Shown: one piece after another, positions 1 to 64,000 of the stretch
Layout: each line of letters opens with the position of its first letter
Numbering within the stretch: the stretch's first letter is position 1
NCBI RefSeq assembly: GCF_039655865.1
Contig: NZ_JBBYXL010000002.1
Location: 62,001 to 126,000, forward strand
Length of the DNA: 64,000 bases
Reading direction: 5' to 3'
Source: Prosthecobacter sp. SYSU 5D2
Lineage (GTDB): Bacteria; Verrucomicrobiota; Verrucomicrobiia; Verrucomicrobiales; Verrucomicrobiaceae
Program-made: the position numbers and the translations under genes
The notes under the pieces: generated by a model
Databases searched by the model: none
The model's input: the letters and a program-made list of their open reading frames with translations, nothing else
What the model was told of the DNA's origin: nothing

Positions 1-3000
1 GCAGCAGCCTGAGCTGGTCCAGGTTCACGGGCTTGACGAGGTGGGCGAAGAATCCGGCTTCTTTGGTCTGGTGGAAGTCTTCTTCCATGCCGTAGCCGCT
101 GAGGGCGATGCCGGGGACGGGGCGCTGGCGCTGGATCTCGCGCATGAGGTCCAGGCCGCTGCCGTCGGGCAGGCCGAGGTCGGTGATGACGGCATCAAAA
201 TTGGCTGCGGCATAGGCGGTGAGCGCATCGCGGGAGTTGGTGGCGGTGGTCACCTGGTGGCCGCGGCGGGTGAGCAGGCGGTAAAGAACGGCCAGGGTGG
301 CTTCGTGATCCTCCACGACGAGCAGGCGCAGATGGTGGTCCGGGCCGACGGGGGGGTCGGCTTTCACGGGTTGAATCTGCGGGGCGTTTCCGGTGGCGAG
401 TTCCACGGAAAAGGTGGCCCCATGGCCCTCGCCCTGGCTCTCGGCAATGATCTCTCCACCATGGGCCATGACGATGGCCTTGGAGATGGCCAGGCCGAGG
501 CCGAGCCCGCCAAACTGATGCACGCCATTGGCTTCGATCTGCTCAAAGGCGTTGAAGATGCGGGTCAGGGATTCCTTCGCGATGCCGATGCCCGTGTCTG
601 CCACGGAGATGCGGATGGAGCCATCCTTGTCGCTCTGGGTCCTGACGGTGATGGCCCCGCCTGTGGGGGTAAATTTGAGGGCGTTTTTGATGAGGTTCCA
701 AAACACCTGCTGCAGCCGTGCCGGGTCCGCCAGAACATGGTGGTTCTTCGCATCCAGCATGAAGCGGATGCGCACCTGCTTGCCCGGGCCGTCGCTGCGG
801 ACGATCTCCGCCGTGTGCTCCAGCAGATCATGGATGTCTGAGACCACAGGGGAGATTTGCAGCTTGCCGTGGCTGATGCGGGTGAGGTCCAAAAGGTCAT
901 CAATGAGCCGCGCCTCCAGCTCCACATTGCGGCGGATCATGCCTAGCTGGCTGCGCAGGTCGTCACTCAGGGTGGTATCGCTCTCCAGCGCGGAGGCTGT
1001 CATCAGCACGGGGGTGAGCGGGGTCCGCAGTTCATGGCTGAGAGCCGCGAGAAACTCATCCTTGGCACGTGAGGACTGCTCGATCTCCGCCATGGCATGG
1101 CGCAGGGATCGCTCGGCCTGCGTGCGGTCGGTGATGTCCTCAATGGCCAGGACGATGCGGTCCGGCGTGCCGTCCGCGCTGTCCACCTGCCGGGCATTCA
1201 GCAGCATGGTCCGGCTGCCGAGGGTTTCAAATTCGTGATTCACTTCATAACCGGTGAAGTGATTTTTCTGCGGCAGGATGTCCTCCAGCAGCTTGCGCAG
1301 GTCCGGGATGTCCCATTGACGGTTGCCCAGTTCATAGATCAACCGCCCCTCGCTTTCGGAGGCGTCCACATCGAAGACCTTGTAAAAAACATCGCTTGCG
1401 GATTGCACGCGAAGGTCCGCCCGCAGGATCAGAAACGGCACTGGCAGCGTCCTCAGGATGGCCTCGGCATAGTCCCGCGCCGCCGCGATCTGCTGCTGCT
1501 GGTGCTTCAGGTCATTGATGTCATTGAGGACCAGCACCACACCGTCAATCCGCTTGTCCAGCGTCAGGTAGGGGCGCACTTGCAGGGAAAACCAGCGGCC
1601 TTCGCGGTCTTGCACTTCCATTTCACGCGGGCTGATGGATTCCATCACATCGGTCAGCATGTCCGCCAGACCAGGCAGGTTAAGATGATGCCTCAGGCCG
1701 ACAAAATTCCGCCCCAGGTCCGCAGCCACCAGATTGAAAATCTTTTCCGCCGAGGGTGAAAAACGGCGGATGGAAAGATCACGGCCCAGCAGCAGGATGG
1801 CTGTCTGGAGGCTCGCCTGGAGGTTGTTCAGGTCTGAATTGAGCCGGCTCTGTTCCGCATCCCGGTGTACCAGTTCCTCGTTGATCGTTGTCAGCTCTTC
1901 ATTGGTGGATTCCAGCTCCTCCTTGGACGTTTCCAGCTCTTCATTGATGCTTTGCAGCTCCTCATTGGCGCTTTGCAGTTCCTCGCTGGAGGCCTGCAAA
2001 TCGTCCGTGAAGGACTCATTTTGCTCCTGGATGGACAGCAGGTAGTCCCGTGTCTCCGCCAGTTCCTGCTCCAGTTCTGTGATGCGGTTGGCCGCCTCCC
2101 TTTTTCCTTTGGGCGTCGGCGGCTGGCTGGGCTGTCCTGGGCCAGCCGGGCCGGCGGCCTCCGTATTTTCAAAGAGCACCAGCAGGCACGGCTCCTTCAG
2201 ATTCCGCAGCGGAATCACCCGCAGGTTCACCGCACGCAGGATGCCGTTTTTACGCATCTGCACATTCTCCTGGCACACCGTCACGTGCTCGCGCCGGGCG
2301 GTCTGGATGGCCGCACGCAGCGGCAGCATCAGCCCTTCCGGCGCCATCTTCAGCAGGTCAAAGCTGGCCTTTCCCGTTGGCGGTTCTAAAAAAGCTCCCG
2401 TGGCCCCCCGGAACTGCAGGATCTGGCCTTCCGCATTGATCAGCACTCCTGGCGGCGCAAACAGGCTCACGGAGATTCGATCCGCCTCGCGCTGCGCATT
2501 GAATTCTCCGCCATTGGCATCTGGTAGAAACGGCCCTTCCTCCAGGCTGCGCTTGCCACCCGGACGTTGCGCATTGCGCTCCCTCGGCTGCGGCGAATGA
2601 AAGGAAGGGGTCTTGGCCGATTTCCGGACAAAGATCTTCTGCTTTTTATCCGCCGCCGTGAACAGGTCCGTGAACTGCCCGATGGACTCGCTGGCACCGA
2701 GAAACAGATAACCGTCCGGCTTCAGCGCATAATGGAAGGCAGGGAAAATCTTCTTCTGCAGCTCCGGCTCAAAATAGATCAGCAGGTTGCGGCAGGAGAT
2801 GAGGTCCATCCGCGAAAACGGCGGATCACTCATCACATTTTGCCGGGCGAAGACCACCTGCTCACGCAGCGCCTTGTTCACCCGGTAGCCGCCTTCCTCC
2901 TCGGTAAAAAAGCGTTGCAGCCTTTCCTGCCCGATGTCCTGCGCCAGAGACTTTGCATAGAGCCCGGCGCGGGCCTTCTCCAGCAGCGCCTCGTTGAGGT

Positions 3001-4246
3001 CCGTGGCGAAGATTTGCAGCTTCGGCGGATTCGGTTTGTCTGTGACCGCCTCGGCAAAGGTCATGGCCAGGGAATAAGCCTCCTGCCCGGTGGAGCAGCC
3101 CAGCACCCAGATGCGCAGCGGACCGTCGCGTTTGGGTGGCCCGATGAGCTTTGGGAAAACCTTTTGCTTGAGGATATCGAAGGCTTCCGGATTGCGGAAG
3201 AAGCTGGTCACGCTGATCAGCACATCGGAGTAGAGGGCATCCAGCTCATGGGTATTGCCTTTCAGAAAGGCGGCATAATCTGCCAGCGTCTCATGCTTGT
3301 TGAGCACCAGCCGCCGGGCCACACGCCGCTGGATGGTGCTGGATTTGTAAAACGAGAAATCCACCCCGCAATGTCTGTGCAGCAGTGCCAGGATCTTCGC
3401 ATAGCCTTCCAGTTGGGCCTTGTCCGGCTCCGCTTTGGCCTCCGTCAGCGCCTGGCGGGAGTCCGTGCGCGGAGTGCCCTTTCCGCCGGAGGCCAGCGCC
3501 TTGCCCGGAGGATCGCTCTGGTCGTTCTCCCTTTCAGCCTCAGATGCCAGTCGTCCCGTTTCTGGCAGGGGCAGGGCGGCGGCCACCACAAAAGGGTGCT
3601 TGGCAATGCGCGCCAGCTCCTTCGCGATGGCCTCCGGGGACAGCACAAAGTCCACACAGCCCGCAGCGATGGCGCTGCGAGGCATGGAATCGTATTTGGC
3701 AGTGTCATCCTGCGCAAACGTCAGGCCGCCCTCGCCCTTCACGGATTCCAGCCCCATCGTGCCGTCTGTCGCGGTGCCGGAAAGAACCACACCGATGGCA
3801 TTCTCCCGCTGGTCCTCCGCCAGGGCCTCAAAAAAACAGTCAATGGACCTGGCGGCCCCCCGCACCCGGCCGCGCGGCGTCAGAATCAGCGCGCCTTTGG
3901 AGATCTCCATCAGCACATTGGGCGGGATGATATAAATGTGATTCCGCTCCACCACCATCCCCTGGGTGACCTGGAGCACTGGCATGGAGGTGCTGCGCTG
4001 AAGGAGCGGCACGAGGGCACTTTCATGCTGCGGGTCCAGATGCTGAACCAGGACAAAGCCCATGCCGGTATCCACCGGCAGATGTTTCAGCAGATCCTGA
4101 AAGGCTTCAAAACCCCCGGCTGAAGCGCCTACACCCACGATGGGAAAACCGCCCTTGGCAGCAGGCATTGGGCTCGGTGCTGCGGCATCCTTTTTGAGCC
4201 GCAGTTTGCGTGTCGAGGCTTTCGGCGCGGCTTTTGTCAAGGTCAT
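1..4246 (-). CDS. CheB-CheR-PAS hybrid sensor histidine kinase with C-terminal receiver (3' end cut by window edge)
   Basis: Read on the minus strand from ATG at 4246, one frame stays open to the left edge (more than 1400 residues). Domains in order: CheB methylesterase (about 35-225, with GASAGG serine, VQHLDP histidine and SGTATDG aspartate); CheR methyltransferase (about 275-520, RRVARR helix and the SAM loop VLGCSTGQEAYS); a long Glu-rich coiled coil (about 720-805, repeated EELQS/NEEL heptads); two PAS-like domains; a HisKA H-box SHELRTP (about 1070); an HATPase with DTGIGI and GGLGLGL; and a receiver with VVEDHEA and phospho-acceptor DLGLPDG. The fusion of CheB, CheR and kinase is a known soluble sensor family, usually outside classical chemotaxis. 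Its signal is unknown. The C-terminus lies outside the window. Confidence 0.93.
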   Translation of the reverse strand, partial: MTLTKAAPKASTRKLRLKKDAAAPSPMPAAKGGFPIVGVGASAGGFEAFQDLLKHLPVDTGMGFVLVQHLDPQHESALVPLLQRSTSMPVLQVTQGMVVERNHIYIIPPNVLMEISKGALILTPRGRVRGAARSIDCFFEALAEDQRENAIGVVLSGTATDGTMGLESVKGEGGLTFAQDDTAKYDSMPRSAIAAGCVDFVLSPEAIAKELARIAKHPFVVAAALPLPETGRLASEAERENDQSDPPGKALASGGKGTPRTDSRQALTEAKAEPDKAQLEGYAKILALLHRHCGVDFSFYKSSTIQRRVARRLVLNKHETLADYAAFLKGNTHELDALYSDVLISVTSFFRNPEAFDILKQKVFPKLIGPPKRDGPLRIWVLGCSTGQEAYSLAMTFAEAVTDKPNPPKLQIFATDLNEALLEKARAGLYAKSLAQDIGQERLQRFFTEEEGGYRVNKALREQVVFARQNVMSDPPFSRMDLISCRNLLIYFEPELQKKIFPAFHYALKPDGYLFLGASESIGQFTDLFTAADKKQKIFVRKSAKTPSFHSPQPRERNAQRPGGKRSLEEGPFLPDANGGEFNAQREADRISVSLFAPPGVLINAEGQILQFRGATGAFLEPPTGKASFDLLKMAPEGLMLPLRAAIQTARREHVTVCQENVQMRKNGILRAVNLRVIPLRNLKEPCLLVLFENTEAAGPAGPGQPSQPPTPKGKREAANRITELEQELAETRDYLLSIQEQNESFTDDLQASSEELQSANEELQSINEELETSKEELESTNEELTTINEELVHRDAEQSRLNSDLNNLQASLQTAILLLGRDLSIRRFSPSAEKIFNLVAADLGRNFVGLRHHLNLPGLADMLTDVMESISPREMEVQDREGRWFSLQVRPYLTLDKRIDGVVLVLNDINDLKHQQQQIAAARDYAEAILRTLPVPFLILRADLRVQSASDVFYKVFDVDASESEGRLIYELGNRQWDIPDLRKLLEDILPQKNHFTGYEVNHEFETLGSRTMLLNARQVDSADGTPDRIVLAIEDITDRTQAERSLRHAMAEIEQSSRAKDEFLAALSHELRTPLTPVLMTASALESDTTLSDDLRSQLGMIRRNVELEARLIDDLLDLTRISHGKLQISPVVSDIHDLLEHTAEIVRSDGPGKQVRIRFMLDAKNHHVLADPARLQQVFWNLIKNALKFTPTGGAITVRTQSDKDGSIRISVADTGIGIAKESLTRIFNAFEQIEANGVHQFGGLGLGLAISKAIVMAHGGEIIAESQGEGHGATFSVELATGNAPQIQPVKADPPVGPDHHLRLLVVEDHEATLAVLYRLLTRRGHQVTTATNSRDALTAYAAANFDAVITDLGLPDGSGLDLMREIQRQRPVPGIALSGYGMEEDFHQTKEAGFFAHLVKPVNLDQLRLL

Positions 4247-4441
4247 CACGATACAGTCTGCGAGCGGGAGAGCCAGACAAATCGCTGTGCGTCTTTTGCG
4301 ATCTTCCGTGGCAAGAAGTGTGCAGGCTCTGGAAAATGAATTTTTCCGCCTCTTGTTTTTTTACCCTTCAACCTTCCCATTCCTGCCTTGCACCGCCTTT
4401 TTAAGTTCGACAAACTTTTGATCGAAGGTCTAGTTTTTGGG

Positions 4442-5683
4442 ATGAACAACCGCCGCCACTTTCTGCAAACGTCTGTCACTGCCCTCTTTGCCTCACGCCT
4501 AGGTTTAACGGCGCAGGAGGCGGAAAAGATCCAGGTGCGGGCGATTACGAAAGGGCCGAAGTATCATTGGTTCGCCTATTACGACAAGGAGCAGTTCAGT
4601 CCGGACAACCGCTATGTGCTGGGAAACCAGGTGGACTTTGAGCACCGGTCACCCACAGCGGAAGACGTCATCAAGGTGGGCATGGTGGACCTGCAGGATG
4701 GCGACAAGTGGACGGAGCTGGGGGAAAGCCGCGCGTGGAACTGGCAGCAGGGCTGCATGCTGCAGTGGGTGCCGGGCACGGAGAGCACGGTGATGTGGAA
4801 TGACCGGGAGGGGGACAAGTTTGTCTGCCATCTGCTGGATGTGAAGACGCAGAAGAAGCGCACCCTGCCAAACCCCGTGTATAACCTGAGCCCGGATGGC
4901 AAGTGGGGCATCGCCCCGGACTTCCGGCGGCTGAATGACACGCGGCCTGGCTATGGTTATGCGGGCATCCCTGACCCGAACAAGGACGTGCTGGTGCCGG
5001 AGGATGCGGGCATCTGGAAGATCAACATGGAGACGGGGGCGCAAGAGCTCATCATCACCTTTGCCCAGGCGGCGGCGATTCCGTATGAAGGCGGCTTTAG
5101 CCCGAATGCGAAGCACTGGTTCAATCATTTGTTATTCTCCCCTGATGGCAGCCGCTTCATTTTCCTGCACCGCTGGAAGGGTGACGGGGACAAGAGCTTC
5201 AACACACGGCTGTTCACCGCCAAAGCGGATGGCACGGACCTCTATGTGCTGGATCCATTGGGCCGTACCTCCCACTTTGTCTGGCGGGATCCGCAGCATG
5301 TGTTTGCCTGGGCCTTCCACCCCAGCCATGGCGACCGGTTTTATCTCTACAAGGACAAGACGAATGAAGTGGAAGTGGTGGGCAAGGACAAGATGCCCCG
5401 CAACGGCCACAACACCTATGTGCCGAAGACGAACAATGAATGGGTGCTGAACGACTGTTATCCGGACAAGGAGCGCAAACAGACGCCCTACCTTTACCAC
5501 ATCCCGACGGACCGCCGGGTGGACCTGGGGCACTTTTACAGCCCCGCCTTCTACACCGGGGAGTGGCGCTGCGATACGCACCCGCGCAGCAGCCGGGATG
5601 GGCGGCTGGTGTGCATTGACTCCCCCCACAGCAAGGGGAGGCAGATGTACCTCATCGAGATCCACGACATCGTGGGGACGTGA
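4442..5683 (+). CDS. Tat-exported beta-propeller protein (TolB/oligogalacturonate-lyase-like fold)
   Basis: 413 residues from ATG 4442; an in-frame upstream start exists but would put the RR motif inside the protein. The N-terminus NNRRHFLQTS followed by a short hydrophobic stretch looks like a twin-arginine signal, so export is predicted. The body has repeated blades with NLSPDGKWGIAPD- and LFSPDGSRFIF-type motifs, as in TolB/WD40-like or oligogalacturonate-lyase-like propellers. The end (HPRSSRDGRLVCIDS) is typical of secreted Planctomycetes/Verrucomicrobia propellers that may act on polysaccharide. No substrate can be assigned. It diverges from the kinase at 4246 across 195 bp in which I see no firm promoter. 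Confidence 0.75.
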   Translation: MNNRRHFLQTSVTALFASRLGLTAQEAEKIQVRAITKGPKYHWFAYYDKEQFSPDNRYVLGNQVDFEHRSPTAEDVIKVGMVDLQDGDKWTELGESRAWNWQQGCMLQWVPGTESTVMWNDREGDKFVCHLLDVKTQKKRTLPNPVYNLSPDGKWGIAPDFRRLNDTRPGYGYAGIPDPNKDVLVPEDAGIWKINMETGAQELIITFAQAAAIPYEGGFSPNAKHWFNHLLFSPDGSRFIFLHRWKGDGDKSFNTRLFTAKADGTDLYVLDPLGRTSHFVWRDPQHVFAWAFHPSHGDRFYLYKDKTNEVEVVGKDKMPRNGHNTYVPKTNNEWVLNDCYPDKERKQTPYLYHIPTDRRVDLGHFYSPAFYTGEWRCDTHPRSSRDGRLVCIDSPHSKGRQMYLIEIHDIVGT

Positions 5684-5801
5684 ATGGGAGGTGCGGCGGT
5701 GGGGCTGGGCTACAAGGCATTGTGCATAACTATCTAAGTTACCTGCTTGACGGGAGGTGACATGGACAGCACCTTTCGCGCCCTTTTTCAAATCCCCCAC
5801 T

Positions 5802-6227
5802 ATGGCCCAAGAAACATCCCTCCTCCTGCTGAAGCCCGACTGCGTCGCCAAAGGCCTTAATGGCGAAGTCCTCAAGCGTCTGGAGGCCGAAGGCTTCCGT
5901 GTGCGTGGCATCAAGATGATCCAGCTCACGGATGAGCTCCTGAAGGAGCATTATTCCCACATTGCCGACAAGCCGTTCTTCCCTGAGGTCGCTGGCTTCA
6001 TGAAGAGCAAGCCGGTCATCGCGGTGGCGCTGGGCGGTGAGGACGTCATTTCCCACGTCCGCGACCTTCTTGGCCCGACGGATTCCAAAGCCGCCGCCAA
6101 AGGCACCATCCGTGGTGACTTCGGTGATGACAAAATGACCAATGTCGTTCACGCCTCGGATTCCCCGGAAGCCGCAGCCGTGGAGCTGAAGCGGTTCTTT
6201 AAGGATGGCGAAATTTTCAGTTACTAA
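5802..6227 (+). CDS. ndk: Nucleoside diphosphate kinase
   Basis: 141 residues, full family length, starting MAQETSLLLLKPD at ATG 5802; a longer upstream reading lacks family similarity. It transfers the gamma-phosphate from ATP to nucleoside diphosphates through a phospho-histidine. The active-site stretch falls in NVVHASDSPEAAAVE (H in NxxHxSDS), matching the Ndk signature. It is followed within 94 bp by rpmB on the same strand, but a separate promoter candidate lies between them. Confidence 0.96.
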   Translation: MAQETSLLLLKPDCVAKGLNGEVLKRLEAEGFRVRGIKMIQLTDELLKEHYSHIADKPFFPEVAGFMKSKPVIAVALGGEDVISHVRDLLGPTDSKAAAKGTIRGDFGDDKMTNVVHASDSPEAAAVELKRFFKDGEIFSY

Positions 6228-6259
6228 ACCCCAATCGGTGTAAAAATATGTTTCCGAGG

Positions 6260-6287
6260 TTGACGTGAGAAAGTCCTCGGCTAGTTT
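6260..6287 (+). promoter_or_regulatory. Candidate sigma-70-type promoter for rpmB
   Basis: TTGACG (6260-6265), a 16-nt spacer and TAGTTT (6282-6287) lie 33 bp upstream of the rpmB start. An inverted repeat CCGAGG/CCTCGG (6253-6258 and 6275-6280) brackets the spacer and could equally be part of a leader structure. The call rests on sequence match only. Confidence 0.4.
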
Positions 6288-6320
6288 CGCACCCCAAATT
6301 TTTTTCCCAGGAATCATCAC

Positions 6321-6584
6321 ATGGCTAAAGTCTGTCAAATCACCGGAGTCGGCGTCACACGCGGCCACCACATTCATCGCAGCGGTAAAGCTAAGAAGGA
6401 AGGTGGTATCGGTAAGCACATCACGAAGCGTGTGAAGCGTGTCATTTACCCGAACCTGCGCCACAAGCGTATTTTCGTTCCTGAGCTTAATCAGTGGGTC
6501 ACGGTCAAGCTGACCGCCCGCGCTCTGAAAACGATGGATAAAAACGGTGCCTTCAAGACGTTGAAGGAAGCTGGTTTGATCTAA
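6321..6584 (+). CDS. rpmB: Large ribosomal subunit protein bL28
   Basis: 87 residues beginning MAKVCQITG, with the L28 core GHHIHRSGKAKK and the basic RVKRVIYPNLRHKRI segment, so this is a complete bL28. It is followed by a strong intrinsic terminator at 6611-6644, which ends the ndk-rpmB transcription unit(s). Confidence 0.97.
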   Translation: MAKVCQITGVGVTRGHHIHRSGKAKKEGGIGKHITKRVKRVIYPNLRHKRIFVPELNQWVTVKLTARALKTMDKNGAFKTLKEAGLI

Positions 6585-6610
6585 GTTTGATGATTGATTG
6601 ATGGTGTTTT

Positions 6611-6644
6611 GGAGGCAGGTCCACCGGATCTGCCTCCATTTTTT
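6611..6644 (+). terminator. Intrinsic terminator after rpmB
   Basis: GGAGGCAGGTCC / GGATCTGCCTCC form a 12-bp stem with one mismatch and a 3-nt loop, followed by ATTTTTT. It sits 26 bp past the rpmB stop codon. The 250 bp from here to 6894 are AT-rich and I see no gene in them. Confidence 0.88.
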
Positions 6645-6894
6645 GTACTTTGGGTCCTTCCTGCGCTCCTGGCTGGCCTAACTAATGATGAGTTAATTTA
6701 TTAGAATCAGGCAGGTAAACGATGCATTCTAGGAGCTGTGTTTTCATTGATGAGCCAGGCGAATGGATGTGTGATGGTAAGGAAAAGTGCGCATTATTGC
6801 ATTTTGCTTTATATTAGGCTGAGTATCAGATTTTTTCCTCTTTTGGTGTTGAAAGTGGTAACCAGAATGGAGGAATGAGCGTGTACTCTTACCC

Positions 6895-9800
6895 ATGCTA
6901 TTGCGTTATCTTACCATCTCGCTGTTATTCCTGTCCGCCGCAGCGGCTCATGCCCAGACGGCAGCTTCTATGGAACCCGTCGCCGGATTCGGTGTTGGCC
7001 CCGGCCAGCCTGCCCGTGCAGGTCTTTTTTATAAAGAGTCCACGGGGAAATTCTATGGCACTTCGCAATCAGGAGGGGCATTTGGAGCCGGAACGGTTTT
7101 TGAAATGGATGAAACAGGCCGCATCCAGGGCCTGTCCTTTACGGAAGAAAAAAACGAACAAGCTTTTCCCGGCTCCCGGCCCAGCAGTGAATTTGTGGAA
7201 AGCTCAGACGGCTGGCTCTGGACCACTTACACCAATTACGGGCTGGGGAATGCCCAGCAGCTTGGCGGCATCGTCCGCCTGCGGCCGGAGACGGGCGAGT
7301 GCCAGGTGATGGCCCGCTTTACCGGTAACACGGGCTTGTTTCCTGGAAGCTGGCCTCAGGGCGGTCTGGTGCGCAGTGCGGATGGCAACCTGTGGGGCAC
7401 TACTTTTTACACCGCCAATAACAACACGGGTGCAGGCACAATTTTCCGCATCCATGAGATCACCGGGGAGTTTGAAAGCGTGCATTCCTTTCCAGGAACT
7501 GGCGGTACCAGCGGCGGCGCAAGACCGCAAGGCACCCTCCATAATGACGGCAATGGCAACCTGTGGGGTGTGACCCAGTTCGCAGGAGCTGCCGGGAACG
7601 GTTCCACAAGCGGCTCAGGCTCGGTCTTCAAATTCAACATGTCCACACGGGCCATCACGGTGTACAACATCTTTGCCGGCTCCAATCCGCAGGAGGGCAA
7701 GATCACAGGCTCCTTTCCCAATAACAGCCTGGTGCCGGATGGTCGGGGTTTCCTGTGGGGAACCATTTCCAAAGACAACACCTTTGGCAGTGTCTATAAA
7801 ATCGAAGCCGCCACAGGCAACGCCACCCATGTGGCCGATTATAACAAAAACGGCAACAATCTGGCTGTCCAGCTCATGCGAGACCACCAGGGCAATCTCT
7901 GGGGTTATACCCCCGCTGGCGGAAATAACGGCGTCAACAAAGGCTCGTTGTTCAAGGTGGATTCCGGCACAGACATGCTGACCACGGAATTCAGCTTCAG
8001 TTCCCTCAGCGGTGCCAATGCGGACATCACCGGCCCGGCTTCCGCACTGGTGCGCACTCCGGACGGCCAGCTTTGGGGCACCGCCACCACCGCCAGCGGC
8101 GGCTGGGCGGCCTACAAATTCAATCCGAATGGTGCCGTGTTCACACGGCTGGCAGCGGGCCAGGTGCTCACCGGCTACACGCCGCAGGCGGGTGTGGTGG
8201 GCAGCCCGGGCAGCAACTGGCTGTGGGGCAGCACCTCGGCGGGCGGTTTGCATGGCTTTGGCACGTTGTACCGTGTGGATCCCGTCAACGGGCAGATGGA
8301 AACGCTGGTCCATTTCACCGGCACCAGTGGTTCGGCCGCCGGTGCCGAGCCTTCCGGCACGCTGGCCATCGCGGCAGATGGGATTGTCTGGGGCACCACC
8401 AAGCTGGGCGGAGCGGGAAATTTTGGCACCGTTTTCAAATATGATCCCGATACGACGGTCTTCACCTCGGTCCATGCCTTTACCGCCAGCGGCAACGGGG
8501 CAAGCCCGCGCGGACTGATCCTGCCTGGGGACGGCTCCCATGCCTGGGGCGTGGCCAATAACGGTACCAACGGCATCGTGTTCAAGATCAACACCGCCAC
8601 CTCCGCCTTTACCAATGTGTTCGCGTTCGTGTCGGGTACCAGCACCGGTCGCAGCCCTGACTGTCAGCTTGTAGAAGATGCCAGTGGATTTCTTTGGGGC
8701 ACTACCACCGTTAGCGGAGCCAACGGTGACGGCAGCATCTTCAAGGTGGATCCGGCCACAGGCACAACGACCGTGGTTTACCATTTTAACAATGATTCCG
8801 GCCAGCCGCTTTCCACCCGTGCCGGCGGTCCCCGTGGCAGCCTGTTTATGGATGCCACCGGCCACCTTTGGGGCATGTGGAACTATTCCAGCACCTCCGG
8901 CGTTTTCCGGTTTAACACCGCCACCAATACCCTGGAAAACTTTTTCACGGATTTTGTCTCCGCCAGCGTTTATCCAAACCTCAAAGCTTACCCTGGCACC
9001 CTGGGGACGGACCAGGACGGGAAACTGAACTTCGTGGTCGCGGAGAGCGCCAGAAATTCAGATAGTCTCATCCTGACTCGCGAGGTTCTGTTTCAGATTG
9101 ACCCAGCCGAGGCCACCCCAGTGGCGGCCAAGGCCACTGTCCTGGAAGAAGGCGTGATATATCAAGAAGGCCCGGCCAATTTACCCCAGGGTGCGTTTTA
9201 TGCCCACTCTGACGGCTTCCTCTATGGCATCAACAGTGCCCGCGGCCTGAACCGCGACCTCAGCCCGGCTGGCGGCGGCATGCTTTACCGCGTGCGCACA
9301 GGTCCGGCTGTGACCACAGTGATGAAGCCTGACTCAGCCTATAATCCTTTGTATCATTCGTATGCCAGCCGCACCAATGCCACGCTGAGGGCCATGGTGA
9401 GTCCGAATGAGCAGGCCATCACTGGCTGGGAATTCGAATGGGGGCCCACCACCGCTTTGGGCAATACGGTCACGGCCACTCCTGGCGCTGCCTCGGAAAT
9501 CGGCATCATGTCCACTGCCACCCTTTCCGGACTGGCCCCCTACACGACTTATTATTTCCGTGCGGTGGTCCATACCGCTGCCGGGGCCAGCTATGGCCGC
9601 ATGCTGACCTTGGAGACGGATTCCATTGTGAACTGGCCCGCACCTGAAGGCTCCCAGATTTTGGTGGAATCTCCTCGAGGCATGGCTCTTCCGGAAAGCC
9701 CCAGCGCCGGTTCTGTGGACCTGGGTCGCCTGCTTGTGGGTGAATCCTGGAAACAGGCCGTGATCGCCCGCAGCGTGGGGCCGGACAATCTCAACATCCA

Positions 9801-12399
9801 GTCCGCCGTCCTCAGCGGGGACCCGGCCTTCAGCATCTTCACGGAGATGCCCATAGGCTCATTGGCAACAGATAAAACGGCGGGCATGTTCGTCACCTAT
9901 GCGCCTACCTCTCCCGGTGTGCATATAGCCACGCTCACCATCACCTCCAACGACTGGGATGACTCCACCTATGAAATCACCTTCTCCGCCGAAGGCATCC
10001 AGGAGCCGGATCTCCAGGTGGAACTGGCCGGGGATGGCACGCCTGTTGCCGCAGGTGGCCGGGTGGATTTCGGCAGCAGCGCCCTCGGTGTCGCCACGCC
10101 CAACCAGACCCTGAATGTCATCAACGCCGGCAACGCCACCCTGGAAAACATCTCGGTGGAAATCGTCGGTGCGGCCAAAGATGATTACGGCTTGGTGTTC
10201 GTTCCCGGTGCCTCCTTGCTGGAGGGCGGCAGCACCAACCTGGTGGTCTCCTTCACCCCCTCCCAGGCGGGCACCCGCACCGCCACCCTCCGCATCCGCA
10301 GCAATGATCCTGATCAGCCCGAGTATGACATCAGCCTGACCGGAGCCTCCCTGGCCATGCCAGAAATCGTGGTGGAAACCTCCGGCGGCACCAATTTGGT
10401 GGACGGCTCCGGCACCATCCAGTTTGGCAATGTCCCCGTCGGCGGCTCCGGCAGCCAGCAGATTGTCATCAAAAACACCGGTAATGCTCCGCTCACAGGC
10501 ATTTCCGTCAATGTCATTGGCCAGCCCCAATACACTGTCACGGTTTCCGCGCCGGCCACCATTGCCGCCGGGGCCAGTGCCACGGTGGAAATCACGCTCA
10601 GCCCCCTGGCTGCCGTGCCTGTGATCGCCCAGCTGGAGATCAGTAGCAATGACAGCGATGAAAATCCCTTCAATCTGACGCTGAACGGCAGCGGCATTTC
10701 CGCACCGGAAATCGCCGTGGAGGTGGGTGCCGCCGCGCTCGCGGACGGCGGGCCAGCGGTGGCGTTTGGCAGCGTTTCCGCCGGTCTGTCCGCCACCCGG
10801 ACCTTTACCATCCGAAATGCCGGCAATGAAGCCCTGACCGGGCTGGTCCTCAGCCTCGACGGCGCAGGATTCAGCAACACCGGTCTGGGCCAGACCAGCC
10901 TGGCCGCCGGCCAGAGCCTGACCTTTGATGTGACCTTCAGCCCGTCCGCCGAGGGGGATTTCTCCGCCACGCTCCAGATCGCCAGCAACGACGCGGATGA
11001 GAATCCCTTCGACATCGCGCTCACCGGTACCGCCACGGCCCAGGTGGGCGGCAAGCCCGTGTTTGGTCCCATCACCCTCGGACCTAGCAGCGTGGCCCAG
11101 CCGGTAAACCAGACCATCGCCGCCACCCAGTCCCCCACGCGTTACAGTGCCAAAGGGCTCCCCAAAGGCGTCAAGATCAACCCCCTCACGGGTGAGCTTA
11201 CGGGCGCACCCACTGCCCCGCGTCTGGTCAAAGGCCAGGTGCAGCCCTATGAAGTGGTGTTCACGGCCAAAAACAAAGAAGGCAGTACCAGCACGGATCC
11301 CATCCAGTGGTTGGTCACCCCTCTGGCCGACGGCATCGTCGGCACCTTCAACGGCCTTGTGTCCCGGCAGGCCGCCGTCAACGGGGCGGCGGGGTCGGAC
11401 ACCGGCTTTGGTGGCAGCATCAAGGTGGTGGTTTCTACGAAGGGCAGCTTCAGTGGCAGCCTGAAAAACGGTGCTGACACCCATGGTTTCAAGGGCTTTC
11501 TGGAGGTGCCAGAAGGCGGCGGCAATCCTGAAGCCACCGTGACCATCAACCGCAAAAAAGGCCTGAATCCTCTGGACCTGACCTTCACCGTCTATCCCCT
11601 GGATGCCACCGGCGGCAATGCCGGAAGGCTGGCCGGACAGGTCTCCCTTGACGGCCAGAACGCTGCGATAGACGCGTGGTTGGCCCAGGAAACCGGCCTG
11701 GCCACCGGCTCCTACAATCTGGCTTTTGACGACATCACCGGCAATGCGACCGTGCGGCCCGAAGGCAGCGGTTATGCCATCCTGAAGGTCAAGCCCAGGG
11801 CGGCGGTGAGCTGGACCGGGCTGCTGGCTGACGGCACCAAGATCACCGGCAGCAGCACCCTCGGTGCCAATGGCAGCGCCGGTCTTTACCAGGTACTTTA
11901 TAAAAAGACTGGCAGCCTGCTCATGGAGGTCGTCGTGGATCCTGGCACTGAGGTGGACGGTGACATGACCTGGCTGAAGCTGCCGCAGACGGGCAAAACC
12001 CCCGGCTACGCTGACGGATTTTTTGCCAGATGCAGCGTTTTCGGTGGTCTCTACACACCACCGGCCAAGAATGCACGGGTGCTTGACCTGCCTGAAAACA
12101 TCATCCTGGAACTGTGGGGAGGCGGGGATGTGAATCTGGTCTATCCTGCTACCCTGAGCGCCAAAAACGCAGTGACGGTGACTGATGCAGGGGAGAAGAC
12201 CAAACTGAAGATCAATGCCAAAACCGGGATCATCACCGGCGGTTTTGAGCAGCCTGGGACGAAAGTCAGGAAAGCCAAGGCCTATGGCCTGATGGTGCCT
12301 GGCCTGGGCGGGGCAGGTTTCTTCCTGTTGCCGGAGGACAGCGCCAGCCGTCCGGAAATCCTGTCGGGAGCCCTCTTCCTGGGCGAGGAGACGCCCTGA
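6895..12399 (+). CDS. Very large secreted protein: Gloeo/Verruco-type repeats, Fn3-like domain, four choice-of-anchor-D-like domains
   Basis: 1834 residues with a clear Sec signal peptide (MLLRYLTISLLFLSAAAAHAQ). Residues about 35-800 hold many degenerate repeats of the type FGAGTVFxxD...VHSFTG..GxxPxGxL with LWGTT motifs, matching the repeat family described in Gloeobacter and Verrucomicrobium. Next come an Fn3-like domain (about 810-905, WEFEWGPTTALG...GLAPYTTYYFRAVV), four tandem choice-of-anchor-D-like domains (about 935-1382, each ending ISSNDxDENPF.LTLNG or similar), a putative-Ig segment (about 1385-1475, LPKGVKINPLTGELTG) and a C-terminal beta-rich module that appears to repeat itself. 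No obvious PEP-CTERM or LPXTG tail is present. Likely cell-surface or matrix protein; molecular role unknown. It stands alone, with a terminator directly behind. Confidence 0.85.
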   Translation: MLLRYLTISLLFLSAAAAHAQTAASMEPVAGFGVGPGQPARAGLFYKESTGKFYGTSQSGGAFGAGTVFEMDETGRIQGLSFTEEKNEQAFPGSRPSSEFVESSDGWLWTTYTNYGLGNAQQLGGIVRLRPETGECQVMARFTGNTGLFPGSWPQGGLVRSADGNLWGTTFYTANNNTGAGTIFRIHEITGEFESVHSFPGTGGTSGGARPQGTLHNDGNGNLWGVTQFAGAAGNGSTSGSGSVFKFNMSTRAITVYNIFAGSNPQEGKITGSFPNNSLVPDGRGFLWGTISKDNTFGSVYKIEAATGNATHVADYNKNGNNLAVQLMRDHQGNLWGYTPAGGNNGVNKGSLFKVDSGTDMLTTEFSFSSLSGANADITGPASALVRTPDGQLWGTATTASGGWAAYKFNPNGAVFTRLAAGQVLTGYTPQAGVVGSPGSNWLWGSTSAGGLHGFGTLYRVDPVNGQMETLVHFTGTSGSAAGAEPSGTLAIAADGIVWGTTKLGGAGNFGTVFKYDPDTTVFTSVHAFTASGNGASPRGLILPGDGSHAWGVANNGTNGIVFKINTATSAFTNVFAFVSGTSTGRSPDCQLVEDASGFLWGTTTVSGANGDGSIFKVDPATGTTTVVYHFNNDSGQPLSTRAGGPRGSLFMDATGHLWGMWNYSSTSGVFRFNTATNTLENFFTDFVSASVYPNLKAYPGTLGTDQDGKLNFVVAESARNSDSLILTREVLFQIDPAEATPVAAKATVLEEGVIYQEGPANLPQGAFYAHSDGFLYGINSARGLNRDLSPAGGGMLYRVRTGPAVTTVMKPDSAYNPLYHSYASRTNATLRAMVSPNEQAITGWEFEWGPTTALGNTVTATPGAASEIGIMSTATLSGLAPYTTYYFRAVVHTAAGASYGRMLTLETDSIVNWPAPEGSQILVESPRGMALPESPSAGSVDLGRLLVGESWKQAVIARSVGPDNLNIQSAVLSGDPAFSIFTEMPIGSLATDKTAGMFVTYAPTSPGVHIATLTITSNDWDDSTYEITFSAEGIQEPDLQVELAGDGTPVAAGGRVDFGSSALGVATPNQTLNVINAGNATLENISVEIVGAAKDDYGLVFVPGASLLEGGSTNLVVSFTPSQAGTRTATLRIRSNDPDQPEYDISLTGASLAMPEIVVETSGGTNLVDGSGTIQFGNVPVGGSGSQQIVIKNTGNAPLTGISVNVIGQPQYTVTVSAPATIAAGASATVEITLSPLAAVPVIAQLEISSNDSDENPFNLTLNGSGISAPEIAVEVGAAALADGGPAVAFGSVSAGLSATRTFTIRNAGNEALTGLVLSLDGAGFSNTGLGQTSLAAGQSLTFDVTFSPSAEGDFSATLQIASNDADENPFDIALTGTATAQVGGKPVFGPITLGPSSVAQPVNQTIAATQSPTRYSAKGLPKGVKINPLTGELTGAPTAPRLVKGQVQPYEVVFTAKNKEGSTSTDPIQWLVTPLADGIVGTFNGLVSRQAAVNGAAGSDTGFGGSIKVVVSTKGSFSGSLKNGADTHGFKGFLEVPEGGGNPEATVTINRKKGLNPLDLTFTVYPLDATGGNAGRLAGQVSLDGQNAAIDAWLAQETGLATGSYNLAFDDITGNATVRPEGSGYAILKVKPRAAVSWTGLLADGTKITGSSTLGANGSAGLYQVLYKKTGSLLMEVVVDPGTEVDGDMTWLKLPQTGKTPGYADGFFARCSVFGGLYTPPAKNARVLDLPENIILELWGGGDVNLVYPATLSAKNAVTVTDAGEKTKLKINAKTGIITGGFEQPGTKVRKAKAYGLMVPGLGGAGFFLLPEDSASRPEILSGALFLGEETP

Positions 12400-12438
12400 A
12401 CCGGAAACCGGTTCGCCCCCCTCTTCATCCTAATTCCC

Positions 12439-12468
12439 AAAAGCCGGAGCATATGCTCCGGCTTTTTT
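12439..12468 (+). terminator. Intrinsic terminator after the 1834-residue secreted protein
   Basis: A perfect inverted repeat GCCGGAGC-atat-GCTCCGGC followed by TTTTTT, 40 bp after the stop codon at 12399. The A run on the 5' side could also let it work weakly on the other strand. Confidence 0.9.
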
Positions 12469-12655
12469 GCACCGTCTTGCGCTGAACTGTGAACCGAGAT
12501 TCATGGCCTGCCGCTTCTACCGTGAAGAAAGCCCTGAGCATGGCGGGTCCGGGCTTGCTGAGAGGCGCAGGCGGCGCAAGATAGAGCCATTCTTTTCGAT
12601 TTGTTTTACTGCCCGGCAGCTTAATTTTTTCAGAACAACCCGACCCCAACCCCCT

Positions 12656-13777
12656 ATGAACCTCACACGCACAGCTTACGGCACCTGGAGTGGCGGCAAA
12701 TTCATGCACTTCGGCGAAATGCTGGATGACGCCCGGTATATCCAGATGATCCGGGATTCCTTCGACAAAGGCGTCCGCACTTTCGTCACCGCAGATGTTT
12801 ATGGCGTGGGCCGTGCGGATTCCATGCTCGGAGAGGCGCTGCAGGGGCTGCCGCGTGATGAATACTGCCTGGTGGGCATCGTGGGTCATGACTTTTACTC
12901 CGGCCAGCGGGCTGGGTCCAAGGGCTATCCGCGCTTCACTGAAGCCAGCCTGCACCAGCCGGAGCAGTACGCAGGCTACCTGCAAATGGCCACGGAGGAA
13001 TCCCTGAAGCGCTGCCAGGCCAGCAAGTTTGACTGCCTGCTGCTGCATAATCCGGATACGGTGGGCTATACGAGCGAAGCAGTGTGGGACGGGCTGGCCG
13101 CCTTGAAGGACAAGGGGCTGACAGACCGACTGGGCATCGCTCCGGGACCGGCGAACGGTTTTACGCTGGACATGATCGAGTGCTTTGAGCGTTTTGGTGA
13201 CCGGATGGAGTGGGCGATGATCATTTTGAACCCGCTGGAGCCCTGGCCCGGCCAGCATGTGCTGCCTGCCGCCAAGAAGCACGGGGTGGATATCCTGACA
13301 CGGGTGGTGGACTACGGCGGCATCTTCCATGACGATGTGAAACCGGGGCACAAGTTCCGCGATGGCGACCACCGCAGCTACCGTCCGGCGGGCTGGGTGG
13401 ACCATGCCAGCGAGAAGCTGGAGAAGATCCGCCACATTGCCGACAAGCACGGACTGACCATGCTGCAACTGGCCTGCCTGTGGGATCTGGCCCAGGAGCC
13501 GGTGAAGAGCGTGGTGCCAACGCTGATCCAGGAAGCTGGCGAGGGTGCCCGCAGCATCGAAAGCAAACTGGAAGAGCTGGCGGCGCTGCCTGCTGAAAAC
13601 GTGCTGAGCGCGGAGGAGGTCGAGGAGATCCGCGAGATCGGCGACAACACCGGCTGTATGATGCTGAAAGGCGCGAGCCAGCGACACGAAGGCCAGGAAG
13701 CCCGGCCCGATGAGTGGCCGATGCGGCCGGAGCTGCTTTCCTTGGCCGGACGCTGGAATCTGGGCACGGCGTGGTAA
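12656..13777 (+). CDS. Aldo/keto reductase family oxidoreductase
   Basis: 373 residues from ATG 12656. The upstream extension to 12467 is basic, overlaps the terminator and is rejected. The TIM-barrel pattern of the family is visible: FDKGVRTFVTADVYGVGRADSMLGEAL (D...Y, split from the nucleotide fold), the LLLHNPDT strand with its histidine, GLTDRLGIAPGP, and the C-terminal SIESKLEEL helix. The substrate is unknown; the family reduces or oxidises sugars and keto compounds with NAD(P)H. It is monocistronic between two terminators. Confidence 0.82.
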   Translation: MNLTRTAYGTWSGGKFMHFGEMLDDARYIQMIRDSFDKGVRTFVTADVYGVGRADSMLGEALQGLPRDEYCLVGIVGHDFYSGQRAGSKGYPRFTEASLHQPEQYAGYLQMATEESLKRCQASKFDCLLLHNPDTVGYTSEAVWDGLAALKDKGLTDRLGIAPGPANGFTLDMIECFERFGDRMEWAMIILNPLEPWPGQHVLPAAKKHGVDILTRVVDYGGIFHDDVKPGHKFRDGDHRSYRPAGWVDHASEKLEKIRHIADKHGLTMLQLACLWDLAQEPVKSVVPTLIQEAGEGARSIESKLEELAALPAENVLSAEEVEEIREIGDNTGCMMLKGASQRHEGQEARPDEWPMRPELLSLAGRWNLGTAW

Positions 13778-13785
13778 GGTGAGGT

Positions 13786-13883
13786 CACGCTCTGGCGAGC
13801 GCGGCTACAATCAGCTGCCTGCGCAAGCAGGTGGCTGAAGAGCCATGTGATCCCGGCAACCACGCTCTGGTGAGCGCGGCTAC
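13786..13883. repeat. REP-like repeat pair
   Basis: CACGCTCTGGYGAGCGCGGCTAC occurs twice in the same orientation (13786-13808 and 13861-13883). Each copy contains a CGCTC-tggy-GAGCG hairpin followed by the tail CGGCTAC. Between them lies another imperfect hairpin with a GCAA loop (CAGCTGCCTGC/GCAGGTGGCTG, 13812-13837). A related hairpin ending in GCGCGGCTA occurs at 43997-44020, which suggests a dispersed REP/BIME-like family. Confidence 0.6.
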
Positions 13884-13890
13884 GGGCACG

Positions 13891-13921
13891 AAAAAGGCGG
13901 AATCCTCACGGATTCCGCCTT
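13891..13921 (-). terminator. Intrinsic terminator of the RRM protein gene
   Basis: On the minus strand AAGGCGGAATCC-gtga-GGATTCCGCCTT is followed by a T run (the AAAAA at 13891-13895 of the plus strand). It lies 33 bp beyond the stop of the 13954-14421 gene. The stem is long and perfectly paired and could also stop plus-strand transcription. Confidence 0.85.
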
Positions 13922-13953
13922 CAAAATGTTCGACTGGCTAGGCCAGGGAAGGA

Positions 13954-14421
13954 TTACCAGCGCTCGCCGCCTTCACCCTTGCCGCCGCGATCGCGGTCCC
14001 AGCTCTTGCCGCCACGGCCACCGCCGCCGCCGCCACCACCACCGTAGCCGCCACGGCCACCGCCGCCGCCGCCACCACCACCGTAGCCGCCGCGACCACC
14101 GCCGCCGCCGCCGCCACCACCGTAGCCGCCACGGCCACCGCCGCCGCCGCCACCACCGAAGGCAGGACGCTCTTCTTTCGGACGGGCTTCATTGATCGTC
14201 AGGGAGCGACCACCGAAGTCTTTGCCATTCAGGCCTTCAATGGCTGCTGTCATGGCTTCCGGTGTGTCCATGCTGACGAAGGCGAACCCACGTGGGCGAC
14301 CGCTCTCGCGATCCATCGGCAGGAAGACATCGGTAACGCCGCCGAATTGGGAGAAGAGATCGCGCAGATCAACATCGGTGGCACTGAAGGGGAGATTCCC
14401 CACATACATTTTCGTATTCAT
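13954..14421 (-). CDS. Glycine-rich RNA-binding protein with one RRM
   Basis: 155 residues. Residues 1-80 are a complete RRM: RNP2 [11 protein letters not shown]1 RGFAFVSM, and the [17 protein letters not shown] tail. Residues about 90-140 are almost pure glycine with RGGY blocks at a 13-residue period, and the end is [17 protein letters not shown]. This resembles bacterial and cyanobacterial Rbp proteins and plant glycine-rich RNA-binding proteins, which bind single-stranded RNA and often respond to cold. The low-complexity RGG tail could add nonspecific RNA contacts or drive condensation (inference). It is transcribed alone and closed by its own terminator. Confidence 0.92.
14008..14157 (-). 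repeat. 39-bp in-frame tandem repeat in the Gly/Arg tail of the RRM protein
   Basis: A 39-bp unit begins at 14008, 14047, 14086 and 14125 (plus strand, start GCCGCCACGG or GCCGCCGCGA). The period is a multiple of three, so copy-number change would lengthen or shorten the GGRGGY tail by 13 residues without a frameshift. Confidence 0.85.
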
Positions 14422-14620
14422 TTCGGTAATAGCTGAGTGGTCACTGAATTATGATCAGCCAGAACCCTCACCGACGAAACATTCACCTGATGAACTTCTG
14501 GACCTAACCCTCAAACAGGTGGACGCATCGGAGGTGTTGCAGAGGAAGAGTTTGAATGCAAGCATTATTCTTGTAGCAGGGAATGCTTGTTTCAGCAGGC
14601 TGTGCTATCCTGGGATCCCT

Positions 14621-15373
14621 GTGCGCCACGCCGTCAATACTGACTTTACCCTCCTGGATGAGACCGATGATTTCATCGTGGTGGACAAGCCTGCGCCGCT
14701 GCAAGTCCACCCCAGCACGCCAAACGGCACGTGGACCCTATGGCACGGTCTGAATGAACTGCTGGCCTATGAGATGACCAATGGCGGCCAGATCTCCATC
14801 ATCAACCGGCTGGACCGGGAGACGAGTGGCACGGTGCTGGTGGCGAAGAACCAGCCGGCGGCGCGGCGCTTCGGCATCGCCATGCAGGAGCGGCAGTTTC
14901 ATAAATCCTACATGGCCATCGTCCATGGCTGGCCGGAGTGGGGGGAGCTGGACCTCAATGCGCCGGTCTTGCGCAAGGGTGACGTGGCCGAATCGCCCAT
15001 TTGGGTGAAGCAGATGGTGCATCCTGACGGGGCCGCCTGCCAGACGCGCTTCCGGCTTTTACAAAAGACGGTCCATCCGGTGGCCGGGCCGTTGGCGCTG
15101 GTGGAGGCCGCGCCGGTGACCGGACGCATGCACCAGATCCGCGTGCATCTGGCGCACCTGGGCCATCCTATCCTGGGGGATAAGATTTATGGGAAAGATG
15201 AGCGCTGTTATCTGGATTTCATCGAGACCGGCTGGACGCCTGATCTGGAGAACCGGCTGCATTTTTCCCGGCAGGCGCTGCATTCCCACCGGCTGGAGGT
15301 GAGAGCGGCGGATTTTTCCCTGGCCTGGGAGGCTCCAATCCCGGCGGAGATGGCGGCCTGGGTGGGCGGATGA
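14621..15373 (+). CDS. RluA-family RNA pseudouridine synthase
   Basis: About 250 residues from GTG 14621 (MRHAVNTDFTLLDETDDF); no ATG lies close to the conserved core. The catalytic motif is INRLDRETSG (aspartate in RLD), preceded by DDFIVVDKPAPLQVHP and followed by VTGRMHQIRVHLAHLGHPILGDKIYG and the HSHRLEV segment, all RluA signatures. There is no N-terminal S4 domain, as in RluA-like short members. The enzyme isomerises uridine in rRNA or tRNA; the exact site cannot be told. An upstream frame stays open as far as 14192 but overlaps the RRM gene antisense. Confidence 0.88.
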   Translation: MRHAVNTDFTLLDETDDFIVVDKPAPLQVHPSTPNGTWTLWHGLNELLAYEMTNGGQISIINRLDRETSGTVLVAKNQPAARRFGIAMQERQFHKSYMAIVHGWPEWGELDLNAPVLRKGDVAESPIWVKQMVHPDGAACQTRFRLLQKTVHPVAGPLALVEAAPVTGRMHQIRVHLAHLGHPILGDKIYGKDERCYLDFIETGWTPDLENRLHFSRQALHSHRLEVRAADFSLAWEAPIPAEMAAWVGG

Positions 15374-15424
15374 AGGGAGGATTTCCTTTGTTTAAATGGC
15401 TCCTTCGCAGACGTTGATGTTCCA

Positions 15425-16753
15425 GTGAAATTTGTCATTGCCTGTATCTTTTTTTCCAGCGCTGCCATGGCTGCGCCGGTGTCGTTTTCCAAACAGATCG
15501 TGCCCATTTTGGCGGATCAATGTCTGGAATGTCATCGGGCGGAAAAGGCCAAGGGCTCTTACCGGCTGGACACTTTTGAGCAGTTGCTGAAAACGGGCGA
15601 CAGCGATGCGGCTCCCATCGTGCCGGGCAAGGCGGAGGAGAGCGAGCTGTATGAGCTGCTGGTGGCCGACGATGATGCGGACCGCATGCCGAAGAAGGCG
15701 GACGCGCTGCCGGAAAAGGACATCGCGCTCATCCGCCAGTGGATCAATGAGGGGGCAAAGTTCGACGGCCAGGATGACAAAGCCGAGCTGACCTCCCTGC
15801 TGCCGCAAAAGAAAAATCAATCACCCGAAAAGTATCCGCAGCCCATTCCAGTGACGGCGATGGCGCTGAATGGCGATGGCAAGGTGCTGGTGACCAGCGG
15901 TTATCATGAAGTGCTGGCCTGGGACCCGGAGACGGGCAAGCTGCGGACGCGGCTGTCGGACATGCCGGAGCGTGTGCTGGGTCTGAGCTTTGTCAAAGGC
16001 GGCCCCTGGCTGGCCGTGGCAGGCGGCTCTCCGGGGCGCAGCGGTGAGGTTTGGCTGGTGAATTTTGCCAAACCCACGGAGCGCAAGCGCCTGGCGCAGA
16101 TGCGCGACTGTGCGCTGGGCGTGGTGACTTCGCCCGATGGCAAGTATCTGGTCTCCGGCGGCGCGGATAACCGCATCCGTTGTTATACCCTGCCGGAGGG
16201 GAAGGAAATCTGGAACCTCGAAGCTCATGCGGATTGGATTCTCGCCGTGGCCATGAGCCCGGACGGCAGCCACGTCGCAACCGCCAGCCGGGATCGCACG
16301 GCGAAGGTGATGAAGACGGCCACACGTGAGATCGAGGGCACTTTTACAGCGCACAGTGTGCCCGTGCTGAGCATCGCCTTTGCCCCCGATGGCCAGACGC
16401 TGATCTCTGGCGATGCCGACGGCCAGGCCCGGCCCTGGGGGCTGGATGGCAAAGGCGTGAAAGACACCACCCTGCGCCCGGCAGGCCGCTCCGCTGTGCT
16501 GGCCGTGAGCTATCTGGATGGCAATACGCCCCTAACCGGAAGTGCCAGCGGCCAGGTGAGTGTCATTGATGCCAAGACGCGCAAGACCAGGAGCACCCTG
16601 GCCAAACATGAAGACCGCGTGAATGCGCTGCTCGTTTTCGGCGCAGGTGAAAAGCAGAAGGTCATCACCGCCAGCCATGACGGTGAGGTTCGGGTGAGCT
16701 CATCGAAGGATAACAAAGAGTTAGGCAAATTCATCGCCAGTCCGGGTTGGTGA
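15425..16753 (+). CDS. Exported c-type cytochrome (PSCyt1-like) fused to a WD40 propeller
   Basis: 442 residues from GTG 15425 with a signal peptide (KFVIACIFFSSAAMAA). The first ~110 residues form the planctomycete-type cytochrome c domain: SKQIVPILADQCLECHRA (CxxCH haem site), then the MPKKADALPEKDIALIRQWI helix. The rest is WD40-like: VVTSPDGKYLVSGGADNRIRCY, VAMSPDGSHVATASRDRTAKV, IAFAPDGQTLISGDADG. Such fusions are common in Planctomycetes and Verrucomicrobia and are thought to be periplasmic; their function is not established. The stop is 1 bp from that of convergent rtcR. Confidence 0.85.
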   Translation: MKFVIACIFFSSAAMAAPVSFSKQIVPILADQCLECHRAEKAKGSYRLDTFEQLLKTGDSDAAPIVPGKAEESELYELLVADDDADRMPKKADALPEKDIALIRQWINEGAKFDGQDDKAELTSLLPQKKNQSPEKYPQPIPVTAMALNGDGKVLVTSGYHEVLAWDPETGKLRTRLSDMPERVLGLSFVKGGPWLAVAGGSPGRSGEVWLVNFAKPTERKRLAQMRDCALGVVTSPDGKYLVSGGADNRIRCYTLPEGKEIWNLEAHADWILAVAMSPDGSHVATASRDRTAKVMKTATREIEGTFTAHSVPVLSIAFAPDGQTLISGDADGQARPWGLDGKGVKDTTLRPAGRSAVLAVSYLDGNTPLTGSASGQVSVIDAKTRKTRSTLAKHEDRVNALLVFGAGEKQKVITASHDGEVRVSSSKDNKELGKFIASPGW

Positions 16754-16754
16754 A

Positions 16755-18338
16755 TCACTTCACCCGCTCCCAGTCCAGCCCAAATCGCGCCAGGTACTTC
16801 TTCAGCCTGTCTGCATCGTTGGCCTTCGCTTTGCTGGCGCGTGAAACAGCAAAGAGCTTCCGTCCCGCATCCGACAGCGTTTTGCTCTCCCGGCAGATGC
16901 CGAGAACGTAATCAAGCTGCACCAGATCAAAGGGGTCCAGCTTCGACCGCTCTTCCTCACTGAGCACCGTGCACTGTGCACTGGCTTCCCCAACCCTCCA
17001 GCTCTCCATCAGCCGCGATTTCTCCTGCTCCACACATTCCACCGTGATGCGGCCCTTCGGCGCCAGCGTGGCCATGCGGGTAACGGCGGCATTCAGGTCG
17101 CGGAAGTTGGCACTCCATTTTGCCTCCGGGCTTCGCGCGAATTTCAGGAAGGCCTCGCGGGCCTCTTTGTTAAAGCGCACCTGACGGCGGTGGGATTTGG
17201 CAAAGCGTTCCAGTTCGAAGTCAAGATTTGCGCTGAGGTCCTCCCGCCGCTCTGCCAGGCTGGGCAGGGTGAAGGTCCACAAGTTAATTCGTGCCAGCAA
17301 GTCATCACGAAATTTGCCAGCCGCCACCTCGGCACGCAGGTCTCGGTTGGTCCCGGCGATGAGCTGGAAGTCGCTGGAGACCGCCTTGTCGGAGCCGAGC
17401 GGGAGAAAGGTTTTGTCCTCCAGCGCGCGCAGCAGCATGGCCTGTTCATCCAGGCCCAGCTCGCCGATCTCATCCAGAAAGATGAGCCCTTTATCTGCCT
17501 CCTTCAGCAGCCCTGGCCGGTCCGCCTGCGCACCGGTGAAAGCTCCACGCCGATGGCCAAAGAGCGCGCTCATGGCCTGGTCACCTCGTAACGTGGCGCA
17601 GTTCACTTCAACAAACCTTCCGGTTAGGCCAGCTCGTGTGCGGCGCAGGTCATAGATGCGCGAGGTCAGCAGGGACTTGCCCGCACCTGTCGGCCCCATA
17701 ATGAGCATTGGAGCTTTTGAGTTCACCGCCACCAGTTCGATCTGGCTGATGAGCTTGTTAAACGCATTGCTCTTCGTGGCGATGCCGCTCTTCAGGAAGT
17801 CCAGCGTCTTCTCCTGCTCCTGGGCAAAGCGCGTGGCCAGCCGGTCATACTTGGACAGGTCCAGATCAATGATCTCATAGCGCCCGCTAGCCTTGGTGTC
17901 GCGTCCATTGACGCGGGTGGGGGAAGTTTGCAGCAGCCGCGCCGGGATGAAATTGGCCTCGTTCAGCAGGAACCAGCAGATCTGCGCCACATGCGTCCCC
18001 GTGGTCAGGTGAATGAGATAATCCTCTTTTTCTGATTTAAACGCATACTTGGTTATGAAGTCATACAGTCCCTCATACACAATCTGAAAATCCCAAGGGT
18101 CCGCAAAGCAGATTTCATTCACCACCACCGTCGTCTCTGGCGAGATCAGGCCAATGTCCGCCACCACCTGCTGCGCCAAGTCCATGAACTTCGGCTCCAC
18201 CAGCAGCTCCAGCCGAGAAATCAGCAAATCTTCTTGCTGGCACATGGACACCGTCGGTCGCCACCGCGACCACCTATCCACCCCCTGCGCCCGGTCCAAC
18301 GAGGTGCCTAAAAAGCCAAAAACGACGGTGGATTTCAT
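16755..18338 (-). CDS. rtcR: RtcR, sigma-54-dependent activator of the RNA-repair operon
   Basis: 527 residues, full length. The N-terminus KSTVVFGFLGTSLD and the EKEDYLIHLTTGTHVAQICWF block match the RtcR ligand-sensing (CARF-type) domain. Residues about 185-430 are an AAA+ domain with Walker A GPTGAGKS, the sigma-54-contacting loop GAFTGA, Walker B LIFLDEIGE and GTNRDLR. The C-terminus carries a DNA-binding helical region ending RLKKYLARFGL. In enterobacteria RtcR is switched on by RNA fragments with 2',3'-cyclic phosphate ends and drives rtcBA through sigma-54. The divergent sigma-54 promoter at 19105 is its expected target. The start codon overlaps the toxin stop (ATGA, 18335-18338), so translation is probably coupled to the toxin-antitoxin genes. 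Confidence 0.95.
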   Translation of the reverse strand: MKSTVVFGFLGTSLDRAQGVDRWSRWRPTVSMCQQEDLLISRLELLVEPKFMDLAQQVVADIGLISPETTVVVNEICFADPWDFQIVYEGLYDFITKYAFKSEKEDYLIHLTTGTHVAQICWFLLNEANFIPARLLQTSPTRVNGRDTKASGRYEIIDLDLSKYDRLATRFAQEQEKTLDFLKSGIATKSNAFNKLISQIELVAVNSKAPMLIMGPTGAGKSLLTSRIYDLRRTRAGLTGRFVEVNCATLRGDQAMSALFGHRRGAFTGAQADRPGLLKEADKGLIFLDEIGELGLDEQAMLLRALEDKTFLPLGSDKAVSSDFQLIAGTNRDLRAEVAAGKFRDDLLARINLWTFTLPSLAERREDLSANLDFELERFAKSHRRQVRFNKEAREAFLKFARSPEAKWSANFRDLNAAVTRMATLAPKGRITVECVEQEKSRLMESWRVGEASAQCTVLSEEERSKLDPFDLVQLDYVLGICRESKTLSDAGRKLFAVSRASKAKANDADRLKKYLARFGLDWERVK

Positions 18339-18643
18339 GGCAGTTCATTCAGCCTGCGTTTGATCATCTCAGGCGCCTGTCGCAGATCCAGCAGGGCATG
18401 CAGCACGACTCCTCGCGACTCAGACACATAGAACAATCCATAGTTCCTGTTATAAACCAATACCCTTCTTAATCTGCGATGTTCCAGGCCAGGGCCAAGC
18501 AAAGGGAACCGTTGAAGCAGCCGGACAGTTTTCAGAATTTCGTCATAAAACAGGTCGCCCGCGCCATCCTCCCTCAATTCCAGACGTTCATAGATGGCCT
18601 GGACATCATTCTCAGCGGCCAGTGTCCAGACGAGATCATCCAT
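18335..18643 (-). CDS. ParE/RelE-superfamily toxin
   Basis: About 102 residues from ATG 18643 (MDDLVWTLAAENDVQ). A longer in-frame start would run through the antitoxin. It has the compact ParE/RelE fold pattern: an N-terminal helix pair with DVQAIYERLE, LLQRFPLLGPGLEHRRLRRVLV, a YNYGLFYV-type strand, and the ending VVLHALLDLRQAPEMIKRRL. I cannot tell from sequence whether it acts on DNA gyrase (ParE) or cuts mRNA (RelE). It overlaps the antitoxin stop by 8 bp and the rtcR start by 4 bp. Confidence 0.85.
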   Translation of the reverse strand: MDDLVWTLAAENDVQAIYERLELREDGAGDLFYDEILKTVRLLQRFPLLGPGLEHRRLRRVLVYNRNYGLFYVSESRGVVLHALLDLRQAPEMIKRRLNELP

Positions 18644-18881
18644 GATGGGAGGCGGTCGTTGAAAGACGCTGCTTGAGGGCCATGAGCCCGGCGGTGACTT
18701 CCTCAGTCGTCTTGACGGCGGAAGGGTCGGCCTCATGCGCATCCAGCCTCTGATCCAGAAAGGCCTTCAACTCAGGCGTGAAGTCCACGCTTTTGGAAAC
18801 CTCTTCCGCCAGCTCGCAAGAGAGCCGCATCTTCTGTTCCACCGTCAAATGGTGAAGCGCCGGAATGGTTTCGAGGATCAT
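18636..18881 (-). CDS. Antitoxin of the addiction-module-component type
   Basis: 81 residues, starting MILETIPALHHLTVEQKMRL. The short helical protein with an LTVEQKMRLSCELAEEV segment and an acidic, probably flexible C-half fits the unstable-antitoxin family paired with ParE/RelE toxins. A strong AGGAGG (complement of 18893-18898) sits 11 nt upstream of the ATG, much better than most start sites in this window. First gene of the antitoxin-toxin-rtcR unit. Confidence 0.8.
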   Translation of the reverse strand: MILETIPALHHLTVEQKMRLSCELAEEVSKSVDFTPELKAFLDQRLDAHEADPSAVKTTEEVTAGLMALKQRLSTTASHHG

Positions 18882-18956
18882 AAAAAGAATATCCTCCTGC
18901 CGAAAAACAATTCAATGAGCGAGTTCATGAGGGTGAAACGATGTGTTTTTATATAC

Positions 18957-18974
18957 TTTATCCAAAAGGATAAA
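18957..18974. promoter_or_regulatory. Perfect inverted repeat TTTATCC-AAAA-GGATAAA in the divergent intergenic region
   Basis: The 18-bp palindrome lies in the AT-rich 276-bp gap between the antitoxin and rsr. It is about 155-170 bp upstream of the predicted rsr transcription start, the usual distance for a bacterial enhancer-binding protein, and about 75 bp upstream of the antitoxin start. It could be the RtcR upstream activating site or the toxin-antitoxin operator. The rest of the gap holds only the sigma-54 promoter. Confidence 0.4.
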
Positions 18975-19104
18975 ATAATCTACAGAAAGATAGAAAAAAA
19001 GAATTTATCTCTCCAGCCATTCGGAGAAGACATTCCGCCCTAAAACTTTCTTTCCCTTAATCCATAAGGCTTCCAGCGCCATTGGGCCCCTCCGTGCCAA
19101 AACT

Positions 19105-19120
19105 TGGCACGGTCCTGGCA
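19105..19120 (+). promoter_or_regulatory. Sigma-54 (-24/-12) promoter of the rsr-Y RNA-rtcBA operon
   Basis: TGGCACG-GTCC-TGGCA matches the -24/-12 consensus TGGCACG-N4-TTGCA with one mismatch, with GG (19106-19107) and GC (19118-19119) correctly spaced. Transcription would begin near 19131, which excludes the TTG at 19128 as start codon and supports ATG 19158 for rsr. A 7-bp inverted repeat GTGCCAA-aac-TTGGCAC (19094-19110) overlaps the -24 element. Confidence 0.85.
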
Positions 19121-19157
19121 TTACTGATTGGCACAACGTAACAACCCGAAAAACATC

Positions 19158-20726
19158 ATGGCCAGCAAAACACTCTTCCAATCCATCGCCGGAGCCCTCG
19201 CCCCCAAGGCGGATACTCGCAACGAAGCCGGTGGCCTGGCTTACCAGATGACCCCGCGTCATGCCCTGGCCCAGTACGCGGCCACCGGATGCCTGAACCA
19301 CACTTATTACGCCACCGCCGAGGACCAGCTTCAGAAGATCCTGGCTCTCTGCGATAAGGTGCCAACGGACTTCATCGCCCGGACTGCGCTTCACTGCCGT
19401 GAAAAAGGCTTTATGAAGGATGTGCCAGCGCTGCTTTGCGCCGTGCTTGCCGCCCGCGATGCCGAGCGTCTGGAGCTCATCTTTAGCCGCGTGATCAACG
19501 ATGCGAAGATTCTGCGCAACTTTGTCCAGATTCTGCGTTCCGGGGTGACCGGCCGTAAGTCCCTGGGATCGCTGCCGAAGCGTCTGGTGCGCAAGTGGTT
19601 TGAAAACCGTTCGGATGAAGCCGTGTTCCGTGCGGATGTGGGCCAGTCTCCTTCCGTGGCGGACATCATCAAGATGGTGCACCCGCATCCTGGGTCGCCG
19701 TCCCGTGAGGCGCTATATGGTTACCTCATTGGTCGCGCTCATCAGGCCGAGGCTCTGCCACCTCTGGTGCGCGAGTTTGAAGCCTGGAAGCTGGACCCGC
19801 AGGGTGAGCCTCCGGATGTGCCCTTCCAGATGCTCACGGCGCTGCCGCTGACCACGGAGCAATGGCTTGCCATCGCCCGCCGTGCCACCTGGCAGACCAC
19901 CCGGATGAACCTGAACACCTTTGCCCGTCATGGTGTGTTCACTCATCCCGAGGTGACCCGCCTCATCGCCAGCCGTCTGCGCAGCGAGGACCAGGTGCGT
20001 CGTGCCCGTGTCTTCCCTTACCAGCTCATGGCCGCCTATTTCAATGTGGGGGCCGATGTGCCGCATGAAGTGAAGGAAGCGCTGCAGGACGCCATGGAAA
20101 TCGCGGTTTCCAATGTGCCTGTCGTGAGCGGAAAAGTGGTCGTGGCACCTGACGTGTCCGGTTCCATGCACTCCCCGGTGACCGGCGTGCGCAAAGGGGC
20201 CACGAGCAAGATCCGCTGCATTGATGTGGCCGCCCTGGTGGCTGCCGCCTTCCTTCGCCAGAACCGTGATGCCGAGGTGCTTCCCTTTGAAACCAAGGTG
20301 GTTCCGGTGTCTTTGAATCCCCGTGATTCGGTGATGACGAATGCCCAAAAGCTGGCCTCGCTGCCCGCTGGCGGGACCAACTGCAGCGCCGTGCTCATTG
20401 ACCTCAATGCCCGCAAGGCGAAGGCCGATCTGGTCATCTATGTCTCCGATAATGAGTCCTGGATGGACACGCCAGCTCATGGCCGGTTTGGTGGATCTCC
20501 AACACGCACGATGAGCGAATGGAATGTGTTCAAGCAGCGCAATCCGAATGCCCGTCTGGTGTGCCTGGACATCCAGCCCTATGCGACGACGCAGGCGCAG
20601 GAACGCGAGGACATCCTGAACATCGGCGGTTTCTCCGACCAGGTGTTTCAAGTCATCGCCTCCTTTGCCAGCGGCCAGCTTGGCCCTGACCACTGGGTAG
20701 GCGAGATCGAAAACACACCCCTTTGA
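19158..20726 (+). CDS. rsr: Rsr, bacterial Ro60 (TROVE plus vWA domain protein)
   Basis: 522 residues from ATG 19158. The start follows from the promoter position. Residues 1-330 are the TROVE HEAT-repeat ring (AYQMTPRHALAQYAATGCLNHTYYA near the start; GYLIGRAHQAEALPPLVREFEAW). The C-terminal third is a von Willebrand A-like domain with a complete MIDAS DVSGSMHS. Ro60 proteins bind misfolded RNA ends in the ring and Y RNA on its outside, and can link to nucleases such as PNPase. It is the first gene of the sigma-54 operon and is followed after 7 nt by the first Y-RNA-like element, whose outer stem includes the rsr stop codon. Confidence 0.95.
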   Translation: MASKTLFQSIAGALAPKADTRNEAGGLAYQMTPRHALAQYAATGCLNHTYYATAEDQLQKILALCDKVPTDFIARTALHCREKGFMKDVPALLCAVLAARDAERLELIFSRVINDAKILRNFVQILRSGVTGRKSLGSLPKRLVRKWFENRSDEAVFRADVGQSPSVADIIKMVHPHPGSPSREALYGYLIGRAHQAEALPPLVREFEAWKLDPQGEPPDVPFQMLTALPLTTEQWLAIARRATWQTTRMNLNTFARHGVFTHPEVTRLIASRLRSEDQVRRARVFPYQLMAAYFNVGADVPHEVKEALQDAMEIAVSNVPVVSGKVVVAPDVSGSMHSPVTGVRKGATSKIRCIDVAALVAAAFLRQNRDAEVLPFETKVVPVSLNPRDSVMTNAQKLASLPAGGTNCSAVLIDLNARKAKADLVIYVSDNESWMDTPAHGRFGGSPTRTMSEWNVFKQRNPNARLVCLDIQPYATTQAQEREDILNIGGFSDQVFQVIASFASGQLGPDHWVGEIENTPL

Positions 20727-20733
20727 AGACCTT

Positions 20734-20806
20734 GGAGGCTGGTGAATGCCTGAGATGACTACATTTTTGCGAAAAAACGTCGCTCGACCTCTTGTCACCA
20801 GCCTCC
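20734..20806 (+). ncRNA. Y-RNA-like RNA 1 (minimal, no large effector module)
   Basis: 73 nt. The closing helix GGAGGCTGGTGA (20734-20745) pairs perfectly with TCACCAGCCTCC (20795-20806). It carries the conserved 5' block AATGCC and 3' block CTTG as an internal loop. A second helix is formed by GAG..GAC (20752-20759) and GTC.CTC (20779-20785), and the top is only a TTTTT-gcg-AAAAA hairpin. An outer helix TTTGAAGA (20722-20729) with TCTTCAAA (20807-20814) extends the stem across the rsr stop codon (20724-20726). It could be a free Ro60-binding RNA, or a 3'-end structure of rsr mRNA from which the RNA is cut. Confidence 0.75.
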
Positions 20807-20830
20807 TCTTCAAACCCTTTCTAACCCATT

Positions 20831-20961
20831 TTGGCGAATGCCCTGAGGAACTACATTGAATCTGACGGTTGCAGGTTCAAATCCTGCCAGTCCCATTCAC
20901 GGGGGATTGTAGCTCAAGCAGGTAGAGCATCAGCATTGTTTCTCGACTCCTTTGTCGCCAA
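20831..20961 (+). ncRNA. Y-RNA-like RNA 2 with permuted tRNA-like module
   Basis: 131 nt. The closing helix is TTGGCGA/TCGCCAA and the internal-loop blocks are AATGCC and TTTG. The second helix is GAGGAAC (20845-20851) with GTTTCTC (20938-20944). On top, in order: a T arm (GCAGG-TTCAAAT-CCTGC, 20870-20886), the 3' acceptor strand CAGTCCC, a short linker, the 5' acceptor strand GGGATTG (7 pairs, one G-U), TA as positions 8-9, and a D arm GCTC..GG..GAGC. The variable loop is CGGTT and a short TCAG/CTGA helix stands where the anticodon stem would be. This is the layout of YrlA, whose tRNA-like domain stands on the Y stem. Confidence 0.88.
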
Positions 20962-20988
20962 TCCTTTTTCAAACTCAAAATCAAATCC

Positions 20989-21090
20989 TGGCGAATGCCG
21001 GAGCTGACTACATCACCAAATAGTGGGCATGATAACCCACACCTGTCTTAGTAACAGGCATTCATCATGTCTCTCCACCCCTTGTCGCCA
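20989..21090 (+). ncRNA. Y-RNA-like RNA 3 with double-hairpin module
   Basis: 102 nt. The closing helix is TGGCGA/TCGCCA, with AATGCC and CCCCTTG blocks. The second helix is GAG..GAC (21001-21008) with GTC.CTC (21069-21075). The top holds two hairpins: GTGGG-catgataa-CCCAC (21023-21040) and CCTGT-cttagta-ACAGG (21042-21058). It has no tRNA-like arms. The loop sequence GATAACCC is shared with RNA 4. Confidence 0.8.
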
Positions 21091-21115
21091 CCTCTTTCCT
21101 ATTCATCCCCTTAAC

Positions 21116-21214
21116 CTGGCGAATGCCCAGAGTGACTACATCCCAAAACATGGCGGCTTGATAACCCGTACCCCTGAAGACCTCAGGGACTGTCACTCAC
21201 CCCCTTGTCGCCAG
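21116..21214 (+). ncRNA. Y-RNA-like RNA 4 with hairpin module
   Basis: 99 nt. The closing helix is CTGGCGA/TCGCCAG, with AATGCC and CCCCTTG blocks. The second helix GAGTGAC (21130-21136) pairs perfectly with GTCACTC (21192-21198). The top has a GATAACCC-containing segment similar to RNA 3 and a stable hairpin CCCTGA-agacc-TCAGGG (21172-21188). No tRNA-like arms. Confidence 0.8.
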
Positions 21215-21242
21215 CCTTCATTTTAAACCAACCTTTCTAAAC

Positions 21243-21380
21243 GGGGCGAATGCCCGATGGAACTACACGATTAGCAAATCCTCCTGTCGTGGGTTCGAAT
21301 CCCACCGGTCCCACTTTCGACGGGACCGTAGCTCAGTCTGGTAGAGCAGAGCCAACGTTTCATCAAAACCTTGTCGCCCC
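21243..21380 (+). ncRNA. Y-RNA-like RNA 5 with permuted tRNA-like module
   Basis: 138 nt. The closing helix is GGGGCGA/TCGCCCC, with AATGCC and CCTTG blocks. The second helix GATGGAAC (21256-21263) pairs with GTTTCATC (21357-21364). The tRNA mimic is near canonical: T arm GTGGG-TTCGAAT-CCCAC, 3' acceptor strand CGGTCCC, 9-nt linker ACTTTCGAC, 5' acceptor strand GGGACCG (7 perfect pairs), TA, and D arm GCTC-AGTCTGGTA-GAGC with GG. The T loop (TTCGAAT) and D loop suggest it would be a substrate for TruB and dihydrouridine synthase, as shown for Salmonella YrlA. It ends 19 bp before the rtcB start codon. Confidence 0.9.
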
Positions 21381-21399
21381 ACCTTTTTCTCACACTCAT

Positions 21400-22887
21400 A
21401 TGACCTCCCCTTTCCACATCATCAACGAAGCCGAAGCCTTTCTCCCTGCCCGCGATAACAAGGGTAAGCCGATCACCGTGATCGGAACCGAGGCCATCCG
21501 AAATGGCTTTGACCAGACCTGCATTGAGCAGGCGCTGAATTCGCGTTCCGCGCCGGGGGTGACGGACCTGGTGCTGAACCCGGATGCCCATGCCGGATAC
21601 GGCGCGCCTGTGGGGTGTGTGATGGCCTCGCCAACGCACATTTATCCAGGGCCGGTGGGGGTGGACATCAAGTGCTCCATGTCCCTGCTGCAAATGAACA
21701 TCCCGTCGGATGAGATCGTGGATCGCACGGTGCGCCGTCGTCTCATTGAGGCCATCGTAGCTCGCACACCGACGGGTCCAGGCCGAGGTCAGCGCGAGGC
21801 CAAAAAGTCCCGCCGTGTGTCTGCGGCCCTGGGAGTGCAAGCCTGCACCGAAGGGGCCAGCAAAGCCGTTTGCGAAGCGCTGGGGATTCCGCCAGAGTGG
21901 GCGTTGCGCTGCGAGGACAGCCAGCACTACGGGCATGATGGGAACGTTTCCACGCTGCATGAGCGGCTGGATAAAATGCGCGCCTTCAATGCCTTCCCCA
22001 ACTTTGAAAACAAGATGATGCAGCTCGGTTCTTACGGAGGTGGAAACCACTTCGGTGAGTGCGAGGTGGTGCAGCTTGATTCCGACCCGACGATGCGTGC
22101 CACGGCGGAAGTCTTTGGCCTGCAGGATGACCGCGTGGCCTTCCTGAGCCACTGCGGATCGCGCGGGTTTGGGAACATCCTGGCGCAACGCCAGTTCAAG
22201 GCGCTGGAAGGTTTCTTCCGCACCTGGGGACTGGATTTCCCTGCCGGTGACAAGCAGCTCGTTTATGCGCCGCTCGGTACACCGGAGGCGGACGCCTATC
22301 TGGATGACATGGCCCTGGGGGCCAACTTCGCGACCGTAAACCACATGCTCATCAATGCCCTGGTGCTGGAGGCTTTCCAAGAAGTCCTGCCAGGGACAAC
22401 CGGGCAATTGGTGTACTTCATCAGCCACAACATCGCGCGTCAGGAGGTGGTGGATAACCAGCTCTCCTGGGTGCACCGCAAAGGGGCCACCCGTGCCTTC
22501 CCTGGGGGCCATCATGCACTGAAGGACACACCGTTTGCCGCCACCGGTCACCCGATCCTGCTGCCCGGAAATCCGCGCGATGGCTCCGTCGTGATGGTGG
22601 CCAAACCGGAGGCCGTGAAAAGCTGCTACAGCGTGAACCACGGTGCCGGCCGCTGCATGGGCCGCAAAGCTGCCGCCCGCGCGCTGGACCAAAAAACCGT
22701 GGACGCCGACTTCGAGTCTAACGACATCCTCTTCAACTCCCGCCAGTATCCGATTGATGAAGCCCCGAACGCCTACAAGGATTTCAAAGAAGTCCTCCGC
22801 AGCGTCGAGTCCGCCGGTCTCGCCCAGCAAGTGTGCAAGCTGAAGGCCCGCTTCGTGATCAAGGATGCAGCGGAGGCGGATGATTGA
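21400..22887 (+). CDS. rtcB: RtcB, RNA-splicing ligase
   Basis: 495 residues from ATG 21400. The open frame extends upstream to 21250, but that part is the Y-RNA-like element, not protein. RtcB joins 2',3'-cyclic-phosphate or 3'-phosphate ends to 5'-OH ends using GTP and Mn2+. Visible motifs: NPDAHAGYGAP, GVDIKCSMSL (metal cysteine), GGNHFGE, SHCGSRGFG, SHNIARQE, HRKGATRAFPGGH, GSVVMVA, and the guanylylated histidine in VNHGAGRCMGRK. The metal loop reads DIKCS rather than the common DIGCG, and the protein is longer than E. coli RtcB (about 408), so it belongs to a different RtcB clade. Third protein of the sigma-54 operon. Confidence 0.95.
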   Translation: MTSPFHIINEAEAFLPARDNKGKPITVIGTEAIRNGFDQTCIEQALNSRSAPGVTDLVLNPDAHAGYGAPVGCVMASPTHIYPGPVGVDIKCSMSLLQMNIPSDEIVDRTVRRRLIEAIVARTPTGPGRGQREAKKSRRVSAALGVQACTEGASKAVCEALGIPPEWALRCEDSQHYGHDGNVSTLHERLDKMRAFNAFPNFENKMMQLGSYGGGNHFGECEVVQLDSDPTMRATAEVFGLQDDRVAFLSHCGSRGFGNILAQRQFKALEGFFRTWGLDFPAGDKQLVYAPLGTPEADAYLDDMALGANFATVNHMLINALVLEAFQEVLPGTTGQLVYFISHNIARQEVVDNQLSWVHRKGATRAFPGGHHALKDTPFAATGHPILLPGNPRDGSVVMVAKPEAVKSCYSVNHGAGRCMGRKAAARALDQKTVDADFESNDILFNSRQYPIDEAPNAYKDFKEVLRSVESAGLAQQVCKLKARFVIKDAAEADD

Positions 22888-22915
22888 GCTAAAATCCCGC
22901 AAGCAATAATCAACC

Positions 22916-23950
22916 ATGCAAACCTCCCCCCTCCTCCAAATCTCCGGCGAATCCGGCGGTGGCCAGTTGCTGCGTTCGGCGCTGGCTTTGTCCATGGTCA
23001 CGGGGACGCCATTCCGCATGGTGAACATCCGGGGCAAGCGCCCGAAGCCGGGCCTCATGAGGCAGCACCTGACTTGCGTGAAGGCGGCGGCGGAGATCTG
23101 CGAGGCGGCGGTGGATGGGGCTGCACTGGGATCCGTGGAGCTGGTCTTTGCGCCGGGCAAGGTGAGGGCAGGGGACTATGCCTTCAGCATTGGCAGCGGC
23201 GGCAGCACGACGCTGGTTTTCCAGACACTGCTGCCTGCGCTTCTTTATGCCGCTGGAGACAGCATGCTGCGCATCGAAGGCGGGACGCATAATCCCTTGG
23301 CACCGCCGTTTGAATTCATCGCGCAATGTTTTCTGCCGCAGCTTCACGGGCTGGGAGTGAAGGCAAGTGTGGCTTTGGAAAAGCATGGATTCATGCAGGC
23401 AGGAGGCGGCGTGCTGACGGCGTCGGTTTCGCCCATCAAGAAATGGAAGAAGCTGAAACTGATGGAGCGCGGGGAGCTGCAAGAAACCTTTGGTCGCGTG
23501 CTGCATGCCCACCTGCACCGGGAGATCGCCGAGCGTGAGATCGCCACGGCGGCGCGCGTGCTGGAATGGGAGGCGGACCGGATTGCCCTGCGCTACGCCA
23601 ATGACAGCACCGGGCCGGGCAATGCCCTGCTGCTGGGCGCGTGCTTTGCCAATGTGTGCGAGATCAGCAGCGGCATCGCCCAGATGGGAAAATCGGCGGA
23701 ATCCGTGGCCACCGGGGCGGCGAAAGGACTGAAATCCTATCTCGCATCGTCCGCTCCCGTGGGCGTGCATCTGGCGGACCAGCTCCTGCTGCCGATGTCG
23801 CTGGCGGGCGGTGGCCAATATCTCACCCGGCCGCTCAGCGACCACACGCGGACGAACATCGAACTGATTGAAAAATTCCTGCCGGTGAGGTTTCAGGTGG
23901 AGGATGAGACGGCGGGCGTGAAACGAGTGTCCGTGCACCCGGCATCCTAA
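22916..23950 (+). CDS. rtcA: RtcA, RNA 3'-terminal phosphate cyclase
   Basis: 344 residues. It converts RNA 3'-phosphate to 2',3'-cyclic phosphate with ATP, making ends that RtcB can use. Family motifs: ISGESGGGQLLRSALALSMVTG, RGKRPKPGLMRQHLTCVKAA, the IGSGGSTTLVFQTLLPALL block, GGTHNPLAPPFEF, and near the C-terminus SDHTRTNIELIEKFL containing the histidine expected to be adenylylated. It starts 28 nt after rtcB and is probably the last gene of the RNA-repair operon; a candidate new promoter lies just after it. Confidence 0.95.
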   Translation: MQTSPLLQISGESGGGQLLRSALALSMVTGTPFRMVNIRGKRPKPGLMRQHLTCVKAAAEICEAAVDGAALGSVELVFAPGKVRAGDYAFSIGSGGSTTLVFQTLLPALLYAAGDSMLRIEGGTHNPLAPPFEFIAQCFLPQLHGLGVKASVALEKHGFMQAGGGVLTASVSPIKKWKKLKLMERGELQETFGRVLHAHLHREIAEREIATAARVLEWEADRIALRYANDSTGPGNALLLGACFANVCEISSGIAQMGKSAESVATGAAKGLKSYLASSAPVGVHLADQLLLPMSLAGGGQYLTRPLSDHTRTNIELIEKFLPVRFQVEDETAGVKRVSVHPAS

Positions 23951-24024
23951 AGAGATTGACGGTCTGCGGTGCGGCAGTTCTTGACCCGGTGGCTGCTGCT
24001 TGTACGGTGCAGTTTCACTCCGTA

Positions 24025-25725
24025 ATGCCTGAAACCCCCACCCTGTCCCAACTCGAGCTGCGTGTGCTCGATCTCGTCCGTGACGAAGTCCTCCAAACCC
24101 CGCCTGGATTCGGCACCGGGTCTGACCTCTTTGAGGCCGGCCTGGACTCCATGGCCATCATGCAGCTTTTGCTGCTACTGGAGGAGCATTACTCCGTCGC
24201 CATCCCGGTAGGCAGTGTCTCGCGGGCCAATTTTAAGAGTGCGCAGACCATTGCCGCCTTGCTTGTGCAGCAAGGATACACCATCGTCGAAGGCGGTCCT
24301 GAAGAACCCGCACCCGCCGCCGCGATGGCGGAAGTGGCCGCGCCACCGCTGGCGGCGGTTCCTGCCGCACCGGAGGCCAAATTTGACCGCTTGCCGCTGC
24401 GCGACTGCGATTTCTTCACGCATGCCTTTGATGAAATGCTGCGCCAGGCCGGCCAGGGCGGACACATCGCCCGCTCCTTCATTGAGCTGGACCGGGCACC
24501 GGACGTGCCTGCGCTGAAAACGCTGCTGGCGGGCCTTCATGACCGTTTTGCCTTCCCCATCCTGACGGCGCAGCTCAAGAAGCCCGGCTTTTTCTCCCTG
24601 CCGCTCTGGGTGCCCGCCACGAATCCGAGGCCGCTGGAACTGGAGCTCTGGTCCGATGAAAAATCCGCCGGGCTGCTGCTGCCGCATGGGGCCAAACCCT
24701 TCAGCGATGTGCAGACGAAGCTGGATGACATCATCAACACCTCCCTGCCTCAGTATGAAGACGGCTGGATGAATGTGCGCTTTGACCTGGTGGAAAAGGC
24801 TGACGGCTCCTGCGTTTTCGTTTTCTCCTGGAGCCACCTCATCATGGACGGCATCGGTGCGGAGTTCTTCCTGCTGGAGATGAATCGTTTGTTAGGTGGA
24901 AAGAGCGAGCCGGTCCCTGGATTTGACCTCACAGACCTGAACGACCAGCGCGGTTGGGGCGAGCGGTGGAAGACGGCCAAGGTGATGCCGTCCTTCTTTG
25001 ACACGGTGATGAGCAAGCCCTTCGAGGCACTGGGCTCCGCCAAGCTTTCCTCCGGGCGGGCACACTTCCAGGTCATCACCCTGACCAAGGAGCAAAGCGC
25101 CGAGGCCGCCCGCCGCAGCGCGGAGATCTCCGGGCCGCTGATCAACATGCCCTTCCATCTGGCCTGCGCCATGCGTGCGCACCAGAGCGTCTTTACGCAT
25201 CGCGGCCAGCAGCCGGAATCGCTGATGTGCTGCATTCCCATCCAGGTGCGGCGCAAGGGCACGCGCGGTCCGCTTTTCCAGAACCATCTGACCATGTTTT
25301 TCTGCAATCTGCTGGCCGATGAACTGACCACCCTGGATGCCGCTGCAGGTGCCCTGCACAAACAGCACACACGCTTCATCAAGGACAAGATTGGCGATGC
25401 CTTCCGCGACCTGATGTGGATGATGCGCCCCATGCCGCCGAGCCTGCACATGCACTTCATCAACTGGCACATGAAGGGCAAGTTCAGTTCCTTTTACCAT
25501 TCCAACACGGGCGTCTTTGCCCCTGAGCTGACCGAGTTCGCCGGGGCGCAGGTGACCAATGCATATCACGTGCCCAGCTTCTCAGATCCTCCGGGCACAG
25601 GCGTCTTCACCAATGAGAAAAACGGCCGCCTGGTGCTGACGCTCTGCTGGCGCGAAGGCACCATCACTGAGGAAGAACGTGCCATCTTTGTCAACCAGCT
25701 CATGAGCGACCTCGGGGTCGCCTGA
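24025..25725 (+). CDS. Acyl-carrier-protein domain fused to a condensation-type acyltransferase
   Basis: 566 residues from ATG 24025. Residues about 5-80 are an ACP/PCP with the phosphopantetheine serine in FEAGLDSMAIM. A proline/alanine-rich linker (about 85-125) follows, then a large domain with SHLIMDGIGAEFF, which fits the HHxxxDG active site of condensation/acyltransferase enzymes with the first histidine replaced by serine, and a C-terminal half containing NHLTMFFCNLL. There is no adenylation or thioesterase domain, so it must act with partners not in the window. It follows rtcA by 74 bp. TTGACC (23981) N16 TACGGT (24003) may be its own promoter, so operon membership is uncertain. Product unknown. 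Confidence 0.72.
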   Translation: MPETPTLSQLELRVLDLVRDEVLQTPPGFGTGSDLFEAGLDSMAIMQLLLLLEEHYSVAIPVGSVSRANFKSAQTIAALLVQQGYTIVEGGPEEPAPAAAMAEVAAPPLAAVPAAPEAKFDRLPLRDCDFFTHAFDEMLRQAGQGGHIARSFIELDRAPDVPALKTLLAGLHDRFAFPILTAQLKKPGFFSLPLWVPATNPRPLELELWSDEKSAGLLLPHGAKPFSDVQTKLDDIINTSLPQYEDGWMNVRFDLVEKADGSCVFVFSWSHLIMDGIGAEFFLLEMNRLLGGKSEPVPGFDLTDLNDQRGWGERWKTAKVMPSFFDTVMSKPFEALGSAKLSSGRAHFQVITLTKEQSAEAARRSAEISGPLINMPFHLACAMRAHQSVFTHRGQQPESLMCCIPIQVRRKGTRGPLFQNHLTMFFCNLLADELTTLDAAAGALHKQHTRFIKDKIGDAFRDLMWMMRPMPPSLHMHFINWHMKGKFSSFYHSNTGVFAPELTEFAGAQVTNAYHVPSFSDPPGTGVFTNEKNGRLVLTLCWREGTITEEERAIFVNQLMSDLGVA

Positions 25726-25770
25726 GCATTGTAAACCCAACCCTGCAAAAAACGCCATCACGCATCGTGC

Positions 25771-27093
25771 ATGGCACCCGATGTGCTCTTTATTGATCGT
25801 CCCATGCTGAATGTTGACATCTCCTCCCTAGGTCCATGCCAGTTCCATTCCCCCCTGCATCAGATCGGCAGTGTGCAGGTGCCGTACAAGACGGAAGTGG
25901 ACCGCATTCTTTACACCAATACGGTGCAGGGCCTGCAGGAGGAAAACAGCGCGCTGAGCTTCGAAGAAGCCGGGCCGCGCGAAAAGATTTTCTTTGATCC
26001 TCCACGCACCACGGTGGGCATCGTTACCTGTGGCGGCCTTTGCCCAGGGCTGAATGACATCATCCGTGGCATCGTCAACCAGTGCTACCGGCAGTACGGC
26101 ATCAACCGGGTGTATGGATTCCGCTATGGTTATGAGGGCCTGGTGCAGCGGTACGGTCACACGCCGTTGATGCTGAGGCCGGAGTCCGTATCCCAGATCC
26201 ATAATTTTGGCGGCACCATCCTGGGCAGCTCACGAGGCCAGCAGCTTATTGGCGACATGGTGGACACCCTGGAAGACATGGGGGTGGACATCCTCTTCGT
26301 CATCGGCGGTGACGGCACCCTGCGCGGTGCCTCAGAGATCGCCAAAGAGATTGCCGTGCGCGGGCTTCGCAAGGCCGTGGTCGGCATTCCCAAGACCATT
26401 GACAATGACATCATGTACCTTGACAAGAGCTTCGGTTTTGAGACCGCTTTTGCCGAGGCTGTCAATGCAGTCAAGTGCGCCTACACGGAGGCCTGCGGAG
26501 CTGTCAATGGCATCGGGCTTTTGAAACTGATGGGCCGTGACAGCGGTTTCATCGCCTGTTACGCTGCGCTGGCCGGCAGCAATGTGGACTTTGTGCTCAT
26601 CCCGGAAGTGCAGTTCACCATGGAAGGCACCACCGGCCTGCTGGAGGCACTGCGCTACCGCGTGGCCAAGCGCGGCAGTGCCGTCATCGTGGTGGCAGAA
26701 GGGGCCGGGCAGGAGCTGTTTTCAGACAACGGCAGCACGGATGCCAGCGGTAACAAACGTTATGGCGACATCGGCCTGCACTTGAAGGACGAGATCAACG
26801 CTTTCTTCAAGGCCCGCCGCATGGAGGTCAATTTGAAGTACATTGACCCCAGCTACATCGTCCGCAGCGTACCGGCGAATCCGCAGGACAATGTCTATTG
26901 CTCACGCCTCGCGCAATCTGCCGTGCATGCGGCGATGGCGGGCAAAACCTCCATGCTGGTGGGTCGCTGGCACAATGCCTTTGTGCATCTGCCGCTGGAC
27001 ATGGTGACCCATGGCCGTCGCAAAGTGGACCCGCATAGCGAGCTCTGGCATGCCGTACTGGAGAGCACCGGCCAGCCCGCGATGATGACGTGA
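25771..27093 (+). CDS. pfkA: ATP-dependent 6-phosphofructokinase (plant/TP0108-like group)
   Basis: 440 residues. Motifs: TCGGLCPGLNDIIRG, FVIGGDGTLRGA (GGDGT favours ATP over pyrophosphate), GIPKTIDNDI, KLMGRDSGFIACYA and EVQFTMEG. The roughly 80-residue N-terminal extension before the first Rossmann strand and the PKTIDND form place it with the plant-type/'clade X' enzymes rather than short E. coli PfkA. A second possible start is ATG 25804. It catalyses the committed step of glycolysis. The thioredoxin-like gene follows on the same strand. Confidence 0.92.
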   Translation: MAPDVLFIDRPMLNVDISSLGPCQFHSPLHQIGSVQVPYKTEVDRILYTNTVQGLQEENSALSFEEAGPREKIFFDPPRTTVGIVTCGGLCPGLNDIIRGIVNQCYRQYGINRVYGFRYGYEGLVQRYGHTPLMLRPESVSQIHNFGGTILGSSRGQQLIGDMVDTLEDMGVDILFVIGGDGTLRGASEIAKEIAVRGLRKAVVGIPKTIDNDIMYLDKSFGFETAFAEAVNAVKCAYTEACGAVNGIGLLKLMGRDSGFIACYAALAGSNVDFVLIPEVQFTMEGTTGLLEALRYRVAKRGSAVIVVAEGAGQELFSDNGSTDASGNKRYGDIGLHLKDEINAFFKARRMEVNLKYIDPSYIVRSVPANPQDNVYCSRLAQSAVHAAMAGKTSMLVGRWHNAFVHLPLDMVTHGRRKVDPHSELWHAVLESTGQPAMMT

Positions 27094-27151
27094 GCGAGCG
27101 CGGAACTGCAAAATCAGTTGGCATTCCCGGCTTGTGAGCGGAGCTTTCCGC

Positions 27152-27547
27152 ATGAAAGCCTCCAACATCGGCATCTGGCTCACGGTCGCACTCCTGGTAT
27201 GGGGGGCCTGGATCGTGATGGACATGGCGGTACCTGCGAAATCACCCAGCGGCGGCGCTTCGTCGCTGGCTGTCTTGAAGACATCCGAAGTGCCGGTACT
27301 GGTGGAATTTTATGCCGACTGGTGCGGTCCTTGCCGGGTAGTGGGGCCGGTGGTAGATGCGCTGGCCGTGGAGGTGGCAGGCCGGGCCAAGGTCATCCGC
27401 CTGGACATGGATTTGCAGAAGCAGCTCGCTGCCAAGCACGGCGTGCGCAGCATTCCCACCTTCATCGCTTTCAAAGACGGCCGCGAGGTGGCCCGGCAAA
27501 GCGGCGTCATTCCCAAAGCGATGATGCTGCAGATGTTGGGTTTGTAA
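27152..27547 (+). CDS. Membrane-anchored thioredoxin
   Basis: 131 residues from ATG 27152; GTG 27134 would add six residues. One N-terminal membrane segment (IGIWLTVALLVWGAWIVM) is followed by a thioredoxin domain with VLVEFYADWCGPCRVVGPVV and the cis-proline in VRSIPTFIAFKDG. The active site faces the periplasm if the N-terminus is inside. It reduces or shuffles disulfides in exported proteins. The stop is 9 bp from the convergent DUF1501 gene. Confidence 0.9.
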   Translation: MKASNIGIWLTVALLVWGAWIVMDMAVPAKSPSGGASSLAVLKTSEVPVLVEFYADWCGPCRVVGPVVDALAVEVAGRAKVIRLDMDLQKQLAAKHGVRSIPTFIAFKDGREVARQSGVIPKAMMLQMLGL

Positions 27548-27555
27548 ACTTATGG

Positions 27556-28995
27556 TTAGGCTAGAAGCTCCGGCACAATCTTGCAGTCCTCTACCCCGGT
27601 CAGGCGGAAGTCCAGGCCGGCATACTTGAAGGTGAACTTGGAGTGGTCGAAGCCCAGCGCGCGCAGCAGGGTGGCGTGCAGCTCGTGGACGTGCACCGGT
27701 TTTTCCACAGCGGCAAAGCCGAACTCATCGGTCGCGCCGTGGGTATAACCACCTTTGGTGCCACCACCGGCCAGCCAGTTGGTGAAGCCGTAGTGGTTGT
27801 GGTCACGACCGCGCTGCTTGCCCGCATTGGCTCCCGGCGTCGGCAGCTCCACCGCCGGAGTGCGGCCAAATTCACCGCCCCAGATCATGAGCGTATCATC
27901 AAACAGGCCGCGCTGCTTCATGTCCGCCATGAAGGCGGCGATGGCACCGTCCACATCCTTGGCCAGGCGTGCATGGTCCAGGATTTCATCGTGGCTGTCC
28001 CAGGGTTGTCCGGCCCCGGTCCAGAGCTGGATGAAGCGCACACCCCGCTCCAGCAGGCGGCGGGCGATGAGTGTCTGCCGTCCAAAGTTGTTCTCGCCAT
28101 AAGCCTTGCGGATGTGCTCAGGCTCCTTGCTGATGTCAAAGGCATCCGTCGCCTCCATCTGCATGCGGTAGGCCAGTTCATAGCTCTGGATGCGCGCATC
28201 CAGCTGCTGATCCTTGTCACGCTGGATGAGGTGGTTGTGGTTCAGCTCATACAGCAGGTCGAGCTGGCGGCGCTGCTGCTTCATGTCCAGGGAGGTGTTC
28301 TTGATGAACTCCACCAGCTTGTCCACATCGGTGTTTTCTGTGTTGATGTAGGTGCCCTGGTAGATGCTCGGCAGGAAGGCAGACTGCCAGTTTTTAGTGC
28401 GGCGCGTCGGCATGCCCTTCGGGCACATGGAGATGTAGCCGGGAAGGTTTTCATTTTCCGAGCCCAGTCCATAAGTCACCCACGAGCCGAAGCTCGGGCG
28501 CTGCAGGCGGCCATCGCCCGTGTTCATCAGGCCCAGGGAAGGCTCATGGTTAGGCACATCCGCCTGCATGGAGCGGATCACGCACAGGTCATCCGCAAAC
28601 TCCGCCGTGCGGGAAAAGATCTCGCTTACCTCCAGGCCGCACTGGCCATACTTCTGGAACTTGAAGGGCGACTTCATACCCGCGCCGGTCGGACGCTCCG
28701 TTTTCAGCACGTTCGGCAGCGGCTTGCCATCGTATTTGTCCAGCATCGGCTTCGGATCAAACGTGTCCACCTGCGACGGCCCGCCGTTCATGAAGAAGTG
28801 GATCACCCGCTTGGCCGTCGGTTTGAAATGCGACTGCCGCACACCAAACGGATTGTTGGCATTCAGCGCCGCCTCCGCCTTGCCAGCCCCCATCAGATCC
28901 CCCAGCGCCATGGTCCCCAGGCCCATGCCCAGACGTCCCAGCAACTGCCTGCGGGTGAGAAAATGATGTTCGAGATTGGGGGCGTGATGGGACAT
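27556..28995 (-). CDS. DUF1501 protein (Tat-exported, sulfatase-like fold)
   Basis: 479 residues. The twin-arginine signal is LTRRQLLGRLGMGLGTMALG. Typical DUF1501 segments are HFFMNGGPSQVDTFDPKP, IQLWTGAGQPWDSHDEI, DTLMIWGGEFGRTP, GRDHNHYGFTNWLAGGG and ELHATLLRALGFDH. The family is related to alkaline phosphatase/sulfatase folds and is almost always paired with DUF1549/DUF1553 proteins, as here. The role in the pair is not established. It is the second gene of the unit, 44 bp behind the 29040-32363 gene. Confidence 0.93.
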   Translation of the reverse strand: MSHHAPNLEHHFLTRRQLLGRLGMGLGTMALGDLMGAGKAEAALNANNPFGVRQSHFKPTAKRVIHFFMNGGPSQVDTFDPKPMLDKYDGKPLPNVLKTERPTGAGMKSPFKFQKYGQCGLEVSEIFSRTAEFADDLCVIRSMQADVPNHEPSLGLMNTGDGRLQRPSFGSWVTYGLGSENENLPGYISMCPKGMPTRRTKNWQSAFLPSIYQGTYINTENTDVDKLVEFIKNTSLDMKQQRRQLDLLYELNHNHLIQRDKDQQLDARIQSYELAYRMQMEATDAFDISKEPEHIRKAYGENNFGRQTLIARRLLERGVRFIQLWTGAGQPWDSHDEILDHARLAKDVDGAIAAFMADMKQRGLFDDTLMIWGGEFGRTPAVELPTPGANAGKQRGRDHNHYGFTNWLAGGGTKGGYTHGATDEFGFAAVEKPVHVHELHATLLRALGFDHSKFTFKYAGLDFRLTGVEDCKIVPELLA

Positions 28996-29039
28996 GGGCG
29001 GGGGAGTTTGTCAGGCGGTTAAAATGGCATTCGTCAGCT

Positions 29040-32000
29040 TCAGTCCACAAACTGGAATTCATTGGACATCATCAGCACCTGCCCCAGTTGCGCGAGGGGA
29101 GACTGGGGTTTGTCGCGGTTCACGGGCCAAGCATCGGGGCCGCAGAAATCGGTGTCGGCGCGGGTCACGGGTGTCACCGTGCCGGTGGCATCCATGCGCT
29201 CGATCTTCGGCGCCCAGGAGTAGCTGTCGCTGTCCGTGCTGCCTTCTTCACAGTCAACCACGAAGCTCAGCACCTCGTCCTGGGTCACTTCGATCTCAGC
29301 ATTCAGATCCACACTGCCGGCGGGCTTCACCAGCTCCTCGCGGATCTTCCCAGCGCGGCTGGAGAGGATCCAGGCGCGCACGCCGTTGCCCTTCGGACTG
29401 CTGCGTTTGATTGTGCCGCTGATGCGGATCTTTTCCTTCTCAAAAGGCGATGTCCACTGCATCACGGCGGCCCCTTTCTTGCCCGGATGGCCATTGCCTG
29501 CGCCGATGTAAAGATGGCCAAATTCCTTGCTCGGATAAACCGTTTCCGGTGTCCAGCGATGCGTGCTCTGGCCCACCTTGCCAAAGTGCGGCAGAGGCGC
29601 ATACCCTACCAGACTGACCTTGCCGCTCGCAGCAGCCGTTTCCACCACACCGCTGCCGTAGCGCCAGACAAACGCCGCTGACCGGTTGCTCAGGGCATCC
29701 GCATCGTTGCAGAATCGCTGCGCCAGCTCCACCTCCTCCGGCTGTGGACTGCGCAGCAGCACCCGCTGATACAGCGCACGGATCGCTTCAGAATCAATGG
29801 TGCTGCCCTTCACCGGCGTGGCCGCCGCCAGCTTCATGGACCGCTGCTGCATGAACGGGCTGTTCATCAGAAACAGCGCCTGCTGCGGCACCGTGGTCAC
29901 ATAGCGCATCGGGCTGTGGTTGTCCGGATTGGCAAAGTCAAACATCGCCGGCACCGTCGCCTGCTCATAGCGGTCCACCAGCAGGTACAGGCTGCGGCGG
30001 CTGTCCGCCAGCTTGTCATTCAGCATCACGGCCCGTCCGCCCATCTGGCCCAGGTTCAAATCCCCCGCCACCTGCAGCATCGCATCACGCATGGATTCAT
30101 AGTCCAGGCGCTGGCGGTTCTGCCGGCTGATGAGGTCATTGTCCGCATCCTTCACATTTTTCTCCTCAGAGCTCACCGCCGCCTGCTGATAGGCGCGGGT
30201 GTTCAGGATGCGCCGGTGCAGCTTCTTCAGGCTCCAGCCTTCCTCCATGAAAGTGGCGGCCAGGAGGTCCAGCACATCCTGTTGCACAGGCTGGTCCGTC
30301 TGCACGCCGAAGTCGCTCGTCTGCCCAACCAAAGGTTTGCCAAAATGCTGCGTCCACACCCGGTTCACCATCACCCTCGCCGTCAGCGGATTCTCCTTGC
30401 TGGCGATCTTTTCCGCCAGCTCCAGGCGGCCGCTGCCATCGCTGAAGCTTTCACCGCCAAACATCGTCAGCCAGCCACGCGGAGCCACCGCACCGCGCCG
30501 GCTCGGATTGCCCCGGATGAAGATGCTGATGTCCGCCGGCTTCTCCTTGTCCAGCATCACCATCGCACGCGGTGGCGCACCGGGGTGCTCCGTCTCCAGC
30601 TTCACGCGTTCATTGGCCGTCTTCACCGTCATCGTCAGGTCCTTGCGGGTGAAAAACAGATTCGCCTGCTCCACTGGCACCGCCATCGGGGAGGGGTCCG
30701 TCTGCAAAATGTCGCGCACCTCTTTCCAGTCGGCATTGTCCGGTTCAGTGCCCGCCAGGCAGGTGTTAAAAATATCCGCATACAGCGCCGCCACGTCCTC
30801 AAATTTCTTCGGCGCAGGCCGCTTCGCCAGCTCGTTCCGCAGCACCGCATTTAGATTGCTGTCCGGCTTGACCATCGCCTTCACCACGTCTGGCGCTTTC
30901 GCGGCAAATTCCTCCGCAGGCAGCGCCGCAAATTCCTTCCAGGCCAGCATCACCGGATGCGGCTTGCTCTTCAGCGCATGGCGTTTCAAAAAGTCACCCC
31001 ACTGGTCCGCCACCTTGTCCCGCAGCTTCAGCGCCCCGGCGCGACCCTTCAGCGTGTTGCGGTCCTTGATCGTCGCCGCCTCTTGGGCAAAGGCCAGATA
31101 CTCCGCCACCCGCTCCGGCACACGGATCTCATCATGGACCTTCTTTTTGAAGTCCAGCTCCTTCTGGGCGATCGCCGCCACCTTCGCCTCATAGTCCCTC
31201 GCATCCTCCTCCTTCGCCGCCTTGCCGATCACCGGAAACGCGTCCGCCTCAGGCAGCTCACTGCTGTTGAAGACCGAATACAGCGCGTAATAATCCCGCG
31301 CCGGGATCGGGTCAAACTTATGGTCATGGCAGCGCGCGCAGCCCACCGTCAGCCCCAGCATCCCGCGGGAAACCACATCAATGCGGTCATCCGTCTGCAG
31401 ATCCTTGTTGCTGATGAACCGGTCCCCCACGCTCAGATACCCCAGCGCCGCCAGATGCGGATCCTGGCTGCCCGCAGGCACCATCTTGTCCGCCGCCAGC
31501 TGATACTTCAAAAACTCATCATACGGCATGTCCTCATTCAGCGCCTTCACCACCCAGTCACGAAAAGTATACGCATACGGATAGCGCGTGTTCTTCCCCG
31601 CCACCTGGTAGCCGTCCGTGTCCGCATAGCGCGCCACATCCAGCCACACCCGGCCCCAGCGCTCGCCATAGGCCGGGCTCGCCAGCAGCTGGTCCACCAG
31701 CGCCTCCGTCGCCGCCTTCGCGTCCTTCGCCATCGCCTGCTCAAAGGCCTTCATCTCAGCAAAGGTCGGCTGCAGACCCGTCAGCGTCACATGGATCCGC
31801 CGGCACAGCGTCGCCGCATCCGCCGCCGGGGCAAAGTCCAGCCCCGCCTCCTTCAGTTTCTCACCGATCAGGCTGTCCACCGTCCCCGCAGGCTTCTTCA
31901 CCGGCAGGAATGCCCAGTGCTGCATCGGGTCCTTCTTCTCATGCTCATCGGCCAGCTTCTCCTCCGGCCACGGCAGGCCCATCTGCACCCACTTCTCCAG

Positions 32001-32363
32001 CGCCGCAATGTCCCCCGCCTTCAGCTTGTCCGCCTTCTTCGGCATCGCCTCCACCCCGTCCGCGTGGTTGATCGCCTTGATCAGCTTGGAAGCCGCCGCA
32101 TTCCCCGGCTCCACCACCTTCCCATAGTCGCTCCCGCGCAGGATCGCACTCCTCAGGTCCACCCGCAGCCCGTTCTCATGCTTGTGCCCGCCATGGCAGT
32201 CATAGCAGTTCTCCGCCAGCACCGGCCGCACACTCTTCTCGAAAAACTCAATCTGCTCCGGCGAAAAGCTCCCCGCAGCCGGGGCCGCCGCAGCCGCAAA
32301 AGATCCGGCGACGGCAAAACTGCCGCCGATCAGCCGGAGGAAAAAAGGATTCTGAAAAGTCAT
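29040..32363 (-). CDS. Planctomycete-type cytochrome c / DUF1549 / DUF1553 protein
   Basis: 1107 residues with a signal peptide. PSCyt1 domain at the N-terminus (FEKSVRPVLAENCYDCHGGHKHENGL, CxxCH haem site), then DUF1549 (about 130-370; GERWGRVWLDVARYADTDGY, VGCARCHDHKFDPIPARDYY with a second CxxCH), DUF1553 (from about 620; GGRLELAEKIA-like, MVNRVWTQHFGKPLVGQTSDFG) and, inserted towards the end, a roughly 150-residue beta-rich module (VSLVGYAPLPHFG ... SYSWAPKIE). It is probably periplasmic and co-transcribed with the DUF1501 gene. Members of this family are highly multiplied in Planctomycetes and Verrucomicrobia and proposed to act in polysaccharide use; function not proven. Confidence 0.93.
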   Translation of the reverse strand: MTFQNPFFLRLIGGSFAVAGSFAAAAAPAAGSFSPEQIEFFEKSVRPVLAENCYDCHGGHKHENGLRVDLRSAILRGSDYGKVVEPGNAAASKLIKAINHADGVEAMPKKADKLKAGDIAALEKWVQMGLPWPEEKLADEHEKKDPMQHWAFLPVKKPAGTVDSLIGEKLKEAGLDFAPAADAATLCRRIHVTLTGLQPTFAEMKAFEQAMAKDAKAATEALVDQLLASPAYGERWGRVWLDVARYADTDGYQVAGKNTRYPYAYTFRDWVVKALNEDMPYDEFLKYQLAADKMVPAGSQDPHLAALGYLSVGDRFISNKDLQTDDRIDVVSRGMLGLTVGCARCHDHKFDPIPARDYYALYSVFNSSELPEADAFPVIGKAAKEEDARDYEAKVAAIAQKELDFKKKVHDEIRVPERVAEYLAFAQEAATIKDRNTLKGRAGALKLRDKVADQWGDFLKRHALKSKPHPVMLAWKEFAALPAEEFAAKAPDVVKAMVKPDSNLNAVLRNELAKRPAPKKFEDVAALYADIFNTCLAGTEPDNADWKEVRDILQTDPSPMAVPVEQANLFFTRKDLTMTVKTANERVKLETEHPGAPPRAMVMLDKEKPADISIFIRGNPSRRGAVAPRGWLTMFGGESFSDGSGRLELAEKIASKENPLTARVMVNRVWTQHFGKPLVGQTSDFGVQTDQPVQQDVLDLLAATFMEEGWSLKKLHRRILNTRAYQQAAVSSEEKNVKDADNDLISRQNRQRLDYESMRDAMLQVAGDLNLGQMGGRAVMLNDKLADSRRSLYLLVDRYEQATVPAMFDFANPDNHSPMRYVTTVPQQALFLMNSPFMQQRSMKLAAATPVKGSTIDSEAIRALYQRVLLRSPQPEEVELAQRFCNDADALSNRSAAFVWRYGSGVVETAAASGKVSLVGYAPLPHFGKVGQSTHRWTPETVYPSKEFGHLYIGAGNGHPGKKGAAVMQWTSPFEKEKIRISGTIKRSSPKGNGVRAWILSSRAGKIREELVKPAGSVDLNAEIEVTQDEVLSFVVDCEEGSTDSDSYSWAPKIERMDATGTVTPVTRADTDFCGPDAWPVNRDKPQSPLAQLGQVLMMSNEFQFVD

Positions 32364-32509
32364 CTGAGGGGGATTCGATGCCGAACGGCCACAGGCCGCA
32401 CAATAGTACGGATACGCGCATTCTGCGTGCCACCTTACACCCCAGAAGCCTCCAGATCAATCTCCCCTTGCTCTTTGCAGCCCCGCCATTGTCGCGCTAC
32501 AGACACCCC

Positions 32510-33289
32510 ATGACCTCCGTCCTCCGTGTTCAAAACGCCACCTTCGTCCGTGGCGGCCGCCGCATCCTCAAAGGCATCACCTGGGAGGTCCGGCCCGGCC
32601 AGCACTGGTGCATCCTCGGCCCCAATGGCTGCGGCAAGACCTCCCTCATCAACCTCATCACCGGCTACGAGCCCGCCACCTCCGGCGACATCCAGATCGG
32701 CGAGGACCAGTTCGGCAACAGCGACTGGCGGGACGTCCGCAAGCGCGTCGGCCTCGTCACCAACACCCTCACCACCTTCATCGAGCCGTCCGAGCCCGTC
32801 ATCAACGTCATCGCCAGCGGCCGCGAGGCCAAGCTGAACCTCTGGCAGGACCCGCCCCCCGCCTGGCAGCGCCAGGCCGCCACCTTGTTAAAAGCCACCG
32901 GCAGCCAGCACCTGCGCAAATCCCTCTGGGGCACCCTCTCCCAGGGCGAGCGCCAAAAAGTCCTCATCTGCCGCGCCCTCATGGCCCAGTTCACCGTCCT
33001 CATCCTCGACGAACCCTGCGCCGGCCTCGACCCCGTCGCCCGCGAGCACTTCCTCACCTGGATGGCCGAGATCGCCACCTGGCCCGAGTCCCCCTCCCTC
33101 ATCATGGTCACCCACCATGTCGAAGAAATCCTCCCCTGCCTCACCCACGTCCTCCTGTTAAAAGACGGCCAAGTCCACAGCCAGGGCCAAAAAACCGACA
33201 TCCTCACCAGCGAATCGTTAAGCGAAATCTACGGCGCCCCCGTCGAACTCGAAGAACGCGGTGACCGGTATGCGCTGGTGGTGGGCTGA
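32510..33289 (+). CDS. ABC transporter ATP-binding protein (ModF/YlmA-like single-domain)
   Basis: 260 residues from ATG 32510. It has Walker A GPNGCGKTS, a signature LSQGERQK, Walker B VLILDEPCAGLD and the H-loop VTHHVEEI. Unlike most importer ATPases it has no permease or binding-protein gene next to it. The sequence most resembles the stand-alone ATPases annotated as molybdenum/iron-related (ModF, YlmA). Substrate unknown. The DNA is extremely GC-rich, in contrast to the AT-rich genes immediately downstream. Confidence 0.88.
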   Translation: MTSVLRVQNATFVRGGRRILKGITWEVRPGQHWCILGPNGCGKTSLINLITGYEPATSGDIQIGEDQFGNSDWRDVRKRVGLVTNTLTTFIEPSEPVINVIASGREAKLNLWQDPPPAWQRQAATLLKATGSQHLRKSLWGTLSQGERQKVLICRALMAQFTVLILDEPCAGLDPVAREHFLTWMAEIATWPESPSLIMVTHHVEEILPCLTHVLLLKDGQVHSQGQKTDILTSESLSEIYGAPVELEERGDRYALVVG

Positions 33290-33379
33290 GTTCAGTCGTT
33301 CGGAGTTCCGTATTCATGCGGTCAGGGAGTGGGCTTATCCAGGCAAGCCCGCCAAAAAATAAATGAAGACTAGCTCAGC

Positions 33380-33625
33380 ATGAAGAAAATATTAGATTCA
33401 TACTTTGTAAAACTAAAATATTTGTACACAAAAAGACTCGGGTGTACTTTTATTTTTGCAGTATTCAGTTACTTTTTGGTCGCAATCATCCTTTGGTTGG
33501 CTGTAGCGAATGAGCCAAGATCGCCAGCGACAGAATCTGATGAGTTCAAGGGACCGTTGTTGGTAACCGCTGTACTCTTCTTCTCGTTTTGCGTCGCGCC
33601 GCTGGTTCTCAGAAGGAAGCAATGA
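33380..33625 (+). CDS. Small two-helix membrane protein, unknown function
   Basis: 81 residues starting MKKILDSYFVKLKYLY. Two hydrophobic segments are visible (TFIFAVFSYFLVAIILWLAV and LLVTAVLFFSFCVAPLVL) and the end RRKQ is basic. The AT-rich codon use differs sharply from the preceding ABC gene and marks the start of an accessory stretch. I do not recognise a family. Confidence 0.55.
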   Translation: MKKILDSYFVKLKYLYTKRLGCTFIFAVFSYFLVAIILWLAVANEPRSPATESDEFKGPLLVTAVLFFSFCVAPLVLRRKQ

Positions 33626-33659
33626 CCAGTCAGCGGCACCCGTAGCTGCCAAACCACCC

Positions 33660-33851
33660 ATGCTAGGCACACTATACTCGAACATGCGCGCACACCAAGG
33701 TTCAGCCAGAGGTGAATGGATCGCCAGCAAACTGCCCATGAGCAGCGCCACCAATGTGAGCCAGCGAATCCGTCGCCTGGAAAAAGCCGGTGAGAGAGGT
33801 CGGCTGTCCGAGCCGTTGAAAGCCTGCATCAAACTCCAAGAACACTCATGA
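33660..33851 (+). pseudogene. Possible remnant of a REP-associated transposase C-terminus
   Basis: The 63-residue reading contains GEWIASKLPMSSATNVSQRIRRLE, which resembles the C-terminal helix-turn-helix of REP-associated tyrosine (Y1/IS200-like) transposases. Nothing matching the catalytic HUH domain lies upstream. It may be a fragment left by decay; an alternative is a chance open frame. Confidence 0.35.
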
Positions 33852-34324
33852 TCATCTCTTTTCTCAATTGCCGAACCCAGATCCCGCTTTTCAAGCATCT
33901 GGCAATATTCATAACCATGGTATTTTCATTTCAAATCATGCATGCCGATGATCGAACTGACCTAACTTTAAACCTGACAAGTTTAGCAAATGTTCACTGG
34001 CAGGCTATAAAGGAATCGGAAGTTAAGCTGGATTACAATGATCCTACCATAATAGCTTGCGGACGGGCGATTGTGGCAATATATGAATATGGAACATCCG
34101 ATCCAAGAGTCGAATCTGTTCTTGAGGAAATTATCAATTCACACACAGCTCAGGTTACCAATGTTCCAGATTGGCTGACAACAGCGGATCAGTATAGATT
34201 AGACTTAAAAAAATTAGGTGATCCAGCACTTTCGGAACTCCATTTGTTTGGAACCCAGCGAGGCACCACCTTGTCAGAGTTGGCAAGGGTGGCCAAATAC
34301 AAGCTAAAGACTAAAACTAAATAG
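33848..34324 (+). CDS. Hypothetical secreted protein
   Basis: Up to 158 residues. A hydrophobic stretch FKHLAIFITMVFSFQIMHA could be a signal peptide cut before DDRTDL, with an alternative start at ATG 33917. The mature part is about 120 residues, helical and rich in charged residues, with no recognised domain. AT-rich composition fits the surrounding accessory island. Confidence 0.6.
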   Translation: MIISFLNCRTQIPLFKHLAIFITMVFSFQIMHADDRTDLTLNLTSLANVHWQAIKESEVKLDYNDPTIIACGRAIVAIYEYGTSDPRVESVLEEIINSHTAQVTNVPDWLTTADQYRLDLKKLGDPALSELHLFGTQRGTTLSELARVAKYKLKTKTK

Positions 34325-34465
34325 CCGCTTACAAGCTTGTCGAAAGTTCGTCAATGAAATCAAGGTGTAGAATCAGGCAGCACGGGAGATGCTTGCGGCT
34401 CCGGTGACCGGCAAGCCTTCGAGTGAGGAGTGCATGGGGATCCCATATCCCTACCGCTGCCAAAC

Positions 34466-34954
34466 TTACTTGGCAGGCTGCGAAACAGCGCCCTTTTGCG
34501 GTTCCGAGAAATTTTTTAGTTTCCATTCCTCCATACTACCAAGACGATCAACTTGGACCTGCAATGCGTACGACCATGAGTCAACAGTCGGGAGGTCTCG
34601 CAGTCTAAGAAAAGCTTCCGTTTGCGCGTCTGGGCTAATTATTCGGAACCACACATCCCCGTAAAATGTCTTTAACCGGATAGCCTTAGGTGACAATTCT
34701 GTAGAAAGCTCAATCTCAATTGGATCTGCCTTTGCAGATGCTTTGATAATCCACCGACTGGCCGGTCTGCCTTCTCTTCCTGATGTGCGCGTCAAAGCAC
34801 TGTCAAAGTGTAAGTCATAATCCGCACCGCACCAAGCTCTTAACGCCAAGTGAAAAATTTCTACGCTTGCATAAGTTGGTTCCTGTAGAATACGGGATTG
34901 CCCGAAACTCATAGAACTAAAGGCGAAAACTATGATAATGAACACGCGCAACAT
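34466..34954 (-). CDS. Hypothetical secreted protein
   Basis: 162 residues with a signal peptide MLRVFIIIVFAFSSMSFGQ. The mature part has alternating beta-like segments (IEIELSTELSPKAIRLKTFYGDVWFRIIS) and no recognised family. It is convergent with the previous hypothetical gene. The 140 bp between them and the DNA upstream of this gene contain no other coding signal. Confidence 0.6.
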   Translation of the reverse strand: MLRVFIIIVFAFSSMSFGQSRILQEPTYASVEIFHLALRAWCGADYDLHFDSALTRTSGREGRPASRWIIKASAKADPIEIELSTELSPKAIRLKTFYGDVWFRIISPDAQTEAFLRLRDLPTVDSWSYALQVQVDRLGSMEEWKLKNFSEPQKGAVSQPAK

Positions 34955-34990
34955 ACTGTATTCAGGGTCGAGTAAAAATTCAAAGAAATA

Positions 34991-35084
34991 AGATGCCAGG
35001 CAAACCGTAAAAAAGCAGAGGCTAAAATATTGGCAATCAACGCATTAAATCCAATTCAATATCATCGAACCTGGCGCGGAGTCA
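34991..35084. repeat. 95-bp intergenic repeat, copy 1
   Basis: The copy begins GATGCCAGGC and ends ACCTGGCGCGGAGTCA. The ends GCCAGG (34995) and CCTGGC (35070) are inverted repeats. The core AATCAACGCATTAA is identical in all three copies, and CTAAAAnATTG is shared. A downstream GCCAAACAAGCAACG (35122-35136) is shared with copy 3. There is no coding potential. Confidence 0.8.
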
Positions 35085-35140
35085 AAAGCTAAAAGGTGGG
35101 AATGAGATGATGATGTTGCACGCCAAACAAGCAACGTGAG

Positions 35141-35172
35141 AGCAGATAAGACGCCAAGCAGATAAGACGCCA
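35141..35172. repeat. 16-bp tandem duplication at the edge of repeat copy 2
   Basis: AGCAGATAAGACGCCA occurs twice head to tail (35141-35156 and 35157-35172), and the second copy runs directly into repeat copy 2. It looks like a short target-site or slippage duplication at the repeat boundary. Confidence 0.75.
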
Positions 35173-35256
35173 GGCTCACTGTACGAAAGCAGAAGCTAAA
35201 AAATTGACAATCAACGCATTAATTTACATCATGATCCTCGTTCCTGGCGCGGGTTC
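35161..35256. repeat. 95-bp intergenic repeat, copy 2
   Basis: Same family as 34991-35084: GCCAGG (35169) ... AATCAACGCATTAA ... CCTGGC (35243). It is more diverged than copies 1 and 3 (TTGACAATC instead of TTGGCAATC). It lies 46 bp upstream of the acetyltransferase start. Confidence 0.8.
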
Positions 35257-35301
35257 AGCAGTGGCAGCACATGGGAACGTCAGGAAGACACCAACCGCGA
35301 C

Positions 35302-35778
35302 ATGATCATTCGACGATACCAACCCGGTGATGAGAGCGCCATCTGGGACGTCTATTTCCGGGCGACCCACGAATCCAATTCGCGCGATTATCATGCCGAT
35401 CTGCTCAACCGATGGGCTCCGGCAGATCAGGACATGAATGAGTGGCGTGAGCGTTGCATTCAGAAAAATCCTTTCGTGGCGATCCTCGAAGATCGAATCG
35501 TGGGGATGGCAGAACTCGAAGAGGATGGCTTCATCGACTATTTTTACGTGAGTCCTGATTTCCAGGGACAAGGAGTGGGCTCCATGTTGCTCGCCAGACT
35601 TGAATCGGAGGCCATCGGGATGAACCTCTCCAAACTGAAGGCTGATGTCAGCCTGAGCGCGAAAGCATTTTTCGAGTCACGCGGCTTCATCGTCACCGAA
35701 GCCCGGTCGAATGTGATCATAGGCCATCCCGCTCCGAATTTCGCGATGTCCAAGCACCTCCAAGGAGAACAAAGATGA
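35302..35778 (+). CDS. GNAT-family N-acetyltransferase
   Basis: 158 residues. The acetyl-CoA-binding motif is FYVSPDFQGQGVGSMLLARLE, preceded by the beta strand VGMAELEEDGFIDY and followed by ADVSLSAKAFFESRGF, typical for small GNAT enzymes. Substrate unknown. It is isolated between repeats in the accessory island. Confidence 0.88.
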   Translation: MIIRRYQPGDESAIWDVYFRATHESNSRDYHADLLNRWAPADQDMNEWRERCIQKNPFVAILEDRIVGMAELEEDGFIDYFYVSPDFQGQGVGSMLLARLESEAIGMNLSKLKADVSLSAKAFFESRGFIVTEARSNVIIGHPAPNFAMSKHLQGEQR

Positions 35779-35985
35779 GATGTTAGGCAAAGAGTATTGT
35801 GGATATGTGCCATGGATATGATGCCTGCCAGATTCTACACTGACGCTTTCAGCGAACTACGGCACCGCTGTTGAAAGTCGCGGGCGAGAAGCCCCCGCTT
35901 CTTCACGTAGAAGCAAGGAAATACTGCGTGTGTTGTCACAGGCCGCGTGTTAGGTTATTATAACTTGATACCCCATTTTGCCGCC

Positions 35986-36432
35986 ATGAAGATCCGATTC
36001 GCTTGGCTCGCCCTCGCCGTCTTCCCCGTTTTCATCCCATCGTGCGTCGCAGGAAAGCGCGACATGGAGAGGGTCTTAAAAGTGATGCAGCAAGAGAATC
36101 CGGCGGATTATGAACGGGTCTTCAAGAGCTTCGTCAGACACGCCTCCCAAGGCGACGCGGATGCCATGGTTGCTCTCACCAGCGAAGTCACGGTTGCCAG
36201 GATGGGCGGTCGCGCAAAGCTGAAGGAGCACTACAAGCAGAACATGATTCCGGCGTTTAAAGCCTTTCCAATCATGAGCCCAGGAGGAGAATCCCATTAC
36301 CTGCCCCCTGAAAAGGACTCCGTCGGCTGGACCTTCGTCAGGACCTTCAAGTCTCGGCATGGCGAGGAGAGACGGTTTGAGATTTTCGTTCTCAAAGAGC
36401 AGGGCCAGATCAGGGTGGCCGGGGCACGTTGA
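35986..36432 (+). CDS. Hypothetical lipoprotein
   Basis: 148 residues from ATG 35986. The N-terminus MKIRFAWLALAVFPVFIPSC ends in a plausible lipobox with cysteine. The mature part (VFKSFVRHASQGDADAMVALTS ... WTFVRTFKSRHGEERRFEIFVLKEQGQIRVAG) resembles small cystatin/NTF2-like periplasmic folds, but I cannot name a family. The 207 bp between the acetyltransferase and this gene hold only a GC-rich hairpin near 35880-35910. Confidence 0.65.
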   Translation: MKIRFAWLALAVFPVFIPSCVAGKRDMERVLKVMQQENPADYERVFKSFVRHASQGDADAMVALTSEVTVARMGGRAKLKEHYKQNMIPAFKAFPIMSPGGESHYLPPEKDSVGWTFVRTFKSRHGEERRFEIFVLKEQGQIRVAGAR

Positions 36433-36570
36433 GAGAGCACGCCTACCCAAGATCGAGAGCTCAAATTCAAAAACTCATCGCATAAAATCTAATCGCACCC
36501 AATGGCTCATCGCCAGCCGGTTGACTCCTCATCAGAGAACGGGTCACCTTTTGCCATAAAAGATAAAAGA

Positions 36571-36665
36571 TAGGATGCCAGGCAAGCAGTAAAGAAGCAA
36601 AGGCTAAAAAATTGGCAATCAACGCATTAAATCTGGATCATATCCTCGATGCTGGCGCGGAGTCA
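36571..36665. repeat. 95-bp intergenic repeat, copy 3
   Basis: GATGCCAGGC ... AATCAACGCATTAAAT ... TGGCGCGGAGTCA, closest to copy 1. GCCAAACAAGCAACG follows at 36697-36711, as it does after copy 1, so the original unit was probably about 150 bp. Confidence 0.8.
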
Positions 36666-37139
36666 GAATCTGGGATTAAGAGGATTAAGATGCCTGCCAA
36701 ACAAGCAACGGAGGCGGTCCGATCCATCCTCCGCCATCTCTGCCCCTGAGCCTCTCTGCGGTTAAGGCTCGTGACCCATAACCATCCCCAAGGCCCACAT
36801 TCCCACGACCAAAGGCAGACATCGGCTCAATCCCTATCGGTGTCCTTCCGTGACATCTGGAGTTAAACCGGTCTTCGGCATAACCCAAAGTGAACCACAG
36901 ATGTCACAGATAGCACAGATGCCCTGAGTCCAGAGTCCGCAGCCTCGCCGCCCTGTTTCACCATCTGTGTCCATCTGTGTCATCTGTGGTAAAATGCTGT
37001 CATCGCATAACCGAAAAATACCTCGCCGCCTGTCCCCCGTACATCCAGGCTGAGCCCAGGAACGTTCCATTGTCCGACGGCATCATTCGTGCGAGGGTCT
37101 CTGACGAACTCTCATGCCCCTCCTCCTTGATTTTTCTCC
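36666..37139. other. Intergenic stretch without a supported gene
   Basis: Between repeat copy 3 and acpH I find no protein with family similarity; the short open frames are low-complexity or antisense. It contains the 97-bp CACAGATG inverted repeat (36894-36990) and otherwise looks like decayed sequence. Confidence 0.6.
36894..36990. repeat. CACAGATG-type inverted repeat
   Basis: ACCACAGATG (36894-36903) and CATCTGTGGT (36981-36990) are perfect inverted ends. Inside each arm further CACAGAT/ATCTGTG units repeat, giving a long hairpin with a ~40-bp loop. Similar CACAGATG-rich intergenic elements occur in many bacterial genomes. It is probably a nonautonomous repeat. Confidence 0.75.
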
Positions 37140-37712
37140 GTGAACTGGCTGGCCCATCTCTTTCTCTCCGAGCATTGCCCGGCCTTCAAGATCGGCAATG
37201 TGCTGCCGGATCTCGTCCGTCTGCCAGATCTGGCCGGACTGCCGGAGAAATACCAGCGCGGCATCCGGCAGCACCTTCGCATTGATGCCTACACTGACTC
37301 GCATCCCGTGGTGCATCGCAGCATCATGAGGCTCGGCCCGGACTACCGGCGATACGGCGGCATTCTCATGGACATGTTCTATGACCACTTTTTGTGCCGC
37401 CAGTGGGAGCTGTTTTCCAGGCAGCCCCTGGCCGAGTTCACCGCCCAGTTTTATGAGGAGTTTAAAGACCACCGCCACGAGCTGCCGATGAATGCACTGC
37501 CTCCGCTGGAGGGCATGAGCAAATGGGACTGGCTGGGCTCCTATGGTGACCTGGAATCTCTGGAAAAGACCCTGGGCCGGATCGGACGGCGGTTCAAAAA
37601 GCCCGTGCATCTCGCCGGCGCCATGCCCCTGCTGATCCGTGAGTATGACCACCTGCAAAAGGACTTCGCCGAGTTTTTCCCCGACCTGCAGCAGGAAGTG
37701 TTCAGGAGCTAG
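37140..37712 (+). CDS. acpH: Acyl-carrier-protein phosphodiesterase (AcpH/DUF479 family)
   Basis: 190 residues from GTG 37140, beginning (M)NWLAHLFLSEHCPAFKIGNVLPDLV, the AcpH signature, followed by HLRIDAYTDSHPVVHRS (HD-like metal residues) and GILMDMFYDHFL. It removes the phosphopantetheine arm from holo-ACP. Length is normal. A long antisense frame across it has no similarity and is ignored. Confidence 0.9.
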   Translation: MNWLAHLFLSEHCPAFKIGNVLPDLVRLPDLAGLPEKYQRGIRQHLRIDAYTDSHPVVHRSIMRLGPDYRRYGGILMDMFYDHFLCRQWELFSRQPLAEFTAQFYEEFKDHRHELPMNALPPLEGMSKWDWLGSYGDLESLEKTLGRIGRRFKKPVHLAGAMPLLIREYDHLQKDFAEFFPDLQQEVFRS

Positions 37713-37782
37713 CCTTTTCGCAGCGGAGCCGCTTTGCTCCCCAACCCCCCTCTCACCTCCACTCTGCTTCTCCATACCCTAA

Positions 37783-37989
37783 GTAGCCAAAAGCATTACT
37801 ACTACACTTCAACCCAGCTTTCGCGGACTGATCCCACTTCCGCTGGAAGATAACCGCAGGCCGAAAACTGAACCCCCTCCCGCCTACGTCCACGCCGGCT
37901 ACAGCGTCAAAAACATCAATGAACGCTCCCGCAAGCTCGTCCGCAATCCCAACTACTTGGCCAGCATCGCCTGCTTGCAGATGAGCTAG
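37783..37989 (+). pseudogene. Possible C-terminal gene fragment
   Basis: An open frame of about 68 codons without ATG reads GLIPLPLEDNRRPK ... AYVHAGYSVKNINERSRKLV and stops at TAG 37987. Its composition and codon use look like real coding sequence, but there is no start and no upstream part, so it may be the tail of a deleted gene. Family not recognised. Confidence 0.3.
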
Positions 37990-38843
37990 TTAATGTCGTT
38001 TGCAATAGTACGGTCTTTGCTATCTAACAGCGGTTTTTGGGCCATAATGTTCCACCCCTGGGTGTTCAATCGTTCTGTGTCGAACTGATCCATCCATACA
38101 AGTATCGATTTCAGGAACAAGCCTAACGTCAGGCGTCCGATGATCTCCAATGGTGTTTTAACCGGGGTTGGCATGTTGGACTTACGCAGCAGGTTCATGG
38201 TCCAGTGAAGCTGGTAAGCAAGCAACGTGAAGTGCCCGCCCTGCGGCTGCTCTTTGACCACGACCATCCCTGCCTTGTCAAACAGGAGCCGAAGCCCGAG
38301 GTTGGTGAAGTTGAAGAAGTTCCAGGGGAGATTGTGGAGTGGGGAGGACTGGGGGGTGGTCAAGAATAACGCGCCGCCGGGTTTTAAAACCCGGGCCATT
38401 TCTTCCACCACACTCTGCGGATCCATTACATGTTCCAGCACCTGCGTGCTTAACACAATGTCATAGGTATTGTCGGCCATCGGCAGATTGGAGACATCCG
38501 CCACAAAGTCCACACCGGGGCCTTCACAAAAATCACAAGTTTCCAGAGTGGCTCCGGTCGCGAGTAACTCTTCCCTCAGAAACTGCTCCTGAGCGCGTCC
38601 TGATCCCGCATCCAGTACCCTGATTCCTGATTTCATGAGAGGCATGGCCTCTGTCCGGACAAACTGATGCACATGCCAACGTTCCACCTGGAGGCGCTCG
38701 TGGAAGCTGGCCGGCAAAAGTCTTTTTCCCAATGATGACATGGTTTCTCTAGGAAGGAGTTCAGTAAGCCTGTCAACTCCAATTTGGCCGTTCGCATTTA
38801 CCTTTGCGGAATTTAGTTCGCTGTCGGTGGCGGCATTTGGCAA
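37986..38843 (-). CDS. Class I SAM-dependent methyltransferase
   Basis: 285 residues, or 251 from the alternative ATG at 38741. Motif I is IRVLDAGSGRAQEQFL. The acidic loop falls in DFVADVSNLPMADNTYDIVLSTQVLEHV and the post-motif is MARVLKPGGALFLTTP, typical of UbiE/COQ5-like methyltransferases acting on small molecules or sugars. Lower GC content than neighbours suggests acquisition. Its stop overlaps the end of the possible fragment at 37783-37989. Confidence 0.85.
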   Translation of the reverse strand: MPNAATDSELNSAKVNANGQIGVDRLTELLPRETMSSLGKRLLPASFHERLQVERWHVHQFVRTEAMPLMKSGIRVLDAGSGRAQEQFLREELLATGATLETCDFCEGPGVDFVADVSNLPMADNTYDIVLSTQVLEHVMDPQSVVEEMARVLKPGGALFLTTPQSSPLHNLPWNFFNFTNLGLRLLFDKAGMVVVKEQPQGGHFTLLAYQLHWTMNLLRKSNMPTPVKTPLEIIGRLTLGLFLKSILVWMDQFDTERLNTQGWNIMAQKPLLDSKDRTIANDIN

Positions 38844-39028
38844 CGGCGGCCAACCAGAAGCGCTGGCCGCAGCACAGCAGCCAGAAGAAAGGCTTCGGCT
38901 TTCCTATCGCGAAGATGCTCGGCCTGTTTTGCCTCTCCACGGGAGCCTGGTTGGGGAACTCCCTGGGCCGCTGGTGCAGGCATGACCTCAGCCTGCGGGC
39001 CGGTTTAAAGCCTTCTTCGGCTGGCTGA
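38844..39028 (+). pseudogene. Remnant of an IS4-like transposase
   Basis: The reading RWPQHSSQKKGFGFPIAKMLGLF followed by CLSTGAWLGNSLGRWCRHDLSL resembles the segment of IS4-family transposases just before and around the first catalytic aspartate region. The frame ends at 39028 without the rest of the DDE domain and there are no obvious terminal inverted repeats, so this is a decayed fragment. Confidence 0.45.
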
Positions 39029-39832
39029 AAAGGCGGTCAGTTCCTGGCGCTGCGGAGCGCTGGCCTTTTGCATCGGTAGCGGGGATTCCGAAGGGTGGGG
39101 GCTGCGGATCGCCCGGGCTCGTTGCGTTGGAGATCGAGATTTGTCCCCTGGTTTGATTTTCCTGGGGGTGGGTGTTCCCAGGGGGCGGTTGGCTGCCCAT
39201 ACCTGCAGCCGCCGCATGGAACAGGCTTGGCGCATGGGGGTCAGGCTGGGTCCAGAAGCCTCGATCCACGAGCTTTACGCCCGCCTTGCCGGGAAGCGTG
39301 GCGACGTTTTCCTGGGGTTCCCAGGGGGGCGTTCGTTTCATCGCTTGGCGCATCCGCCGCAGAGGTGCTGACAGTCGTTCCCAGGGCTGTCAAGGTCAGC
39401 ACCAAGAGTGAAAAGATAACCAAAAGTGTGTTCGCGATTCTTGTCAGGAAGAAGATGCCGCATAACCGGAAGTAATGCCAGCAAAAGATGCAAAAAAACG
39501 AGAGTTTTAGCTCCCCTTCCGCAGCTGGGGCGGCAAGCGAAGCGCTGCGCCCAACAGCAAAAGATTTATCTTTTGCAAAGAGGTGGGTGGTGGGTGGTGG
39601 GTGGTGGGTGGTGAGGAGGCCGACAAGAGGGCGTTTTGAGGCCCTTTTTGCACCCCTTGTAGAGCTTCATGTAGAGCGTCTTGTGGAAGGCCGCGTAGAG
39701 TGTCTTGGGGGATGATTTGACGGAGCTTTTCAGAGCGTCTGAGTGGACGGTTTTCGCAGCTTGTGACACCCTTCTTGATGGGGCATTCAGCGGAGCTGTT
39801 TTGGCCCTATGAATGATGCCAGAAGAGGGCGG
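39029..39832. other. Intergenic stretch, probably decayed mobile DNA
   Basis: Several open frames exist but none shows a recognisable protein. Features seen: a perfect 9-bp inverted repeat and a GGTGGGT tandem array at 39557-39613, and loosely repeated GTAGAG(C/T)(G/T)TC units near 39659-39703. Confidence 0.5.
39557..39613. repeat. Inverted repeat plus GGTGGGT heptamer array
   Basis: GCAAAAGAT-TT-ATCTTTTGC (39557-39576) is a perfect hairpin. Six bases on, GGTGGGT is repeated 4.6 times (39582-39613). The G-runs on the plus strand could form a G-quadruplex; the array is prone to slippage. Confidence 0.8.
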
Positions 39833-41083
39833 TCAGTGAGGGCGCTCGGCGAGGGCCTGGAGTTTGTCGCGGTGGTAGGCGGTGGGGAGTTTGGCAAGGG
39901 CCTGTTCCAGGGCGAGGCGGGAGTGATGGCGGGCGGCGGTGGCGAGCCCGGTGTGATGGGTGGTCTGCAGGGCGAGGAAGGCTTTTTGCAGGCGCATGCC
40001 GACTTCATACATGACGGCTCCGTCACGGGCGATAGGGGTGAAGGCATCGTCCAGCAGGTCGGCGGCGGTGAGCGGGGGCACTTCGACATCAGGGTATTTG
40101 ATTTCCTCGGACTCGCGGGTGGCATCGGCCCAGCGGCAGAGCAGGCGGACCTGGCTGCCGATGACGGCGATGGCGGTGCCGGGGTCATTGATGCCGGGGG
40201 AGAGGGCGCGGTCGGCGATCTCGGCGAGCATGAGGAGGCCAAAGCGGGGATCGGATTCGGCCTGGCGTTCTTCGCCCAGGGTGAAGGCTTTCAGGAGGCG
40301 CTCTTTCATGGCGTCATCCAGGACGAGGGAGGCTGGCCCGATGACGGAAGCGAGCGGGCGGCAGCGGTCCAGAAACGCGCCGGGGCGGGCATGCAGGCGG
40401 ATGGTGGCCTGCCACTCGTGAGCGGCAGCCTGGAGTGCCTCCACATCCACAAACTGGAGGTAGCCGATTTTTTGGGTGGTGAGCAGGAGCCCGGTTTCCG
40501 GCGCGTCTGCGGGGGCCGGGCGTGCGCCCAGGGTGCCAGCGGTGGCGTGGTCTGTAAAGGCCTCCAGGCAGGCGGTCTCCACCCGGCGGATGGTATCGCT
40601 CACGCGGCCAAGATTGGAGACCTGGTCCACCCAGCGGATGAAGGAGACCAGCACCCAGGCGATGATGAGGACGTAACCGACGAAGAGGAAAAAGCGGCCC
40701 AGCGTGCCGTAAGGAATGGCGCTGACGGCGACGAGGGCCACGATGGCGTAAATGAAGGCGGAGAGGAAGGCGGCGAGGGCGTTTTGCGAGCTGCGGTCCT
40801 GCATGATCAGGCGGCTGGCCCGGGGCGTGGCGGTGGTGGTGACGGAGGAAAAGGCGCTGACCATGGCCGTGACGGCAAAGATGGCCACTGTGAGCATGGT
40901 GGAGGCGAGGATCTGCAGGAGGCTGAGCATCACGTCCCGGTCAATTTCGAAGGGCGGCTTCATCTGCCAGGAACTGGCGAGGTAGGCCATCTCGATCCAG
41001 CCGACGGCGGCGAGGCCGGTAAGTGCGGGTTTGATCCACAACCGTGTGCGGAGCTGCATGAGCCAGTAACGCCATTTTAACAT
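39833..41083 (-). CDS. DUF2254 membrane protein
   Basis: 416 residues. The N-terminal half has four hydrophobic segments (LTGLAAVGWIEMAYLA, ILASTMLTVAIFAVTAMVSAF, FLSAFIYAIVALVAV, FFLFVGYVLIIAWVLVSFI) with the conserved ATPRASRLIMQDRSSQNALAAF loop between. The cytoplasmic half includes GLLMLAEIADRALSPGINDPGTA, the DUF2254 hallmark. Function of the family is unknown. It stands alone. Confidence 0.9.
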   Translation of the reverse strand: MLKWRYWLMQLRTRLWIKPALTGLAAVGWIEMAYLASSWQMKPPFEIDRDVMLSLLQILASTMLTVAIFAVTAMVSAFSSVTTTATPRASRLIMQDRSSQNALAAFLSAFIYAIVALVAVSAIPYGTLGRFFLFVGYVLIIAWVLVSFIRWVDQVSNLGRVSDTIRRVETACLEAFTDHATAGTLGARPAPADAPETGLLLTTQKIGYLQFVDVEALQAAAHEWQATIRLHARPGAFLDRCRPLASVIGPASLVLDDAMKERLLKAFTLGEERQAESDPRFGLLMLAEIADRALSPGINDPGTAIAVIGSQVRLLCRWADATRESEEIKYPDVEVPPLTAADLLDDAFTPIARDGAVMYEVGMRLQKAFLALQTTHHTGLATAARHHSRLALEQALAKLPTAYHRDKLQALAERPH

Positions 41084-41287
41084 GCCCTGAGCCTAGCGTG
41101 CGGGAAGCTCCGGGGCAACGGGGGGAATGGGGTAAGGGAAATTTAGGGAGTAGGAGCGTTGCAGTGTAATGCTGCGGTACCGGCCTGCCCCATGGGCGGC
41201 AAAGTATCGGCAAGCCTCATATTTGAACCAGATTCCACGGTCTCGATCACCGTTTGATCAGTGTTCTATCCACGCATTCACCGATCC

Positions 41288-42550
41288 ATGAATCCATCCC
41301 ACTCCCTTCGTCGGCGTCAGTTTCTTGCAGCCACTGCCACAGCTGCGGGCGGGCTTTTTTTGCCGCAGGCGTTGCGCCTGAATGCCGCCGCTGGCGAGGT
41401 GGCCTCGACGGATCATTTTTGGTATCGCCTGGCACCAGAGGGGCCTTACATTGATTCGCAGCGGGACAATCGCGCTTTTGGTTATGCCGATGGCAAGATT
41501 TTCCTGTCCGAGGACAATGCGAAGACCTGGGCGCACAGCGCGGCGTTTGAGGATGCGGAGAATATTACCTTCAGTTGCCTGCTGAAAAACGGTAACGTCC
41601 TCTTTGCCACCCGCAACCGGCTTTTTCTGAGCACGGACAACCTGAAGACCCACCGCGCCATCACGGTGAAGAACACGGACGGCAGCGACTACCTGCCGCA
41701 TGTGCCGAAAAACCCGGACATGCCCGGCTGGTATTTCCATCCGCTGGATGGGGAGCATGTCTGGGACGTGGACGGGAAGGAGATGCTGGTCTGGGGCAAC
41801 TACTGCAATGTCATGGGCGGCCAGGTCCCGGTGAACATTTACTATTCCACCGACAGCGGCGAGACGGTGAAAATCGCCTACGCCTTTGGCCAGAATCCGC
41901 ACTTCCAGCAGAAGGGCAGCACGCCCGAGGAGATGCTGGGCAACCCGGCCAACAAGCTCATTGCCCGGCACATCCACAACGTCACTTATAACCTGGCCGA
42001 AAAGGCCTTCTATGCCTGCACGGGGGACATTGATCGCGGTCACGGCAACGAATGCCACTGGCTGCGCGGCACGTATGATGCGCAGGCGGATGCCTGGGAC
42101 TGGAAGGTGGTCATCTCGGTCAATTCCAACTCCCGTTTCAAGTCCGGCGGCATCAACTTTGTGGACGGCCAGGTTTACTGGATCGCCGATGCCAACGGCC
42201 CCAAGTTTGGCCCGCTGCATGACCGGGGCATCTTTACCTGCGCCCCGGCGGACATTCCTAACAAGGCCGCGCACAAGATGCTGTTCAATCCCGGCTTCGA
42301 ATCCGCGAACATGCTCATCCAGGACGGCGTGATGATCGCCACCCACTGCGCCCCGGCGTCCACCTATGCCACCGGCATTATCTATTCTCCTGACCTGGGC
42401 CAGACCTGGGCGCAATACGACCTCAAGGAATTTGGCCCGCGCTCCGGCTGCCGCATTCACAAAAAGAACAGCGATGGATGGTTCCGCATGGATTTGAGAA
42501 AGGGCTGGATTGACCGCGCCGAGGTCCTCTTCATCAAACCGAAGGTGTGA
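41288..42550 (+). CDS. Tat-exported sialidase/BNR-like beta-propeller protein
   Basis: 420 residues from ATG 41288. The twin-arginine signal is [27 protein letters not shown]. Asp-box-like motifs of BNR propellers are visible (IFLSEDNAKTW, LFLSTDNLKTH, IYYSTDSGETV, IYSPDLGQTW). No activity can be assigned; sialidase-fold exported proteins of this kind often act on carbohydrate or simply bind it. Alone between convergent or divergent neighbours; the 204 bp upstream show nothing firm. Confidence 0.75.
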   Translation: MNPSHSLRRRQFLAATATAAGGLFLPQALRLNAAAGEVASTDHFWYRLAPEGPYIDSQRDNRAFGYADGKIFLSEDNAKTWAHSAAFEDAENITFSCLLKNGNVLFATRNRLFLSTDNLKTHRAITVKNTDGSDYLPHVPKNPDMPGWYFHPLDGEHVWDVDGKEMLVWGNYCNVMGGQVPVNIYYSTDSGETVKIAYAFGQNPHFQQKGSTPEEMLGNPANKLIARHIHNVTYNLAEKAFYACTGDIDRGHGNECHWLRGTYDAQADAWDWKVVISVNSNSRFKSGGINFVDGQVYWIADANGPKFGPLHDRGIFTCAPADIPNKAAHKMLFNPGFESANMLIQDGVMIATHCAPASTYATGIIYSPDLGQTWAQYDLKEFGPRSGCRIHKKNSDGWFRMDLRKGWIDRAEVLFIKPKV

Positions 42551-42703
42551 TCCTGGTCTGAATAACGAAGGTGCTCATGGAGTCATTGTTCCATTCATCG
42601 CGCAAAATCGAATGGCTGCTGATTGACCGGCAACGGACGGACCTGTAATGGTTGTCCATCCTGCCAAGCTTACAGGGAGGAGGATGGCTGATTCATCGGC
42701 GGC

Positions 42704-43708
42704 TCAGCTTTCATCCCCCAGGCGTTTGTCGCCGGTGAGGTAGCCTTGGACGTAGTCGCGGACGGCGTCGTTGAGGGTATAGAGGTCCTGGGTGTAACCG
42801 GAGGCGCGGAGCTTGGTGATGTCCGCACAGGTGTAGTACTGGTATTTGGACTGGAGGTGCTCCGGCATGTCCACGAACTGGATATCAGGCTCTTTGCCGA
42901 GGGCGGCGAAGATGGCCTGGGCCAGCTGGACCCAGGTATGGGCCTGGCCGGAGCCGAGGTTGAAGAGGCCGTTGGCGGTCTTGGTCTCGGCCAAATGCAG
43001 GGTCATGCGGATGGCGTCCTTGACGTAGAGGAAGTCGCGCATCTGCTCGCCGTCCTTGTAGTCGGGCCGGTGGGATTTGAATAGCTGTACTTTGCCCTGG
43101 TCCAGGATCTGGCCGTAGGCTTTGTGGACGACGCTGCGCATGTCGGCCTTGTGGTCTTCATTGGGGCCGTAAACGTTGAAGTATTTGAGGCCGACGATCT
43201 TGTCCAGCATGCGGGTGCGCTTGGCATGGAGGTCGAAGAGGTGCTTCGAGTAGCCATACATGTTCAGCGGGCGGAGGGAGTGGAGATCGGAGAGCTGGTC
43301 ATCCATGCCCAGGGTGCCATCGCCATAGGTGGCGGCGGAGGAGGCATAGACAAAGCGGGTGTCGTTTTCCAAGGCCCACTTGCAGAGGATCTTGGTAAAC
43401 TCATAGTTGTTCCGCATGAGGTAGTCGGCATCCTTTTCGGTGGTGGCGGAGCAGGCGCCGAGGTGGAGGATGACATCGAACTGGCCGAGGCTGTCCGGGG
43501 AGCTGCGGATGTGCTTTTCCAGGTCGCCGCCGTCCACGTAGTCATGGAAGTGCAGAGGGACGAGGTTCTTCCATTTTTCGTCCGTGCTGAGGCGGTCGGA
43601 GATGATGATGTTTTCGCAGCCGCGACGGTTGAGTTCCCAGACGAGGGCGCTGCCGATGAATCCGGCGCCACCGGTGACGAGAATGCGGCTTTCAGGGTTA
43701 AGTGACAT
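42704..43708 (-). CDS. hldD: ADP-L-glycero-D-manno-heptose-6-epimerase
   Basis: 334 residues. Short-chain/extended epimerase with NAD(P) motif TGGAGFIGSALVWEL, HLGACSATTEKDADYLMRNN (typical of HldD/RfaD), catalytic YGYSKHLFD, and YFNVYGPNEDHKADMRSVVHK. It makes the L,D-heptose precursor of lipopolysaccharide core, which implies a Gram-negative outer membrane. Only this pathway gene is in the window. Confidence 0.95.
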   Translation of the reverse strand: MSLNPESRILVTGGAGFIGSALVWELNRRGCENIIISDRLSTDEKWKNLVPLHFHDYVDGGDLEKHIRSSPDSLGQFDVILHLGACSATTEKDADYLMRNNYEFTKILCKWALENDTRFVYASSAATYGDGTLGMDDQLSDLHSLRPLNMYGYSKHLFDLHAKRTRMLDKIVGLKYFNVYGPNEDHKADMRSVVHKAYGQILDQGKVQLFKSHRPDYKDGEQMRDFLYVKDAIRMTLHLAETKTANGLFNLGSGQAHTWVQLAQAIFAALGKEPDIQFVDMPEHLQSKYQYYTCADITKLRASGYTQDLYTLNDAVRDYVQGYLTGDKRLGDES

Positions 43709-43822
43709 GCACAGGGGATAGCGAGGAGGAGCGGCGGCTGCAACTTCTCACTTTGCGGTTTGGGCTCAGGATGCGGGATGGGACGTGCAGTTCGTGTGGA
43801 AATGGACCGTTGGCTGACCTCT

Positions 43823-43865
43823 TTACAGCATGCCTTTGAGCTTCGGTCAGACCCGTCCGGCGATC
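43823..43865 (-). pseudogene. Duplicated 3' end of the tesA-like gene
   Basis: 43 bp match 45322-45364 at 39 positions. On the minus strand this encodes the last residues of the esterase (PKLKGML stop) but with an in-frame TGA. It lies 1.5 kb from the intact gene and shows a local duplication. Confidence 0.75.
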
Positions 43866-44004
43866 AAATTTCGCCTGGTAATGCCTTTGCAGTGAAATTT
43901 GGGTGTTTATGGGTGGAGATATGGGGGGCAAGGGAACCGAGGCGGTTCGGGCGTCGCGCTGCGACGCGATGAGGGGTAGGTGCAGCGGGGGCGAAAGCGC
44001 GCCT

Positions 44005-44067
44005 TTGAAAGGCGCGGCTAATAGACGGACGCCGCTCTGCGGCTGGGGAAGGCGGCCATTTTGGGGG
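44005..44067. repeat. Intergenic repeat, copy A
   Basis: TTGAAAGGCGCGGCTAA... ACGGACGCCGCTCTGCGGC... TGGGGAAG..GGCCAT is shared with 45207-45269 in the same orientation. A GCCGC-tct-GCGGC hairpin lies at its centre. Confidence 0.8.
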
Positions 44068-44332
44068 GAGGGGTTAAGGGATAATCAGTAGCGTGGTAAT
44101 GCCGCAGATATGATGTCAGCTCCATAGCGCCAGACAGACCGACGAAGCCGACTTTCTTATTGTGCCACTCGGACGCGACAAGATCCTCCCCTTTCCAACC
44201 CCTCCATACCACGACTACCAGGAGAACAAGGTGAGCACATATCCAGTACATTGAAAACTTGTGAGTACAGGTGAAAGGATTGCTAAACATTTGGTTTTCA
44301 AGTATTTGCAGAATTTTTGAATTATTTTTCAT
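44018..44332 (-). CDS. Doubtful small membrane protein
   Basis: 104 residues with one hydrophobic segment (MYWICAHLVLLVVVVW) followed by a charged region. The C-terminal third overlaps the intergenic repeat copy A, which argues that the stop codon position is accidental. There is no family match. Confidence 0.25.
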   Translation of the reverse strand: MKNNSKILQILENQMFSNPFTCTHKFSMYWICAHLVLLVVVVWRGWKGEDLVASEWHNKKVGFVGLSGAMELTSYLRHYHATDYPLTPPPKMAAFPSRRAASVY

Positions 44333-44597
44333 CGCATCTCAATATCTGAGTTTTTACGTTTTAATTGAACTCATGATGGTGAATCAGCGATGATGCTGCG
44401 TCACTCGGTGAGTTTTTATGCACAATACATTGCTAAAAATGTATCTGAAAGTAGGATCAAAGGTATCAAACAGCGCGGCGAGCGCCGAATGGGATTCCAA
44501 CCCCAAACAACGCTCGCCGCAGGTTTCGCAAAAAATCACTGTTTGTAGGGCTGCGGGGTCCAAGCCGCAGTCCGCCAATCTTTTCTAAAATACATCC

Positions 44598-45197
44598 ATG
44601 TCGGAAAAAACCAAAGCTAAGATTTCAGAGCAAAAGCTCGCGCTTCGTCAAAGGGTATGGCCGGACATTACTGAAGAAGACCTTTGGATTCGCAAGGCGC
44701 GCGTCGGATTTACAACAATTCCCAGAATACTGCCTCTAATGGCAGTCATTATGGATTCTTTGTCAAAGAATAAGCCTGTCTCTTCGACATATTTCGACTT
44801 GTGGTGCCGAGCATATGATGAGTGTTTTGTGGTTCTGAATAAGCAGCCAGAAATGGCCTTTCATTCCGGTTTTTCTGGTCAGAGGGCAGTCCAAACGTGG
44901 TCCGAGCGAATCAAAATATTGGACAAACTGGGTTTTATTAAAGTTGCCTCAGGTCCAAATGGACCATTGAGCTATGTCCTCATCCTTAATCCCTACAAAG
45001 TGGTGCAACGGGTTTGCAAAACTAAACCTGATCTTATCCGGGAAGATCTCCAAAATGCTTTGCATGAACGTGCCATTGAGATTGGCGCGACTGACCTTGA
45101 AGATGTCCCAGCCATCCCAGCTCAAGAGCAAGCAGAAGAGGCTCAAAAACCAATGCAGCACACCGCTCGAAAGCGGAGTATCAAGGATAAAGGCTAG
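44598..45197 (+). CDS. Hypothetical protein with a possible winged-helix segment
   Basis: 199 residues, starting MSEKTKAKISEQKLAL. The middle (SGQRAVQTWSERIKILDKLGFIKV followed by PLSYVLILNPYKVV) looks like a winged helix, as in replication- or plasmid-associated proteins, but I cannot name the family. The C-terminus is basic and probably disordered. AT-rich codon use and flanking repeats suggest acquired DNA. Confidence 0.6.
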   Translation: MSEKTKAKISEQKLALRQRVWPDITEEDLWIRKARVGFTTIPRILPLMAVIMDSLSKNKPVSSTYFDLWCRAYDECFVVLNKQPEMAFHSGFSGQRAVQTWSERIKILDKLGFIKVASGPNGPLSYVLILNPYKVVQRVCKTKPDLIREDLQNALHERAIEIGATDLEDVPAIPAQEQAEEAQKPMQHTARKRSIKDKG

Positions 45198-45206
45198 GAT
45201 GCCCAA

Positions 45207-45269
45207 TTGAAAGGTGAGGCTAAGATACGGACGCCGCTCTGCGGCTGGGGAAGCAGGCCATACGGGGAT
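45207..45269. repeat. Intergenic repeat, copy B
   Basis: Matches copy A (44005-44067) with several substitutions, same orientation. It lies 10 bp after the hypothetical gene and 53 bp before the tesA stop codon. Confidence 0.8.
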
Positions 45270-45321
45270 GCTTATCAGGACCAGGGGGCTGAACTGAAGT
45301 CTGGGAAGGCGGGCAAACCGC

Positions 45322-45966
45322 TTACAGCATGCCTTTGAGCTTCGGCCAGACGAGTTCGGCGATCTTCTGCTGCCCTTCGGCATTGGGGTGGATGCGGTCA
45401 GCCTGGTTGAGTTTTTCATTGCCGCCGACGCCTTCGAGGAGGAAGGGAAGAAGTTCCGTTTTCTGGGACTCTGCCACTTTGGGAAAAACGCTTTTGAAGG
45501 ACTCGACGTATTTGGGTCCCAGGTTGTCTGGCATCTGCATGCCGGCGATGAGGATTTTGATGGAGGCGCTTTTGGCCCGTGCTTTGGCGACGATGCCGAC
45601 GAGGTTCTTTTCCGTCTGCTCGGGAGACAGGCCGCGCAGGCCGTCATTGCCGCCGAGTGCGATGACCAGTACGTCCGCACCGCGCTGGCCGAGCGCCCAG
45701 TCAATCCGCCGCAGCCCGCCGGCGGTGGTATCGCCGCTGACGCCTGCATTCACCACCTCATAAGGCAGCCCTTCGGCGTCCATTTTCTTTTGCAACAAGG
45801 CGGGATAAGCCTCCTCACGGGCCAGCCCGTAACCCGCAGTGATGCTGTCGCCCAGAATGAGAATTCTTTTCTTTCCTTCGCCTGCGGTTTGCGCCAGCAG
45901 CGTACCCATTCCGCCGCCCGATGCTGACATCAGCAGTACGAACACCAGCCATTTCATCCATGTCAT
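45322..45966 (-). CDS. tesA: Secreted SGNH esterase (TesA/arylesterase-like)
   Basis: About 215 residues from ATG 45966 (alternatives 45984 and 45957). Signal peptide MKWLVFVLLMSASGGG. SGNH blocks: ILGDSITAGYG (nucleophile serine), NAGVSGDTTAGG, VLVIALGGNDGLRG (Asn), and the DRIHPNAEGQ Asp-His. It matches periplasmic TesA (acyl-CoA thioesterase I/lysophospholipase L1) in length and order. It diverges from ybbA with overlapping or abutting starts, the same arrangement as in E. coli tesA/ybbA-ybbP. Confidence 0.9.
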   Translation of the reverse strand: MTWMKWLVFVLLMSASGGGMGTLLAQTAGEGKKRILILGDSITAGYGLAREEAYPALLQKKMDAEGLPYEVVNAGVSGDTTAGGLRRIDWALGQRGADVLVIALGGNDGLRGLSPEQTEKNLVGIVAKARAKSASIKILIAGMQMPDNLGPKYVESFKSVFPKVAESQKTELLPFLLEGVGGNEKLNQADRIHPNAEGQQKIAELVWPKLKGML

Positions 45967-46685
45967 CTGCCAGATTAGAATCATCGCCTCCGGCTGTCAA
46001 ACGGCCCATCCTGGAGATCCAGGCACTCAAAAAGGTTCATCGCACCGCCAGTCATGAACTGACGGTGCTGCACGATATCCACCTCAAGCTGGAGGCGGGA
46101 GACACGCTGGCGATCACCGGCCCGTCCGGCAGTGGCAAGACGACGCTGCTGGGCCTTTGCGCCGGGCTTGATGACGCCACGTCCGGCTCGATGAAACTGG
46201 ACGGCCACGCTTTCGAAAATCTCTCCCAGGATGCTCGTGCGGCTCTGCGCAACCAGCTTGTCGGTTTCGTTTTCCAGAGCTTCCAGCTCATCCCGACCCT
46301 CACGGCGGTGGAGAATGTCCTCGTGCCGCTGGAACTGCGCGGTGAAAGGGGCCAGCAAAAAGTGGCTGAAGCCCTCCTGCGCGAGGTCGGCCTGGGCGAC
46401 CGTTTGGATCACTACCCAGCCCAACTTTCCGGCGGCGAGCAACAGCGCGTCGCCCTGGCCCGGGCCTTCATTCATCGCCCGAAAATCCTGCTCGCTGACG
46501 AACCCACCGGCAATCTCGATGCCGCCACCAGCCTGCCTATTGTGGAGATGCTCTTTCGCCTCAACCGCGAGGCGGGCACCGCTCTGGTGCTCGTGACTCA
46601 CGATCCGGGCCTGGCGGCGAAAGCGCGTCGCGTCATCAAAATGGACGGTGGAACGATCATCGCGGAGGAAGAAAATGCCGTCTGA
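45960..46685 (+). CDS. ybbA: ABC transporter ATP-binding protein, YbbA-like
   Basis: 241 residues from ATG 45960. Walker A GPSGSGKTT, Q-loop FVFQSFQLIPTLTAVEN (hallmark of LolD/MacB/YbbA group), signature LSGGEQQRVALARA, Walker B ILLADEPTGNLD, H-loop VTHDP. It pairs with the FtsX-type permease that overlaps its 3' end by 11 bp. Confidence 0.93.
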   Translation: MSSARLESSPPAVKRPILEIQALKKVHRTASHELTVLHDIHLKLEAGDTLAITGPSGSGKTTLLGLCAGLDDATSGSMKLDGHAFENLSQDARAALRNQLVGFVFQSFQLIPTLTAVENVLVPLELRGERGQQKVAEALLREVGLGDRLDHYPAQLSGGEQQRVALARAFIHRPKILLADEPTGNLDAATSLPIVEMLFRLNREAGTALVLVTHDPGLAAKARRVIKMDGGTIIAEEENAV

Positions 46686-49221
46686 TCCCCGTCCGCTGCC
46701 TGCCGGTCTGGTCTCCGCCTTGCTCCATCCATGGACCTGGAAAATGGCCTGGCGTGACAGCCGCACGCAGCGTGTGCGTTTGCTCATCTTCTCGCTCGCC
46801 ATTGTTTCCGGCATTGCCTCGCTCGTCGCCATCCACTCGCTAAAGGCCAGTGTGGAAACGGGCATCCAGTCGCAGGCCAAGGAGCTGCTCGGCTCGGATC
46901 TCCAGGTCTCCTCTTCCCGGCCGATCTCTGCGGACGATGCTGCCAGCCTTTCCCAGATGGCCACCCGCACCACCCGCGAGCTGGCCTTTCCCACCATGAT
47001 GACCTTTCCCAATGGCGGTGCCCGGATGGTGCATGTGCGGGCTTTGGAAGGTGATTATCCTTATTATGGGACGGTGGAAACGGTTCCGGCGGATGCCTGG
47101 CAGGGCAGATCCGCTGAACCTGGCATCCTGTTAGAAGCCTCCCTTTTGGAGCAGTTTCAGATGAAGACTGGCGACATGATCGAGCTGGGGCGCAGGCCTT
47201 TGAAAATCCTCGGAGCCATTCACAAAACAGCTCCGCGCGCCAGCCGCTTCAGCGCCATCGCTCCGGAAGTTTATGTGCGCCTTTCGGATACTCATCAGAG
47301 CGGGCTCATCGGTGCCAACAGCATGGTGACACACATTCTCCATCTGGAGATTCCCGAGAGAACGTCTTCGGCCGAACTGAAGGAAAGCGTGCGCAATGAG
47401 TTTCCTTCGACCTCCTGGCGGCTGGAGACGCCGGAGGACCGCCAGGAAAGCCTGGGCAATGCGCTGGATCTGTTTCAGCGGTACCTTGGCCTCCTGGCGC
47501 TGGCGTCGCTGGCTCTCGGTGCGCTGGGCGTGGCGGGAGCGGTTCAGTCTCACATCAACCGCCGGGTGGCCACCATCGCTATTCTGCAATGTCTCGGTGC
47601 GCCCCGCCAGCTCGCGGCCGCTGTTTACATCGCCCAGAGTGCGGCGCTGGGATTGCTCGGGGCGGTCCTTGGAGCGGGGATCGGGATACTTTTGCAAACG
47701 GGTCTGCTGAGCCTGTTCCGGGACAGTCTGCCCATTGCGGTGACGCCCTCCCCTGAGTGGGAGACCGTCTTCCGTACCACACTGGCCGGCTTTGCGGTGT
47801 GCTGCGGATTTGCTCTGATTCCCATTCTGAAAATTCACCGCATTTCACCTGCCACCACTCTGCGCAGCGGTGGTTTGCTCCCCGGCAGCGCCCTCCGCAC
47901 AGTCCCCGTTTACCTGCTGCTCACCGCGCTGCTGATCCTGCTGGCCCTAACCAACGATGCTGACTGGAGGCGGGCGCTGGGCCTGGTGGGCGGGCTGGCT
48001 GCCGCCTTTGCCCTGGTCCTTGCGGTGGCCCGCGGGCTGATGGCTGTCACACGCCGCATCGTCCGGCCGGGCTGGCCTTATCTGCTGCGGCAGGGCATCT
48101 CCAACCTTCACCGTCCTGGCAACCAGACCCTGCTGTTTCTGCTTTCGCTCGGGCTGGGTACCTTTCTCCTGCTGACCATCCTTCTTGCGGGTGATCTTCT
48201 GCAGCAGCGCCTCCACATTGCCAACACCGATGACAGTCCCAATCTGTACCTCATTGATGTCCAGCCCGACCAGGTGGAGGGCGTCACATCGCTGGTCAAA
48301 AGCCATGAGCTGCCGGTTTTGGAAACCGCGCCCATGGTAACCATGCGCGTTATGGAATTGAAGGGTGTAGCGATTGCCAAGGCGGAAGGCGTTCCGCGCT
48401 GGATCGCCAACCGTGAATTTCGCTCCAGCTACCGTGCCTATCTCAACTCCAGCGAATCTCTGATCGCTGGAGAGTGGCATGAGACGGTGCCGGATGCCGA
48501 GGGGCCTATCCCGGTCTCGCTGGAAGAGCAAATCGCCAAAGACATGCGTGTCAGCATCGGCGATACCCTGACGCTGGATGTGCAGGGCATCGCCCTGGAA
48601 GCCCGTGTGACCAGCCTGCGCAAGGTGGACTGGAGCCGTTTTAACCTTAACTTCTTCATGGTCTTCCCGCCCGGAGCGCTCGAAGGAGCACCGGGCTTCC
48701 ACGTGGTGACCACCCGCACTCCGGATCCGGCGGCAGTGGGGCGTCTTCTGCAAGACCTCACCCGCGACTTCGCCAATGTCACCTCCATTGACCTGTCCCA
48801 GATTTTAGAAGCCGTCAGCGATATTCTCTCCAAGATTTCACAGGTCGTTACCCTCCTTGGCGGCTTGACGCTCCTCGCCGCGCTGCCCATCGTCACCGGC
48901 ACCCTGCTCAACGGGCGGGACGTCCGCCTCCGCGAAAGCGTGCTGCTGCGCACGCTCGGAGCCTCTGCCAGGCAGGTGCGGACCATTCTTGTCATCGAGT
49001 TTGCAGCTCTTGGTTTTCTCGCCGGGCTTACCGGTACTCTTCTTGCGGGAGCCGCCACCTCGGTCCTGGCCAGTTACGTCTTCAAAACGGATTTCACGCC
49101 GGATGTGACGGTCATCGCGGCCACGTTCACGATCACCACCGCCGTTTCCATTCTTGGCGGCCTCGCCCTCAGCCGGGGAATCACCACCCATCCGCCGCTG
49201 GAGATCCTTCGAAACACTTGA
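46675..49221 (+). CDS. ybbP: FtsX/MacB-type ABC permease, YbbP-like
   Basis: 848 residues from ATG 46675, which overlaps the ybbA stop. It has an N-terminal membrane segment (LLIFSLAIVSGIASLVAIHSL), a large periplasmic domain, two groups of hydrophobic segments (around 270-390 and 410-490) and a final FtsX group (TLLGGLTLLAALPIVTGTLL ... EFAALGFLAGLTGTLLAGAA). This is the double-FtsX layout of YbbP. In other bacteria ybbAP with tesA is thought to handle lipophilic molecules at the membrane; the substrate is uncertain. Confidence 0.92.
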   Translation: MPSDPRPLPAGLVSALLHPWTWKMAWRDSRTQRVRLLIFSLAIVSGIASLVAIHSLKASVETGIQSQAKELLGSDLQVSSSRPISADDAASLSQMATRTTRELAFPTMMTFPNGGARMVHVRALEGDYPYYGTVETVPADAWQGRSAEPGILLEASLLEQFQMKTGDMIELGRRPLKILGAIHKTAPRASRFSAIAPEVYVRLSDTHQSGLIGANSMVTHILHLEIPERTSSAELKESVRNEFPSTSWRLETPEDRQESLGNALDLFQRYLGLLALASLALGALGVAGAVQSHINRRVATIAILQCLGAPRQLAAAVYIAQSAALGLLGAVLGAGIGILLQTGLLSLFRDSLPIAVTPSPEWETVFRTTLAGFAVCCGFALIPILKIHRISPATTLRSGGLLPGSALRTVPVYLLLTALLILLALTNDADWRRALGLVGGLAAAFALVLAVARGLMAVTRRIVRPGWPYLLRQGISNLHRPGNQTLLFLLSLGLGTFLLLTILLAGDLLQQRLHIANTDDSPNLYLIDVQPDQVEGVTSLVKSHELPVLETAPMVTMRVMELKGVAIAKAEGVPRWIANREFRSSYRAYLNSSESLIAGEWHETVPDAEGPIPVSLEEQIAKDMRVSIGDTLTLDVQGIALEARVTSLRKVDWSRFNLNFFMVFPPGALEGAPGFHVVTTRTPDPAAVGRLLQDLTRDFANVTSIDLSQILEAVSDILSKISQVVTLLGGLTLLAALPIVTGTLLNGRDVRLRESVLLRTLGASARQVRTILVIEFAALGFLAGLTGTLLAGAATSVLASYVFKTDFTPDVTVIAATFTITTAVSILGGLALSRGITTHPPLEILRNT

Positions 49222-49358
49222 TGTTAGGTGGCGGGGAGGCAATCGAATACACTTTCTCGTCAATGAGTTGCTAATGCATCTTAAACCGGGTCGTTGAATG
49301 CATGATTCAACACATCCGTCTTGCTGGCCGAATCGAAACTTTCCCTCATCTCTCTCTC

Positions 49359-50537
49359 ATGCATCATCCATGGAACAAATTCAATGTTGGCAGTGGCCGT
49401 CATCCATTCACAGGCTGCTCCAGGCGTCTGGCCCTGCACTGGCTGCTTTTGCTTGCCGCCGTGGCGCTGCCGCTTGCCGCGCAAGAGAAGGTGCCTGCCT
49501 CCGGGACGGGCAGGCTGGCGGCTGACGTGGCGGCCAGGGTGGATGCAGCGGTAACGAAGGAAATGGAGAGGCAAGACCTGGTCGGCGTGGCCGTGGGCTT
49601 GTTGCAGAAAGGCGAAGTGGTCTATCTTCAGGGCTACGGGCTGGCGGACCGGGAGAAAAACGAGCCTGTGACTGACGAGACCGTCTTCAACTGGGCCTCC
49701 AACTCCAAGCCACTCTGCGGTATGGCCGCCATGCAACTGATGGAAAAGGGCTTGCTGGATTTGGACGCAGACGTGCGGCAATACGTGCCTGAATTTCCCA
49801 AGCAAAAAGAAGGCGTCATCACCATGCGGCATCTGCTCAGCCATACCAGCGGCATCACGCACTATGGCAAGGTCATTCCCACCCGCCGTGCCTACCCAAC
49901 GAAGACGCCTTATCTGGATCCGGTGCTTGCCCTGGATACCTTTAACCGCACCGCCCTGGTCTCCAAACCGGGGGAAAAGGAGCTCTACTCCTCATATGCC
50001 TACATTCTCGCCAGTGCCGTTGTCCAGCGTGTCGGCAAGGAGCCGTATCCCCGGCAGATAGAAAAACGCATCGCCCAACCGCTGGGCATGACCAGCCTGC
50101 AGCTTGACATGGATCATGACCGCCAGCCGCATTGGGCAGCGGGCTATGTCAAGGACGCTGCCGGGCAGGTGACACGTGCAAAGGAGGAGGCGCACTATTG
50201 GAAACATGGTGCAGGCGGACACAAATCCAACGTCAAGGATTTCGCACTCTGGGCGCAGGCGGTGCTGAATCATCGCCTGATTGCTGCCGAGACGGAGACG
50301 GCGATGTGGACCGCGCAGAAAACCAACGACGGCACAACCGCCGGGTACGGTCTCGGCTTCGCCATTGACGGGCAAAACGGGCTGCGCGTCTCCCATGGCG
50401 GCAAGCAGAATGAAGCGACGAGCCGCCTGGTCATTTATCCCAAACAGAAGAATGGGATTGTCGTCATGACCAACTGCGGCTTTGGCGATCCCGGAGCCAT
50501 CACCACGGCCATTTTCAAAGCGCTCCAGACCCGATAG
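49359..50537 (+). CDS. Exported serine hydrolase of the beta-lactamase/penicillin-binding family
   Basis: 392 residues from ATG 49359 (ATG 49302 would add 19). Signal peptide LALHWLLLLAAVALPLAAQ. The SxxK motif is SNSK in NWASNSKPLCGMAAMQL, the second motif is the YSSYAY tyrosine region, and a HGG near the C-terminus replaces KTG. It fits class-C-like esterases/D-aminopeptidases more than resistance enzymes. Monocistronic. Confidence 0.88.
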   Translation: MHHPWNKFNVGSGRHPFTGCSRRLALHWLLLLAAVALPLAAQEKVPASGTGRLAADVAARVDAAVTKEMERQDLVGVAVGLLQKGEVVYLQGYGLADREKNEPVTDETVFNWASNSKPLCGMAAMQLMEKGLLDLDADVRQYVPEFPKQKEGVITMRHLLSHTSGITHYGKVIPTRRAYPTKTPYLDPVLALDTFNRTALVSKPGEKELYSSYAYILASAVVQRVGKEPYPRQIEKRIAQPLGMTSLQLDMDHDRQPHWAAGYVKDAAGQVTRAKEEAHYWKHGAGGHKSNVKDFALWAQAVLNHRLIAAETETAMWTAQKTNDGTTAGYGLGFAIDGQNGLRVSHGGKQNEATSRLVIYPKQKNGIVVMTNCGFGDPGAITTAIFKALQTR

Positions 50538-50613
50538 CCCGGGAATCATTTGCTGCCAGACGAGGAACCGGCAGGGTCATTTTTAACCAAGGCTGTGGGC
50601 AGGAACCTGGACC

Positions 50614-51129
50614 TTACATGGACTCTTTCCACACGGCGGGGTGGATGAAGGTGGAGGCGGAGAGCTCACCGGACTCGCTGCCGGCGACGGTGTCCATGAC
50701 CATGCCGGGGGTATGGCGGAGGGCAGGGTAGAGGAAGACCTCGCTGGCGATCTGGAGCTTGGGAATGAGGGCGGAGCCGTAATGCTCCACCTCCCAGCTC
50801 AGCAGGAGGGGTTCTTCATCGGTGAAGCTGTCCATGGACTGCTCAATCCAGCCGACAAGGCCACTGCCATTGAGAAGATCCCAAATTTCCCCGGTTTCCA
50901 GATCCACCCGCACGGCGAAACCATGGCTGTGGCTGACGCCGTCGCGTACATCGCGGTCCTGGGAAATAAGTGCCAGGATGACCTGCGTGCAGGAATTCAT
51001 TGAAGGCACGATATCCAGCTGGAATCCAAAACGCAGGGGATGGTTCGGGACGAGAATCTTACCAAAGCTCAGGAGGTCAAAGCTGGCGAAGGCTGTTTCT
51101 GGACTGACGAGTGGTGCGGGAGTGTGCAT
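50614..51129 (-). CDS. Hypothetical protein
   Basis: 171 residues, MHTPAPLVSPETAFASFDLL..., no signal peptide. Segments such as GFAVRVDLETGEIWDLLNGSGLVGWIEQ and LLLSWEVEHYGSALIPKLQI suggest a beta-sandwich. I know no named family. The 190 bp upstream to mutT contain an AT-rich stretch (51190-51235), plausibly promoter DNA. Confidence 0.65.
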   Translation of the reverse strand: MHTPAPLVSPETAFASFDLLSFGKILVPNHPLRFGFQLDIVPSMNSCTQVILALISQDRDVRDGVSHSHGFAVRVDLETGEIWDLLNGSGLVGWIEQSMDSFTDEEPLLLSWEVEHYGSALIPKLQIASEVFLYPALRHTPGMVMDTVAGSESGELSASTFIHPAVWKESM

Positions 51130-51320
51130 GGCAAAGTGGAAAGCTTGTCAGAATTTTGTCATGGTTTGTATCAAATATCAAATAATTATGGAAAGTGTTT
51201 AAAATATTAATAATATTAATAAAACTAAAGCATTGTCGTTTTAGAACATCACCGAGCCTGGCTTCCACATCTCTATGTGATGCGTAACGCTTTTGTAACC
51301 AAGGTTTTATGACGCAAGAG

Positions 51321-51731
51321 TCAGGCCAGGTCCGCCAGCCATTTGATCAGGGGAAGGTCGGCTGGGGCGAGATCCAGCTCTGAAATATTTTTTTGAAAAA
51401 CCCAGCGTAGGGCGGTGTGCTCATGGGGATGAGGGGCCGGACTACAGGCTGTCAGCTCACATAAAAAGGGGAAAAGCCGGATGAAACCCCAGCCATATTC
51501 ATGCAAAACGGGCGGACCTGCCTGCAGGAGAGTGACTCGGCAGCCAAGCTCCTCCATCAGTTCACGATGAAGGGCTTGGGCAGGAGTTTCACCCGGGTCA
51601 ATTTTTCCGCCGGGGAATTCCCAAAGGCCGGCGAGGGCCTTGCCAGGAGGACGCTGGGCCAGGAGGATCTGCGCATCCGCACGCCGGATGATGGCGCAGA
51701 CTACATCCAGGGGCTGGGAGGTGGCTGACAT
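51321..51731 (-). CDS. mutT: NUDIX hydrolase, MutT-like (8-oxo-dGTP diphosphatase)
   Basis: 136 residues. Complete Nudix box GGKIDPGETPAQALHRELMEELG preceded by LAGLWEFPG, as in MutT. It hydrolyses oxidised dGTP to prevent mutation. Divergent from the VOC gene with about 46 bp between starts. Confidence 0.9.
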   Translation of the reverse strand: MSATSQPLDVVCAIIRRADAQILLAQRPPGKALAGLWEFPGGKIDPGETPAQALHRELMEELGCRVTLLQAGPPVLHEYGWGFIRLFPFLCELTACSPAPHPHEHTALRWVFQKNISELDLAPADLPLIKWLADLA

Positions 51732-51777
51732 GCGTGATTTTTACTGACGAGTGGCTGCGGCAGCGCATAATCCGGGG

Positions 51778-52125
51778 ATGCGTCCTGAGAAAGTCAAATT
51801 CATGCTGATGGCGGCGGACATGCGTCGCGCGGTCCGTTTTTACACCACTGTGCTGGGTTTTCAGGAGGTGTTTGTGAGCGATTTCTGGTCGGAACTGGCC
51901 TTTGGCGATGCCATCCTGGCACTGCATGGCGGCCATGACGGGTCGGTGAATCCGACGGGACTGAGCCTGCAGTTTGAGGATGTGTTTGATGTGGCGGCGC
52001 TGATTGCCAAGTCGGGCGGGAAGATCCTGGATGCGCCGAATCAGCGGGAAGGAGAGCCCATTTTGTTAGGCCGCTACCGGGACCCGGAGGGCAATGAGGG
52101 TTTCATCACGCAGTATGTGGGGTAG
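51778..52125 (+). CDS. VOC-family (glyoxalase/bleomycin resistance-like) protein
   Basis: 115 residues from ATG 51778. It has one beta-alpha-beta-beta-beta module: MAADMRRAVRFYTTVLGFQEVF at the start and GRYRDPEGNEGFITQYV at the end, the usual VOC signature. Metal use and substrate are unknown; it probably works as a homodimer. Confidence 0.85.
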   Translation: MRPEKVKFMLMAADMRRAVRFYTTVLGFQEVFVSDFWSELAFGDAILALHGGHDGSVNPTGLSLQFEDVFDVAALIAKSGGKILDAPNQREGEPILLGRYRDPEGNEGFITQYVG

Positions 52126-52234
52126 GCAATCCGTTCCAGGACGGGGAGTTTTACAAGCCTCGGAAAACACGAAACACACGGAAAAGAGAGCCCTGGTTTT
52201 GACGAAACGGTTTCGTTAAATGCAGTGACAATTC

Positions 52235-52268
52235 AAAAAAAGGCACGGGCCTTTCGGTCCCGTGCCTT
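52235..52268 (-). terminator. Intrinsic terminator of ilvC
   Basis: On the minus strand AAGGCACGGGACC-gaaa-GGCCCGTGCCTT followed by a T run (A run 52235-52241 on plus). It lies 55 bp past the ilvC stop codon. Confidence 0.9.
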
Positions 52269-52323
52269 CGGATGATTTGTGAGGGGGGAAGCGAGGGCAG
52301 GAGTGCCCACGGTACCCTTGGCA

Positions 52324-53352
52324 TCACTCGTAGCTGGCTTGCTGGCCTTTGAAGTCGCGCTTCTTGATCCAGGGCATGAGGTTGCGGAGGCGGGCACCGG
52401 TTTTTTCGATGGGGTGCTTCTCGCCGTCTTTGAGGAGCTTGTTGAAGGTCTTGTAACCGGTTTCGGTTTCCTTGATCCACTCTTTGGCGAACTTGCCGTT
52501 CTGGATCTCCTTCAGCGCGGCTTTCATGCGCTTCTTGACGCTGGCGTCAATGATCTTGGGTCCGACTTTGACGTCGCCCCACTTGGCGGTTTCGGAGATG
52601 GAGAAGCGCATGCCGGCGATGCCGGACTCGTTCATAAGGTCCACGATGAGCTTGAGCTCATGGAGGCACTCGAAGTAGGCCATCTCAGGGGAGTAGCCGG
52701 CCTCGACCAGGACTTCGAAACCAGCCTGCACGAGGGCGCTGGTGCCGCCGCAAAGGACGGTCTGCTCACCGAAGAGGTCGGTTTCGGTTTCTTCCTTGAA
52801 GTCAGTCTGGATGACGCCGCCACGGGTGCAACCGACGCCATGTGCCCAGGCAAGGGCGACCTGCTTGGACTTTTTGGAAGGGTCCTGATAGATGGCGATA
52901 AGGCCGGGAACGCCTTTGCCTTCAGTGTACTGACGGCGGACGATGTGGCCGGGGCCTTTCGGGGCGACCATGATGACGTTGACGTCTGCTGGAGGAACGA
53001 CGGTCTTGTAATGGATGGCGAAGCCGTGGCTGAAGAGGAGGGTCTTGCCCTTGGTGAGGTTAGGCTCGATGTCGGCCTTGTAAACGCCGCCGATTTTGGT
53101 GTCGGGAACGGCGACGAAGATGACGTCGCCCAGCTTCACGGCTTCGGCGGTGTCATAGACTTTGAAGCCTTTTTCTTCGGCGACTTTGCGGCTCTTGCTG
53201 CCGGCATACAGACCGATGATGACGTTGGCGCCGCTTTCCTTGAGGTTAAGGGCGTGAGCATGGCCCTGGGAGCCAAAGCCGATGACGGCGCAGGTTTTGC
53301 CTTTCAGAGGGGCCAGGCTGGCGTCTTTTTCAGTGTAGATTTTTGCGGGCAT
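52324..53352 (-). CDS. ilvC: Ketol-acid reductoisomerase
   Basis: 342 residues, class I length. NADPH motif VIGFGSQGHAHALNLKESG; MVAPKGPGHIVRRQY; the metal/catalytic region FKEETETDLFGEQTVLCGG and AYFECLHELKLIVDLM; end ETGARLRN-type (GARLRNLMPWI). It catalyses the second common step of valine, leucine and isoleucine synthesis. Alone here, closed by its own terminator. Confidence 0.97.
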   Translation of the reverse strand: MPAKIYTEKDASLAPLKGKTCAVIGFGSQGHAHALNLKESGANVIIGLYAGSKSRKVAEEKGFKVYDTAEAVKLGDVIFVAVPDTKIGGVYKADIEPNLTKGKTLLFSHGFAIHYKTVVPPADVNVIMVAPKGPGHIVRRQYTEGKGVPGLIAIYQDPSKKSKQVALAWAHGVGCTRGGVIQTDFKEETETDLFGEQTVLCGGTSALVQAGFEVLVEAGYSPEMAYFECLHELKLIVDLMNESGIAGMRFSISETAKWGDVKVGPKIIDASVKKRMKAALKEIQNGKFAKEWIKETETGYKTFNKLLKDGEKHPIEKTGARLRNLMPWIKKRDFKGQQASYE

Positions 53353-53493
53353 TAGTTGTGGGTCTGGTTAGAGGGCGGGCAGAGTGGTGCATCCCAGGTG
53401 AATGGTCAAGGGGGAGTTGACAGGCGGTTAGGCCGTGAGGGGGTGTGTGCAGGCGGTCAAACGGGGCTTTCGATTCCACAAGTGATTCACAAG

Positions 53494-53516
53494 TTTTGAC
53501 TAAATCATACTTGAGG
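53494..53516 (+). promoter_or_regulatory. Candidate Rrf2 operator/promoter, site 1
   Basis: TTTTGAC followed by TAAATCATACTTGAGG, 28 bp before the rrf2-type gene. ATCATACTTG recurs as TTCATACTTG upstream of the next gene (54123-54137). A site shared by both could be the regulator's own binding site. Confidence 0.4.
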
Positions 53517-53544
53517 AGTCGGGATTTAAGCCTATTTCCTTGTC

Positions 53545-54087
53545 ATGAGACTGACGAAACGTGGCGAATACGGCCTGCGCACCATGATCCGGCTCGGCAT
53601 TGCCGAACGGAACGGGGAGGGGGTCATTTCGGTCTCCTCGCTGGCGGAGCAGGAGCATCTGCCGTTCAAGTTTCTGGAGGCGATTTTGTTTGAGCTGCGC
53701 ACGGCGGGGTATGTGGAGAGCCTGCGGGGCAAGCATGGCGGGGCGCGGCTGGCGCGGCCGATGAAGACGATCAAGATGGGGGAGATTGTGCGGCTGATTG
53801 ACGGGAAGCTGGCGCCCATCGGCTGTGCGAGCGAGACGGAATACGAGAAGTGCACCTGCCCGGACGAGGAGCACTGCGGGCTGCGGATGCTGATGATTGA
53901 CGTGCGCAATGCGATCGCCAACATCCTGGACCGCTACACCCTGGAGCATGTGGTGGAGGTGACTCTGCGCAAACAGGGAAAGTGCGGTGCGCCGGTGAAA
54001 AAGAAGCCCGCCAGAAAATCTGTGAAGGACAGGCACGCAGATCCGGCGGATGGTTTTCTGGCGCTGCTTTTGGACACGCAAATTTGA
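53545..54087 (+). CDS. Rrf2-family transcriptional regulator with Cys cluster
   Basis: 180 residues. Winged helix at the start (MRLTKRGEYGLRTMIRLG, LPFKFLEAILFELRTAGYVESLRGKHGGARL). Cysteines in GCASETEYEKCTCPDEEHCGLR give three or more Cys in the position where IscR/NsrR/RsrR bind an iron-sulfur cluster. It may sense redox, iron-sulfur or sulfur state. First gene of a cluster with a carboxypeptidase-like gene and a TauE/SafE exporter. Confidence 0.88.
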   Translation: MRLTKRGEYGLRTMIRLGIAERNGEGVISVSSLAEQEHLPFKFLEAILFELRTAGYVESLRGKHGGARLARPMKTIKMGEIVRLIDGKLAPIGCASETEYEKCTCPDEEHCGLRMLMIDVRNAIANILDRYTLEHVVEVTLRKQGKCGAPVKKKPARKSVKDRHADPADGFLALLLDTQI

Positions 54088-54122
54088 GGTGAAAGAGGCA
54101 GAGAAAAAACTTGGCGGTGCGA

Positions 54123-54137
54123 TTTAATTCATACTTG
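54123..54137 (+). promoter_or_regulatory. Candidate Rrf2 operator/promoter, site 2
   Basis: TTTAATTCATACTTG lies 36 bp upstream of the 54174 gene and shares TCATACTTG with site 1. It is followed by GCCAAGTGTAGATAT, which may supply a -10 region. Confidence 0.35.
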
Positions 54138-54173
54138 CCAAGTGTAGATATCAAAGATAGGGATTAGCCGAAC

Positions 54174-54947
54174 ATGAGCCTGAACACTCTCCCACGCATC
54201 CACCTTTCCCGCAGCCGCCACACGCCGGTGCGGGGCTGTGATACGCGGCTGATCCTGGAGAGCCTGCCGCCGGACCAGGGCATTTATATTCCGAAGATCG
54301 TGAGCAAGCCGGTCAAGAAAGGGCAGGGGTTCAAGTTTGGCATTTTTGGCGGCATTCATGGGGATGAGGAGGCGGGCACGCTGGCCATCCAGGAACTCAT
54401 TCAATGGGCGGCGGAAAAACCGGAGGAGCTTCATGACTATGAGCTGCACTTTTTTCCGATCTGCAATCCGACGGGCCGCAACCTGGGCATCCGGCACAAT
54501 CAGAACAACCTGGATTTGAACCGGGAGTTTTGGTCGGGGTCCATTGAGCCGGAGGTCGTGTATCTGGAAAGCGAGCTGCGCCGTGAGGAATACGACGGCA
54601 TCATTGCACTGCATGCGGATGATGACTCGGACGGCTGCTACGGATTCGTCAGCGGGGCGCTGCTGAGCGAGCATCTGCTGGAGCCTGCGCTGAAGGCGGC
54701 CAGTGAGGCGCTGCCGCGCAATGAGCTGCCGATCATTGACGGATTCCTGGCCTCAGGCGGGATCATCAAAGAAGGCTATGGGGGCATCCTGAGCGCACCG
54801 CCGGAGCAGGCGGTGAAGCCGTTGGAGATCGTCTTTGAGACACCGGCGCTGGCCCCGATGCGCCAGCAGGTGCAGGCCACGGTGGCTGCTGTGAAAACCA
54901 TCCTGGCGGAATACCGCCAGCTCCAGGCTTACGCGCCCAACCTGTAA
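54174..54947 (+). CDS. Succinylglutamate desuccinylase/aspartoacylase-type (M14-like) zinc hydrolase
   Basis: 257 residues. The zinc motif is GIFGGIHGDEEAG (HxxE); the third ligand is probably in IIALHADDDSDG. FPICNPTGRNLGIRHNQNNLDLNREF carries the substrate-binding Arg/Asn motif. It fits the AstE/ASPA-like carboxypeptidase group. No N-terminal signal peptide. It is 12 bp from the TauE gene, so probably co-transcribed with it. Confidence 0.82.
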   Translation: MSLNTLPRIHLSRSRHTPVRGCDTRLILESLPPDQGIYIPKIVSKPVKKGQGFKFGIFGGIHGDEEAGTLAIQELIQWAAEKPEELHDYELHFFPICNPTGRNLGIRHNQNNLDLNREFWSGSIEPEVVYLESELRREEYDGIIALHADDDSDGCYGFVSGALLSEHLLEPALKAASEALPRNELPIIDGFLASGGIIKEGYGGILSAPPEQAVKPLEIVFETPALAPMRQQVQATVAAVKTILAEYRQLQAYAPNL

Positions 54948-54959
54948 TCCTGACCTGCT

Positions 54960-55700
54960 GTGGACGAGACCTTTCTTACATACATGCTCATTGGCTTCAT
55001 TGCGCAGGTCATTGACGGTGCGCTGGGCATGGCCTATGGCGTGAGCGCGTCGAGCTTGTTGTTAGGCGTGGGCGTGCCTCCGGCGGTGGTGAGCAGCACG
55101 GTGCATGCGGCGGAATGTTTTACCACGGGGGCCTCGGCCATCTCGCATCGGGCGTTTGGAAACGTCAATAAAGCGCTGTTCCTGGGGCTGCTGATCCCTG
55201 GTGTGGTGGGTGCCTTCCTGGGCGCTTACATCCTGACCATGATTGATGGGGATCTCATCAAGCCTTACATTGCGGGCTATCTGCTGATCATGGGCATCAT
55301 TTTGATTGTGAAAGCCTTCCGCGCCTTTCCTTCGCGGGAAGTGACGACGCACCTGAAGCCGCTGGCCTTCTTTGGCGCATTTGTGGATGCGGTGGGTGGC
55401 GGTGGCTGGGGGCCGATTGTGGGGTCCACTCTGATGGCGCGCGGCAGTCCTTTCCGCGAGACGGTGGGGACAGTAAACACGGTGGAGTTTTTTGTGACGC
55501 TGTCGGCCTCTTTGGGCTTCCTTATCGGCATCGGGCTGAGCCATTGGAATGTCATCCTGGGCCTGGCGGCCGGGGGCGTGGTGGCGGCACCCATTGGGGC
55601 GTGGGTGTGCAAACATGTGCCGCACCGGCCGTTTCTGGTGGTGGTGGGCCTGGTGGTCATCGGGCTGAGCCTGCGGACGCTGATCCTGAGTTTTTCTTGA
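54960..55700 (+). CDS. TauE/SafE-family sulfite or organosulfonate exporter
   Basis: 246 residues from GTG 54960. Multi-pass membrane protein with the duplicated family motifs GALGMAYGVSASSLLLGVGVPP and DAVGGGGWGPIVGSTLMARG, seven to eight hydrophobic segments. The family exports sulfite, sulfonates or related anions. The link with an Rrf2 regulator is compatible with sulfur metabolism (inference). Confidence 0.88.
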   Translation: MDETFLTYMLIGFIAQVIDGALGMAYGVSASSLLLGVGVPPAVVSSTVHAAECFTTGASAISHRAFGNVNKALFLGLLIPGVVGAFLGAYILTMIDGDLIKPYIAGYLLIMGIILIVKAFRAFPSREVTTHLKPLAFFGAFVDAVGGGGWGPIVGSTLMARGSPFRETVGTVNTVEFFVTLSASLGFLIGIGLSHWNVILGLAAGGVVAAPIGAWVCKHVPHRPFLVVVGLVVIGLSLRTLILSFS

Positions 55701-55713
55701 GACGGTTTTTTGG

Positions 55714-56802
55714 TTAGGCCGAATCGCCGGGAATGAAGGTGGGCATGAGGCGGATGGCGTGGGCGGGCATGGTGCGGGTCTCGGCAAGCTGGCGCACGGC
55801 GAGGGCGATGCGGGTGGCGAGCTGCTCCGGCTGGATGGCGTAACGGGCGACGCTGGGGCTGGTGGCATCCAGGATGGGGTCGTTGTCCCGTGAGATGACG
55901 CTGACGTCCTGGGGGATGCGTTTGCCCCGGCGCATGAGGTGCATCATGACGGTCAATACGGGGGTGGCCCCGGCGACGAGGTAGGCGGTGGGCGGCTTGG
56001 CAGAGCGCATGGATTCATCCAGGAGGGCACAGAGGCTGGCGGCCTGGTTGTCGTGGCGCAGCACGTGGAGGTGGGCTCCGGGCATGTCCTTGAGGGCTTC
56101 GCGCAGGCCTTCTTCACTGGCGATGTCGCCGCCGTAGATGCCTTTGAAAAGAACGAGGCCGATCTGGCGGTGGCCCTTGCGCCAGAGCAGGCCGCCAGCA
56201 TGATGGCAGGCGGCATGGAGGTCCACATCCACAGATGGGAGGCTGATGCCGGGGGCGCAGGAGCCGAGGATGAGGCTGGAGAAGGGCTGCCGGGCAAACC
56301 AGCGCTGCATGGGCTCCTGGGCGCTGAGCACGAGCCAGACAGTGGCGGGGTGATCCGTCACGAACTGCTCCAAGGCGCGGGCGGGGCTGGAGGTATAACA
56401 GGCGGGATGGATGTGGAACTGAACGACGCAGCCTGCCGCAGTGAGCTTGCTGCGGAGAGTGTCCATGACAAAGGTGATGCGGGAGGGCAGAGACAGGAAG
56501 GAGCCGGGCATGAGGATGGCGACGACCTTTTTGGGCGTGGGGGCGGGCTGCCTGGTGCGGCGGTTTTTGATGCGGCGTCGCTGGCGCTCAGTGACCTCGA
56601 TCCAGCCCTGGCGCTGGATTTCATCCAGGGCGGAGCGTAGGGTACGGCGGCTGACTTGCAGGCTCTGGCAGAGCTCGCGCTCACCGGGGAGTTCCTTTTG
56701 CCAGTGGCCATTGCGGATTCCCTCGCACAGACTGTCCACGGTTTGTGCCACGAGGGAGAGGCGCTTGGGAAGACTGGGGGTGGTGGGCGCTTTGTTTTTC
56801 AT
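55714..56802 (-). CDS. GntR-type DNA-binding domain with LacI-like sensor domain
   Basis: 362 residues. N-terminal winged helix: LVAQTVDSLCEGIRNGHWQKELPGERELCQSLQVSRRTLRSALDEIQRQGWI. A periplasmic-binding-protein-like sensor follows (VVAILMPGSFLS ... GGLLWRKGHRQIGLVLFKG ... VSVISRDNDPIL). Such AraR-like regulators usually bind sugars. It is 57 bp upstream of nothing on its strand; the thiolase operon reads toward it. Confidence 0.85.
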   Translation of the reverse strand: MKNKAPTTPSLPKRLSLVAQTVDSLCEGIRNGHWQKELPGERELCQSLQVSRRTLRSALDEIQRQGWIEVTERQRRRIKNRRTRQPAPTPKKVVAILMPGSFLSLPSRITFVMDTLRSKLTAAGCVVQFHIHPACYTSSPARALEQFVTDHPATVWLVLSAQEPMQRWFARQPFSSLILGSCAPGISLPSVDVDLHAACHHAGGLLWRKGHRQIGLVLFKGIYGGDIASEEGLREALKDMPGAHLHVLRHDNQAASLCALLDESMRSAKPPTAYLVAGATPVLTVMMHLMRRGKRIPQDVSVISRDNDPILDATSPSVARYAIQPEQLATRIALAVRQLAETRTMPAHAIRLMPTFIPGDSA

Positions 56803-56859
56803 CTGGTTCCACGAGGTGACCAGGATGGATCGGCTTCAAGGCGGGATTGGCAAATGGAT

Positions 56860-58020
56860 TCAGCGCTCAATGGCCATGGCGATGCCCATGCCGCCGCCGA
56901 TGCAGAGGGAGGCGATGCCGCGATGCAGGTTCAGGTCCTCCATGAGGTGAAGGAGGGTGACGAGAACGCGGGCACCGCTGCAGCCCACCGGATGGCCGAG
57001 GGCGATGGCACCACCGCGCTGGTTCAGTCGGGCAAGATCCAGGCCGAGCTGGCGGGCGCAGGCGAGGGCCTGGGCGGCAAAGGCTTCATTGATCTCGATG
57101 GCGTCCACATCGGCCAGATTCCAGCCGGTCTCTTCACACAAACGGCGGATGGCATGCACCGGGCCGAGGCCCATGGTGGCGGGATCGCAGCCGACGGCGG
57201 TGGTGCCGATGATGCGGGCGCGGGCGGTGAGGTGGTGGGTATCAATGGCGGCTGCGGAGGCCAGTAGGAGGAGGGCGGAGCCGTCATTGACGCCGGAGGA
57301 GTTACCTGCGGTGACGCTGCCTTCTTTGCGAAAGGCGGGTTTGAGTTTGGCCAGCTTCTCAAGCGTGGTGTCGGCACGCGGATGCTCGTCGTGTTCGATG
57401 AGGACATCGCGGATCTGGATGGGGACAATCTCACGCTGGAAGGCGGCGCGGTTGGCGCTGGCAAGCTGCTGGCTGCGGAGGGCAAAGGCATCCTGATCTG
57501 CACGGGAGATGCCGCATGAGTCCACGATGCGCTCAGCAGTCTCACCCATGCCGATATTTAACACAGGATCGGTTAGGCCATCAGCGAGAATGGCATCCAC
57601 GAGGGAGCTATGGCCCAACTTGCAGCCGGTACGCAGGGCGCTGGCGTAGTGCGGGGCCTGGCTCATGGATTCGACACCGCCGGCGAGAGCCAGGGTGGAT
57701 TCGCCACTGGCGATGGCATCGGCTGCGAGGGTCACGGCTTTCATGCCGGAGCCGCAGACCATGTTCACCATATAGGCCGGGGTGGCCTGCGGCAGACCGA
57801 GCCGGAGACCGAGCTGGCGGGCCACATTCATTCCGGAGCCTGCTTGCAAAACCTGGCCGAGGATGACCTGCTGGATGGCGGGTTTGAGCACTTCGGGAAT
57901 GATGGATTGGGCGACGGGCAGGGCCAGATCTGTGGCGGACAAGGTCTGCAAGCTGCCCCCCAAGCGGCCGATGGGAGAGCGCCTGGCGGCGGTGATGTAA
58001 ACGGGGGCGGAATAGATCAT
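56860..58020 (-). CDS. Acetyl-CoA acetyltransferase (thiolase)
   Basis: 386 residues. Nucleophile Cys in YMVNMVCGSGMKAV, NEAFAAQ, GHPVGCSGARVLVTLL, and the second Cys in ASLCIGGGMGIAMA. It condenses two acetyl-CoA to acetoacetyl-CoA or the reverse. The start ATG overlaps the CoA-transferase stop by 4 bp; it is the last gene of the SDR/CoA-transferase/thiolase operon. Confidence 0.94.
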   Translation of the reverse strand: MIYSAPVYITAARRSPIGRLGGSLQTLSATDLALPVAQSIIPEVLKPAIQQVILGQVLQAGSGMNVARQLGLRLGLPQATPAYMVNMVCGSGMKAVTLAADAIASGESTLALAGGVESMSQAPHYASALRTGCKLGHSSLVDAILADGLTDPVLNIGMGETAERIVDSCGISRADQDAFALRSQQLASANRAAFQREIVPIQIRDVLIEHDEHPRADTTLEKLAKLKPAFRKEGSVTAGNSSGVNDGSALLLLASAAAIDTHHLTARARIIGTTAVGCDPATMGLGPVHAIRRLCEETGWNLADVDAIEINEAFAAQALACARQLGLDLARLNQRGGAIALGHPVGCSGARVLVTLLHLMEDLNLHRGIASLCIGGGMGIAMAIER

Positions 58021-59549
58021 GAGGAAAGGGGAAAGCAGCCGGAGGGCATGGGGATCACATTGCCAATGGAGGGTGTAAAGGCCATCTGGTCCAGCACCTG
58101 AGTTTGCAGGTCAATGCCGGGTGCGAGCTCGGTGAGGACGAGGCCATCGGCGGTCAGTTCAAAGACGGCGCGCTCCGTTACATACAGTACCTGCTGGCCG
58201 CGCTGCACGGCCGTGGGGCCGTGAAAGCAGACGTGCTGGATGCTGGGGACGAATTTGGCATGGCGGCCTTCTTTGACGATGACGAGCCTGCCGTCCTGCA
58301 TCTGCACTTCCAATTCTCCAGCGCGAAGGGTGAGGCAAAAGACCAGTCGGCGGGCGCTTTGGACGATGTTGACAAAACCGCCGACACCCGCAAAACGGCC
58401 GGCAAAACTGGCCACATTGACACTGCCTTCGGCATCCACTTCCACGGCACCGAGCACGGCGATGTCCAGGCCGCCGCCGTCGTAAAAGTCAAACTGCGAA
58501 GGCTGGTCTATGATGGCCTCCGGGAAGTGGCTGCAACCGAAGCTGAGGCCGGAGGCGGGGACGCCGCCGATGGGGCCGCTTTCCACAGTGAGGGTGAAAT
58601 CCTGCAAGCGGCCGGTCTCCGCCGCCACCTGGGCGACGCTTTCAGGCAGGCCAATGCCGAGGTTCACGATGTCGCCCTGGCGAATCTCATGAAGGGCGCG
58701 CTGGCCGATGATTTTGCGCTCGGAAAAGGCCATGGGCGGCAGGTCAAAACTGCCCAGGCAGGTGCGGACGTAGTCTGCATTAAACGTCTCGCCAAAGGTC
58801 TGGTCATGCTGCACGCCGTGGCTGGGGACGATGTAATCTACCAGGATGCCGGGCACACGCACGGCCTTGGGATCCGGGAGCTGGTCCACAAAATTTTCCA
58901 CCTGGGCGATGACGATGCCGCCGTGATTTTTCGCGGCCTGGGCGATGGGGAGGACCTCGCCGACGAGACCTTCGCGCTCCATGCTGAGATTGCCGCGCGA
59001 GTCTGCATGCGTGGCACGGATGAGGCCGACGGTGACGGGCACCGGTTTGTAACGCAGCCAGGTCTGGCCATCCAGCTCGATGCGCTCCACCAGGGGTTCG
59101 GTGGTGCGGGCGTTCATGCGGCCGCCGCTGTGGGTGGCGTCAATGAAGGTGTTCAGGCCGACCTGGGTGATGAGGCCGGGGCGCTTCGCGGCGATCTCAC
59201 GCAGCAAAACGCTGAGCACGCCTTGAGGGAAATTGTAGGCTTCGATTTCATTGGCCAAGGCCAGTGCGCCGAGCTTGGGGGCGAGGTTCCAATGGCCGCC
59301 GATGACCCGTTTGATGAGCCCGGCATGGGCCAGGTGGTTGAGGCCGCGTCCGATGCGGTCGCCCTGGCCAGCGCAATAATAAAGCGTTAGGCCATTGGGC
59401 GTGCCGGTTTCAAGGAAACGCCGCTCCAGGGCCGCTGTGAGCATCTCCGGATGGCCGGCTCCGACAAAGCCGCCCACGGCCACGGTCGCGCCATCGGGAA
59501 TGGCGGCGATGGCTTCATCGGCGGTGACAAAACGGGCGGCGGCCCTCAT
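58017..59549 (-). CDS. Fused-subunit CoA-transferase (acetate/3-oxoacid type)
   Basis: 510 residues in which the alpha and beta halves are joined, as in YdiF. N-half: IPDGATVAVGGFVGAGHPEMLTAALE and GHWNLAPKLGALALANEIEAYNFPQG. C-half: INLGIGLPESVAQVA-type segment and the active-site glutamate in TVESGPIGGVPASG. It moves CoA between acetate/acyl groups and 3-oxoacids. It overlaps the SDR gene and the thiolase gene by 4 bp on each side, so translation is coupled. Confidence 0.93.
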   Translation of the reverse strand: MRAAARFVTADEAIAAIPDGATVAVGGFVGAGHPEMLTAALERRFLETGTPNGLTLYYCAGQGDRIGRGLNHLAHAGLIKRVIGGHWNLAPKLGALALANEIEAYNFPQGVLSVLLREIAAKRPGLITQVGLNTFIDATHSGGRMNARTTEPLVERIELDGQTWLRYKPVPVTVGLIRATHADSRGNLSMEREGLVGEVLPIAQAAKNHGGIVIAQVENFVDQLPDPKAVRVPGILVDYIVPSHGVQHDQTFGETFNADYVRTCLGSFDLPPMAFSERKIIGQRALHEIRQGDIVNLGIGLPESVAQVAAETGRLQDFTLTVESGPIGGVPASGLSFGCSHFPEAIIDQPSQFDFYDGGGLDIAVLGAVEVDAEGSVNVASFAGRFAGVGGFVNIVQSARRLVFCLTLRAGELEVQMQDGRLVIVKEGRHAKFVPSIQHVCFHGPTAVQRGQQVLYVTERAVFELTADGLVLTELAPGIDLQTQVLDQMAFTPSIGNVIPMPSGCFPLSS

Positions 59550-60307
59550 CCGCGCCAGCCTCCGTTGACTTCAATGGTCTGGCCGGTGATGTAGGAGGCC
59601 AGAGGGGAGCAGAGGAAGAGGGCGACGTTGGCGATCTCCTCCGTGGTGGCGAAGCGGCCTAACGGGACGTTCTTCAACATCTCGGCGCGGACGCTTTCGG
59701 GAATGGTGGCGGCCATGGCGGTATCCACCACACCGGGGGCGATGGCATTGGCGCGGATGCTGCGGCGGGCGGCCTCACGGCTGAGCACGCGCATCATGGC
59801 CTGCACACCGGCCTTGGCGGCGGCGTAGTTGGCCTGGCCATAAAAGCCCTGGATGGCGGCGATGCTGCCCATACTGACGATTGAGCCGTGATCCCGCAGG
59901 ATCTCCAGGCCGTATTTGCAGCAGTGGAAGACGCCGGAGAGGTTAACATCCATCACGGATTCCCACTCCTCGTGGCTCATCTTCGCGATGGTGCGGTCAC
60001 GCAGGATGGCGGCGTTATTGATGAGATAATCCAGCCCGCCGTGCTGCTGACGGATGTGTACCATCATGGCCTGGACGTTTTCAGCCTTGGCGACATCGGC
60101 CGCGCACACATCGGCGCTGCCGGTGCGCAGGGCATTGAGTTCGGCGGCAATTTTGGCAGCATCCTCCGCGCTGCTGCCGATGCCGGGATGGTTAAGCACG
60201 ACGGTAGCGCCTGCCTGATGAAAGGTACGCGCCATCTGGGCGCCAATGCCCTGGGATGCGCCGGTGATGAGGGCGACTTTGCCTTGAAGGTCTATGCTGA
60301 GGTTCAT
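59546..60307 (-). CDS. Short-chain dehydrogenase (acetoacetyl-CoA reductase/FabG-like)
   Basis: 253 residues. ALITGASQGIGAQMARTF (cofactor), NNAAILRDRTIAKM (resembles PhaB NNAGITRD), catalytic Ser in GSIAAIQG and YAAAK. It probably reduces a 3-oxoacyl-CoA. First gene of the three-gene operon; together the enzymes could run acetoacetate/3-hydroxybutyrate use or synthesis. No PHA synthase is in the window. Confidence 0.92.
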   Translation of the reverse strand: MNLSIDLQGKVALITGASQGIGAQMARTFHQAGATVVLNHPGIGSSAEDAAKIAAELNALRTGSADVCAADVAKAENVQAMMVHIRQQHGGLDYLINNAAILRDRTIAKMSHEEWESVMDVNLSGVFHCCKYGLEILRDHGSIVSMGSIAAIQGFYGQANYAAAKAGVQAMMRVLSREAARRSIRANAIAPGVVDTAMAATIPESVRAEMLKNVPLGRFATTEEIANVALFLCSPLASYITGQTIEVNGGWRG

Positions 60308-60371
60308 GATTGTCGGGTTGTATAGCAGGTACTCAAAGGAGGGTTAAAGAGCAAAGCGCGAAGCTGCTCAA

Positions 60372-62000
60372 TTAACGCTCTTTGAGAGTCACGGCAAAGA
60401 GGTCGGCGGATTGCAGGTGGATGCGCAGGAGGTAGCGGCCGGGTGGGAGGTCCCCCAGGCTTTTCTCCGCCCATCGGGCTTCATGAGCCAGGTCGTCCGT
60501 GGTCATGGGGACGGCATCGTCTTTCGTATAGCCGCGCAGGCGGTAGCCATCTTCATTGAGCAGCTCCAGGCGCAGGCTGCCTTGAGTGGCATCGGCATTG
60601 AGGGTGATGGATTGGATGCCGGTCAGGTCCAGGGCGCGGAGGGTGACGTGGCCGATGGTGTTCAGCTTTTTGGGCTGGCCTTTCTTCTGGCCTTTGACGG
60701 GGCTGTGAGGATGAATGCCGACGGCGACCAGGCGGTCACGCGGAGTGATGGCGAGGCCGACACCGCTGTAGTAATCTTTGGAGCCCACTTCCTGGCGATT
60801 CAGGCCGACGCCGCCGATGGCGGTGCCGCGATAGGCACCGTAATAGAAACGCATCTCTTCATCCGTGATGACCGGTGTGCCGTTGGTGATGATGGAACCT
60901 GCGTCAAACTTCTCCGGCGGGCCGCGCGGGATGACCCAGGCATTGGCAAAGCTGCGGTCCCAGCGGAGGCCGTCGCGGCTGCTCATGAACTCGGCATCAA
61001 TGGTGCCTGCGCTGCGGTCCAGTATCTGGTTGATGGAGAAGTATCTGCCCAGATGCATGAAGACTGGTGAGGTATGAAACTCGAGATGCGGCGGGTCGCG
61101 GTCATTGACGGTGAGCAGCAGCTCTGGCTTGCTCCAGTGGATGAAGTCGCGGCTTTCGATGCGGGCCATGCCGTGCTTCCAGGCCAGGCCGCCATCGGGG
61201 CCGGGAGTCCAGCTTTTGCCATAGGCGGCATAGACCCGGCGCAGGGGATCATAGAAAACATCCATGGCATCCGACATGCCGATGGGGATGCGCCATTTTT
61301 TGACCACGGTGCCGTCTTTGCGGACGTCCTCCACATAGGGGCCTTCATCGGCAAACGGCGGTTGCAGGCCCTTGCCGCCAAAGGGTGTTTTGCAGACGAT
61401 GCCGCCTTCATGTTTGGTCCAGTGAATGCCATCGGGCGAAAAGGCGACATGGGTGCCGGAGCCGCTGTTTTCGCCCTCACCGGTGCCCCAGTCGTAATAA
61501 GCCATCTTGTAACGACGGGCAGGGTCTTTTTCTTGGGGTTCCACGACCACGGAATTGCAGTAGCGGTCGCCATAACCGCCTTTCATGCCGCCGGCCCCGA
61601 TGAGAACGATGTTAGTGGCCTTCTGCTCATAAAAGGGGAACAGGGTGAGGCCCGGTTTGGTCCATTTCAGCCCATCGTCGGACTCGGCATAACAAACGGT
61701 GCATTTGAGGCTTTTGTCCTCCTTGCGCCTTTCCTGATAAGCCTGGTACCAGAGCTGGTATCTGCCCGTTTCGGGATGCCGGTAAACGCTGGTCCAGCCG
61801 ATCATGCCCTCCCATTCCCGGTCCGGTGCGATGACGGGATCCGAGGAATGTTTTGTGAATTCGACGGCGCGCTTCAGCGTGCCTGGGCGGTAGAGGACAT
61901 CGTCATCATCCACAAAGAGGATCGTCCGCTCAGCCCCATGCCCATTCAGGTTGAGGCAGGCCAGAAAGAGGCAGGCTAAAACCGGCAGAGAGGGCTTCAT
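60372..62000 (-). CDS. Secreted glycosidase-like five-bladed beta-propeller protein (GH32/GH43-like)
   Basis: 542 residues with signal peptide MKPSLPVLACLFLACLNLNGHG. Propeller-like repeats typical of GH32/43/68 folds: QLWYQAY, YAESDDGLKWTKPG, HVAFSPDGIHWTKHEGG, SRDGLRWDRSF, FYYGAYRG. A C-terminal beta-sandwich ends in RYLLRIHLQSADLFAV. Catalytic residues are not certain. It is directly downstream (4 bp gap) of the 62005-63147 sialidase, so likely co-transcribed with it. Confidence 0.75.
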   Translation of the reverse strand: MKPSLPVLACLFLACLNLNGHGAERTILFVDDDDVLYRPGTLKRAVEFTKHSSDPVIAPDREWEGMIGWTSVYRHPETGRYQLWYQAYQERRKEDKSLKCTVCYAESDDGLKWTKPGLTLFPFYEQKATNIVLIGAGGMKGGYGDRYCNSVVVEPQEKDPARRYKMAYYDWGTGEGENSGSGTHVAFSPDGIHWTKHEGGIVCKTPFGGKGLQPPFADEGPYVEDVRKDGTVVKKWRIPIGMSDAMDVFYDPLRRVYAAYGKSWTPGPDGGLAWKHGMARIESRDFIHWSKPELLLTVNDRDPPHLEFHTSPVFMHLGRYFSINQILDRSAGTIDAEFMSSRDGLRWDRSFANAWVIPRGPPEKFDAGSIITNGTPVITDEEMRFYYGAYRGTAIGGVGLNRQEVGSKDYYSGVGLAITPRDRLVAVGIHPHSPVKGQKKGQPKKLNTIGHVTLRALDLTGIQSITLNADATQGSLRLELLNEDGYRLRGYTKDDAVPMTTDDLAHEARWAEKSLGDLPPGRYLLRIHLQSADLFAVTLKER

Positions 62001-62004
62001 AGGG

Positions 62005-63147
62005 CTAGTCCTGAATCTTCCAATGGGCCTGGCGGAGGACGGTTTTTTTGCCGTCTTTCAGCTTCTCGTACCAGACGGAGAGCAGGGAGCCATCAGCCAG
62101 CTCGGCGGTGCTGGGGTAGCCCAGGTCTCCATTGGCGGCATCGCCTGAAAAGATGAGGGGGGCAGACCAGGTGCGGCCGTTGTCCCGGCTGATGCAGGCC
62201 TGGTTGCCAAAGGGTGCGCGGCGGTGGCCAAAGGTCATGAGCAGGGCGCCATTCTTGAGCTTGAGGAGGTGGGAGGGGAAGCCCCAGACGCCGGTTGTTT
62301 TTGGCTCGCTCCAGGTCTTGCCGCCGTCGGCGGATTCGGTCTGGAGGACTTCGTAGTGGTTGGCTTTTCCGTGATGGCGGATGTGGGCGATGATCCGGCC
62401 ATCGTTGGCCTGGACGGCGTGGAGCTCATGATACTCGTTCGTGGCGTTGTCTCCGGGGCGGGTGGGGATCTCAGAGATCCAGCGCCAGGTGAGACCATCA
62501 TCGGTGGATTCGCAGGCACCGATGCGCTTGGTTTCAGTCCAGAGTTCTTTGCCGACATAAAGAAGACGGCCATCGGCCAGTTCGGTGGGGCCATGGGGGC
62601 TGTTGACAATCGTGGCGATGGGGGGTGACCAGGAGATGCCATTGTCGGTGGAGCGGATAACCCATTCACCACTCATGGCCTTGCGCTGCTCATCCGTGAG
62701 GCGGGCGTGGGCGGCCTCCCACTGGGGGAGGGTCTCGCTGTTGACAAAGGAGTTGGTTTTGCCCTCCTGGGCCTGCTTCAAAAAGGGCACGTAGGCCGGG
62801 GAGGTGAATGTGGTGGCGAGGAGGGTGCCTTTGGAAGTTTCCAGGAGGCCGGCATCGCGGTCATCCATGTCCGTGTCCAAAATGGTGCGGGAGAAGGTCC
62901 AGCTATTGCCCTCATCCACGGATGTGATGAGCTCCACCCGGCCGAAAGGGCAGACGTGGGCGTGACGTCCACCGGAAATGACCACCATGAGGCGGCCGTC
63001 CTTTTGACGGATGAGCGTAGGCCAGCCCTGATAATAGTCCGGCTGGAAGCTGATGGTCTTGGTTTCAATGACCTCGACTATATCGGCAGCGAAGAGGGTG
63101 GATGAGAGGGCCAGCAGGCTGGTCAAGAGGAGGGTGGTTGGTTTCAT
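62005..63147 (-). CDS. Secreted exo-sialidase-like protein
   Basis: 380 residues with signal peptide MKPTTLLLTSLLALSSTLFA. Asp-box repeats SVDEGNSWTFSR, STDNGISWSPP, STDDGLTWRW, SADGGKTWSEP and SRDNGRTWSAP are clear. GWPTLIRQKDGRLMVVISGGR supplies the arginine-rich first strand expected for sialidases. It presumably acts outside the cell on sialic-acid-like sugars; sialidase-fold proteins in this phylum are numerous and some may have other substrates. Tandem paralogue of the next gene. Confidence 0.85.
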   Translation of the reverse strand: MKPTTLLLTSLLALSSTLFAADIVEVIETKTISFQPDYYQGWPTLIRQKDGRLMVVISGGRHAHVCPFGRVELITSVDEGNSWTFSRTILDTDMDDRDAGLLETSKGTLLATTFTSPAYVPFLKQAQEGKTNSFVNSETLPQWEAAHARLTDEQRKAMSGEWVIRSTDNGISWSPPIATIVNSPHGPTELADGRLLYVGKELWTETKRIGACESTDDGLTWRWISEIPTRPGDNATNEYHELHAVQANDGRIIAHIRHHGKANHYEVLQTESADGGKTWSEPKTTGVWGFPSHLLKLKNGALLMTFGHRRAPFGNQACISRDNGRTWSAPLIFSGDAANGDLGYPSTAELADGSLLSVWYEKLKDGKKTVLRQAHWKIQD

Positions 63148-63168
63148 AAACAGCGGGAGAGAAAGGGG

Positions 63169-64000
63169 TTATTGGTTCAGCTTCCAATGGGCTTGGCGGA
63201 GGACTGTTTTTTTATCGCCCTTCAGCCTCTCGTACCAGACGGTGAGCAGGGTGCCGTCGGCCAGCTCGGCGGAGCTGGGGTAACCGAGGTCCTGGCCTTG
63301 GCCATCTTCAGAAATCATGAGAGGGGAGGACCATGTGCGGCCATGGTCGCGGCTGATGCGGGCCTGGTTCCCAAAAGGGGCGCGGCGATGCCCGTAAGTC
63401 ATGAGAAGGGTGCCATCGCGCAACTTGAGAAGATGGGATGGATAACCCCAGACGCCGATGGAGCGGGGTTCGCTCCAGGTCTTGCCGCCGTCCTCTGATT
63501 CGGTCTGAAGGGTTTCGTAGTGGTTGGTTTCGCCATGGTGGCGAATCTGGGCGATGATCCGGCCATCGTTGGCCTGGACGGCGTGTAGTTCGTGATAATC
63601 AAGGCCTGCTTTGTCCCCGGCGCGGACTGGAATTTCAGAGAGCCAGCGCCAGGTGAGACCGTCATCGTTGGACTCGGAGACGCCGATGCGGGGGGGCTTG
63701 CTCACGAGTTCCCTGCCGACATACAAGAGGCGGCCATCGGCCAGTTCAGCAGGGCCATGAGGGCTGTCAACCAGCGTGCGGATGGGAGCGGACCAAGTGA
63801 GACCGTTGTCGGTGGAGCGAACGAGCCATTCACCGCGCAGAGACTGGCGTTGCTCATGCGTCAGCCGGGAGTGGGCCGCTTCCCAAAGGGGAAGGGTTTC
63901 GGGTTTGGCATAGGGAGCGGGTTTGCCTTCTTTGGCCAGGTTTAGATAGGTCTCATAAGCGGTGGAGGTGAAGGTGGTGGCCAGAAGGGTGCCTTTGGAG
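63169..64000 (-). CDS. Second sialidase-like protein (5' part beyond the window)
   Basis: About 277 residues are visible, open to the right edge. Nearly the same block order as 62005-63147 (KGTLLATTFTS, LPLWEAAHSRLTHEQRQSL, STDNGLTWSAP, SNDDGLTWRW, SEDGGKTWSEP, SRDHGRTWSSP, ending TVLRQAHWKLN). High identity over the shared part indicates a recent tandem duplication. A start codon further to the right is expected. Confidence 0.85.
   Translation of the reverse strand, partial: SKGTLLATTFTSTAYETYLNLAKEGKPAPYAKPETLPLWEAAHSRLTHEQRQSLRGEWLVRSTDNGLTWSAPIRTLVDSPHGPAELADGRLLYVGRELVSKPPRIGVSESNDDGLTWRWLSEIPVRAGDKAGLDYHELHAVQANDGRIIAQIRHHGETNHYETLQTESEDGGKTWSEPRSIGVWGYPSHLLKLRDGTLLMTYGHRRAPFGNQARISRDHGRTWSSPLMISEDGQGQDLGYPSSAELADGTLLTVWYERLKGDKKTVLRQAHWKLNQ

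Follow-up and report, generated by a model that had tools for sequence, protein, structure and literature searches.

The 64,000-nucleotide stretch of the Prosthecobacter sp. SYSU 5D2 genome analysed here (the window) contains, between a Ro60 gene and genes of RNA repair, an RNA in which the parts of a tRNA stand in permuted order. The question is whether this module of RNA 2 (20831-20961) is a true tRNA mimic within a Y RNA, and whether the hairpin that closes its acceptor helix is opened by the enzymes that process tRNA ends.

The YrlA RNA is described in a review (PMC8394870) as resembling the D, T and acceptor arms of tRNA, and as being modified by DusA and TruB to contain dihydrouridine and pseudouridine. 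Its basal stem binds Ro60 and its tRNA-like domain binds PNPase, forming a Ro60-PNPase tether, and a crystal structure (6CU1) is cited in the same source. Both the mimicry and tests of modification by TruB and Dus enzymes have therefore already been published for the family. The corresponding Salmonella operon is rsr-yrlBA-rtcBA, with the activator RtcR (PMC7790460).

Gene neighbourhood of the Y RNAs

Five Y RNAs, two of them with the tRNA-like module, form an array in this known setting of Ro60 and RNA repair. The features of the cluster are as follows.

16755-18338, - strand: RtcR sigma-54 activator (PF06956, E = 2.5e-79; PF00158)
19105-19120, + strand: possible sigma-54 promoter TGGCACGGTCCTGGCA, upstream of Ro60, one of four one-mismatch matches in the window
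19128-20726, + strand: Ro60 (Rsr) protein (PF25045 vWA_Ro60, E = 7.3e-19)
20735-20805, + strand: RNA 1, Y RNA without the tRNA-like module (Y motifs; folding z = -4.67)
20831-20961, + strand: RNA 2, YrlA-type Y RNA (Rfam RF02553, 60.7 bits, E = 2.8e-13, model positions 1-114)
20990-21089, + strand: RNA 3, Y RNA without the tRNA-like module (Y motifs, fold)
21117-21213, + strand: RNA 4, Y RNA without the tRNA-like module (Y motifs, fold)
21243-21379, + strand: RNA 5, second YrlA-type Y RNA with a permuted module (RF02553, 67 bits, E = 4.2e-15)
21400-22887, + strand: RtcB RNA ligase (PF01139, E = 2.7e-99)
22916-23950, + strand: RtcA RNA 3'-phosphate cyclase (PF01137, E = 2.7e-74)

The Ro60 frame, for which the ATG at 19158 is probably the better start, ends at 20726, 104 bases upstream of RNA 2, with RNA 1 in between; RNA 1 has no match to the YrlA model. 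The scan that yielded TGGCACGGTCCTGGCA used the sigma-54 consensus. Over the whole window it gave 37 matches against 47 by chance, and since this is not above chance the candidate promoter is suggestive by position only. Sigma-70 promoters and terminators sought around the Y RNA array were at or below chance.

The longest RtcB frame extends back through RNA 5 (21250-21399), giving a protein of 545 rather than 495 amino acids, and automatic annotation could in this way bury RNA 5 beneath a false RtcB N terminus. On the other side of the cluster, a gene for a ParE-like toxin (18335-18881, - strand, PF05016, E = 2.2e-7) overlaps the start of RtcR by four bases, and is preceded by an overlapping frame of 81 amino acids that looks antitoxin-like by eye.

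Anatomy of the permuted module

The limits of RNA 2, 20831 and 20961, are those of its Y stem (TTGGCGA/TCGCCAA). Its parts, in tRNA numbering where this applies, are these.

20832-20851, + strand: Y stem 5' strand, putatively Ro60-binding, GGCGAATGC and the start of GAACTAC; the helix is present in both free and constrained folds
20862-20865, + strand: CTGA, 3' strand of an anticodon-stem-like helix, pairing with 20930-20933
20866-20870, + strand: variable loop CGGTT, five nucleotides, with U48 at 20870 as the Levitt partner of A15
20871-20887, + strand: T arm, stem GCAGG/CCTGC and loop TTCAAAT
20888-20894, + strand: acceptor 3' strand CAGTCCC; all seven pairs vary on both sides in relatives
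20895-20902, + strand: linker ATTCACGG between the acceptor strands, without CCA
20903-20909, + strand: acceptor 5' strand GGGATTG, with covariation
20910-20911, + strand: TA, equivalents of U8 and A9; TA was required by the survey patterns
20912-20928, + strand: D arm GCTC-AAGCAGGTA-GAGC, with A14, A15 and GG at 20921-20922
20930-20933, + strand: TCAG, 5' strand of the anticodon-stem-like helix
20938-20960, + strand: Y stem 3' strand, GTTTCTCG ... TTGTCGCC (sequence, RF02553 match, fold)

The acceptor helix comprises seven pairs, one of them G-U. Position 26 is A20929, and the CTGA/TCAG helix (27-30/40-43, four base pairs) lies where the top of an anticodon stem would be. The earlier note had read here a T arm, acceptor 3' strand, linker, acceptor 5' strand, U8-A9 and a D arm with GG, in that order; all are present in the sequence, and the anatomy bears out its description of a permuted tRNA mimic in which the Y stem replaces the anticodon arm. 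RNA 5 is built in the same order, with its T arm at 21289-21305, acceptor strands at 21306-21312 and 21322-21328, linker ACTTTCGAC at 21313-21321 and D arm at 21331-21347. The tertiary pair A15-U48 of RNA 2 has the counterpart G15-C48 in RNA 5.

Membership of the YrlA family

The kinship to YrlA that the earlier note had proposed is supported by a full-length match of RNA 2 to RF02553, with E = 2.8e-13 for the searched stretch and 5.4e-13 genome-wide. RNA 2 carries both Ro60-binding stem motifs, GGCGAAUGC...GAACUAC and UUGUCGCC, and has its T arm, acceptor-like helix and D arm in the YrlA order. RNA 2 (60.7 bits) and RNA 5 (67 bits) fall just below the gathering score of 69 bits, a curator's threshold that is passed by a match in 8 of 68 genomes of the source's family, and the default scan of the window consequently lists neither. 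Annotation at the Rfam gathering cut-off would miss both YrlA-type RNAs (20831-20961 and 21243-21379).

Matches to the YrlA model in 14 control genomes are weak, and none reaches the level of RNA 2: they occur in seven genomes at E = 0.001, two at 1e-6, one at 1e-8 and none at 1e-10. Within the source's family, matches at 1e-6 or better are found in 23 of 68 genomes, eight of these 23 being a second type of Y RNA with a different stem. At 1e-10 the model matches in 9 of 121 genomes in the order of one relative and in 2 of 100 in that of another. RNA 2 thus belongs, with good support, to the YrlA family and lies in an operon of known type, and permuted tRNA mimicry is a known trait of that family, not a new one.

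Other origins were considered. For a two-piece tmRNA, the match to RF00023 at 21186-21316 scores 16.6 bits (E = 1.4e-4), below the gathering score of 47, and takes in RNA 5 on its T side without reaching RNA 2; ARAGORN found no tRNA and no tmRNA in the whole window. As a permuted tRNA gene RNA 2 would need an anticodon arm, and it has the Y stem there instead. A recent copy of a single tRNA of the same genome was not supported by comparison with 37 distinct tRNAs (there are 48 RF00005 matches). The best T-half identity is 18/25 for RNA 2 and 21/25 for RNA 5 (with tRNA-Lys UUU), some identities being underestimated because the register is off by one or two bases for some tRNAs without an encoded CCA, and the D halves agree best with other tRNAs. 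A search for viral relatives gave one pattern match in viral contigs (L200), which lies inside a reading frame and was taken as chance.

Two tandem tRNA-Lys genes elsewhere in the genome (L003, 1501-1586, contig C3) score 34.1 bits against the YrlA model, because the end of one tRNA followed by the start of the next resembles the permuted module. Such junctions are a source of false positives and, as no more than a lead, a possible origin of the module.

The second type of Y RNA, likewise a permuted tRNA mimic, has the stem GGGGCAGTGAG...TTACTTCG...CACTTTTCTCCCC and occurs in eight genomes of the source's family (L018-L025, L257-L260); the stem pattern matched in six of them and was recognised by eye in the other two. 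All four of the wider stretches around such loci contain a run of five to nine tRNA genes for several amino acids. Three (L257-L259) encode a TROVE protein, accompanied in L257 by an RNA ligase and in L259 by RlaP; for L260, the single frame tested behind the Y RNA has no Pfam match. Second Y RNAs of a further kind are seen in alphaproteobacteria (L035, L038, L057, L060), where a T-type arm is followed by GCTC-TCTGGCA-C/TGAGC, with no TAGC and, by eye, no evident 7-bp acceptor; from their sequences these are perhaps mimics of the elbow only.

Conservation and covariation

A pattern scan of GTDB genomes, using the Y motifs and the T loop, found at least 116 stretches. Of at least 169 rows that match the pattern, 116 were kept, the other 53 (not made distinct) being dropped for having no TAGC within 90 bases downstream; six of the rows kept have TAGC but not TAGCNCA. 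Among the matches listed, 101 of the 116 loci (up to 8 kb) include a Ro60 homologue and 86 include RtcB.

The complete 7-bp acceptor helix had been put forward as the distinction of RNA 2. Instead, 7 bp is the commonest uninterrupted length in the family (39 of 116 rows among the matches listed), followed by 8 bp (22), 5 bp (15) and 6 bp (12), with at least 7 bp in 71 of 116.

For covariation we aligned 84 distinct modules, comprising 82 from the scan matches listed, unselected for acceptor pairing, together with the two of the window; 60 rows with no strict D arm were left out. In this alignment of listed matches, 94.7% of the acceptor-helix cells are paired, and each of the seven acceptor pairs changes on both sides. 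The T-arm helix is paired in 99.8% of cells in the same alignment of listed matches, two of its five pairs being fixed by the search pattern; these two pairs and the D stem are for that reason uninformative on conservation. Taken together, the three helices in the 84 modules have a covariation score of 0.526, against a shuffle mean of 0.135 and at most 0.110 when slid.

The core was assessed in 152 modules among the matches listed, leaving out those with fewer than five of the seven acceptor pairs. Pair 15-48 is G-C in 128 and A-U in 19, the remainder being A-A (2), A-C (1), G-G (1) and G-U (1). The association has a Fisher p of 8e-22, a value inflated by relatedness. The D-loop GG is present in 151 of the 152, and at least three pairs from position 27 accompany a five-nucleotide variable loop in 96 of 152, any other loop length from 2 to 8 giving at most 8 of 152. 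Covariation of the Levitt pair shows the tRNA-like core to be genuine, and together with that of the helices across the family it is evidence for a true tRNA core preserved in the permuted module.

Predicted folding

Nearest-neighbour calculations, which have no tertiary terms, place the tRNA-like fold of RNA 2 2.3 kcal/mol above the minimum (3.1 kcal/mol with the 27-30 helix). In the predicted minimum TTGAATCTG pairs with CAGGTTCAA, forming a non-tRNA hairpin over the region of the T arm. Pairing probabilities are 0.97-1.00 for the acceptor, 0.05 for the T stem, 0.09 for the D stem and 0.01 for the 27-30 helix. The tRNA-like fold of RNA 5 lies 1.3 kcal/mol above its minimum. Folding z-scores are -1.6 for RNA 2 and -2.0 for RNA 5, with 15 and 6 of 200 shuffles, respectively, as stable.

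The energies and the low T-stem probability would fit a module whose tRNA look is due to chance or to the decay of a tRNA gene, with the energetically preferred hairpin as the functional fold. We regard this as very improbable: the acceptor pairs and pair 15-48 covary across the family, RNA 2 and RNA 5 use different 15-48 pairs, and neither tertiary contacts nor modification enter the energy model.

The linker and the question of processing

The earlier note had suggested that RNase P or RNase Z may cut the linker. RNase P would act before G1, and RNase Z or exonucleases behind position 73 or 76, leaving a tRNA-like Y RNA in two pieces joined by its acceptor helix, like a two-piece tmRNA. RNase P recognises stacked T and acceptor arms; its L15 pairs with RCCA, U(-1) is optimal, and AU, AA and AC are all named as optimal leader ends (PMC9433436). 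Permuted tmRNAs function in two parts, and in algae permuted pre-tRNAs lose their intervening sequence, possibly via RNase P and tRNase Z (PMC3978253).

In the linker of RNA 2, ATTCACGG, A73 is followed by TTC and not CCA (ATTC for RCCA), and the end is GG with no U(-1); the RCCA and U(-1) contacts sought there, which RNase P prefers and does not strictly need, are absent. The linker of RNA 5 matches only at A73-C74 (ACTT) and ends in AC. These sequences speak against processing. For RNA 2 the missing RCCA and the GG end count only mildly, because RCCA is not strictly needed and its deletion raised kcat/Km for RNase P 3.8- and 7.9-fold, while GG leaders are slow through pairing with RCCA (PMC9433436), which RNA 2 does not have. 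The linker of RNA 2 gives no positive reason to expect cleavage by RNase P or RNase Z; we consider such a cut distinctly unlikely for this RNA, and the idea is better placed in those relatives whose linkers begin with N73-CCA.

Among the matches listed, N73-CCA begins 16 of 61 linkers of at least four nucleotides behind an unbroken 7-bp helix. For linkers of at least five nucleotides it is found in 18 of 72 in the scan sample, again among the matches listed (mean 1.6 and maximum 7 in 10,000 shuffles), and in 12 of 41 in a second sample from genome searches (shuffle mean 1.3, maximum 7), from which modules identical to the first had been removed and in which related genomes remain. At the next linker offset CCA occurs three times in the scan sample, among the matches listed, and four times in the second. 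A purine is at position 73 in 55 of 72 (among the matches listed) and 35 of 41. Pooled, with linkers of at least six nucleotides, 28 of 110 distinct modules among the matches listed have N73-CCA, with 17 acceptor sequences and linkers of 6 to 40 nucleotides. Modules with fewer than six of seven acceptor pairs are left out of the counts 18/72, 12/41 and 28/110.

The excess of N73-CCA over shuffles in both samples favours processing. The leader ends can be read in two ways, with p-values that overstate because the counted sequences are related: among the matches listed, A(-2)U(-1) ends 12 of 28 N-CCA linkers and 12 of 82 others (Fisher p = 0.003), which points the same way, whereas AU, AA and AC ends pooled, at 16 of 28 and 34 of 82, do not differ (p = 0.19). 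Pairing of base -1 with 73 is possible in 13 of 28 N-CCA linkers and 39 of 82 others among the matches listed, and is thus no rarer in the former; an extension of the stem by such pairing acts as an anti-determinant for RNase P (PMC9433436). Loops of four nucleotides or fewer in 18 of 133 modules, and a hairpin longer by at least two pairs in 23 of 133 (among the matches listed), indicate that an intact hairpin is often kept. For Salmonella YrlA, one study states that fragments were not detected after DNA damage (PMC7790460).

N73-CCA linkers, about a quarter of the longer ones, are carried by L038, L051, L061, L083 (Mesorhizobium WSM4311), L129, L229 and others. Going by their names, most of the named carriers presumably belong to the Rhizobiales and Rhodobacterales; further carriers are in the source's own order and in a genome of the class of Comamonas. 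Among the matches listed, all 51 N-CCA rows, counted before removal of duplicates, carry the 5' Y motif, as the scan partly demanded, and 46 of the 51 the 3' motif; 16 of 18 N-CCA rows on a named scan stretch have a Ro60 homologue there. Within the source's order the linker sequences ACCATCGAC, ACCTTCGAC and ACTTTCGAC (RNA 5) suggest decay of the motif.

It is conceivable, if rather unlikely, that some of the Y RNAs linked to Ro60 are cryptic precursors of a permuted, tRNA-like kind. Their N73-CCA linker, often with the A(-2)U(-1) end that suits RNase P, would be cut, leaving an RNA in two pieces with a free tRNA-like CCA end, parallel to two-piece tmRNA; RNA 5, with ACTTTCGAC beside ACCTTCGAC and ACCATCGAC of its relatives, might then be a decayed descendant. 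The recurrence of N73-CCA in the acceptor loops of relatives makes end-processing of Y RNAs in the manner of tRNA testable, with named candidates. A search at the level of titles and abstract openings, with the primary YrlA papers lying outside it, found no earlier mention of CCA linkers or of 15-48 covariation.

Proposed role of RNA 2

Our preferred reading, to which we give a probability of roughly 0.8, is that RNA 2 is a YrlA-type Y RNA whose Y stem binds Ro60 and whose permuted tRNA-like module is the effector, tethering or gating Ro60 toward partners in decay or repair. We infer binding of Ro60 by the bipartite Y stem from the motif conserved in that stem and from the Ro60 gene close by. 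In the presumably expressed RNA the stacking of T and acceptor arms, contacts between the D and T loops and the Levitt pair would create a tRNA elbow on the module. This elbow may be recognised by tRNA-binding proteins (PNPase, TruB, Dus or others), and RNA 2 would thereby tether or gate Ro60 relative to partners in RNA decay or repair. RNA 2 probably remains intact, and the RNA-repair cluster is probably turned on by RtcR upon tRNA damage. The module is permuted because the Y stem enters at the place of the anticodon arm and a loop closes the acceptor strands.

The module might instead be a decoy or competitive inhibitor of an enzyme that cleaves or senses tRNA, such as an anticodon nuclease or the sensing domain of RtcR. 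Competitive inhibition of an anticodon nuclease is offered as a possibility in PMC7790460. RtcR as the target is our own addition, in keeping with the position of RNA 2 in an RtcR-RtcBA cluster. The mimic has no anticodon loop, which is where an anticodon nuclease cuts, and we think the decoy improbable beside the role of RNA 2 as a Ro60 tether or gate.

Comparison with known systems

Like RNA 2, the permuted tRNA genes known from red and green algae and from archaea place the 3' half before the 5' half, with an intervening sequence between the acceptor strands. RNA 2 differs in having no anticodon arm and no splicing motif noticeable by eye, and it cannot yield a decoding tRNA. Two-piece tmRNA also has a permuted tRNA-like domain with the 3' half encoded first (PMC3978253). 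Unlike it, RNA 2 has no tag-coding region, is putatively uncleaved, and has a Y stem and a Ro60 context.

The closest likeness is to YrlA itself, with which RNA 2 shares the Ro60-type stem motifs and the order of T arm, acceptor-like helix and D arm. The Rfam consensus has an acceptor-like helix of 6 bp with a short loop (two of its positions are not shown), where RNA 2 has 7 bp and a loop of eight nucleotides. Salmonella YrlA likewise belongs to an rtcBA operon with Ro60 (PMC7790460), as in the cluster of RNA 2. That operon is named rsr-yrlBA-rtcBA (PMC7790460), whereas the locus described here has five Y RNAs, two of which carry the permuted module.
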